The notes below the pieces were generated by a model, which saw only the letters and a list, made by a program, of their open reading frames with translations, did not search any database and was not told the origin of the DNA. DNA of 36,486 nt, taken from positions 1 to 36,486 of the forward strand of contig JAKAKE010000117.1 in assembly GCA_021824625.1 (NCBI GenBank), given 5' to 3'. The DNA is from Bacteroidota bacterium. Lineage in GTDB: Bacteria > Bacteroidota > Ignavibacteria > Kapaibacteriales > UBA2268. Within the stretch, counting starts at the first letter, position 1, and the number at the start of each line of letters is the position of its first letter. A program made the position numbers and the translations under genes. Positions 1 through 36,486 of this stretch are shown here, in pieces.

Positions 1-8
1 AATTGTTA

Positions 9-3000
9 TTATTCTGACTTCCATTCGGGAAATCTTCCCGGTGTCCATGGGGAGCCGAGTCTATCCATCTCTTTTTCGATTCCCTTCAAATCAGTTTCGA
101 CAATCTTTTTTAGATTGTTATATACTGTTGTAAATTCGTCAACCACAATTTTATATGCATCCTTCTGAGTCTGTGTGGCATCAGATGAAGTTGCCCAGAT
201 ACCCCAAATAATATAATTGCATCTATCGAGGATTGATGGCGGCTGATTTTCATTCCTGTTTGATATTGATGAATTGCCAAACAAAGCAGTATTAATGTTG
301 TTCAATTCTAACTCAATTTTTCTGGTTTTCTCCAAAAGCTCTTTTGGAGTGCCTTCAGAAGCAAGTAATGTAGTCTTAACAAGTTTTACTTCTTTTTTTG
401 TTTCACTCAGAATGTTTGTAATAGCATAAATCACTTTTTGCGAGTTTGCAACTTTTTTCTGGAAATTAACAAGCTCATTCCTGTCTCTTGCAGGCAATGA
501 AGCATTATTCAACACCTTGCAGGTGAATTCAAGCGGTTCTGTCAACTGAGTGATTTCGCCGTTTATGCTCTTTGAAATATAAACTTTGTATTTACCGGGT
601 AATACCGGCATACCATTTTGTTTATTCGGGTCAGTCTTTTCATCAGCAGGATATGGAGAAGTGTATGTCAAATCCCATGTAAGCCTGTTGATACCTTTTG
701 AAACAGATGTTTTTAATTTTCTGATGATATATCCGCTCACATCCGTGATTGTAAAAATAAGATATGGTGCTTCTTCAATATCCTCCTGTGTTAGTTCATC
801 AAGAGTAGGATATTTTACGGCTTTCCCATCTTTCTCGGCTTTCTTTTCTTCTTCTTTTCGCAAATCTTTTTTTGTTTTATATGAGTCTTTCAAATAGTAT
901 GAAAATACAGCACCAAAGGGAGGATTATCTGCTCTGTAATATGTTTCGCCTAAATCGTATTTTGCTTTTGAATCATCGGGAACATACATCAAAGCATCTT
1001 TAACGGGAAACATGAAAGCTTCTTTTTCGAGTGCTTCCTCGTTTAAATTTCGCAAAGGTGAATAATCGTCAAGTATGTAAATACCCCTGCCGAAAGTGCC
1101 GGCAACTAAATCATTTTCACGTTTTTGAATTTCAAGGTCTCTCACTGCAATTGGGGGCAAGCCGCTTTTGAGCTGAATCCATTTTTTTCCTCCATCTAAT
1201 GTAAAGAATAATCCAAATTCAGTACCTACGAAAAGTAAATCAGGATTAACATAGTCTTCCTGAATAGTATAAACCGCTCCGTTCTTGGGAAGATTACCTG
1301 CAATTGATGTCCAGGTCTTACCCTTATCATTACTTTTCAAAATGTAAGGAAGGAAATCATTATTCTTGTGATTATCAAATGCCGCATATACGACATTCTC
1401 ATTAAGTTGTGAGGCATACACCTCCGAAACATAAGTTGTCTCAGGCACACCTTCAAATTTATCAATTTTTCTCCAGTTTTTTCCCGCATCTTCTGTAACC
1501 TGAATCAATCCGTCATCTGTTCCTACATAAATCAGATTTTCTTTTACAGGAGATTCCATAAGCGAAACAATGTTTCCATATAATGAAGTAGAAACATTCT
1601 TTGCGACAGCTTCGGGGTCCCAAAGCTTGTCCATTACTTTAAGCTGGTTCCTGTCAATTTGTCTTGTCAAATCAGGACTGATTGCAGTCCATGTATTTCC
1701 CCTGTCATCACTTCTGAATAATTTATTTGCGGCGAAATAAAGTCTTGTATTAGAATGAGGGCTAATCAGCAGGGGAGTGTCCCAGTTCCAGCGATAAGCC
1801 TCGCCTTTTTCAGGTTGTGGTTGTATGAACATCCCTTCTCCGCTCTTTCTATCAAATCTGACAAGCCCGCCGTATTGAAATTCACCATAAACAATATTCG
1901 GGTCTTTAGGGTCAACCTGCGATTTATATCCGTCACCACCGACAACAAGGAACCAATCATCATTTGTTATACCGCCGGAATTAGTTGTTCTCGAAGGTCC
2001 ACCCCATGTAGCGTTGTCCTGCGTGCCGCCATATACATAATAAAACGGTTCAGAATTGTCTGCTGTGATTCGATAAAACTGTGTAACAGGAAGATTATCG
2101 GTATGTCGCCAGTTCTCCATATCAAAGGTTTCATACAATCCCCCATCACCGCCAACTATTAAATGTTTTGTGTCATCAGGGTCAATCCAAAGTGCGTGGT
2201 CGTCAACGTGGCGGTGTTTATTACCTACAGGACGGAATGTTTTGCACCCATCTTCTGATACTTTGAAAATTGTTTCGAGTGAATAAACTTTATCAGCATC
2301 CTTCGGGTCACAAATGATTTCCTGATAATACTGGGCACCCGGAGTTTGCTCACTTTTTCTTTTTTCCCATGAAGCACCTCTGTCTGTTGAACGATAGAAT
2401 CCGCTATTCTCATCGGCTGTTTCAATCAAAGCATAAACCATATCAGGATTAACGGGGGAGACAGCGAGGCCTATTCTCCCGACATATCCGCTCGGCAATC
2501 CGTTTTTTGTCAGCTTATCAAATGTTTTTCCTGCATCAACTGATTTGTAAATAGCTCCTTCGGGACCTCCATCAATCAATGTCCAAACATGACGCCTTCT
2601 CTGATAGGATGAAGCATAAATCACATCGGGACAACGCGGGTCGAACACTATATCTGACACACCTGTGTTATCACTAATATTTAAAACTTTATCCCAGTTC
2701 TTTCCTCCATCAGTGGTTTTATACAAACCTCTGTCGCCGCCGGGTCCCCATAGTGGTCCCTGTGCAGCTACATAAACTACATTTGAATTTCGCGGGTCAA
2801 CAAGAATTTTCCCGATATGTTCGGATTTTTTCAATCCCATATTTGTCCAGCTTTTCCCACCGTCAATGGATTTGTAAACACCATCGCCATAAGATACGCT
2901 TCTCTGGCTGTTGTTTTCGCCTGTGCCTACCCATACTACGTAAGGATTGTTCGGGTCAATCGTAACGCATCCAATCGAAAACGAAACCTGTCCATCGAAA

Positions 3001-3272
3001 ACAGGAGAGAATGTCTGTCCTGAATTCGTGGTTTTCCATACACCGCCGCAGGCAACAGCGAGATAGTATTCACTGTGGTTTTTCGGATTGACGGCAATAT
3101 CAACTATCCTGCCTGATGTCAGACCCGGTCCGATAAGCCTCAGCTTCAACCCGCTGAAGACAGACGAAGCCATAAGGTCAGTTGTATCTTTTTCTTTCGG
3201 TTTATCTTTTGCAATAGTGCTAATGCAAAAAATTAATGTAAATATTAGTCCAAGTATTAAAGTTTTTCTCAT
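9..3272 (-). CDS. Secreted Asp-box (sortilin/VPS10-like) beta-propeller protein
   Basis: The protein has 1087 residues and starts with a signal peptide of about 21 residues (hydrophobic core FTLIFCISTIA). Many Asp-box/BNR motifs of the form S/T-x-D-x-G-x-x-W/F are visible: KTTNSGQTF at about residues 80-88, then KSIDGGKSW, KTTDGGKNW, KSVDAGKTF, RSTDRGASW, RSDDRGNTW, VTEDAGKNW, KSNDKGKTW and FTLDGGKKW. These motifs form the blades of sialidase/sortilin-type propellers. The last 300 or so residues contain a KEEEKKAEKDGK stretch, a probable beta-sandwich and a helical end. Such large proteins are common in Bacteroidota and are often labelled glycosyl hydrolase or sortilin-like; no catalytic residues can be assigned, so the substrate is unknown. 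I see no T9SS sorting domain at the C-terminus. The gene is complete, with its stop at 9-11, and is followed upstream by the accessory island. Confidence 0.85.
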   Translation of the reverse strand: MRKTLILGLIFTLIFCISTIAKDKPKEKDTTDLMASSVFSGLKLRLIGPGLTSGRIVDIAVNPKNHSEYYLAVACGGVWKTTNSGQTFSPVFDGQVSFSIGCVTIDPNNPYVVWVGTGENNSQRSVSYGDGVYKSIDGGKSWTNMGLKKSEHIGKILVDPRNSNVVYVAAQGPLWGPGGDRGLYKTTDGGKNWDKVLNISDNTGVSDIVFDPRCPDVIYASSYQRRRHVWTLIDGGPEGAIYKSVDAGKTFDKLTKNGLPSGYVGRIGLAVSPVNPDMVYALIETADENSGFYRSTDRGASWEKRKSEQTPGAQYYQEIICDPKDADKVYSLETIFKVSEDGCKTFRPVGNKHRHVDDHALWIDPDDTKHLIVGGDGGLYETFDMENWRHTDNLPVTQFYRITADNSEPFYYVYGGTQDNATWGGPSRTTNSGGITNDDWFLVVGGDGYKSQVDPKDPNIVYGEFQYGGLVRFDRKSGEGMFIQPQPEKGEAYRWNWDTPLLISPHSNTRLYFAANKLFRSDDRGNTWTAISPDLTRQIDRNQLKVMDKLWDPEAVAKNVSTSLYGNIVSLMESPVKENLIYVGTDDGLIQVTEDAGKNWRKIDKFEGVPETTYVSEVYASQLNENVVYAAFDNHKNNDFLPYILKSNDKGKTWTSIAGNLPKNGAVYTIQEDYVNPDLLFVGTEFGLFFTLDGGKKWIQLKSGLPPIAVRDLEIQKRENDLVAGTFGRGIYILDDYSPLRNLNEEALEKEAFMFPVKDALMYVPDDSKAKYDLGETYYRADNPPFGAVFSYYLKDSYKTKKDLRKEEEKKAEKDGKAVKYPTLDELTQEDIEEAPYLIFTITDVSGYIIRKLKTSVSKGINRLTWDLTYTSPYPADEKTDPNKQNGMPVLPGKYKVYISKSINGEITQLTEPLEFTCKVLNNASLPARDRNELVNFQKKVANSQKVIYAITNILSETKKEVKLVKTTLLASEGTPKELLEKTRKIELELNNINTALFGNSSISNRNENQPPSILDRCNYIIWGIWATSSDATQTQKDAYKIVVDEFTTVYNNLKKIVETDLKGIEKEMDRLGSPWTPGRFPEWKSE

Positions 3273-3318
3273 AAATGTACCCTTTAATATATAATCATTA
3301 TTTAATCTTTGTTTTGGT

Positions 3319-3350
3319 TTTACGGTAAAATTAATAAATAGTTGCGAGAT
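3319..3350 (+). repeat. 32-bp direct repeat, left copy
   Basis: This sequence starts TTTACGGTAAAATTAAT and ends AGTTGCGAGAT. It is identical over all 32 bases to 4131-4162, in the same orientation. The first 11 bases are a small inverted repeat (TTTAC-G-GTAAA). The two copies bracket the DUF4258-DUF2283 pair, so they may be the ends or the duplication scar of a small cassette. Flanking bases on both sides differ between the copies. Confidence 0.85.
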
Positions 3351-3509
3351 GGTTATTGTTAAGTTAGTAAAATAGTAATTTGGTATTAGAAAATAATTTA
3401 CTATTTTTATTAATGCAATTATTTTACTATAGGAACATCCTGCTAAATGGCGATTTTATTAAACGCAAATCAATTAGAAATGTGGCAGTGGTGAATAAGG
3501 AGTAGAAGA

Positions 3510-3773
3510 ATGTTTGTGAAATTCAGCAATCATGCAAAGATACAAATGTTAGCAAGAGGAACTGACGAAAATGAAGTAATTGAATCTATTGAAAAAGGAC
3601 AATGGCAGCCGGCAAAAGATAATAAACATCACAGCAAAAGAACATTTTTATTTGAGAAAATTTCGCCTGTTAACAAACAATTTTATAAATTTAAAACAGT
3701 TGATTCGGTTTTTGTAAATGAAAATTCAGAGATTATCGTTGTTACCATAAAAGTATATTATCATAATGAGTAG
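3510..3773 (+). CDS. DUF4258 domain protein (copy 1)
   Basis: This small protein of 87 residues begins MFVKFSNHAKIQMLARGTDE, which has the DUF4258 pattern of an N-terminal H-A-x-x-x-M-x-x-R-G followed by E-V-I-x-x-I. The rest alternates basic residues with short strands and ends VVTIKVYYHNE. A clear ribosome binding site, AAGGAG at 3497-3502, lies 7 bases before the ATG. It is followed 8 bases later by a DUF2283 gene, and the pair recurs near 29.5 kb. DUF4258 proteins are found in toxin-antitoxin-like arrangements, but no biochemical function can be assigned from the sequence. The 32-bp repeats on either side suggest acquisition as a cassette. Confidence 0.7.
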   Translation: MFVKFSNHAKIQMLARGTDENEVIESIEKGQWQPAKDNKHHSKRTFLFEKISPVNKQFYKFKTVDSVFVNENSEIIVVTIKVYYHNE

Positions 3774-3781
3774 GTACAAAT

Positions 3782-4012
3782 ATGAAAATGTTATATGACA
3801 AGCAAGTTGATGCTTTATATATTCAATTTAGGCAAATTACAGATGGTTCTGCAGTAACTAAGGATTTGAGCGATTCTGTCAGCATTAATTACGATAATGA
3901 AGGCAAAATAGCAGGTATCGAGATTTTAGATGCCTCAAAATTTATGGACTATCTAAGTGAATCAAAGCAGTTTGAACAAAATTACAAAAGTAATGAAATA
4001 GTCTATGCTTAG
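3782..4012 (+). CDS. DUF2283 domain protein (copy 1)
   Basis: This 76-residue protein begins MKMLYDKQVDALYIQFRQ and carries the DUF2283 signature: YDxxxDxLYIxF, then I-N-Y-D-x-x-G-x-I-x-G-I-E-I-L-D-A-S. It starts 8 bases after the DUF4258 gene and is almost certainly co-transcribed with it. It shares the YDK-VD, IEIL-AS and terminal YA residues with the second copy at 29742-29936. The family is of unknown function and usually sits next to DUF4258, so it may be the partner or neutraliser of that protein. This is an inference from context. Confidence 0.7.
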   Translation: MKMLYDKQVDALYIQFRQITDGSAVTKDLSDSVSINYDNEGKIAGIEILDASKFMDYLSESKQFEQNYKSNEIVYA

Positions 4013-4021
4013 TTTTTTAAT

Positions 4022-4072
4022 CCCTCATCCCTTACTCTCTTATCCCAGTAGGAGAAGGGCGGGGGTTGAGGG
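4022..4072. repeat. GC-rich dispersed palindromic repeat
   Basis: A 51-base GC-rich segment in otherwise AT-rich DNA has outer arms CCCTCA and TGAGGG and an imperfect inner pairing (ATCCC with GGAGAAGGGC). It resembles the ccctcaccc/gggtgaggg-type repeats dispersed in many bacterial genomes. It starts 9 bases after the DUF2283 stop codon, so it could also act as a terminator, although no T-run follows. Confidence 0.5.
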
Positions 4073-4093
4073 CTATTGATTATTTAACCACAA

Positions 4094-4121
4094 TTATTCA
4101 CTATTCGTTATTCACTATTCG
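4094..4121. repeat. Heptamer tandem repeat
   Basis: A perfect tandem duplication of the 14-mer TTATTCACTATTCG, which reads as four 7-base units. It belongs to the same style of 7-base intergenic repeats seen at many other gene junctions in this window. Confidence 0.65.
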
Positions 4122-4130
4122 TTAAATCAG

Positions 4131-4162
4131 TTTACGGTAAAATTAATAAATAGTTGCGAGAT
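4131..4162 (+). repeat. 32-bp direct repeat, right copy
   Basis: This is an exact copy of 3319-3350 in the same orientation, offset by 812 bases. The DUF4258-DUF2283 genes, the GC-rich hairpin and the 14-bp tandem repeat lie between the two copies. Confidence 0.85.
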
Positions 4163-4305
4163 TTGAATTTTTCAAATTAATAGACTAATGAATTATGGAA
4201 TTAATAAATCATTAAGATTCAAATATTACTACCACTTTTTCGTAAAGCTAAATGAAAAATAGCAATATTTAAAAGAAAATCATCAATAATTGAAAGGCAA
4301 ATTTT

Positions 4306-4488
4306 ATGCTTACAAAAGAAAATATTATTTCAACCATTAATAACTTAGAAGAGCCAATTGAGCTTGATGATATTTTGGATAAAATCTTATTACTCGAAAA
4401 AATTGAAAAAGGTATGGAGCAATCTGAAAGGGGACAAGTCATATCAGATGAAGATTTAGATAAAAGGTTAGAAACATGGCTCGTCTAA
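4306..4488 (+). CDS. Antitoxin-like small protein (RelB/ParD-like context)
   Basis: This acidic 60-residue protein begins MLTKENIISTINNLEEPIEL and contains the segment LLLEKIEKGMEQSERGQVIS followed by DEDLDKRLETWL. That K-G-x-E-Q-S-E-x-G-x-V-I-S core and the final W-L are typical of Bacteroidota antitoxins encoded just upstream of ParE/RelE toxins. The toxin start overlaps its 3' end, but the toxin is truncated, so this is an orphan antitoxin. The assignment rests on sequence resemblance and gene order. Confidence 0.65.
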   Translation: MLTKENIISTINNLEEPIELDDILDKILLLEKIEKGMEQSERGQVISDEDLDKRLETWLV

Positions 4489-4538
4489 ACTGGACTGAAC
4501 AGTTTGTGTTATTATTAGAAATTCCATCAAGTAATTAA
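4476..4538 (+). pseudogene. Truncated ParE/RelE-family toxin
   Basis: An ATG at 4476 overlaps the last 13 bases of the antitoxin gene and opens a 20-residue frame, MARLNWTEQFVLLLEIPSSN. Its first nine residues match the usual N-terminus of ParE-type toxins (M-A-R-x-x-W-T-x-Q). The next residues do not, and a stop follows, whereas intact members have about 95-100 residues. No continuation of the toxin is visible in the other two frames through 4700, so most of the gene has been deleted. Confidence 0.5.
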
Positions 4539-4706
4539 GTACAAGTCATACAAAAAGAATTAAAGTTAATTTATTCACAGGAAACTTCACCTCAATATTT
4601 TTTACCAATAAAAAAATTTCTATTTTCGTATTACATAAATCTTAAAGTTGTTTTTCCATTATATATTTTTTGTATTTAATTTTATCAATTAAAGAGGAGA
4701 AATATA

Positions 4707-5071
4707 ATGATAATCTCAAAAGTAAAAATTGAAAATTTGAGACCACTCCAAAAAGGTTGTAATTACGAAAAGTTCGTTTTTTCGGTCTAACAGTTTTGTC
4801 GAATTTCTTTTTAAAGTGTCATATAAACGAAATATGGAAGAAATTTTTATTCAAAAAGAAAGACAAATTTATTCTTAACCTTTTGGGAGTGGACTCAAAT
4901 TTTAAAATTTTCAAAGGTTGTTTCCCAATTGACTTTAAAAAAGGAGTTAATATCATTGTTGGTGATAATGAGACAGGAAAATCTACAATACTCGAAGCAA
5001 TACATTTAGCATTAACTGGTATTTTCCTAGGCAAGTATTTAGAAAATAAATTAAATCGTATAACCCATTAA
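4707..5071 (+). pseudogene. OLD-family ATPase/nuclease remnant, split by a MITE-like element and 3'-truncated
   Basis: A ribosome binding site (GAGGAG) precedes an ATG whose frame reads MIISKVKIENL and stops at 4788. From 4903 onward another frame reads KIFKGCFPIDFKKGVNIIVG, then GDNETGKST, a P-loop. If 4739-4902 is removed, the two halves join in frame as 66 residues with the order I-S-K-V-K-I-E-N-F-K-I-F-K-G and Walker A at 31-39. This is the usual N-terminus of OLD/RecF-like ATPases that carry a C-terminal TOPRIM nuclease domain, including GajA-type defence proteins. The family has about 500-700 residues; here the frame ends NRITH at the 3' end of the opposing gene, so over 85% is missing. 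The gene is dead by two independent lesions. Confidence 0.75.
4739..4896. mobile_element. 158-bp MITE-like element with 20-bp inverted ends and 6-bp target duplication
   Basis: The left end reads GAGACCACTCCAAAAAGGTT. The right end, reverse-complemented, reads GAGTCCACTCCCAAAAGGTT, matching at 18 of 20 positions. The sequence AAATTT flanks both sides (4733-4738 and 4897-4902). Taking out the element plus one AAATTT restores the interrupted ATPase frame exactly. The interior is AT-rich and non-coding, so mobilisation would need a transposase supplied elsewhere. I cannot assign it to an IS family from this window. Confidence 0.8.
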
Positions 5072-5602
5072 TAAACTTATAAAATTAAAATTTGATTCAT
5101 TATATTGCTCAAATCCAACTGATATACCGAAACTCAAATTTCTGTAAAATAAAAAATTTAAACCCATTACTGATGTTAATCCAAAACCTCCATATTCCTT
5201 TGCATTATTTTCAAATGGAATTAATACAGCAGGACCAGTCCCAACAAACATATAAAAAGAATTATCACCAAAATATAATGAAGGGGTAATAGAAATAAAC
5301 AAAGATGTATTTCCTTTTATATTGCCTATTTGTATATTTGCTTCATATTTTATGCCAATTTCCTTTTTTAAAGTTAATAGGTTTGAAAGAGTTAGACCAT
5401 AAAAATTATTTCCATCTTCTTTTGAACTACTGAAGAAATTATTTTTAATCATGGTGCTTCTTTTAGTATAATTTAAAGCATATATATGTGCACCTATTGA
5501 ATCCTTATTAGCTTCCAAATGTCTGATTTCCTGGCATAAAATAGAATTGTTAATAAATAGAATTAAAATAAAACCACAAAATAAATATTTTAATAATTCC
5601 AT
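5051..5602 (-). CDS. Small secreted/outer-membrane barrel-like protein, unknown function
   Basis: The protein has 183 residues from the ATG at 5602. A TTG four codons earlier is possible, but GGGGAA lies 5 bases before this ATG. It starts with a signal peptide (hydrophobic YLFCGFILILFINNSILC, then QEIRHLE). The mature part alternates short glycine- and aromatic-rich strands such as GNTSLFISITPSLYFG, SFYMFVGTGPAVLIPF, YGGFGLTSVMGLNFLFY and NLSFGISVGFEQY, and ends LLMGYTI. This looks like a small outer-membrane beta-barrel. I do not recognise the family. It is AT-rich like the rest of the island, and its 3' end marks where the neighbouring ATPase remnant was cut. Confidence 0.6.
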   Translation of the reverse strand: MELLKYLFCGFILILFINNSILCQEIRHLEANKDSIGAHIYALNYTKRSTMIKNNFFSSSKEDGNNFYGLTLSNLLTLKKEIGIKYEANIQIGNIKGNTSLFISITPSLYFGDNSFYMFVGTGPAVLIPFENNAKEYGGFGLTSVMGLNFLFYRNLSFGISVGFEQYNESNFNFISLLMGYTI

Positions 5603-5742
5603 TATATTCCCCAATACATTATTTATAATTTATGTTTTAGAATAAGATTTATTTAAATACTTTTATGAAAATCAGAAAAAGAATTAATTCTATTTTTTTT
5701 AAAAATTGACTAACTCTCAAAATTCAATATTAATTTGAAGCA

Positions 5743-6266
5743 TTATATCGGCAATATTAAGAAACCCATAACTGTGCCAATTAAAGCCCACTCAACAATA
5801 GATGCACCAGGAACAACAACACCAGCAATAACTCCAGCAACAAATCCGATGATTGCTCCAAGAATACCCAATATTTCGTCACCTTTTTTCTTGTGATCCA
5901 ATTTTTTCTTAGTTCTTTGTCTATTTATAGGTTTTGATTGGTTGTTCATATAAGAAATACAATTTAAAGCGATTTCTCCAGGTGTTTGTACTAAATAAGA
6001 ATTAGTAGCTGTGAACAACGTATCAAGGTACGTATCAATTTGTTGTTCCGTTGGATTGGATATAAAATTATTTGTGATAACATCTGTTAATTGATATAAT
6101 AAAGATTGATCATTAACAGAAATCAATTGTTGGGAAAATATCCAGTCAATTTTCAGTTTACATACCTATTAACTTGAGCAGGTGTTGTTATATTTTGTAA
6201 ATCTGGATCAGAATAAATATTTTGTTCTATCTGTTCAAATTCTACATAAGACATAGGATTAGGCAT
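5743..6266 (-). pseudogene. Glycine-rich membrane protein, probably frameshifted
   Basis: A perfect AAGGAG ribosome binding site precedes the ATG at 6266, which opens a 37-codon frame (MPNPMSYVEFEQIEQNIYSD...) ending in TGA at 6153-6155. In the -1 frame the sequence is open from 6165 to 5743 and encodes the rest: a soluble stretch (ISVNDQSLLYQLTDVITNNF), a basic run (RQRTKKKLDHKKKGDE) and a glycine-zipper hydrophobic C-terminus (GILGAIIGFVAGVIAGVVVP...). The second frame has only a TTG start at 6126 and no ribosome binding site. The simplest reading is one gene of about 175 residues with a single-base indel between 6155 and 6168. The family is unknown; the glycine-zipper end recalls small membrane-inserting peptides, but that is speculative. 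Confidence 0.5.
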
Positions 6267-6460
6267 AATAACTCCTTTAAATTTAATTTAACATTTTGAT
6301 ATTAAATTTGAAAAACGTTTGTTTTAAAATATTATTTTAAAAAAAATATTTTTTTCCATATTTTATTGGAAGAATATCATTTTTTTACTTTCTAAAAATA
6401 TATTCAGATGTCTATTGGAATTAATTAATTGAATTTAGATAGTAATAATAATGTATAACA

Positions 6461-7990
6461 TCACTTCTCACTCTTAAACACGACGAACTCGACACGGCGG
6501 TTCAGTTGCTTTCCGAATGTGGTTTTATTTGATGCAACTGGGCTTGTCCAGCTTAAGCCGCGGTAAGCTATTTTTGTCTGCTCTATTCCTTTTTCAACGA
6601 GATATGATGTTGCTTCCTCTGCTCGCTTGAAGCCGAGTATGCGGTTGAACGCCTCCGTTCCCGTGCTGTCGCAATGCCCGGTGATGACGAGTGCAAAATC
6701 CGGATGGCTGAGCAAAAGGTCTGCAAGACCGTTCAACTCAAACTTTGCTTCATCCGATAAATCATGCTTTGCAGTTTCAAAGAATATGTTTTTAATACAT
6801 CTCAGCGAATCACCGACAGGAATCAATTCAATATCGTTTTCAATTTCCTGAAATTCATTTACAGTTGACAAATCAATAATGCCGTAAGCGCCGATGTATC
6901 CCTGAAGCTCGACCCTGTAACTGTATTTCATTCCCGCTTCCAATACGATTTGGTAATCTCCGGTATTTGGAAATGAACGTGCTGTTCCGAATAATTCATT
7001 ATTCTCGGCATTACGGAAAACCACTGCCGCACCAAGCGGCAGCCTTGTCTTATAATTGATGACTAATCCCTTGACAAGCACTTCAGGTATTTCTCTAACA
7101 GGGTCAGCCATTTTTATTTTGTAAATATCTCCCTGTCCGAAAGTGTTATTCGTAGAAACATAATATGCATAATCGCCAGTCGGTGAAATTTTATAGTAAG
7201 CATCCCATCCTGGGGTATTGATGTTGGGACCTATGTTTTCAGGTTTAGACCATTTTAGCCAGGTGCTGTCTAACCTTCTCGTAACAAATATATCGGCATC
7301 CCCAAAACCACCCAATCCATTAGATGAGAAATAAAGGCTGATACCATCAGATGCAAGAAATGGAGAGAATTCATCACCAAAAGTATTGACTATAGCACCT
7401 ACATTCATTGGTACAGACCAGTCACCGTTTTTCATCTGGAAGCTTACGTAAATATCTTTTTGGCCATAAGAATCGTCTCTTTCGATAGTCATCAGAAGTA
7501 CTTTACCGTCATTAGTCAGGAAAAAACTTGATTGTTTATTTAGGTTATAATAATCCTGAATATTAACTTTCTGAGGAATGCTCCATGCACCTGTTTCCAA
7601 TTTATGGCTGATTGAAATCCCCCTGTCAATCAAAGTATCTGAGGAATATACATTACCAAGCAAAAGTTTTTGCGCGTCGGGTGTGATAGAAGCCACAAAA
7701 TTGTTGAACTTATTATTCAACTGAGTACCGAGATTCCATGCATCAACCCATGCACCATTTGAATCTTTTCGAGACATCCATATATCCTGTCCCCCAATAT
7801 TTCCGGCACATTCACCACGGCAGAAGAATAATGTGTTTCCATCAGGGGAGAGTACAGGCATTAGTTCGTCACATTCACTATTAACAGCAGGTCCGAGATT
7901 CTCGGCATACTTGACAATCCTCTGTGAATGCAGCAATCCTGACGAAGCAATCAGTACAAACAATAATATTATATATTTATGTTTTCTCAT
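6461..7990 (-). CDS. PD40 beta-propeller / OmpA-family outer membrane protein
   Basis: The start is placed at MRKHKYIILLFVLIASSGLL, the beginning of a clean signal peptide, which gives 509 residues; the upstream in-frame extension has no signal-like character. The N-terminal half carries repeated WD40-like PD40 motifs (ELMPVLSPDGNTLFF, EFSPFLASDGISLYFSSNG, GFGDADIFV, GQGDIYKIK). A small carboxypeptidase-like/CNA-type beta domain follows. The C-terminus is an OmpA peptidoglycan-binding domain (IFFETAKHDLSDEAKFELNG ... ITGHCDSTGTEAFN ... FKRAEEATSYL ... LNRRVEFV), with the conserved Asp and Arg that bind diaminopimelate. Such proteins tether the outer membrane to the cell wall, and relatives (PorE-like) occur in T9SS machinery. 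It lies 77 bases downstream of the agmatinase gene. Confidence 0.85.
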   Translation of the reverse strand: MRKHKYIILLFVLIASSGLLHSQRIVKYAENLGPAVNSECDELMPVLSPDGNTLFFCRGECAGNIGGQDIWMSRKDSNGAWVDAWNLGTQLNNKFNNFVASITPDAQKLLLGNVYSSDTLIDRGISISHKLETGAWSIPQKVNIQDYYNLNKQSSFFLTNDGKVLLMTIERDDSYGQKDIYVSFQMKNGDWSVPMNVGAIVNTFGDEFSPFLASDGISLYFSSNGLGGFGDADIFVTRRLDSTWLKWSKPENIGPNINTPGWDAYYKISPTGDYAYYVSTNNTFGQGDIYKIKMADPVREIPEVLVKGLVINYKTRLPLGAAVVFRNAENNELFGTARSFPNTGDYQIVLEAGMKYSYRVELQGYIGAYGIIDLSTVNEFQEIENDIELIPVGDSLRCIKNIFFETAKHDLSDEAKFELNGLADLLLSHPDFALVITGHCDSTGTEAFNRILGFKRAEEATSYLVEKGIEQTKIAYRGLSWTSPVASNKTTFGKQLNRRVEFVVFKSEK

Positions 7991-8067
7991 ATACTTTTTT
8001 ATTTTCCCACTATAACAAATGGGGATTAAGATGGATTTTAAACACAACCATTAATATTTAAAACAAC

Positions 8068-8964
8068 TTACCTATTATAAGCATAGTTAAGCAATTTATA
8101 TACCAATCTGGCAGTTGTAAGATTTGAGTGGTGAAGTGATTCTATTGGAGCTAATTCTACGACATCAAAACCAATTATTCTTTTTTCTTGTTTGTTTATT
8201 TCTCTGAAAATTTCCAATGTCTCATTATATAGGAAACCATCAGGTTCGGGAGTGCCTGTGGATGGTATAACCGAAGGGTCGAAATAATCAACATCAAATG
8301 TAATATAAATTTCATCGGATAACGCATCAACAACCTTCTTTTGCCAGTTATCACCATGAAGATTTCTCCTGATTGCTGACGCATAAAATGTTTGTATTCC
8401 TTTTTCTTTTATTATTTGTGCTTCTTCAATACATTGAGCTCTTATTCCAACCTGAACCACATTATCAGGTGGATAGAACTCGATTACTCTTGCCATAAAA
8501 CATGCGTGGGAATATTTTGAATCTTCGTAACTGTCTCTTAAATCCGAATGAGCATCAAAATGCAAAATACTCATGTCAGGGTAATACTTGTAGTGAGCCT
8601 GAATAGGAGCTATTGAGATGGTATGCTCCCCACCGAGAGTAACAACGAACTTACCCATTCGAAGCAATCCATCAACTTGGATTCTGATTAATTCAAGTGC
8701 TTCCTGAACATGTTTCTTTTTAAATTTAATCGGCTTTATCGAAGCAATACCTTTATCAAAACAAAGTTCATTTTCAAATTCATCATCATAAAATTCAACA
8801 AAAGCACTTGCTTTCAGAATTGCATCTGGACCTTGTGATGCTCCTTTAACATAGCTTGTGGAATGTTCATAAGGAGCAGACACAATAACAATCTGCGAAT
8901 CCTGAAGATTAGAATATTCATCTTCTATCGCCAAAAAATTTTTATATTTTCCCAGTGTTTTCAT
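8068..8964 (-). CDS. speB: Agmatinase / ureohydrolase family
   Basis: The protein has 298 residues from the ATG at 8964. It belongs to the arginase-agmatinase family of dimanganese hydrolases. The metal ligands are visible: His114 in LGGEHTIS, Asp137-His139-Asp141 in HFDAHSDLRD, and Asp224/Asp226 in ITFDVDYFDPSVIPSTGTPE. The STGTPEP loop is more typical of agmatinases (agmatine to putrescine plus urea), but formimidoylglutamase or guanidinobutyrase cannot be excluded. It follows mutS by 18 bases, a gap made entirely of AATTNNN heptamers, so it is probably co-transcribed with valS and mutS without a functional link. Confidence 0.85.
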   Translation of the reverse strand: MKTLGKYKNFLAIEDEYSNLQDSQIVIVSAPYEHSTSYVKGASQGPDAILKASAFVEFYDDEFENELCFDKGIASIKPIKFKKKHVQEALELIRIQVDGLLRMGKFVVTLGGEHTISIAPIQAHYKYYPDMSILHFDAHSDLRDSYEDSKYSHACFMARVIEFYPPDNVVQVGIRAQCIEEAQIIKEKGIQTFYASAIRRNLHGDNWQKKVVDALSDEIYITFDVDYFDPSVIPSTGTPEPDGFLYNETLEIFREINKQEKRIIGFDVVELAPIESLHHSNLTTARLVYKLLNYAYNR

Positions 8965-8990
8965 TATTTGAATTATCAATTATCAATTAT
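8965..8990 (-). repeat. AATTNNN heptamer array (mutS-speB junction)
   Basis: Read on the minus strand, the junction is AATTGAT-AATTGAT-AATTCAA followed shortly by an ATG in the context AATGAAA. The mutS stop codon TGA lies inside the first unit, so the array begins within the last codons of mutS. Confidence 0.6.
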
Positions 8991-11649
8991 TAATTTTCTT
9001 TCTTGCTTCTTTCTGCATTGCAGACAATGTCTTCAATGCTTCAAGCGGTGATAAGCTATCAATATCAATTTTTAAAATCTGTTCTCTCAGTAAATCATCC
9101 CTGAATTCAAATATAGCAAGTTGGTCGGGAATGTGTCTTGCTTTTTTAACTTCAATCCTCTTTGTATCGGTATTTGTCACCCTGGGAGTAGGCGATGGGG
9201 ATCCATTGCTTGAATTACCACTGCTATCTTCAAGAGACTTCATTATTATGTTTGCTCTGCCTGTTACTTCAATGGGTAATCCGGCCATTTGAGCTACGTG
9301 AATACCGAAGGAGTGGTCGCTTGTTCCGGGCATTACCCTATGTGAGAAAATAATAGTATCACCGGCTTCGACAACTTCCACTTTGTAATTAACAATCCTG
9401 TCATACCTGTTTGCAATATCATTCAATTCGTGATAGTGAGTAGCAAAAAGAGTTCTTGCACCAATCGTATCGTGTATATATTCTGTAATCGCCCATGCAA
9501 TTGATATACCGTCATAAGTGGCTGTGCCTCTGCCGACTTCATCAAGGAGTATCAAACTTTTTGCAGTTGCATTATTCATAATATTCGCCGCTTCCTGCAT
9601 TTCGACAAGGAAAGTGCTTTCACCTGCCGTGATGTTATCCTGCGCTCCGACACGGGTAAATATCCTGTCAACTAATCCTATTTTTGCTTTCTTTGCAGGA
9701 ACAAAACAACCAATCTGAGTCAGTAAAACAATCAATGCCACCTGTCTCAGGTAACAGGATTTTCCAGACATATTCGGCCCTGTTATTATATGAATTTGTT
9801 CATTGCTTGTATCGAGTTTTGTGGAATTTGGATGAAAACTCTCACCGATTTCTAATAATTTCTCAACGACAGGATGCCTGCCTTCAACAATCTCTATGCT
9901 CTCTGAATCATCAATTTCAGGTTCAGAATAATTATTCTCTTTAGATGTCTCAGCAAAGCATTGCAAACAATCAATTATAGAAATTATACCTGCATTATCC
10001 TGTATTTTTTCGGTAAGTAACGAGATTTTATTTCTGAGTTCCTGAAATAAATCCTGTTCATACTTTAATATTTTTTCCTCGGCATTAAGTATTTTTTCTT
10101 CAAACTGTTTTAATTCAGGTGTAGTGTATCTTTCGGCATTAGTTAATGTTTGTTTCCTGTCATAACGTGAAGGAACTTTATCTTTGTGAGCATTTGTGAT
10201 TTCGATGTAATACCCGAAAACAGATGTGTATCCCACCTTCAGTGAAGGAATGCCTGATTCCTGTTTTTCTTTTTCCTGGTAATCGTTCACCCATTTTTTT
10301 GCCGAATTTTTTGCATCAACATAAGAATCAAGGTCAGAAGAATAGCCATGCCTGAAAACATTTCCTGTACCAAGTTGAACAGAAGGTTCATCTACCATTG
10401 ATTTGGAAATCATATCAACAACATCATTTACATCTTCTATCCTGTTAATGAGTGAATTTAAAGGTTGAGAATTAAATGCTCCAAGCTGTATTTTTATGTT
10501 GGGAATTTTGGATAAACTTAATTTAAGGGAGATGACATCTCTCGGATTAGCCCTGCCGGTGCAGATTTTTGAAATCAACCTTTCAATATCACCTATTTCC
10601 TGTAAAGTTTCTATCAGTATTTTTCTTTTATTATCATTATCATAAATAGAACGAACGGCAGTTAGTCTCTTAATAATCTGTTCTCTATTTAATAAGGGCA
10701 TTGTTACCCACTTCTTTAATAACCTGCCTCCCATGGGTGTGCAGGTCTTGTCAATTATTGAAATTAGGCTCCCTTCTTTTGTTCCTTCAAACATGGAAAA
10801 AGTAATTTCGAGATTTCTTTTTGTTGAATAATCCAGAATCATAAATTCAGACGGATTATACACCGATATTTTTTTCAGGTGATTAATCTCGCCATTCTGT
10901 GTTTCTTTTATATAATGAAGTATAGCTCCTGCTGCGGCAATACCGGCTGAATATTCATCAATTCCGAAACCCTTTAGATTTTGTGTCTTGAAATGTCCGA
11001 GCAGAGCCTCTCTTCCAAACTGATTATCAAATATCCACGGTTCTAATTTTGTTAAAGGTGGTTTGATTGACAAGTTATTTAATATTTCAATCAACTCGTT
11101 TTTTTGTTCTTTACTGATTATAATTTCTGATGGAGCAAGCGTTTCAAGAACCTGCACTATCGAATGTGCAGAAAATTCAGATACTATAAATTCACCGGTT
11201 GACACATCGGCACAAGCAATACCTGCAATAAAATTTGTTTTTGAATTATTTAAAACAATCGCACAAACGTAATTATTTTTCTTGGTTTCAAGAAGTTTAT
11301 CATACATCGCAACGCCGGGTGTTACTACTTCGATAACACCACGCCTGACAATACCTCTCGCTTGTTTCGGGTCTTCAAGCTGTTCGCATACTGCTACACG
11401 GTAACCTGCTCTTACTAATTTTGGAAGGTAAGCATCCAGCTGATGATGGGGAAATCCTGCTAAGGGACATTCACCTGCCGCACCATTATGTCTTTTTGTA
11501 AGGGTTATACCACAAACCTTTGATGTAGTAACAGCATCTTCGTTGAATGTTTCAAAGAAATCACCAAGACGGAAAAGCAAAATCGTATCTGGATACTTGC
11601 TTTTCATCTGGCTGTACTGCCTCATCAAAGGTGTCTCTTTTTCTTTCAT
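8983..11649 (-). CDS. mutS: DNA mismatch repair protein MutS
   Basis: An 888-residue MutS of the normal bacterial length. The N-terminal mismatch-recognition motif GDFFETF has the Phe31-x-Glu33 pair that stacks on the mismatch. The ATPase domain has Walker A GPNMSGKS, the signature region (AQDNITAGESTFLVEM), Walker B ILLDEVGRGTATYDG and the TLFATHYHEL switch. The C-terminus carries a Ser/Pro-rich linker (SSGNSSNGSPSPTPR) and then a DQLAIFEFRDD tail that resembles the beta-clamp or dimerisation end. It recognises base mismatches and recruits MutL. It lies 46 bases after valS on the same strand. The presence of an intact mutS argues against a general mutator explanation for the broken small genes elsewhere. 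Confidence 0.97.
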   Translation of the reverse strand: MKEKETPLMRQYSQMKSKYPDTILLFRLGDFFETFNEDAVTTSKVCGITLTKRHNGAAGECPLAGFPHHQLDAYLPKLVRAGYRVAVCEQLEDPKQARGIVRRGVIEVVTPGVAMYDKLLETKKNNYVCAIVLNNSKTNFIAGIACADVSTGEFIVSEFSAHSIVQVLETLAPSEIIISKEQKNELIEILNNLSIKPPLTKLEPWIFDNQFGREALLGHFKTQNLKGFGIDEYSAGIAAAGAILHYIKETQNGEINHLKKISVYNPSEFMILDYSTKRNLEITFSMFEGTKEGSLISIIDKTCTPMGGRLLKKWVTMPLLNREQIIKRLTAVRSIYDNDNKRKILIETLQEIGDIERLISKICTGRANPRDVISLKLSLSKIPNIKIQLGAFNSQPLNSLINRIEDVNDVVDMISKSMVDEPSVQLGTGNVFRHGYSSDLDSYVDAKNSAKKWVNDYQEKEKQESGIPSLKVGYTSVFGYYIEITNAHKDKVPSRYDRKQTLTNAERYTTPELKQFEEKILNAEEKILKYEQDLFQELRNKISLLTEKIQDNAGIISIIDCLQCFAETSKENNYSEPEIDDSESIEIVEGRHPVVEKLLEIGESFHPNSTKLDTSNEQIHIITGPNMSGKSCYLRQVALIVLLTQIGCFVPAKKAKIGLVDRIFTRVGAQDNITAGESTFLVEMQEAANIMNNATAKSLILLDEVGRGTATYDGISIAWAITEYIHDTIGARTLFATHYHELNDIANRYDRIVNYKVEVVEAGDTIIFSHRVMPGTSDHSFGIHVAQMAGLPIEVTGRANIIMKSLEDSSGNSSNGSPSPTPRVTNTDTKRIEVKKARHIPDQLAIFEFRDDLLREQILKIDIDSLSPLEALKTLSAMQKEARKKINN

Positions 11650-11695
11650 TATTTATTTGCTTGTAATTATATAACTTTAATTCAGCATTAAGAAT

Positions 11696-14431
11696 TTATC
11701 TAATACTTTCCAAATTATTAATCACTTTCTTTAGAGATTCTTTCATACTATTCAGCTTTTCCCTTTCATAAAAAACAACATCCTCAGGAGCATTATTCAC
11801 AAATTTATCATTGGATAATTTCTTTTCGGAACCCTCAATATTTCTCGTTAACCTTTCAATTTCCTTATTTAATCTTAACTTTTCTTTTTCAATGTCAATT
11901 GATTCATCAAATAACAGAAATACTTCGGTTTCTCTAATCACAGAGCCCATCGAGCTTTCGGGCTTTGCTAAGTTCATTCCAATTGTTAATTCACCACATT
12001 TTGCAAGTGTAACAATTATACTCTTTTCATTGTCTAATAAATCAAAAGTTGAATTATTATGTGCCGAGATACTAACATTAACCTTTTGTTGGGGAGGTAT
12101 GTTTAGTAATGCTCTTAGTTTCCTGATTTCCTCGACAATTGATTGTAAAAATTCAAAATCTTCTTCAAGGGTTTTATCAATCAAATTGTCATCAACCTTT
12201 TGAAGACTTTGCAAACTGATGCTTTCTGAATCAGGGTGTTCATATAATAAATGCCATATCTCTTCGGTAATAAAAGGCATAATCGGATGAAGCAGTTTCA
12301 ATATTCCTTCATATAATTCAATAATAAATTTAATTAATGATTGGTTGTAAGCTGAACCTGAATTTCCATTCAACTGAACTTTTATTATTTCGATATACCA
12401 GTCACAAAAATCCCTCCAGATGAAGTCGTATAGAATTTTTGTATAATCATTTACTTTATAATTATCCAATGAATCATTTACATTTTTAATCGTTGAATTG
12501 AATCTTGAAATTATCCATTTATCGGCTAATGTAAGTTCAATCGGGATATTTTCCCCCTTTATCAAAGGGGGATTCGGGGGGATTTTATTATCAATTGCAC
12601 CATCACCATTCAACTGCTCCTGTTTCATCAATATAAATCTACCTGCATTCCATATCTTATTTGCAAAGTTTCTCCCGATTTCCATAGAAGGGATATCCTG
12701 ATTTTCTACATCAACATCCATTTTTACATCTTGTCCCAATGGTGACAAGTACAATGAGGTAAATCTTACGGCATCAGTTCCGTATTTATCAATAATATTG
12801 AGCGGGTCAGGTGAATTACCCAAAGATTTCGATAATTTTCTTCCCGCACCATCCCTGATTGTGCTTGTGAAGTAAACATCTTTATATGGAATTTCTTTTT
12901 TAAATTTCATGGTTGCCATTATCATTCTCGCTACCCAGAAGAAAATGATGTCAGGAGCAGTTACAAGTAAATCGGTAGGCAGAAATTTTTCTAGTTCTTT
13001 TGTACTCTCAGTTTTCCCATCATGAAGCCATTTCATTGTTGTCAGGGGCCAGAGCCATGATGAGAACCATGTGTCAAGCACATCTTCATCTTGTTTCAAA
13101 CTCACATTACCGCCCAAACCAAGTTTTTTTCTGGCTGCTTCAGGAGAATTTGCTGCTGTATATCTTCCATCTTCAGTGTAATAAACGGGAATTCTATGTC
13201 CCCACCAAAGCTGGCGGGATATGCACCAATCCCGGATGTTTGCCATCCAATGCTCATAGGTTTTCACCCAGTGATTAGGATAAAATCTTACTTTTCCTTC
13301 AAGAACAACTTTCAGTGCATCCTCAGCAAGAGGTTTCATTTTTACAAACCACTGGTCAGAGAGATATGGCTCGACTGCTTCTTTACCGCGATAGGAAAAA
13401 CCTACATTATGGGTATAATCCTCAATTTTTTCAATTAAGTCTTTTTCTTTCAATTTTTCGAGTATTCTTTTTCTTGCCTCAAACCGTTCAATACCGTTGA
13501 ATTTCCCTGTCAGTTCATTAAGTGTGCCATCAGGATTGAATGTGTTTGGCATTTCAAGATTATGTCTCAACCCAACTTCAAAGTCATTTGGGTCGTGAGC
13601 CGGTGTGATTTTCACGCATCCTGTACCAAATGTTGGGTCAGCATAATCATCAGCAATTATCTTTACTTCTCTTCCCACAACAGGAACAATAACTATTTTT
13701 CCGATATAATCCTGATATCTTTCATCTTTGGGATTTACGGCAACTGCGACATCTCCGAATATGGTCTCAGGCCTTACTGTTGCCACTTTCAAATAATCCT
13801 TGCCATCAGGAAAATAATATCTTAAAGTATATAAGTGTTCTTTTATTTCTTTAAATTCAACTTCTTCATCAGACATAGCTGTTTGAGACAGGGGAGACCA
13901 ATTGATGATTCTCTTGCCTTTATATATCAAACCCTCATCAAATAACCTGATAAATGTTTCCTGAACTGCATTAGAAGCCGATTCATCCATAGTGAAAAGA
14001 GTTCTGTCCCAATCGCAGGATATACCAAGAAATCTTAGTTGTTTGAGGATAATACCGCCATACTTTTCTTTCCATAACCATACTCTTTTGAGAAACTCTA
14101 CCCTGCCTATATCATACCTCGTCAGTCCTTCTTCTCTCAGTTCAGCTTCTACTTTAGCATGGGTGGCTATGCCTGCATGGTCGTAACCGGGAAACCAACA
14201 AACCTCGAAACCCATCATTCTTTTATATCTTATATATAAGTCCTGAAGTGTGATATTAAGTACATGGCCAAAATGGAGAATGCCCGTAACATTGGGTGGT
14301 GGCATTAAAATGCTGTATGTTTCTTTATCAGTGTTTGTCGAGGCTGAATATATATTATTAGCCTGCCATATATCATACCATTTCTCGTCAACAGTTTTTG
14401 GCTCAAATGCTTTAGGAAAATTTCTTGACAT
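11696..14431 (-). CDS. valS: Valyl-tRNA synthetase
   Basis: A class Ia aminoacyl-tRNA synthetase of 911 residues that charges tRNA-Val. The HIGH-type motif is HFGH (NVTGILHFGHVLN) and the KMSKS-type motif is KLSKS (GRKLSKSLGNSPDPLN). The CP1 editing domain lies between them (ATVRPETIFGDVAVAVNP, GTGCVKITPAHDPNDF). The C-terminus ends in the usual coiled-coil tRNA-binding arm (KEKLRLNKEIERLTRNIEG...). One oddity: residues 617-627 read IPPNPPLIKGE and are encoded by a palindromic repeat inserted between the catalytic core and the anticodon-binding domain. Mobile palindromes of this kind can be tolerated in surface loops. The gene is the first of a minus-strand run valS-mutS-speB. Confidence 0.97.
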   Translation of the reverse strand: MSRNFPKAFEPKTVDEKWYDIWQANNIYSASTNTDKETYSILMPPPNVTGILHFGHVLNITLQDLYIRYKRMMGFEVCWFPGYDHAGIATHAKVEAELREEGLTRYDIGRVEFLKRVWLWKEKYGGIILKQLRFLGISCDWDRTLFTMDESASNAVQETFIRLFDEGLIYKGKRIINWSPLSQTAMSDEEVEFKEIKEHLYTLRYYFPDGKDYLKVATVRPETIFGDVAVAVNPKDERYQDYIGKIVIVPVVGREVKIIADDYADPTFGTGCVKITPAHDPNDFEVGLRHNLEMPNTFNPDGTLNELTGKFNGIERFEARKRILEKLKEKDLIEKIEDYTHNVGFSYRGKEAVEPYLSDQWFVKMKPLAEDALKVVLEGKVRFYPNHWVKTYEHWMANIRDWCISRQLWWGHRIPVYYTEDGRYTAANSPEAARKKLGLGGNVSLKQDEDVLDTWFSSWLWPLTTMKWLHDGKTESTKELEKFLPTDLLVTAPDIIFFWVARMIMATMKFKKEIPYKDVYFTSTIRDGAGRKLSKSLGNSPDPLNIIDKYGTDAVRFTSLYLSPLGQDVKMDVDVENQDIPSMEIGRNFANKIWNAGRFILMKQEQLNGDGAIDNKIPPNPPLIKGENIPIELTLADKWIISRFNSTIKNVNDSLDNYKVNDYTKILYDFIWRDFCDWYIEIIKVQLNGNSGSAYNQSLIKFIIELYEGILKLLHPIMPFITEEIWHLLYEHPDSESISLQSLQKVDDNLIDKTLEEDFEFLQSIVEEIRKLRALLNIPPQQKVNVSISAHNNSTFDLLDNEKSIIVTLAKCGELTIGMNLAKPESSMGSVIRETEVFLLFDESIDIEKEKLRLNKEIERLTRNIEGSEKKLSNDKFVNNAPEDVVFYEREKLNSMKESLKKVINNLESIR
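12551..12587. repeat. In-frame palindromic element inside valS
   Basis: A perfect 9-bp inverted repeat, TCCCCCTTT-atc-AAAGGGGGA (12552-12572), is followed by TTCGGGGGGAT. It matches the dispersed GC-rich element whose translation reads PPNPPLIKGG in many bacterial proteins. On the valS strand it encodes PPNPPLIKGE in frame. Confidence 0.8.
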
Positions 14432-14852
14432 TATTTGTTAGTGGTTTTAATTATTAAAATAAAACAAACTTCAAAATTATGAATTTTTCAGTTTTTAATA
14501 ATTTTTTAATTTTCGTGTTTAATTAATATCTCATAAATAGTGATTTATTAATAACAAAGGAAAATCTAATAAATAGTGTTAATTTTGAAAAATTTAATTA
14601 AATTTAAGAAAATTAAAAAAAATATTAAATTTTGTTGCAACTAAATTTCAAATTATGTGTTTTTATAATAAAATAACTTTGAAAAATAAAAAAAATTAAT
14701 GAAGTTTGGAATATCTTTAAAAAAATTAGTTTAGATAAAAGATTTTTACGATATTTGCTATATTAATTAAAAGTTACTAATTACAAATTACATAAGATAA
14801 TTGAAAATAGAGATTTTTACTACATTTTTTATTATTTATTCAAGGAGGTATT
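14432..14852. other. AT-rich divergent intergenic region
   Basis: These 421 bases separate the divergent valS and lipoprotein genes. They are extremely AT-rich, with many A/T runs, and hold no open frame of note and no perfect TTATCCACA DnaA box. A TAATTTTG-like -7 box on the minus strand (14472-14479) could serve valS but has no matching -33 element. A candidate plus-strand promoter is listed separately. Confidence 0.6.
14801..14828 (+). promoter_or_regulatory. Possible promoter for the lipoprotein-LysM pair
   Basis: TTG at 14801 and TACATTTT at 14821-14828 approximate the Bacteroidota -33/-7 elements with a 17-base spacer. The spacer is shorter than the 22-23 bases of the other candidates here and the last base of the -7 box is T, not G. 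It would start transcription about 20 bases before the ATG at 14853. Confidence 0.3.
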
Positions 14853-15167
14853 ATGAAATTTCGGAGAATTATCTCTGGTCTAAGTATCACTTCCGTAATT
14901 TTATCAACTGTTTTTATTATGAGCAGTTGTACCCCAAAAATTACAGAAGAGCAGATGATGCAATTGAAAGAGCTTCGTAATAAGGAAAAGAGCCTGACAG
15001 AAATGATTGCTCGAAAGAAGCAGGAAAAGAAGAATCTGGAATCAGAAGTTAACGCAAGAAAAGCTGAACTTAAAAAATGCCAGGATGACAAGGCGTTTGT
15101 TACCGGGAAGCTTTCGCAGTGGCCAAATTGCTGGCCCGATTACACACCGGGCAGTGAAGTTAAATAA
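14853..15167 (+). CDS. Coiled-coil lipoprotein
   Basis: This lipoprotein of 104 residues has a signal peptide (IISGLSITSVILSTVFI) and lipobox MSSC with the modified Cys at 26. The mature part is a charged heptad-rich coiled coil (ITEEQMMQLKELRNKEKSLT..., KKQEKKNLESEVNARKAELK) and ends with a Cys/Trp-containing tail (LSQWPNCWPDYTPG). A very strong ribosome binding site, AAGGAGG, sits 5 bases before the ATG, which suggests abundant expression, as for structural lipoproteins. It is followed 53 bases later by a LysM protein with a similar coiled coil, so the two probably act together at the envelope. The family is not recognised beyond this. Confidence 0.8.
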   Translation: MKFRRIISGLSITSVILSTVFIMSSCTPKITEEQMMQLKELRNKEKSLTEMIARKKQEKKNLESEVNARKAELKKCQDDKAFVTGKLSQWPNCWPDYTPGSEVK

Positions 15168-15220
15168 TTTTCCTGTTATGTAAAATAATTTGTTGAACAA
15201 ATTAATCAATGGAGACAATC

Positions 15221-16009
15221 ATGTATAAGAAAATCAATTTATTTTTGATAATGCTTGTAATAGCTGTTCTCGCTTCCGGACAATTGCTATCACAAATGCA
15301 GACAAAACCTGATGAAGAATTAACAAAAGAGGAAGCAACAAAACTGATTCAGGAATGGCAGTCAAAAGTCAATGTGCTGGACGACCAGTTAAAAAACCTT
15401 GACGCTGACATTGAGTTTTTGAAGAAAGAAATGGATGACACAAAGAAACAGCTTGCAGATTGTAATGATGCCATATATAAGATGCTCGGTTTAACACCTG
15501 CCGATGTCGAAGCTTTCAAGCAACAGCTTGGTCAACTTGAGGGAAAAGTAAGAGATATGAAGCGTCTGAACGATGACATGCTTGCTGAGAAAACCGATGA
15601 AATCAAAGCACTCGAAAACGAATTAAACCTTTTACGCGGAAACAAAGCATCTTTGATTCCGGAACATTACAATAAAATTGTTTCTCTTGCTCGTGAGATT
15701 AAGGGTTTATACCGCGAAAAGAAAATTAAATCCTATACCGTAGGAACATGGGCAAAAGACAAAGACTGCTTATGGAATATTGCAGGTAAAATTGATATTT
15801 ACGGAGACCCATTCCTCTGGCCCAAAATATGGCAGTTCAATACAGATGAAATCAGGAATCCTGATATTATTTTTCCGGGGCAGGTTCTTCAATTACCTCC
15901 GGCAGGCCCAAAGACCAGCGATGAGATTAAAGCAGAGAGAAAATATTGGAGAATGAAAAGAGCAGCAATGGAAGAACAACAACCCGAAGCTGCAAAAAAA
16001 CCTGAATAG
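15221..16009 (+). CDS. Secreted coiled-coil protein with C-terminal LysM domain
   Basis: The start is placed at the ATG at 15221 because GGAG lies 7 bases upstream; an ATG at 15209 has no such site. The protein has 262 residues: a signal peptide (FLIMLVIAVLASGQLLSQ), a long coiled coil (VLDDQLKNLDADIEFLKKEM..., LEGKVRDMKRLNDDMLAEKT...) and a LysM-like domain around residues 176-234 (YTVGTWAKDKDCLWNIAGK ... FLWPKIWQFNTDEIRNPDII ... PGQVLQLP). LysM binds peptidoglycan, so this is probably a periplasmic protein linking the wall to the preceding lipoprotein. A Rho-independent terminator follows 92 bases after the stop. Confidence 0.85.
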   Translation: MYKKINLFLIMLVIAVLASGQLLSQMQTKPDEELTKEEATKLIQEWQSKVNVLDDQLKNLDADIEFLKKEMDDTKKQLADCNDAIYKMLGLTPADVEAFKQQLGQLEGKVRDMKRLNDDMLAEKTDEIKALENELNLLRGNKASLIPEHYNKIVSLAREIKGLYREKKIKSYTVGTWAKDKDCLWNIAGKIDIYGDPFLWPKIWQFNTDEIRNPDIIFPGQVLQLPPAGPKTSDEIKAERKYWRMKRAAMEEQQPEAAKKPE

Positions 16010-16101
16010 GGAATAGAAAAAACTATATTGAGAATTTTTATTAATAATAAGGAATTCTATTAATAGTATTGCTCTATGATATTAAATTATTATTAAATAC
16101 A

Positions 16102-16139
16102 AGCCCCATTCTTTGCAGTTGAGGAGTGGGGCTTTTTAT
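16102..16139 (+). terminator. Rho-independent terminator after the LysM gene
   Basis: The stem AGCCCCA (16102-16108) pairs with TGGGGCT (16127-16133) around an 18-base loop, followed by TTTTATT. It lies 16 bases before the phoH start codon, so phoH is either expressed by read-through or from a promoter within this short region. Confidence 0.8.
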
Positions 16140-16154
16140 TATTTTTTATATATA

Positions 16155-17132
16155 ATGGATATTCACGAAAAGAAAATTACTTTTGATGATTCCGAAGTCC
16201 TCTCATTATTTTCATATAATGATAGTTTGTTGTCTGTAATTGAAAATAAATTCAATACTGCAATTACTATACGTGGAAACACTCTGTTATTGAGAGGTAA
16301 TCCTTCTGAAATAAGAATTATTGAATCTATATTCAATGAGTTGAAATATATTTATAAGAAGCAAGGCACATTCACCTCTCAGGATATTTCAACAATTGTT
16401 GATTTGCTTGATACAAAGAGAAAAACTACTGAACCTCCAATTAATGGCAATGGTGAAATCATTGTATATCACGGTTATCGTGATGTAATCAAAACGCGGG
16501 GCAAAGTTCAATCTGAATACTATAAAAAAGTACAGGAGAATGACCTTATGTTTGCTATTGGTCCTGCAGGAACAGGAAAAACATTTATTGCAGTTGCAAT
16601 GGCACTTGCTTCGCTGAAAAATAACGAAGTCGGGAAAATTGTTCTTTCAAGGCCTGCTGTCGAGGCAGGTGAGTCACTTGGTTTTTTACCGGGTGATTTG
16701 AATGAAAAGCTCGACCCCTACATAAAACCTTTGACAGATGCATTGTTTTATATGCTTAGCCCTGATAAAATGAAAAGCATGCTCGAAAAAAACATTATTG
16801 AGATTACTCCGTTAGCTTATATGAGGGGCAGAACTTTAAATAATTCTTTTATCATTCTCGATGAAGCCCAGAATGCAACATCAATGCAGATGAAGATGTT
16901 TCTGACGAGAATGAGCTCTAATTCAAAAGCGATTGTTACCGGAGATGTAACACAAATTGATTTGCCTGATAAGAGTAATTCAGGATTAATTGAAGCTAAC
17001 AGATTGCTTAAAAAAATCAAAGGTATAGAATTTGTCTATTTTTCCGATAAAGATATAGTAAGGCACCGCCTTGTAGCCGAGATAGTTAGAGCTTATAATT
17101 CAGAGGATAAGAAAACAAATAAAAGAAATTAA
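16155..17132 (+). CDS. phoH: PhoH-family ATPase
   Basis: A protein of 325 residues from the ATG at 16155; an earlier in-frame start would run through the terminator hairpin. Walker A is GPAGTGKT (136-143) and Walker B is ILDEAQN (234-240), in the order typical of PhoH (PhoH-like phosphate-starvation ATPase, YbeZ type). The N-terminal KH-like segment (FNTAITIRGNTLLLRGNPSE) is also typical. YbeZ proteins are linked to rRNA maturation with YbeY; no ybeY is visible next to it here. After it comes a noncoding gap with small hairpins. Confidence 0.92.
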   Translation: MDIHEKKITFDDSEVLSLFSYNDSLLSVIENKFNTAITIRGNTLLLRGNPSEIRIIESIFNELKYIYKKQGTFTSQDISTIVDLLDTKRKTTEPPINGNGEIIVYHGYRDVIKTRGKVQSEYYKKVQENDLMFAIGPAGTGKTFIAVAMALASLKNNEVGKIVLSRPAVEAGESLGFLPGDLNEKLDPYIKPLTDALFYMLSPDKMKSMLEKNIIEITPLAYMRGRTLNNSFIILDEAQNATSMQMKMFLTRMSSNSKAIVTGDVTQIDLPDKSNSGLIEANRLLKKIKGIEFVYFSDKDIVRHRLVAEIVRAYNSEDKKTNKRN

Positions 17133-17195
17133 TATTTGACAATTGATAATTGATAATTTGAATTTGGTATTTTGAAAGTGTCTAAGGATTTTAAT

Positions 17196-17282
17196 CCCAC
17201 GATTGTGGGTTTAATTCCCCGCAGTTTACTGCGAAAAAATAGAATTTACTAAAATATTTAGATACTCCGAAGTTTGCTTCGG
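17196..17282. repeat. Three consecutive tetraloop hairpins (REP-like)
   Basis: Three perfect small stems, each with a 4-base loop: CCCAC-gatt-GTGGG (17196-17209), CGCAG-ttta-CTGCG (17220-17233) and CCGAAG-tttg-CTTCGG (17267-17282). They stand out by GC content from the AT-rich surroundings. They resemble the REP-type palindromes mobilised by Y1/RAYT transposases, but no such transposase is in the window. Confidence 0.6.
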
Positions 17283-17369
17283 TGCAGTTAATTTTTAAAA
17301 TAGGTGTTTTTGGGATTTATCATGTAATGATAATATATCAGCAGTAGTTCAATAATAACTCCCATTCTT

Positions 17370-17382
17370 ATCCCGTAGGGAT
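17370..17382. repeat. ATCCC-gta-GGGAT palindrome
   Basis: A perfect 5-bp stem with a 3-base loop, followed by TATATACTGATTATATATATG. It has the look of the tccCGTAGGGa repeats that are frequent in Bacteroidota intergenic DNA, and is probably a fourth member of the same repeat cluster. Confidence 0.5.
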
Positions 17383-17524
17383 TATATACTGATTATATAT
17401 ATGAATTTGGAATGGCGAAATATTAAATTAAAAGTCGACTTAAATATTTAGATAATTTGAAAAAATTTCAAGCAAAGATGCAAATGTGTCACAAAATTCG
17501 TAAAGATAATTATTAGTATGGTTA

Positions 17525-18301
17525 ATGTTTGAAATACTGAAAATAGGATTCCTTAATTTTACCTTAGTTGATATTATTGATATTGCTATCGTAGCTGTAT
17601 TAATATTTTGGTTATACCGGGCATTAAGAGAAACTGTTGCTGTCCAGATTCTTGTTGGATTGGTAATTATTATTGCATTATCCTTTATCACCGAAGCAAT
17701 CAATCTAAAGGCTCTCAACTGGATTTTACGGACTATTTCGGATATATGGCTTATTGCTTTTATCATTCTCTTTCAGCCTGAACTTCGCCGCCTGCTATTG
17801 ATTATTACGAGAAATCCTTTTTTCAGATTGTTCGTCCGTTCAAAATATTCCGAAACAATCGGCGAAGTCGTTGAAGCAATGATTGAACTTTCTGAAAAGC
17901 ATATTGGTGCTTTAATTGTTTTCACACGGACACAAAATGTGGAGATGACAGTTGATACAGGTATTCCTATGCATGCAGTAGTATCACAGGAATTGCTTGT
18001 TTCAATTTTTAATCCCAAATCACCTCTGCATGATGGAGCAGTTATTATTGACAACCAATTGGTTTTAGCGGCAAGATGTATCCTGCCATTATCTTCTGTT
18101 ACAAAATTCAATGGTAAAAATTTAGGGACACGCCATAGAGCCGGTCTTGGATTATCTGAACAAGTTGATTCTCTGGTAATAATTGTTTCCGAGGAAACAG
18201 GTGGTATATCAATTGCTGAAAGTGGTGTGCTGACTTTGAACATTCCGAAAGATAAAATCTCATCTAATATTCGTTCCAGATTATCCGAGAAAAGCAAATA
18301 G
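17525..18301 (+). CDS. cdaA: Diadenylate cyclase CdaA (c-di-AMP synthase)
   Basis: A membrane-bound DAC-domain enzyme of 258 residues that makes c-di-AMP from two ATP. The N-terminus has three membrane segments (about 16-30, 39-57 and 71-83). The catalytic motifs are DGA (170-172, in PLHDGAVIID) and RHR (203-205, in LGTRHRAGLG). In Firmicutes cdaA is followed by cdaR and glmM; neither is present here, and the next genes are pcm, miaA, corA and a PBP4 homologue. It starts a run of five closely spaced plus-strand genes. Confidence 0.95.
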   Translation: MFEILKIGFLNFTLVDIIDIAIVAVLIFWLYRALRETVAVQILVGLVIIIALSFITEAINLKALNWILRTISDIWLIAFIILFQPELRRLLLIITRNPFFRLFVRSKYSETIGEVVEAMIELSEKHIGALIVFTRTQNVEMTVDTGIPMHAVVSQELLVSIFNPKSPLHDGAVIIDNQLVLAARCILPLSSVTKFNGKNLGTRHRAGLGLSEQVDSLVIIVSEETGGISIAESGVLTLNIPKDKISSNIRSRLSEKSK

Positions 18302-18309
18302 AAAAAATC

Positions 18310-18969
18310 ATGCTTCAAAATCACAATAATGCATTTAATGAAAGAAGAAGATTATTAATTGAATCCCTGAGAAGAAGGGGAAATTTATCCGAAACCGTTC
18401 TTGATGCCATGATGAAAGTCCCAAGGGAAAAATTTCTTGATTCATCATTTCATTTCAGAGCTTATGAGGATACGGCTTTACCAATAGACGCAAATCAGAC
18501 GATTAGCCAACCCTATACAGTTGCATATATGACAACTCTGTTGGACGTAAAAGAAGGTGATAAAATATTAGAAATCGGTACAGGGAGCGGCTATCAGGCA
18601 TGTATTCTTGCTTTGCTTGGGGCTAAGGTTTTCACTATCGAAAGAATTTCTTCATTAGTTGATAAAGCAAAAAAAGTCTTCCATGAACTCGGATTGAATA
18701 TCAACACCCGAATTGGTGACGGCACTATCGGCTGGAAAGAACATTCGCCTTATCAGGGAATCATTGTTACCGCTGCTGCTCCTGATGTTCCCGATAGTCT
18801 TATGGAACAACTTGCTCTGGGAGGTAAGTTAGTCGTTCCCGTTGGCAGTAAATCTTATCAAAGTATGTATCTCATTGAAAGAAAAACTGAAAATGATTTT
18901 AACAAAAGTTCAACTGACAGCTTTAAATTTGTTCCCTTGATTGGTAAGGAAGGTTGGAAGTTAGGATAA
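18310..18969 (+). CDS. pcm: Protein-L-isoaspartate O-methyltransferase
   Basis: This enzyme of 219 residues methylates abnormal L-isoaspartyl residues with S-adenosylmethionine, starting their repair. The substrate-side motif TISQPYTVAYMT (64-75) and SAM-binding motif I LEIGTGSGYQ (87-96) are both present, as is the C-terminal LIGKEGW. It begins 8 bases after the cdaA stop codon and is therefore co-transcribed. Confidence 0.95.
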   Translation: MLQNHNNAFNERRRLLIESLRRRGNLSETVLDAMMKVPREKFLDSSFHFRAYEDTALPIDANQTISQPYTVAYMTTLLDVKEGDKILEIGTGSGYQACILALLGAKVFTIERISSLVDKAKKVFHELGLNINTRIGDGTIGWKEHSPYQGIIVTAAAPDVPDSLMEQLALGGKLVVPVGSKSYQSMYLIERKTENDFNKSSTDSFKFVPLIGKEGWKLG

Positions 18970-18995
18970 TTACTATTGACTAATTAATAATTACT
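18968..18995 (+). repeat. AATTNNN heptamer array (pcm-miaA junction)
   Basis: Four units in register, AATTACT-ATTGACT-AATTAAT-AATTACT, lead directly into AATGAAA, which carries the miaA start codon. The array begins within the pcm stop codon and fills the whole gap. Confidence 0.7.
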
Positions 18996-18996
18996 A

Positions 18997-19920
18997 ATGA
19001 AAAATGTAATTGTAATATTAGGGCCGACTGCTTCAGGAAAAACTGAGGCTTCAATTGAACTTTCTGAATTGATTGATTGCGAAATCATTTCTGCAGATTC
19101 AAGGCAGATATATCGCAAACTTGATATAGGAACAGCAAAGCCAACAAATGAAGAACAACAAAAAGTAAAGCATCATTTTATTGATATATTAAATCTTGAT
19201 GAATATTATAGTGCCGGAATTTTTGGGGAACAGGCTGATATTCTAATACATGAAATTTTTAGTAAAAATAAAATGCCATTAATTGTTGGCGGTTCAGGTT
19301 TGTATATAAAAGCTTTGTGTGAAGGTTTGTTTGAAGAAGATATTAAATATAATGTAGATGAAGTGAGGGAAAATCTTACAAAAAAATATATTGAACAAGG
19401 GATTGACAGCTTATATAATGAATTAAAATCTATTGATATAGATTCAGCAGAATTATATAAAGATAAAAATCCAAGAAGAATTTTGCGTGCTTTGGAATAT
19501 TATCATGCTACAGGAAATTCATTTTCAAAGGCTCATTTAGAAAAAAAAGAAGAAAAAAAGTTCGAAACCGGTTATTTTGGTATTTATTTTGACAGGGATG
19601 AGTTATACAAAAGGATTAATTTAAGAGCAGAGATGATGTGGGAGTCAGGACTTGAAACTGAAACACAAAAGATTTTGGGTATGGGATATTCTCCTGAATT
19701 GAATTCATTGAATACAGTTGGTTATAAAGAATGTATTGCTTATTTGAACGGTGATATAACAAGAGAAAGGGCTATTGAATTAACAAAGCAAAACACAAGA
19801 AGATATGCAAAAAGACAAATGACCTGGTTCAGAAAAAATAAAGATATAATCTGGCTTGAAGGGGGAAATGGAAGAGCTATTGCAGAAAATATTTTTAATG
19901 GAATGAATTTTCATTCGTAA
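18997..19920 (+). CDS. miaA: tRNA dimethylallyltransferase
   Basis: MiaA, 307 residues, transfers an isopentenyl group to A37 of tRNAs that read UNN codons. The P-loop is GPTASGKT (9-16), the catalytic-site motif ISADSRQIYRKLDIGTAKP follows (31-49), and VGGSGLYIKAL and KQNTRRYAKRQMTWFRK (tRNA-binding region) are in their normal places. The gap to pcm is 27 bases of heptamer repeat. Confidence 0.96.
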   Translation: MKNVIVILGPTASGKTEASIELSELIDCEIISADSRQIYRKLDIGTAKPTNEEQQKVKHHFIDILNLDEYYSAGIFGEQADILIHEIFSKNKMPLIVGGSGLYIKALCEGLFEEDIKYNVDEVRENLTKKYIEQGIDSLYNELKSIDIDSAELYKDKNPRRILRALEYYHATGNSFSKAHLEKKEEKKFETGYFGIYFDRDELYKRINLRAEMMWESGLETETQKILGMGYSPELNSLNTVGYKECIAYLNGDITRERAIELTKQNTRRYAKRQMTWFRKNKDIIWLEGGNGRAIAENIFNGMNFHS

Positions 19921-19943
19921 TTCGTAATTATTTTGGGTTTAGT

Positions 19944-21008
19944 ATGAAACTGAGAATACCAAAAAATGTAAAACTTGTGGGACTTCCGCCTGGTACTGCC
20001 GTATTTCAGGGTGAAAGAAAAATCGAATCCATTCAAATAAAAAAAATCGTATATGATGAGATTTATTACGATGAAGTGCTATGCACCGTTGATGATGTTG
20101 AAAAGGTCGATATAATAGATAAAAAAATAAAATGGATTATAATAAACGGCTTGCACGAAGCCAATACTATTGAGCGTGTCTGCAATACTTTTGGAATAAA
20201 ACAGCTAATAATAGAAGATATACTCGACACCGAACATCAGCCCAAAATTGATTTCTTTAATGATTTTGTGTTTGTAACTCTCAAGATAATAGATTATGGC
20301 TCTTTGACAAAAGGTTCGCATACAGAGCACCTGAGTCTTGTTTTCGGAAAAAATTTCTCTTTGACTTTTCTCGAAAGCAGTGTGCATTATTTTGAAAAGA
20401 TTGAAGATAGAATTATGAATAAGGTTGGTAGAATAGCTAAACTCGGAACGGATTATCTAAACTATTCAATCCTCGATTTTGTCATTGACAACTATTACAT
20501 TTTAATTGACAATCTTGGAAATGAAATTGATAAATTGGAAGATTCAATAGTATCAAATCCCCAAAAAGAACATCTCGGATTAATTCATAAATTCAAAAGC
20601 GAGCTGATTTTCCTGAATAAAAATATAAAACCAATGAGAGATATAATAAGGAGATTAGAATCAGAAAAAAGCCTTATGATTGATAATTCAACTTATGAAT
20701 ACCTGCGGGATTTGTCCGACCATATTTTTCAAATCAATGACACACTTGACTCTTATCGGGATACTTTAACTGTTATGATGGATATTTACATATCAAATCA
20801 GGGCAACAAACTGAATGAAGTGATGAAAGTTCTAACAATCATAGCCACGATTTTTATCCCTTTGACATTTATTGCAGGTGTTTATGGAATGAATTTCCAC
20901 TTTATGCCTGAGTTAGAATGGAATTTTGGCTACTATTTCTCATTAATCCTGATGTTAATTATCGGGCTGGGGATGTTGTTTTATTTTAAAAGAAAAAAAT
21001 GGTTCTAA
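19944..21008 (+). CDS. corA: CorA-family magnesium/cobalt transporter
   Basis: A protein of 354 residues with a long soluble N-terminal domain and helices, then two C-terminal membrane segments. The hallmark GMN motif is at 315-317 (GVYGMNFHFMPELEW), with the first transmembrane helix just before it (LTIIATIFIPLTFIAGVYG) and the second after (YYFSLILMLIIGLGMLFYF), ending in a basic KRKK tail. It forms pentameric Mg2+ channels. It lies 23 bases after miaA. Confidence 0.95.
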   Translation: MKLRIPKNVKLVGLPPGTAVFQGERKIESIQIKKIVYDEIYYDEVLCTVDDVEKVDIIDKKIKWIIINGLHEANTIERVCNTFGIKQLIIEDILDTEHQPKIDFFNDFVFVTLKIIDYGSLTKGSHTEHLSLVFGKNFSLTFLESSVHYFEKIEDRIMNKVGRIAKLGTDYLNYSILDFVIDNYYILIDNLGNEIDKLEDSIVSNPQKEHLGLIHKFKSELIFLNKNIKPMRDIIRRLESEKSLMIDNSTYEYLRDLSDHIFQINDTLDSYRDTLTVMMDIYISNQGNKLNEVMKVLTIIATIFIPLTFIAGVYGMNFHFMPELEWNFGYYFSLILMLIIGLGMLFYFKRKKWF

Positions 21009-21011
21009 ATT

Positions 21012-21039
21012 AATTACGAATTAATAATGACTAATTACT
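21012..21039 (+). repeat. AATTNNN heptamer array (corA-dacB junction)
   Basis: Four units in register, AATTACG-AATTAAT-AATGACT-AATTACT, are followed by AATGAAG, which contains the ATG of the next gene. Confidence 0.7.
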
Positions 21040-21040
21040 A

Positions 21041-22831
21041 ATGAAGGATAAGATTAGATTTAAAATAGTAGATTATATGAGTGAAAATTATTTTTTTAAA
21101 ATTACTGGAATAATCATTGGAATTATTTTCTCATTAAATGTTGCTTATTCAATAGAAATTCAAGCAACAAAAAATCCTATAAAAATCAAATTATCTGATG
21201 AGGATAGTCTTAAAGCAATAAATAAACTTAAATCTGATATTGATAATGTTTTATCGGTCGGATTGTTAAAGAGAACAAATTATGGCGTAGCTGTATATTC
21301 CATATCAAATAAAAAATATTATTATTCCAAAAACAAAGACAAACTGCTTACACCTGCCTCGACAACAAAGCTATTTACTACATTTAATGCATTAAATACA
21401 ATGGGCCCTGATTATAGGATTGAAACCGGTGTTTTTACTGATGGAACAATTAAAGATAGTATTTTGAATGGAAATTTATTTCTTGTAGGCAAGGGTGATG
21501 CACTAATGACAATCACAGACATTGAATACCTTGCCGATGCAATTTATGAGAAAGGAATAAGAAAAATAAATGGGAATATCTATGCTGACGGTACTTTTTA
21601 TGACACCATGACTCAACGGGTGAGTTATAGCGGTGATAAAGACATCGTTGAACCTTTGCAGCCGATTACTGCACTTTGCCTGAATAAAAATACTGCAACT
21701 GTACTCGTACATTCGGGTAGTACCCCCGGGAAATTATTATCAGCACAAGTTATACCGTCTTCGGATGCATTTGTTATTCAGAATAATGCTTTTGTAGCGG
21801 GTTCGAAGAAGGTAACAAAAACGCAAAATGTTAAGACTATAAATCAAAATTCTAAGAAGAAAGTTATAAAAAATAATGTACAAAAGAAAAAACAAGCGAA
21901 ACCTAAAAAGAAATCAAAAAATTCATCTTATAATTATCAATTCTCTGAACAGAGATGGGGTGATGTGCCTCCGGCACCAAGTGCCGTTTCTCGTAGAAAA
22001 CCAAGAATTACCTTTGGAACAAAATTAGATTCTTCAGGAATTCAAAAATTTATAATTAATGGAACTTTGCCTGCAGGTAAGAGCTATTCGTATAAGTTTT
22101 ACATTCAAAATCCCAATTTAGTTGTTGCCGGTTCTTTGAAAGACAGACTTGAATCGGGTGGTATTAAAATAAATGGAAAAACAGGTATTAACACAATACA
22201 AACTGTAAAAAACAAAATAACACAAATTGCCGTGATGAACAGGCCTCTTATGGATTTGGTTTATTTGACTAATAAAAACAGTGATAATTACCTGGCAGAA
22301 ACAATTTTCAAAATGACAGGTGCTTATGCAGGTAATCATTCGAATAATGGAAAAAGTTCACAAGAAAAACTTCAGGAGGCATTGAGGAAATATAATGTTC
22401 CATGCAGCAAGTGTTCATTGAATGACGGTTCCGGATTATCAAGACGAAATGTTGTTACCGTTGACGGAATTTTACATTTGTTTATTGAGTCTCAGAAGTT
22501 GAATTTTGGAGACGAATTAGATTCTTCATTATCAATAGCAGGGATAGACGGCACTCTTGTAAACAGAATGAAAAACACATCGGCTGAAAACAATTTAAGG
22601 GGTAAAACAGGAACACTTCGCAATACATCTGCACTTTCGGGATTTGTACAAACTCAGGATTGTGAATTACTTTCTTTTTCATTTGTATTTAATGGGCCAT
22701 CAGTCGGCTCCTATAAGCAAATTGAAAACAAACTCGGAGAGATTTTAGCAAATTTCAAATATTCTTCAGTTCTTGTAAATGAAAAGATTGTCAAAGAAAA
22801 GGTTATACCTAAAAGAAAAAAACAAAAATAG
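21041..22831 (+). CDS. dacB: D-alanyl-D-alanine carboxypeptidase/endopeptidase, PBP4 (S13) family
   Basis: A periplasmic penicillin-binding protein of 596 residues. The active-site motifs are Ser107-T-T-Lys110 (LLTPASTTKLFT), Ser414-D-Asn416 (NKNSDNYLAE) and Lys522-T-Gly524 (RGKTGTLRN). It trims or cleaves peptidoglycan cross-links. A hydrophobic segment (about 20-37) serves as signal or anchor; a later ATG at 21077 is an alternative start. Two oddities: a lysine-rich insert (256-293, e.g. QNSKKKVIKNNVQKKKQAKP) in the middle domain and a basic tail (PKRKKQK). Both suggest contact with anionic wall or lipids. It is the last gene of the cdaA-pcm-miaA-corA run. Confidence 0.9.
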   Translation: MKDKIRFKIVDYMSENYFFKITGIIIGIIFSLNVAYSIEIQATKNPIKIKLSDEDSLKAINKLKSDIDNVLSVGLLKRTNYGVAVYSISNKKYYYSKNKDKLLTPASTTKLFTTFNALNTMGPDYRIETGVFTDGTIKDSILNGNLFLVGKGDALMTITDIEYLADAIYEKGIRKINGNIYADGTFYDTMTQRVSYSGDKDIVEPLQPITALCLNKNTATVLVHSGSTPGKLLSAQVIPSSDAFVIQNNAFVAGSKKVTKTQNVKTINQNSKKKVIKNNVQKKKQAKPKKKSKNSSYNYQFSEQRWGDVPPAPSAVSRRKPRITFGTKLDSSGIQKFIINGTLPAGKSYSYKFYIQNPNLVVAGSLKDRLESGGIKINGKTGINTIQTVKNKITQIAVMNRPLMDLVYLTNKNSDNYLAETIFKMTGAYAGNHSNNGKSSQEKLQEALRKYNVPCSKCSLNDGSGLSRRNVVTVDGILHLFIESQKLNFGDELDSSLSIAGIDGTLVNRMKNTSAENNLRGKTGTLRNTSALSGFVQTQDCELLSFSFVFNGPSVGSYKQIENKLGEILANFKYSSVLVNEKIVKEKVIPKRKKQK

Positions 22832-22840
22832 ATTTTATTG

Positions 22841-22902
22841 CGGGGCAGACGAGACTCGAACTCGCTGCCTTCCCGATTAGAATCGGGATGCTCAAACCAA
22901 AC
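22841..22902 (-). pseudogene. Degenerate tRNA 3' half with an inserted palindrome
   Basis: Read on the minus strand, the segment ends GCGAGTTCGAGTCTCGTCTG-CCCCG, nearly identical to the T-arm and 3' acceptor strand of the neighbouring tRNA-Asp, and begins GTTTGGTTTGAGC, like its D-arm. The anticodon arm is replaced by TCCCGATT-ct-AATCGGGA (22871-22888), and the 5' acceptor strand is absent. It is therefore not a functional tRNA. It could be a partial duplication or the scar of an element that had integrated in the tRNA 3' end. Confidence 0.6.
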
Positions 22903-22924
22903 AAAAAAGATTTGAATTTATATG

Positions 22925-22999
22925 CGGGGCCGACGAGGCTCGAACTCGCGGCCTCCAGTGTGACAGACTGGCGCTCTAACCAAACTGAGCTACGACCCC
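22925..22999 (-). tRNA. tRNA-Asp (anticodon GTC)
   Basis: The 75-base cloverleaf has acceptor GGGGTCG paired with CGGCCCC and discriminator G. The D-arm is GCTC-AGTTTGGTTA-GAGC, the anticodon arm CCAGT-CTGTCAC-ACTGG (anticodon GTC) and the T-arm GCGAG-TTCGAGC-CTCGT. The 3' CCA is not encoded. Confidence 0.95.
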
Positions 23000-23006
23000 A
23001 AAAATC

Positions 23007-23041
23007 AATTACGAATTAAGATTTATGAATTACGAATTAAA
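23007..23041 (+). repeat. AATTNNN heptamer array between the tRNAs
   Basis: Five units in register: AATTACG-AATTAAG-ATTTATG-AATTACG-AATTAAA. They separate the tRNA-Asp and tRNA-Ala genes. Confidence 0.7.
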
Positions 23042-23085
23042 CTTATTTCAAAATTTATAATTCAAAATTTAAAGAACTCATTATG

Positions 23086-23159
<74 letters not shown>

Positions 23160-23177
23160 TGAAATTTTTCAGGAAAA

Positions 23178-23212
23178 CAAAATTACGAGTTTTTTTTCAA
23201 TTTTTGACAAAA
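23178..23212 (-). promoter_or_regulatory. Promoter for the tRNA-Ala/tRNA-Asp pair
   Basis: On the minus strand TTTTG (23212-23208), a 22-base spacer and TAATTTTG (23185-23178) match the Bacteroidota -33/-7 consensus. Transcription would start about 10 bases before the tRNA-Ala 5' end at 23159. Confidence 0.6.
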
Positions 23213-23229
23213 TAATTGAAAATAATTCT

Positions 23230-25281
23230 TCATTTCTTCATAATTATGAATGGAATTGACTCACTTCCTCCATTAAAGCTGACATAGATATAATAGGTAC
23301 CAATGCTGAGATTTGATATTTTAATTGGATATGAAGCAATACCCATTTCCCTTTCAGGAAAATAGCTTGAATATACTTGTTGACCTATTAAATTGAATAA
23401 TCCAACTTTTATATCTGACTTTGATTTTATTGGTACGATAAGTTCAATTTCATTTCTCGAATCTTCAATTATTGATGGATAAACATAAGCTTCGGCTTTA
23501 TTTTTAGCAAATTCTTCTGTCTGGGATGCAGGTATTCCACATTGAATATGGCTTGAATAAGGCTCTATTGTAAGTAATTCATTCTCATAATATGGCAATC
23601 TTCTACTCTTTTCTATGTCCTCAGCAATGACAAAACATTCTGCAACTTCATTATTAAATCTATTCAAAGGTATATCCGCTGTGAACTGATATTTATATTT
23701 TGTTGGATAAAGTTTGAATTTTTCAAAAAATTGTGAATCGAAAAATTTAACATATAAATCAGAATTAGTAATGTGAGAAGTTGATATGATATAAACCACG
23801 ATTCTTTGAAATTGATTCAATTTATAAGTTGATATAGGCGATATTATTATCCCGGCTTTTTTCATTGCATTGAATATATTTGGTATTCCATAGCCTAATG
23901 AATCATCGGGTATCTGATTATTGGATGCTGTAGAAAGTAGGATAGTCCTTACCTCCCAGGGCTTCAATTCGGGAAATTCTTGCATCAATAATCCAACTGC
24001 TCCTGCAACCAATGGTGCTGCAAATGATGTTCCTCGGGCTTTACCATAAGTAAAAGATTCTGTTGCAGAAGCGGCATACACTTCGACTCCCATTGCTGAT
24101 ACATCAGGTTTCATTTTTCCATCAACTCTGGGACCTCTTGATGTAAAAACTGCCGGTGTTATGCCATCAGGTTCTGCTGCTCCAACAGAGATGACACTAT
24201 CAGCATCCGCAGGTGAAATAATAGTTCTTGGATTTGGTCCGCTGTTTCCTGCGGCAGTAATGCAAACAACACCTCTTTTTACTGCACTATTAACCGCCTG
24301 AGAAACGATTGTTGTTCTTCCGTTCAGTTCATTGTAGGTATAATTTGAATCTGTGGAATCAAACCTGAAATATCCAAGTGATGAACTTGTTACATCAACT
24401 CCAAGCGACTCCATCCATTCCAAACCTGCCGCATAATTATCCTCTTCCAAATGATGTTCACCAAGCAAATTCTCTGTTTTGGCAAGCAGAAAATCAGCAT
24501 TGGGAGCAATACCTATCAAGTTCCCCTGAGAAAATCCGGATACGGTCGAAAATACCCCGGTGCCATGGTGGTCCTGGTCATAAAGGCTATCATTCTCATT
24601 TGCTGTAACGCTGTCATTATTTACAAAATCATATTCGGATACTACCGATGCTTTGGACATTGAAGAATGAGCTTTCCACCTGAAACCTGTATCGAGGAAA
24701 CCTATCAAGACACCATTCCCGTTAATACCAAAGCCGTGGAGTAGAGGTATATTCATAAGTTCTGACTGCCTGTAGGATGGCCCATAATCATAATCATTAC
24801 AATTTTCGTAATACTGAATTTTATTATTGTCGTTCACAAAAATTGATGGAATAATTGTATAATCTGGATAGTCAAGTGTAGTCATCTTATTGCCGGTTGG
24901 CTGAACTTTCTTAACAAAACTGAAATATTTTAAGTTTTCTGATGTTATTGAATCACACAAAACAACAATATAATTTTTCCATCTTAATTTTAGTTTTAAT
25001 TCAACACCCAGAGATATGCAGGAATCAATGTACGGCTTATAAACAGGAGCATCTTCGAAATTTATTATTGAATCCTGTGATGAAACCTTGCTTCTTCTTT
25101 TTAATGCTCTCTCATTGAATAATTTAAGAGTTGAATCATATAAAGAAGAACCTTGTTTAAACTCAATAGGCCCTTTATCTTTAAAAAATATTCTATAAGT
25201 ACCAATTTGAGAATAGAGAGTAAATGTCGATATTATCATTAAAAAAATGAGGTATTTAAAAAATCTATTAGTTTTCATCAA
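23230..25281 (-). CDS. Secreted subtilisin-like serine protease with T9SS sorting domain
   Basis: The protein has 683 residues: a signal peptide (FFKYLIFLMIISTFTLYS), a prodomain-like region to about 150, the S8 catalytic domain and beta domains. The catalytic residues are Asp197 (VLIGFLDTGF), His239 (DQDHHGTGVF), the oxyanion Asn346 (ITAAGNSG) and Ser419 (ARGTSFAAPLVAG). The last 75 or so residues (VYPSIIEDSRNEIELIVPIK ... GLFNLIGQQVYSS ... NLSIGTYYIYVSF ... IMKK) fit the type A T9SS C-terminal sorting domain. The protein is therefore probably exported through T9SS and held at the cell surface or released, where it degrades protein. No T9SS machinery genes are nearby. It ends 70 bases before the tRNA pair. 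Confidence 0.92.
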   Translation of the reverse strand: MMKTNRFFKYLIFLMIISTFTLYSQIGTYRIFFKDKGPIEFKQGSSLYDSTLKLFNERALKRRSKVSSQDSIINFEDAPVYKPYIDSCISLGVELKLKLRWKNYIVVLCDSITSENLKYFSFVKKVQPTGNKMTTLDYPDYTIIPSIFVNDNNKIQYYENCNDYDYGPSYRQSELMNIPLLHGFGINGNGVLIGFLDTGFRWKAHSSMSKASVVSEYDFVNNDSVTANENDSLYDQDHHGTGVFSTVSGFSQGNLIGIAPNADFLLAKTENLLGEHHLEEDNYAAGLEWMESLGVDVTSSSLGYFRFDSTDSNYTYNELNGRTTIVSQAVNSAVKRGVVCITAAGNSGPNPRTIISPADADSVISVGAAEPDGITPAVFTSRGPRVDGKMKPDVSAMGVEVYAASATESFTYGKARGTSFAAPLVAGAVGLLMQEFPELKPWEVRTILLSTASNNQIPDDSLGYGIPNIFNAMKKAGIIISPISTYKLNQFQRIVVYIISTSHITNSDLYVKFFDSQFFEKFKLYPTKYKYQFTADIPLNRFNNEVAECFVIAEDIEKSRRLPYYENELLTIEPYSSHIQCGIPASQTEEFAKNKAEAYVYPSIIEDSRNEIELIVPIKSKSDIKVGLFNLIGQQVYSSYFPEREMGIASYPIKISNLSIGTYYIYVSFNGGSESIPFIIMKK

Positions 25282-25354
25282 ATTTTCAATTCAAAATTCG
25301 GTTTATAAGTCTTGCATTATCCAAAAATCTAATTAAATCGTTAATTTATCGTTA

Positions 25355-25388
25355 TTGAATATATCAAGTATGCAAAATAATAATTTTG
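25355..25388 (+). promoter_or_regulatory. Promoter for the SDR-LOG-thioredoxin-tag run
   Basis: TTG (25355-25357), a 23-base spacer and TAATTTTG (25381-25388) match the Bacteroidota -33/-7 form. Transcription would start about 15 bases before the ATG at 25410. Confidence 0.45.
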
Positions 25389-25409
25389 ATTTATCTGTTA
25401 ACATAAATT

Positions 25410-26129
25410 ATGGGAATTGTTTTAATAACAGGAAGCGGCAGAAGGATTGGAAGGGGCTTGGCAATTCGTTTTGCCGAGAAAGGCTGGGATGTTATTATTC
25501 ATTATAATTCCTCCGAAGAAAAAGCAAAAGAAACTGAGAATTTTATTAAGAGTTATGGAGTAAAAGCAGTTTCAGTAAAAGCAGATATCAGAAATGAGCA
25601 GGAAATTAATGATGCTTTTAAGATAGGTATTAATGAAGTTGGTATGCCTGATGTTTTAGTTAATAACGCTGGTGTTTATCCTCCTCCTGCACATTTAAAA
25701 GATATTTCTGATAGTATGTGGGATGACACATTGAATATTAATCTCAAGGGTGAATATTATTTTGCAAAAGAATTTTCAGAGAGAGCAGATGAAGGAAGGA
25801 TTATAAATTTTTCAAGCCTCGGCGGCATGGAAATATGGAAACAAAGAATTCCATATAATGTTTCAAAGGCAGGTGTGATTCAGCTTACTAAAGCACTTGC
25901 AAAAGAGCTTGCCCCATACTTTTCTGTTAATTGTATCTGTCCGGGAACAATTGAAATTCCCGAAGAACCTCCCATTGAAAACACAAAATTAAATGTTGAT
26001 AAGATACCAATGAAAAGATATGGAAATGTTGACGATATTTTTGATGCAGTATATTTCTTTTCAACCTGTTCAAAATATATCACAGGGCAGATATTATGTG
26101 TTGATGGCGGCTATCATATAGCAAGATGA
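25410..26129 (+). CDS. Short-chain dehydrogenase/reductase (SDR)
   Basis: A classical SDR of 239 residues. The NAD(P)-binding motif is TGSGRRIGRG (7-16), whose Arg pair after the glycine favours NADPH. NNAG is at 85-88, and the catalytic Ser135, Tyr149 and Lys153 lie in INFSSLGG and PYNVSKAG. The C-terminal motif is ITGQILCVDGGY. The ITGSGRRIGRGLA start resembles pteridine reductase (FolM-like) members, but ketoacyl-ACP reductase-type activity cannot be excluded. It heads a run with a LOG-family gene, a thioredoxin-domain protein and tag. Confidence 0.85.
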   Translation: MGIVLITGSGRRIGRGLAIRFAEKGWDVIIHYNSSEEKAKETENFIKSYGVKAVSVKADIRNEQEINDAFKIGINEVGMPDVLVNNAGVYPPPAHLKDISDSMWDDTLNINLKGEYYFAKEFSERADEGRIINFSSLGGMEIWKQRIPYNVSKAGVIQLTKALAKELAPYFSVNCICPGTIEIPEEPPIENTKLNVDKIPMKRYGNVDDIFDAVYFFSTCSKYITGQILCVDGGYHIAR

Positions 26130-26133
26130 GAAT

Positions 26134-26160
26134 AATTAACAATTAATAATTAACAATTAA
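26134..26160 (+). repeat. AATTNNN heptamer array (SDR-LOG junction)
   Basis: The units AATTAAC-AATTAAT-AATTAAC-AATTAAA run up to AATGAAA, which carries the start codon of the LOG-family gene. Confidence 0.7.
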
Positions 26161-26162
26161 AA

Positions 26163-26933
26163 ATGAAAAATAATAAAAGAAATTATGACCGGCAAAACGG
26201 AAGAAAATCCCTAAAAAAGGCATTGAAGGGGTATGATAATTGGGATTTTATTCACAGCAAGGATGGGCGGGTTATAAGACTTCTTGCCGAGTATTTATAT
26301 CCCAAACAGGTACTTGATAAGAATAACATTAAAAAAGGAATAATTTTCTTTGGTTCTGCCAGGGTTAAACCTAACCATAAAAATGGAGAAAATTCCAGTT
26401 ATTTCAACGATGCAAAAAAACTTTCAGGATTATTATCTGAATGGTCAGATACTTTACCAAAGGAAAAAAGATTTCACATTGTTACCGGCGGCGGTCCCGG
26501 TATTATGGAAGCTGCAAATCAAGGCTCTTACGCTGCAGGAGGTAAATCTGTCGGACTTAATATAAGTCTTCCATTCGAGCAAATGCCCAATCAATTTATT
26601 TCAGAAGAATTAAATTTTGAATTCCATTACTTTTTTATGAGAAAGTTCTGGTTCGTTTATCTCGCAAATGCTATGGTTGTGTTCCCGGGTGGATTCGGTA
26701 CTCTTGATGAACTTATGGAGATATTAACCCTAAGACAAACCAGGAAAGTTACAAAACCTTTACCAATACTTCTGTATGCAGAAAATTATTGGAAAAAGCT
26801 TATTAATTTTGATTACCTTATTGAGATGGAAATGATTAACAAAGAAGATGTTAATTTATTTACTTTTGTTAATACTCCTGAACAAGCTTTTGATAAATTG
26901 AAAACTGAGTTGACGAGAATACATAAACTCTAA
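26163..26933 (+). CDS. LOG-family protein (nucleoside-5'-monophosphate phosphoribohydrolase-like)
   Basis: The protein has 256 residues. Its motifs GGGPGIMEAANQGSYAAGG (109-127) and PGGFGTLDE (175-183) define the LOG/TIGR00730 family, whose characterised members cleave cytokinin riboside 5'-monophosphate or AMP-like nucleotides at the N-glycosidic bond; older annotation calls them lysine decarboxylases. The N-terminus has a basic segment of about 50 residues before the Rossmann fold, longer than in the minimal forms. The substrate is not predictable here. Confidence 0.85.
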   Translation: MKNNKRNYDRQNGRKSLKKALKGYDNWDFIHSKDGRVIRLLAEYLYPKQVLDKNNIKKGIIFFGSARVKPNHKNGENSSYFNDAKKLSGLLSEWSDTLPKEKRFHIVTGGGPGIMEAANQGSYAAGGKSVGLNISLPFEQMPNQFISEELNFEFHYFFMRKFWFVYLANAMVVFPGGFGTLDELMEILTLRQTRKVTKPLPILLYAENYWKKLINFDYLIEMEMINKEDVNLFTFVNTPEQAFDKLKTELTRIHKL

Positions 26934-26935
26934 AT

Positions 26936-26963
26936 AATTACTAATTACGAATTAATAATTACT
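26936..26963 (+). repeat. AATTNNN heptamer array (LOG-thioredoxin junction)
   Basis: The units AATTACT-AATTACG-AATTAAT-AATTACT are followed by AATGAAA. Here the ATG within that unit leads only to ATG-AAA-AAA-TTA-TGA and is not the gene start; the real start is 11 bases further on. Confidence 0.7.
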
Positions 26964-26975
26964 AATGAAAAAATT

Positions 26976-28883
26976 ATGAAATCAAAAATTTTATTGACCG
27001 TGATATTCGTTTTTTATCATGTCATAACCATAACCGCAGGTGAACTAATTGTTACTCCTGAAAAGCCGCAAAAAGGTGCTACTATATCAGTAAGCTATAA
27101 GTCAGACGGATATTTTCAAAATGGTGAACAAATAAGCTTGTTCATTTATTGTTTTATCACCGGAGAAAAAACAATTGAAGGTAATGAAACACCTATGACT
27201 TATGATAATTCAGACAAAATATTCAAAGCCACCTTTCAGTTTCCTCAAAAAGTTAATTTTGCATTGCTCAAAGTCGGAAACGGAAAAAAGTTTGATACAA
27301 ATCAGTCTGAATTTTGGCAGTTATTATTTTATGGAAATGATGGGAAGCCTTTACAGGGTGCAAATTTGAATTGTGCTGTTTCATTTATGGGAATGCTCCC
27401 TCAGAATGTGAGCAGGATTGTTCGATTTGACAAAGCCTTAGAATACTTTCAACAAGAGATTGCTCTATATCCCGATAATATTCAGGCACAGATTGGTTTT
27501 GCATCCCTGAATTTCGATATGAGAAAAATTTCAAAAGATGATTTTGATGCCGCATTAAAAAGAATAATCATGTCAGGATTTGATGAAAATAACGAAGGTG
27601 ACCTAAGGGCAGTTGTACGGTCATTAAGGACTCTCGATAAAAACGACAAGGCACAACAACTTGAAAGAAAATTCCTTGAAAATCATCTCCAAAGCGATTT
27701 AGCTGAAGAATTAGCTATGGCTCAATTAGCAAAAACTGACAACCTGAAAGAATTTTCAAGTGATGTACAAAAATACCTGAAATTATTTCCAAATTCTCCA
27801 AACCGTGAAAGAGTTTTTTCTGCACTTGTTTCAGGATACCTGCAGGATGACAGGTATGATGATATTTATACTTTATTGAACACTTATGCAGATGTTCCGT
27901 CATCTGCTTATGCCAAATTAGCAATGGCTTATTTGGATAATGCAGAGAAAATGAACGAGAAACAAATTAAAAGGAATTTAGGCAAGGCGCTCGACATTTT
28001 AAAATATGCAATCGAGGAAGCCCGCAAACTTGACTACCATTATAGGCCTAAGCACTTGTCTGAATCCGAATGGAAACTGTCAAAAATGATGGAATATGCT
28101 GATATTCTTAAATTGTATGGACAAGTCAACCATCTTGCAGGAAACATTGACGATGCATTAAAGTATCTGAACGAATCAAAAAAACTTTTTGAATCAAATA
28201 CTCCTCCTGATTTGTATCTTGAATTAATTGAAACTTATATTGAATCATTTAAAGACTCAATTGCTTATAACCTTGCATCCGAGGCAATAATTGAATCGAA
28301 AAACAGCAAAGAAACTGATAATTATCATAAAATCCTTTTCGATTCTTTAAACTTTAGAGGTGATTACAAAAATGTTTATGATTCCTTATCCTCACTTGCC
28401 AAGAAAAAAAGGTTGGGAGAATTAGCTTATGAACAGCTTAATATTCCCGTCAGCTTAGGTTCAGTAAATAGTCTTTTGGGGAAAGAATTAAAATTCGACA
28501 GTTTAAGAGGAAAGGTCATTGTTATAGACTTGTGGTCAACCTGGTGCGGTCCATGTAAAGAATCTTTACCTGCAATGGACAATCTCTATAGTCTTTATAA
28601 GGATAGTTCTGATATTGTTTTTGTTTCTGTTGATGTTTGGGAAAAAGAAGAAGGTAAAGATAGAATAGAGAACATAAAGAAATTTTTCGGAAAATCCGAT
28701 TATGATTTACCGATATACATTGACAACTCAAATATTCTTCCCTACAAACTTGGAGTTACAGGATTACCTACAACTATATATATTGACAAAAAAGGGATTA
28801 TCAGATTTAAAGATATTGGTTACGTTAATGCAGATTTCCTGATGAATGCAAGTGATAAAATTGATTTTTTGAGAAGCAAATAA
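26976..28883 (+). CDS. Secreted TPR-like protein with C-terminal TlpA-type thioredoxin domain
   Basis: The 635-residue protein starts with a signal peptide (ILLTVIFVFYHVITITAG). A beta-sandwich-like N-terminus and a long helical repeat region follow (for example AALKRIIMSGFDENN, YLKLFPNSPNRERVFSALVS, DALKYLNESKKLFES), probably TPR repeats. The C-terminal 150 or so residues are a TlpA/ResA-like thioredoxin fold, with active site WCGPC (523-527) in IDLWSTWCGPCKESLP and the cis-Pro loop GVTGLPTTIYID. It probably reduces or isomerises disulfides in the periplasm. The helical repeats may hold the partner protein. It is followed 10 bases later by tag. Confidence 0.88.
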   Translation: MKSKILLTVIFVFYHVITITAGELIVTPEKPQKGATISVSYKSDGYFQNGEQISLFIYCFITGEKTIEGNETPMTYDNSDKIFKATFQFPQKVNFALLKVGNGKKFDTNQSEFWQLLFYGNDGKPLQGANLNCAVSFMGMLPQNVSRIVRFDKALEYFQQEIALYPDNIQAQIGFASLNFDMRKISKDDFDAALKRIIMSGFDENNEGDLRAVVRSLRTLDKNDKAQQLERKFLENHLQSDLAEELAMAQLAKTDNLKEFSSDVQKYLKLFPNSPNRERVFSALVSGYLQDDRYDDIYTLLNTYADVPSSAYAKLAMAYLDNAEKMNEKQIKRNLGKALDILKYAIEEARKLDYHYRPKHLSESEWKLSKMMEYADILKLYGQVNHLAGNIDDALKYLNESKKLFESNTPPDLYLELIETYIESFKDSIAYNLASEAIIESKNSKETDNYHKILFDSLNFRGDYKNVYDSLSSLAKKKRLGELAYEQLNIPVSLGSVNSLLGKELKFDSLRGKVIVIDLWSTWCGPCKESLPAMDNLYSLYKDSSDIVFVSVDVWEKEEGKDRIENIKKFFGKSDYDLPIYIDNSNILPYKLGVTGLPTTIYIDKKGIIRFKDIGYVNADFLMNASDKIDFLRSK

Positions 28884-28893
28884 GTGAGAATCT

Positions 28894-29478
28894 ATGGCAA
28901 AACAAAAGAAAAGCTGTACCTGGCACGGAGATAATAAGCAAATGATTGAATATCATGATACAGAATGGGGAGTTCCTTTGCATGATGACAGAAAACTCTT
29001 TGAGTTTATGGTTCTGGATGCTTTTCAGGCAGGCTTGAGCTGGGCAATAGTCCTTAAGAAAAGAGAATCTTTCAGAAAAGCATTCAGTAATTATGATGTA
29101 AAGAAAATTGCAAAATATGATGTTCAAAAAGTTGCTGAACTGTTAAACAATGAAGGTATTATTAGAAATAAAATGAAAATTCTTGCAGCAATCAAAAATG
29201 CTCAGGTATTTCTCAATGTACAAAAAGAATTCGGCAGCTTTGATAAATTTATCTGGCAGTTTACAAATTACAAGACCGTTGTAAATAAATGGAAAACACT
29301 AAAAGATATTCCTCCAAAAAGTGCAATTTCTGATGTAATGAGCAAAGACCTTAAACAGAGGGGATTCGGCTTTGTCGGTTCAACGATATGTTATTCTTTT
29401 ATGCAGGCGGCTGGCATGGTCAATGACCACATTGTAGAGTGTTTCAGATATAAAGAAGTACAGAAAATAAAAAATTGA
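28894..29478 (+). CDS. tag: DNA-3-methyladenine glycosylase I
   Basis: This 194-residue TAG enzyme removes 3-methyladenine from alkylated DNA. The zinc-site and family motifs are present: CTWHGDN near the start (Cys8), YHDTEWGVPLHDD, the active-site segment LDAFQAGLSWAIVLKKRE, and NDHIVECFRY at the C-terminus with the His and Cys zinc ligands. The start codon lies 10 bases after the thioredoxin-domain gene. Confidence 0.95.
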   Translation: MAKQKKSCTWHGDNKQMIEYHDTEWGVPLHDDRKLFEFMVLDAFQAGLSWAIVLKKRESFRKAFSNYDVKKIAKYDVQKVAELLNNEGIIRNKMKILAAIKNAQVFLNVQKEFGSFDKFIWQFTNYKTVVNKWKTLKDIPPKSAISDVMSKDLKQRGFGFVGSTICYSFMQAAGMVNDHIVECFRYKEVQKIKN

Positions 29479-29490
29479 ATAATAAATCTA

Positions 29491-29745
29491 ATGAATTTTA
29501 TTTTATCAGAACATGCAGTAACGAAGGTTAATAAGAGGAAAATACCTTTGAGTTTAATTGAAGATGTTTATTAAAATCCTCAGCAAATAATAAATCAGGA
29601 TAATTTATCTATTTTTCAGTCTATTGTGTTACTAAACGACAAAGAATATCTTTTAAGGATTTTCGTTAATACAGAAGTTGAACCTAAAATAATTGTAACT
29701 GTTTACATAACAAAAAAATTAAAGAAATATTTGGTGTTATATTGA
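29491..29745 (+). pseudogene. DUF4258 protein (copy 2), broken by an in-frame stop
   Basis: An 84-codon frame begins MNFILSEHAVTKVNKRKIPL and ends TKKLKKYLVLY. It has the DUF4258 order H-A-x-x-K-x-x-x-R-x-I-x-x-x-L-I-E-D-V-Y and then NPQQIINQDN. Codon 28 (29572-29574) is TAA, in a position where relatives have a sense codon. The rest of the frame is open and family-like, so a single nonsense mutation is the likely cause. The final TGA overlaps the DUF2283 start by 3 bases (TTGA), as expected of a translationally coupled pair. Confidence 0.65.
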
Positions 29746-29936
29746 AAATAAAATATGACAAAGAAGTTGATGTTATCAATATACAATTGAGTGAGGCAGA
29801 GATTGTCGAAACCGATGAAGACAAGCCGGGAGTTATTATTGATTATGACAAGAATGGCAACATTGTTGAAATTGAAATTCTCAATGCTTCCAAAAATACT
29901 TCTCATCCTACCAAAGTTGAATATGAGTACGCTTAA
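29742..29936 (+). CDS. DUF2283 domain protein (copy 2)
   Basis: This 64-residue protein begins with TTG as KIKYDKEVDVINIQLSEAEI and carries IDYDKNGNIVEIEILNASK. It is homologous to the first copy (YDK-VD, D-x-x-G-x-I, IEIL-AS, terminal YA). No in-frame ATG offers a better start, and the TTG overlaps the preceding DUF4258 stop. It is intact although its partner has a premature stop, so coupling may be lost. Confidence 0.65.
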   Translation: MKIKYDKEVDVINIQLSEAEIVETDEDKPGVIIDYDKNGNIVEIEILNASKNTSHPTKVEYEYA

Positions 29937-29955
29937 TATATACATTTATTGAAAA

Positions 29956-30210
29956 TTGGAAATTACTACAATTATTGGCTTACTCGCAGCATTTTGCACT
30001 ACATTTGCATTCATTCCCCAATTAATCAAAGTTTGGAAGAATAAACATGCAAAGGATATTTCTCTCAGAATGTATATATTATTCATTCTGGGTATTACCT
30101 TTTGGCTTGTCTATGGAATTCTAATAGGAAGTCTCCCTATTATTATAGCAAACTCAATAACAATTATTTTAGCTTCAATTATTCTTGTCTTTAAAATTAA
30201 GTATGGTTAA
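29956..30210 (+). CDS. SemiSWEET sugar transporter
   Basis: This small membrane protein has 84 residues and three transmembrane helices (about 5-22, 37-54 and 60-80). The Pro21-Gln22 pair in AFIPQLIKVWKNKHAKDISL is the PQ motif of SemiSWEETs, which dimerise to transport sugars. It starts with TTG, 19 bases after the DUF2283 stop codon. Its position between two damaged small modules suggests it arrived with them, though this is uncertain. Confidence 0.85.
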   Translation: MEITTIIGLLAAFCTTFAFIPQLIKVWKNKHAKDISLRMYILFILGITFWLVYGILIGSLPIIIANSITIILASIILVFKIKYG

Positions 30211-30281
30211 TGGTTTCAATAAATTAATATTTATATCGGTTACTTTTTTGTTTTTGTTTTAGTTATCAAAAGTTAACAGAT

Positions 30282-30488
30282 ATGAAAACACTTACATTAA
30301 ATATCTCCGAATCAATTTATGATGAACTGCTTTCATTATTAAATACCAAATATCCAGATAATATAAGTGTTGTTGATGATGATATATTCACTGAAGAAGA
30401 TGAGACAACCTACCTTGAAGCACTCGGTGAACTCGAAAGAGGAGAAGCAATCAACCTGGAACAACTGAAGAAAGAATTCAATGTATGA
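30282..30488 (+). CDS. Antitoxin-like small protein
   Basis: The 68-residue protein begins MKTLTLNISESIYDELLSLL, which resembles ribbon-helix-helix or RelB-like DNA-binding antitoxins. It continues with an acidic C-terminus (DEETTYLEALGELERGEAIN). Its last 8 bases overlap an ATG at 30481 that opens a 15-residue remnant of a toxin-like frame. Like the gene at 4306, it has lost its partner. The assignment is from sequence style and overlap only. Confidence 0.6.
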   Translation: MKTLTLNISESIYDELLSLLNTKYPDNISVVDDDIFTEEDETTYLEALGELERGEAINLEQLKKEFNV

Positions 30489-30528
30489 TGTAGAATTTTC
30501 AATTTACAATTTTCAACTCAACACTTAA
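30481..30528 (+). pseudogene. Truncated toxin-like frame, cut by heptamer repeat
   Basis: The ATG at 30481 overlaps the antitoxin-like gene and begins MYDVEFS, like RelE-type toxins. The frame then runs into the AT-rich heptamer repeat (AATTTAC-AATTTTC-AACTCAA) and stops after 15 residues. The rest of a toxin gene is not visible before dnaE. Confidence 0.4.
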
Positions 30529-30548
30529 CACACAAAACTCAACACTAT
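30500..30548 (+). repeat. Heptamer array after the antitoxin-like gene
   Basis: About seven 7-base units starting AATTTAC-AATTTTC-AACTCAA-CACTTAA-CACACAA-AACTCAA. The array begins where the toxin-like frame loses its sense. Confidence 0.5.
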
Positions 30549-30589
30549 CAAAAGGTGTTATATCAATCTACTATTTTGTTCATAGTTTG

Positions 30590-30622
30590 TTGAATAACTA
30601 AATCATAAAATTACTATGTTTG
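30590..30622 (+). promoter_or_regulatory. Promoter for dnaE
   Basis: TTG (30590-30592, within TTTGTTG), a 22-base spacer and TATGTTTG (30615-30622) match the Bacteroidota -33/-7 consensus. The start of transcription would lie about 60 bases before the dnaE ATG. Confidence 0.55.
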
Positions 30623-30687
30623 CAGTGCCGTTCTTTGACTCACTGGACGGATAATAATAATAACGAGATATGGAAAAATAATAAATT

Positions 30688-33600
30688 ATGGATTTTGTCC
30701 ATTTACATAATCACACACATTATTCTTTGCTGGATGCACTCTGTACACCTGAAGAATTAATTAATGCCGCTGTTGCAGATGGGCAGAAAGCACTTGCACT
30801 TACTGACCACGGCGTAATGTTCGGCTGTTATGAATTTTATAGGAAAGCAAAAGCAGCAAAAATTAAACCTATTATCGGCTTTGAGGCTTATGTAGCTAAT
30901 GGCAGTCGTTTTGATAAAACTGCAGGTAAATCGAAAACAAAAAAGAAAAATTATTATCATCTCGTTTTACTTGCCAAGAATGAAATAGGATATAAAAATT
31001 TACTCAAGCTTACATCACTTGCTCATACTGAGGGTTTTTACTACAAACCGAGAATAGACAAGGAACTGTTAGAACAATACAACGAAGGCATTATTGCATC
31101 ATCTGCTTGTATAGCTGGAGTTATTAGTCATCACCTAATTAACAATGACTATGATAAAGCTTATGAAGAAGCTAAATACTATAAAGATATTTTTGGTGAA
31201 GACTTTTATATTGAACTCCAAAGCCATTTCCTGACTGATGACCAGATTGTACTAAGCGAAGCACCTAAGATAGCAAAAAAACTAGGTCTCAAACTTATAG
31301 CGACAAATGATATTCATTATCTTAATGGCGACCATGCCATAGCTCATAATATTTTATTGAACATTAAAGACGTTACGGCAGCTACATCAGGACAGGTTGA
31401 TATTTACAAATTGAGATACCGTACTCCCGAAATGTATTTCAAGACTAAAGAAGAAATGATTAAGCTATTCTCCGATTTTCCTGAGGCTATTGATAATACA
31501 AATGAAGTTGCCGATAAATGCAATATCAACCTCGATACAGAACTACACATGCCTGAATTTCCATTGCCGAAAGATAAGTTCAATTTATCTCACTCGGAAT
31601 ATCTTGAGGAATTGACATTCAATGGAATAAAACAGAGATATAATGTTATAACGGATGAAATTGCAGAGAGAGCAAGGTTTGAGCTTGAAGTTATTAACAA
31701 AATGAATTTCCCAAGTTACTTTTTAATTGTAGGTGACTTCATCAAAGCGGCAAAGGAACTTGGCGTTTCTGTTGGTCCCGGGAGAGGCTCTGCTGCAGGG
31801 AGTATCGTTGCTTATGCTCTTGGAATAACAAATATTGACCCATTGCCTTACGGATTGCTTTTCGAAAGGTTTCTTAATCCCGATAGAGTATCAATGCCCG
31901 ATATTGATATTGATTTCAATGATGAAACCCGCGACAGGGTCATTGATTATGTGCGTAAAAAATACGGTGATGAATGTGTTGCACAGATTATCACTTTTGG
32001 TAAGCTGTCAAGCAGGGCAGTATTAAAAGATGTTGGCAGGGTACTGGGTGTTGAGCTTTCAAAAATTAATGAAATTACTTCAAAGATTCCTGTTGTTCAG
32101 GGTAAAGTCGCTGATTTAAAAGAAGCACTCGAACTTTCTGAATTGAAATGGGTGAAAAATTCAGATGACCCCAAAATCAGAGAGCTTATAAATTACTCCC
32201 TTTTACTTGAAAATAAATTTAGGAATAGCGGATTGCATGCCGCAGGAGTAGTTATAGCTCCAAAGGACATCAGGGAATACGTCCCCGTTTATATGGCTTC
32301 AAAGGCTAAAGGACATACTGCTGAAATTGCAACCCAATATTCTATGAATGAACTTGAATATGCAGGTCTGCTTAAGATGGATTTTCTCGGTTTGAGGACT
32401 CTCTCGATTATTGACAAAACACTCGAAATGATTAAGATAAATCATGGAAAAGACATATTCATTGATGAAATTGATTTTAATGATGAAAAAACCTACGAAC
32501 TGATTTCCAATGGTGATTCTCTTGCCGTGTTCCAGTTTGAATCCCAGGGAATGCAGGATTATCTAAGGCAGTTAAAACCTAAAGACCTGGAAGAGCTTAC
32601 TGCTATGAACGCCTTGTACAGGCCGGGGCCAATGGCTAATATACCTGATTTCATTGACAGGAAGCATGGCAAAAAACCGATTCAATACCTGCATCCGATT
32701 ATGGAGAAATCCCTGAAAAACACTTATGGAATTATCGTCTATCAGGAACAGGTAATGCAATTGGCAAGGGATATCGCAGGATTCACACTTGCTCAGGCTG
32801 ACATCTTGAGACGTGCTATGGGCAAGAAAAAGAAATCTGAAATGGACAAGTTACAGCCTGCATTTATCGAAGGTGCTAAGAAAAATGGCTTGGATGAAAA
32901 GCTTTCAAACGAAGTTTATGACCTGATTGAAAAATTTTCCAGTTATGGTTTCAATAAGTCTCACTCACTTGCTTATTCATATTTAGCTTTCCAGACAGCA
33001 TGGCTTAAAACCTATTACCCGGCTGAGTTTCTTGCTGCAAACATGTCAGCAGAATTAAACAATCAGGATAAAATTGTACAATTAATTGAAGAAGCAAAGA
33101 AATTCAACATCAAAGTAATGCCGCCTGATGTCAATAAATCTTATGCAGGATTCACACCTGTTGAAAATTCAATTCTATTCGGATTAGCCGGCATCAAAAA
33201 TGTTGGCAAGACTGCCGTTGAAAGCATTATCAAAGCTCGTGAAGAAAAACCATTCCAATCCTTTTTTGATTTTCTTGCAAGAGTTGATACCAAGCTGATT
33301 AACAAACGTTCCTTAGAAGCCTTGATTTGTTCCGGAGCATTTGATTCGATGCACTGCGGCCACCGTGCTGCTCTGATGGATACCATTGAATCCGGACTTG
33401 AATATGCCAAAGCTTATCATGAAGCAAAAAACAGCCAGATTGAAAGCCTCTTTGGTGGTGGAAGTGAAGTTCATCTTGTTGAACCTGCTATAAAGGAAAC
33501 CGAAGAATGGACCGAGAAATTACGACTCGACAAAGAAAAAGAAGTGCTTAACTTTTATGTAAGCGGTAATCCGCTCGACAGGTTCTTTCCTTATGTTGAT

Positions 33601-34152
33601 TCTCTGCCGACACTCTATCTCGGAGACAATGACAGCAAGCTGATTGGCGAACAAGTGCGAGTCTGTGGAATAATATCAGATGTCAAAACACGTTACGACA
33701 GGTACCAGAATCCGATTGCATTTGTTCAACTCGAGGACTATACAGGAAGGGCAAATTGCATTATCAGGAGCAAAGTATTCGCCGCTTATAAAAATAAATT
33801 GAATACTGATGATATAGTTTTGTTTTTAGGAAGGTCCGAACTTTCCGGGGAGGAATTAAAAGTAATCGTTGATGAAGTTCTGACCTACGACGAAGCTTCA
33901 GCCCGTTATGCCAAAGGATATAGCTTATGGATTGACATTGAAAAAAATGGAAATGATACTATAAACAACATAAAAAAACTCTGTGTTGATGACGGCAAAA
34001 CAAATACCCTGATTTTTAATTTATACAACAAATCCAACAAAAATGTATCCAGATACGTGTCTTATGATGTTCATATTCCGGTTTCTCACAATGTAGTCAA
34101 TAAATTGATTAACTTTGTCGGAAAAAATAATATCAAATTTGTTCTGGAATAA
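30688..34152 (+). CDS. dnaE: DNA polymerase III alpha subunit
   Basis: The replicative polymerase has 1154 residues, like the DnaE1 form. The N-terminal PHP domain starts FVHLHNHTHYSLLDA with its metal-binding His residues. The polymerase core has GPGRGSAAGSIVAYALGITN, the catalytic Asp405/Asp407 pair in MPDIDIDFND, NALYRPGPM and GFNKSHSLAYS. Helix-hairpin-helix and OB-fold regions follow (QVRVCGIISDVKTRY...VQLEDYTGRANCIIR). The start ATG lies after a good promoter, and a hairpin terminator follows the stop. The gene stands alone. Confidence 0.97.
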   Translation: MDFVHLHNHTHYSLLDALCTPEELINAAVADGQKALALTDHGVMFGCYEFYRKAKAAKIKPIIGFEAYVANGSRFDKTAGKSKTKKKNYYHLVLLAKNEIGYKNLLKLTSLAHTEGFYYKPRIDKELLEQYNEGIIASSACIAGVISHHLINNDYDKAYEEAKYYKDIFGEDFYIELQSHFLTDDQIVLSEAPKIAKKLGLKLIATNDIHYLNGDHAIAHNILLNIKDVTAATSGQVDIYKLRYRTPEMYFKTKEEMIKLFSDFPEAIDNTNEVADKCNINLDTELHMPEFPLPKDKFNLSHSEYLEELTFNGIKQRYNVITDEIAERARFELEVINKMNFPSYFLIVGDFIKAAKELGVSVGPGRGSAAGSIVAYALGITNIDPLPYGLLFERFLNPDRVSMPDIDIDFNDETRDRVIDYVRKKYGDECVAQIITFGKLSSRAVLKDVGRVLGVELSKINEITSKIPVVQGKVADLKEALELSELKWVKNSDDPKIRELINYSLLLENKFRNSGLHAAGVVIAPKDIREYVPVYMASKAKGHTAEIATQYSMNELEYAGLLKMDFLGLRTLSIIDKTLEMIKINHGKDIFIDEIDFNDEKTYELISNGDSLAVFQFESQGMQDYLRQLKPKDLEELTAMNALYRPGPMANIPDFIDRKHGKKPIQYLHPIMEKSLKNTYGIIVYQEQVMQLARDIAGFTLAQADILRRAMGKKKKSEMDKLQPAFIEGAKKNGLDEKLSNEVYDLIEKFSSYGFNKSHSLAYSYLAFQTAWLKTYYPAEFLAANMSAELNNQDKIVQLIEEAKKFNIKVMPPDVNKSYAGFTPVENSILFGLAGIKNVGKTAVESIIKAREEKPFQSFFDFLARVDTKLINKRSLEALICSGAFDSMHCGHRAALMDTIESGLEYAKAYHEAKNSQIESLFGGGSEVHLVEPAIKETEEWTEKLRLDKEKEVLNFYVSGNPLDRFFPYVDSLPTLYLGDNDSKLIGEQVRVCGIISDVKTRYDRYQNPIAFVQLEDYTGRANCIIRSKVFAAYKNKLNTDDIVLFLGRSELSGEELKVIVDEVLTYDEASARYAKGYSLWIDIEKNGNDTINNIKKLCVDDGKTNTLIFNLYNKSNKNVSRYVSYDVHIPVSHNVVNKLINFVGKNNIKFVLE

Positions 34153-34189
34153 TTTTAATAAAAAGAAAGAACTCAATTCTCGATTTTCA

Positions 34190-34216
34190 AATTAGTAGTT
34201 GTACTAATTGTTTTTA
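34190..34216 (+). terminator. Hairpin terminator after dnaE
   Basis: The perfect 8-bp stem AATTAGTA-gttg-TACTAATT (34190-34209) is followed by GTTTTTA. The stem is AT-rich, so it is weaker than the one before phoH, but position and T-run fit. Confidence 0.5.
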
Positions 34217-34311
34217 AAATTAAAAATTAGAAATTTCAAATTCATTTTAAATTAAAAATTAAAAATTAAAAATTATTGATTGTTGTATAATAAAGGTATT
34301 TAATTTATAAT

Positions 34312-34692
34312 ATGGTAAAAAGCCCTGTAATACGGTGGATTCTAATAGTATCAGGATTACTAAGTATAATTGTTGCTATCATTGGAATTTTCTTACCTTT
34401 AATTCCGACAACACCTTTACTGCTTTTGGCTGCGGCTTGTTTTGCTAACAGTTCCGAAAGGTTTTACAAATGGCTTGTCAATAACAGGTATCTCGGCAGT
34501 TTCATTCGTAATTACCGTGAAAGAAAAGGCGTCCACTTCAAAATCAAAGCAATAGCTCTGACTTTAATGTGGGCTGTAATGATTTATACTGCCTTTTTCG
34601 TGATAAAAATTTTAATAATAAAAATTATTTTAATTATTATTGCAATAGTTGTAACTATACATCTTTTTAGAATTAAAACATTGTACGATTAA
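34312..34692 (+). CDS. DUF454 (YbaN-family) inner-membrane protein
   Basis: The 126-residue protein has an N-terminal membrane hairpin (WILIVSGLLSIIVAIIGIFL and PTTPLLLLAAACFANS). A conserved cytoplasmic segment follows (SERFYKWLVNNRYLGSFIRNYRERKGV) and then a C-terminal pair of helices. The L-P-L-I-P-T-T-P-L-L-L-L-A-A-x-C-F-A-x-S-S-E-R-F core is the DUF454 signature. Function is unknown. It precedes rmuC by 24 bases. Confidence 0.85.
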   Translation: MVKSPVIRWILIVSGLLSIIVAIIGIFLPLIPTTPLLLLAAACFANSSERFYKWLVNNRYLGSFIRNYRERKGVHFKIKAIALTLMWAVMIYTAFFVIKILIIKIILIIIAIVVTIHLFRIKTLYD

Positions 34693-34716
34693 TTTGTTAT
34701 AATCTTAAGACTCGTT

Positions 34717-36060
34717 ATGGAAGCATTATTTCTTGTTATCGGATTAGTTTTCGGTTTCGTCACTACCTGGTTTATTTTAAATAAGAATAAATCCAAAATC
34801 ATAACTAATAATGAGAAACTGAACCAACAACAAAATGATTTAACTGCTTCCAATAAGTTTCTCGAAGATAAAATCATTGATATTAAATCCTCTCTGAATA
34901 CAGCCGAAACAGAGCTAAAGCAGAAAACCGATGACATTATCGAATTGACGAGACAACTCTCAAAAAAAGATGCTGATTTTATTAATCTTGAAAACCGCCT
35001 GAAAGAAAATAAATCAGAATTAGAACAGATTCAGGAAAAATTCTCTACTGAGTTCAAAAATCTCGCAAATGAAATCCTCGAGGAAAAAACGAAGAAATTC
35101 ACCGAACTGAACAAGACAAATTTAGATGAAATCCTTAAGCCGCTCGGCGACAGAATAAAAGATTTTGAAAAGAAAGTTGATGAGACTTATGATAAGGAAT
35201 CTCAGCAGCGTTATTCACTCAAAATTGAAATCAAGAACCTGATTGAACAAACCCAGATGGTCAGCAAGGAAGCAAGCAACCTGACTAAAGCACTCAAGGG
35301 CGAAGCAAAGACCCAGGGCAATTGGGGTGAAATGATTCTTGAAAGCATTCTCGAAAAATCAGGTCTTGTAAAAAACCGTGAATATTTCGTTCAGCAATCT
35401 TTTGCAAAGGAAGAGGGTGAAAAAGGGAAACTTCAGCCTGATATTGTCGTAACATTGCCCGGTAACAGGAATGTTATCATTGATTCAAAAGTCTCCCTTG
35501 TGGCTTATGACAGGTATTGTTCTTATGATAACAAAGATGAGCAGGACTTAGCTTTGAAGGAACATGTACGTTCAATCAAAAGCCATATTGATAACCTCTC
35601 ATCAAAGAAATATCCCGACATCCAAATTGAAACACTCGATTTCGTTATGATGTTCATACCTGTAGAACCTGCATACCTGCTTGCAATCCAATTCGACACT
35701 TCACTTTGGAATTATGCTTATGATAAGCGAATACTCTTAATCAGTCCGACAAACCTGATTGCAGTTCTGAAAATGGCAGCTAACTTATGGCGTCAGGAAT
35801 ATCAGGGTAGAAATGCTTCCGAAATAGCAAAAAAGAGCGGCGAGCTTTACGATAAATTTGTCGGCTTGATTGAAGATCTTATTGAAGTGGGTAAACGTCT
35901 CGATAGTGCAAAGAATACTTATGAAGAATCTATGAAAAAACTTTATTTAGGAAAAGGTAACTTAGTTAAAAGGGCAGAGGACATAAAAGAACTTGGAGCA
36001 AAAACCACTAAATCAATCCCGCAAATTCTTATTGACAGGGTGAACGAAGATGAGAATTAA
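34717..36060 (+). CDS. rmuC: DNA recombination protein RmuC
   Basis: The 447-residue protein has an N-terminal membrane anchor (FLVIGLVFGFVTTWFIL) and a long coiled coil (about 30-130). The RmuC domain follows (KTQGNWGEMILESILEKSGL, NVIIDSKVSLVAYDRY, VMMFIPVEPAYLLA and LLISPTNLIAVLKMAANLWR), a nuclease-like fold. RmuC limits DNA inversion at short inverted repeats in E. coli, which is of interest in a genome rich in small palindromes. Confidence 0.95.
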   Translation: MEALFLVIGLVFGFVTTWFILNKNKSKIITNNEKLNQQQNDLTASNKFLEDKIIDIKSSLNTAETELKQKTDDIIELTRQLSKKDADFINLENRLKENKSELEQIQEKFSTEFKNLANEILEEKTKKFTELNKTNLDEILKPLGDRIKDFEKKVDETYDKESQQRYSLKIEIKNLIEQTQMVSKEASNLTKALKGEAKTQGNWGEMILESILEKSGLVKNREYFVQQSFAKEEGEKGKLQPDIVVTLPGNRNVIIDSKVSLVAYDRYCSYDNKDEQDLALKEHVRSIKSHIDNLSSKKYPDIQIETLDFVMMFIPVEPAYLLAIQFDTSLWNYAYDKRILLISPTNLIAVLKMAANLWRQEYQGRNASEIAKKSGELYDKFVGLIEDLIEVGKRLDSAKNTYEESMKKLYLGKGNLVKRAEDIKELGAKTTKSIPQILIDRVNEDEN

Positions 36061-36061
36061 T

Positions 36062-36088
36062 AATTCACAATTCACAATTGATAATTAA
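36062..36088 (+). repeat. AATTNNN heptamer array after rmuC
   Basis: The units AATTCAC-AATTCAC-AATTGAT-AATTAAA directly follow the rmuC stop codon, whose own bases form part of a preceding AATTAAT unit. Confidence 0.65.
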
Positions 36089-36113
36089 AAGATTAAGTGG
36101 GGAAGATAATTCG

Positions 36114-36147
36114 TTTGAAATTATTTATGAAAAATAAATTATATTTG
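36114..36147 (+). promoter_or_regulatory. Promoter for the terminal lipoprotein gene
   Basis: TTTG (36114-36117), a 22-base spacer and TATATTTG (36140-36147) are an exact match to the Bacteroidota -33/-7 consensus, 70 bases before the ATG. Confidence 0.55.
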
Positions 36148-36216
36148 AAATTGAGGTTGTTTATTAAAGTAAATAATTTTAATTAAATAAATTCAAAATT
36201 ATTGAAAGTAAAAATC

Positions 36217-36486
36217 ATGAAAATCCTTCAAATATTTTTTCTGTTTGTTATTATAGCATTATTTTTTAGCTGCCAGAACACAACCGGGCCTGTTAACTAC
36301 AACACATTTATACCTCTCAACATTGGCAATTACTGGATTTATGAAGTTTATTCGAAAGATTCTTTAAATAGTAATCTCAACTTTCATAATGATTCAATGG
36401 TTGTGGTTGGTACTTTAAAGGATTCGCTAGGTGACTTTTTTGTATTATTATATTTTCGGGATGGATTTTTGATTGATTCTATGAAA
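36217..36486 (+). CDS. Lipoprotein, partial (cut by the window end)
   Basis: The first 90 codons start MKILQIFFLFVIIALFFSCQ, a signal peptide with lipobox FFSC (Cys19). The mature part (NTTGPVNYNTFIPLNIGNYW, IYEVY) has the PLxxGNYWIYEVY pattern of small Bacteroidota lipoproteins of unknown function. The 3' end lies outside the window. Confidence 0.75.
   Translation, partial: MKILQIFFLFVIIALFFSCQNTTGPVNYNTFIPLNIGNYWIYEVYSKDSLNSNLNFHNDSMVVVGTLKDSLGDFFVLLYFRDGFLIDSMK

What the first reader, a model, noticed from the sequence alone, without database searches (positions are those of the whole stretch)
18968..26966. Dispersed AATTNNN heptamer arrays that end in register at AATGAAA
At least ten junctions (8965, 17141, 18968, 21012, 23007, 26134, 26936, 36062 and more loosely 4094, 19914, 30500) are tandem 7-base units, mostly AATT plus AAC, AAT, ACG, ACT, GAT or CAC. 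At miaA, dacB, the LOG gene and before the thioredoxin gene the next unit in register is AATGAAA or AATGAAG. In three cases this is the start codon; in the fourth (26965) it is a dead ATG. The upstream stop codon often lies in the first unit. This recalls heptameric STRRs of cyanobacteria but with a link to start codons that I do not know described. It could come from slippage, from a copying mechanism, or from selection for A/T-rich unstructured leaders.
Basis: seen in the sequence. Interest (0 to 1): 0.7.

Follow-up and report, generated by a model that had tools for sequence, protein, structure and literature searches.

The report
Seven-base repeat arrays behind stop codons
This bacterium carries hundreds of short arrays of seven-base repeats that sit mostly just behind the stop codons of its genes, nearly always reading away from the gene; the apparent link to start codons is a side effect, and the same layout is known from unrelated repeats in Xanthomonas and Nostoc, which suggests a shared but unexplained cause.

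Summary
The arrays are real. In this genome (an Ignavibacteria relative) AATTNNN arrays of four cores occur 337 times against 22 for the reversed control. A motif-free test finds period-7 tracts behind about 16% of stop codons, about 1 in 300 in shuffles, and almost none at periods 5, 6, 8 or 9.

The interpretation changes. The arrays belong to stop codons, not start codons. Density peaks 0-40 nt after the stop, is up to tenfold lower right before starts, and lag-7 signal is absent between divergent genes. Polarity behind stops is strong (28:2 and 38:3 in two species): arrays read 5'->3' away from the gene, and those before starts tend to be reversed.

AATG really is the preferred in-register end, but only about one in ten such ends is a start codon. 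At miaA, relatives without the array have stop and start overlapping as TAATG. The array lies between TAAT and G, which forces the register.

Arrays change by whole units and switch NNN sets between species while AATT stays. RNA folding is weak.

The layout matches that published for G-rich heptamers of Xanthomonas and Nostoc. Since these AT-rich arrays cannot form quadruplexes, quadruplex formation cannot be the general cause. How such arrays spread remains open.

The parts
8971..8995 (-). array AATTAAT-AATTGAT-AATTGAT-AATT overlapping the stop of the minus-strand gene 8983-11649, sense polarity
17141..17158 (+). array AATTGAT-AATTGAT-AATT, 8 nt after the stop of the phoH-like gene (16113-17132)
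18968..19002 (+). pcm-miaA junction: TAATTACT-ATTGACT-AATTAAT-AATTACT-AATGAAA; stop in the first unit, ATG of miaA at the end. G001 and G002 have TAATG (overlapping stop and start) instead: +28 nt here
19913..19929 (+). short array (ATTCGTA)n at the miaA stop; G003 has 14 nt (two units) more
21012..21045 (+). corA-dacB junction: AATTACG-AATTAAT-AATGACT-AATTACT-AATG; same length in G003, one unit shorter in G001
23007..23038 (+). loose array AATTACG...AATTACG-AATTA between tRNA-Asp (22924-22999, -) and tRNA-Ala (23085-23159, -), reading away from the 5' edge of tRNA-Asp
26134..26169 (+). array after the stop of the SDR gene, before the LOG gene (start ATG 26163)
26936..26970 (+). array after the LOG gene stop: AATTACT-AATTACG-AATTAAT-AATTACT-AATGAAA; its ATG is not the start. 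The arrayless G002 reads TAATGAAC after the stop
30494..30511 (+). TTC/TAC-type array, followed at 30516-30546 by another heptamer family (ACTCAAC)
34218..34274 (+). two A-rich AATTNNN arrays in a longer spacer
36055..36086 (+). array AATTAAT-AATTCAC-AATTCAC-AATTGAT-AATT overlapping the stop at 36060
4093..4124 (+). heptamer array of another family (TTATTCA/CTATTCG, i.e. AATAGTG-type on the minus strand)

Best explanation
These are members of a family of short, polar heptamer arrays (short tandemly repeated sequences) that settle at gene edges, above all directly behind stop codons. Shown: exact period 7, post-stop placement, polarity pointing away from the gene, several heptamer families, whole-unit gain and loss, fast turnover, and presence or absence between related species. 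Inferred: new arrays arrive as ready-made short arrays of a few standard heptamers and join resident DNA through the shared letters AAT, then grow or shrink by slippage. Purifying selection removes them from coding sequence and promoters. The AATG end follows from joining at AAT next to a resident TAATGA (overlapping stop and start, or double stop), so the register with ATG is a by-product and not a signal. No regulatory function is needed. What copies the arrays to new gene edges, and why they point outward, is not known.
For: Genome-wide excess 337 against 22. Post-stop period-7 tracts: 56/331 genes here, 81/309 in G003, shuffles 1.2 and 1.4, other periods at most 4; in stretches not chosen for arrays 40/256 post-stop against 6/200 pre-start. 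No lag-7 excess in divergent regions. Polarity 28:2 and 38:3. Heptamer words learned in one species predict the strand in the other, 50:7 and 69:15; pre-start tracts lean to the reverse, 16:5 in G003 and 6:4 in G000. The neighbour on the array's 5' side is nearer, 52:13 and 74:24. Whole-unit differences between species in 5 of 7 anchored comparisons, one of them the 28-nt difference at pcm-miaA, and unit-wise replacement of NNN with the core kept (2/64 against 16/48 differences). Empty sites TAATGA at pcm-miaA (G001, G002) and TAATGAAC at LOG-trx (G002), where the filled alleles end AAT|GA; TAATG follows only 14/407 and 19/352 arrayless stops.
Against: The insertion reading rests on two loci. 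Core conservation at fixed register could also mean selection on AATT. Outward polarity is described but not explained by slippage plus tolerance. Orthologous sites often carry an array of a different family, which simple slippage of an inherited array does not give.
Confidence: 0.55

Rival explanations
1. Arrays are the inverted ends of larger intergenic mobile cassettes (REPIN- or MITE-like), moved by Y1 (IS200/RAYT-type) transposases; solo arrays are remnants.
For: In G003 junctions with a post-stop tract also have a tract at the other end: co-directional 10/32 against 3/73 (p=3e-4), convergent 4/5 against 1/11 (p=0.013), facing inward. Inward-facing pairs outnumber outward-facing ones 8 to 1. 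Y1_Tnp copy number follows array number across 54 genomes of the family, rank correlation 0.71, 0.53 after removing genome size.
Against: Not seen in G000 (1/17 against 1/80). Three of 17 array-rich genomes have no Y1_Tnp (one only 76% complete), and 13 of 37 genomes with few or no arrays have it. Genomes are not independent. No palindrome or target duplication found at arrays. Tandem pairs are commoner than inverted ones.
Confidence: 0.2
2. The arrays are functional 3' or inter-cistron sequences (protein- or ribosome-binding, or unstructured spacers) kept by selection on the AATT core.
For: AATT core changes far less than NNN between species at fixed register (2/64 against 16/48); arrays stay post-stop with one polarity in two species.
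Against: Most arrays are not shared at 82% DNA identity (8 junctions with arrays in both species, 15 in one only, of 78). Families with other cores (AATGYAR, AGTGTTG, AATAGTG) occupy the same place. Patchy in the family, from 0 to hundreds. RNA folding is weak.
Confidence: 0.15
3. Heptamers are synthesised on 3' ends of broken DNA at gene edges (end healing, telomere-like in form), then joined by AAT microhomology.
For: Polarity 5'->3' away from the gene at both stop and start edges is what synthesis on 3' ends would give; paired inward-facing arrays; AAT at the joins.
Against: No enzyme found: RVT_1 reverse transcriptase is absent from array-rich G001, G002 and G010 and Ku from all 54 genomes of the family. 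Inference from geometry only.
Confidence: 0.08
4. Chance periodicity of AT-rich spacers.
For: 34% G+C genome, AATT frequent.
Against: Reversed-pattern control 22 against 337; shuffles and other periods; similarly AT-rich array-free relative G005 shows none, on a small sample.
Confidence: 0.02

Closest known systems
G-rich heptamer repeats GGGAATC (Xanthomonas) and GGGGA(T/C)T (Nostoc), Rehm et al. 2015, PMC4692102
   Same: Period 7; heterogeneous units with fixed and free positions, (GGGANTN)n; four-unit preference; between co-directional genes, rare between divergent ones; within 50 bp of the stop on the sense strand or upstream of a start on the antisense strand; nearer to the 5' neighbour; inward-facing pairs; variable between species
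   Different: Here AT-rich, no G tracts, so no quadruplex; different unit; Ignavibacteria
TAACTGA direct repeats of marine Beggiatoaceae, MacGregor 2015, PMC4679880
   Same: Period 7, patchy across genomes, next to gene edges, sense orientation, whole-unit differences between strains
   Different: One nearly fixed unit; placed upstream of start codons in that study; here behind stops, with a degenerate unit and several families
Cyanobacterial STRRs (heptanucleotide short tandemly repeated repetitive sequences; from own knowledge, and heptanucleotides of Calothrix are mentioned in PMC4692102)
   Same: Dispersed intergenic heptamer arrays
   Different: Different unit; placement not compared here
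REP/REPIN elements with RAYT (Y1) transposases, PMC2817692, PMC3116915
   Same: Short dispersed extragenic repeats near gene ends (own knowledge), sometimes paired inverted
   Different: REPs are palindromic single units of 20-40 bp (PMC3733652), not period-7 arrays; no palindrome here

Membership tests
Heptamer repeats of the Rehm 2015 type | tandem period-7 units with fixed and free positions | tested here: met
Heptamer repeats of the Rehm 2015 type | post-stop sense placement, nearer to the 5' neighbour, few in divergent regions | tested here: met
Heptamer repeats of the Rehm 2015 type | four-unit preference | tested here: inconclusive
   ACG-type arrays in G003 mostly have four units; in the wider G003 set, arrays with 4 or 5 AATT cores number 32 and 27, those with 6 or more only 5; weaker in G000
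Heptamer repeats of the Rehm 2015 type | G tracts able to form quadruplexes | tested here: not met
   units are AATT plus three bases; sequence shows no G tract
Slippage-evolved tandem repeats (STRR/SSR) | whole-unit length changes between related genomes | tested here: met
   5 of 7 anchored differences are multiples of 7
REP/REPIN | palindromic unit | tested here: not met
   weak folding, near shuffles
REP/REPIN | associated Y1 transposase | tested here: inconclusive
   correlation with exceptions
TAACTGA start-codon repeats | most arrays just upstream of start codons | tested here: not met

The most novel reading that the evidence does not exclude
A general, sequence-independent process in unrelated bacteria lays down heptamer arrays of a few units with 5'->3' polarity away from gene edges, perhaps synthesis on 3' ends at breaks or a mobile cassette with heptamer ends. 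The G-rich, TAACTGA and AATTNNN arrays would be products of one mechanism that has no known enzyme.
Probability: 0.15. Interest if true: 0.85.

Novelty: new variant of a known kind. Interest (0 to 1): 0.5.

Why it matters
The placement and polarity published for quadruplex-forming heptamers, and in G003 the four-unit length of ACG-type arrays, also hold for AT-rich heptamers that cannot form quadruplexes. So the quadruplex idea is not a sufficient general explanation, and the common factor must be the period of seven and the way such arrays are made or tolerated. The arrays behind about one stop codon in six give a large natural data set for finding that mechanism. The case also shows how an apparent start-codon signal can arise from insertion between overlapping stop and start codons.

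Tried and rejected
Start-codon phase as the organising rule: close to random genome-wide. Chance or AT-richness: rejected. RNA structure: weak and mostly at shuffle level. Rfam: only two tRNAs in the window. Reverse transcriptase (RVT_1) as generator: absent from three array-rich genomes. Ku end joining: absent from the family. Literature text search for the array strings found nothing. G010 shows long arrays of the same units but no clear post-stop peak in 217 kb. G011 as a negative control failed because my gene caller found no genes there.

Full report
What was checked. The window lies in G000, a 3.58 Mb draft genome in 231 contigs. Its closest named relative in the collections is Ignavibacteria bacterium RIFOXYC2_FULL_35_21, which is G003: its contig C54 is identical to that record over 20,921 bases. 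I worked with 724 kb of G000 and 715 kb of G003, genes called by a simple codon-usage script. Part of the G000 stretches and most G003 stretches came from contigs with array or repeat hits, so densities there are biased upward. The G000 stretches taken in contig order give 40 of 256 post-stop tracts.

Period-7 AATTNNN arrays are present at all stated places. Genome-wide the four-core pattern occurs 337 times, its backward reading 22 times. Genus mates have 187-431; other genera of the family range from 0 to 428, the richest of these with a high control of 151.

The arrays mark stop codons. Lag-7 identity is in excess by 0.067 in the first 20 nt after stops in G000 and 0.110 in G003, falls off beyond 40 nt, and is zero between divergent genes. 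Tracts found without any motif lie behind 56 of 331 stops in G000 and 81 of 309 in G003; shuffles give 1.2 and 1.4, periods 5, 6, 8 and 9 give at most 4. Before starts whose upstream stop is far away they are 8 of 254 and 21 of 254.

They are polar. Behind stops the sense strand carries ACG, ATG, CAC, AAC, ACT and GAT units, 28 arrays to 2 in G000 and 38 to 3 in G003. Heptamer words learned from one species predict the strand in the other, 50:7 and 69:15. Before starts the orientation tends to be reversed (16:5 in G003, 6:4 in G000), so arrays tend to read away from the gene at both edges. The neighbour on the array's 5' side is the nearer one 52:13 and 74:24. Among five AATTACG arrays read from scattered other Bacteroidota genomes, three lie behind a stop and two before a start, all in this outward orientation, by my reading of the sequence.

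The AATG end. AATG is the favoured in-register end (40 and 54 against AATC 7 and 7) and usually reads AATGAA, but most such ends are not start codons. At pcm-miaA the relatives G001 and G002 have TAATG with overlapping stop and start; G000 and G003 have the array between TAAT and G, 28 nt longer in G000. At LOG-trx, G002 has TAATGAAC after the stop and G003 ends its array AATGAAC. TAATG follows only 3-5% of arrayless stops. I infer joining at AAT. Two loci are few.

How they change. Between species, length differences are multiples of seven in 5 of 7 anchored comparisons; the 28-nt difference at pcm-miaA is one of these five. Other sites carry a different heptamer family at the same stop, for example AATTAAC units against AATGYAR units, or TTG, CAC, AAC and TTA units at one stop in four species. 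At fixed register the core differs at 2 of 64 positions and NNN at 16 of 48. This is either selection on AATT or repeated replacement by arrays with the same core; the family switches favour replacement.

Mechanism. Slippage explains the whole-unit steps. Tolerance explains absence from genes and promoters. Neither explains the outward polarity or the spread of the same few units. Inward-facing pairs in G003 and the Y1_Tnp correlation point to a cassette or transposase; the geometry also fits synthesis on 3' ends. Neither is shown.

Comparison with the literature. Rehm et al. 2015 (PMC4692102) describe the same layout for GGGAATC in Xanthomonas and GGGGA(T/C)T in Nostoc: units with fixed and free positions, preference for four units, post-stop sense or pre-start antisense, nearer 5' neighbour, inward-facing pairs. 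They relate the four-unit preference to quadruplexes. AATTNNN cannot form these, yet shows the placement and, in G003, mostly four-unit ACG arrays. MacGregor 2015 (PMC4679880) describes TAACTGA heptamers upstream of start codons, so a start-codon link for heptamers is not new. I file the finding as a new variant of a known kind.

Noticed in passing
L252 (G000:C43, around 21880-21911): An (AATTACG)4 array lies in frame inside an N-terminus: MKNYELRITNYEL is followed by what looks like a signal peptide, so an array seems to have become coding sequence right after ATGAAA.
   Followed up: no
window 22841-22905: A partial tRNA-like 3' half (GCGGGGCAGACGAGACTCGAACTCGC...) stands between dacB and tRNA-Asp; neither ARAGORN nor Rfam calls it, so it may be a decayed tRNA.
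   Followed up: partly
G000 and G003 intergenic regions, e.g. window 17180-17450: Spacers are mosaics of other dispersed repeats: CCCGCAGGG hairpins with TTATATATTC, CCTTCGACAAGCTCAGGGTGACA, and GTGGTTATATA motifs that often follow heptamer arrays.
   Followed up: partly
post-stop sites in G000 and G003: Further heptamer families occupy the same position: AATGTAA/AATGCAA/AATGTAG, AGTGTTG, AATAGTG, AATTCTG, AGTCRTN.
   Followed up: partly
54 genomes of the family: Y1_Tnp (PF01797) copy number correlates with AATTNNN array number also after removing genome size; not corrected for phylogeny.
   Followed up: partly
G010 (L216, L218, L219): A different genus has much longer arrays (15 to 21 units and more) of the same units, partly in 34-bp higher-order repeats.
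   Followed up: no
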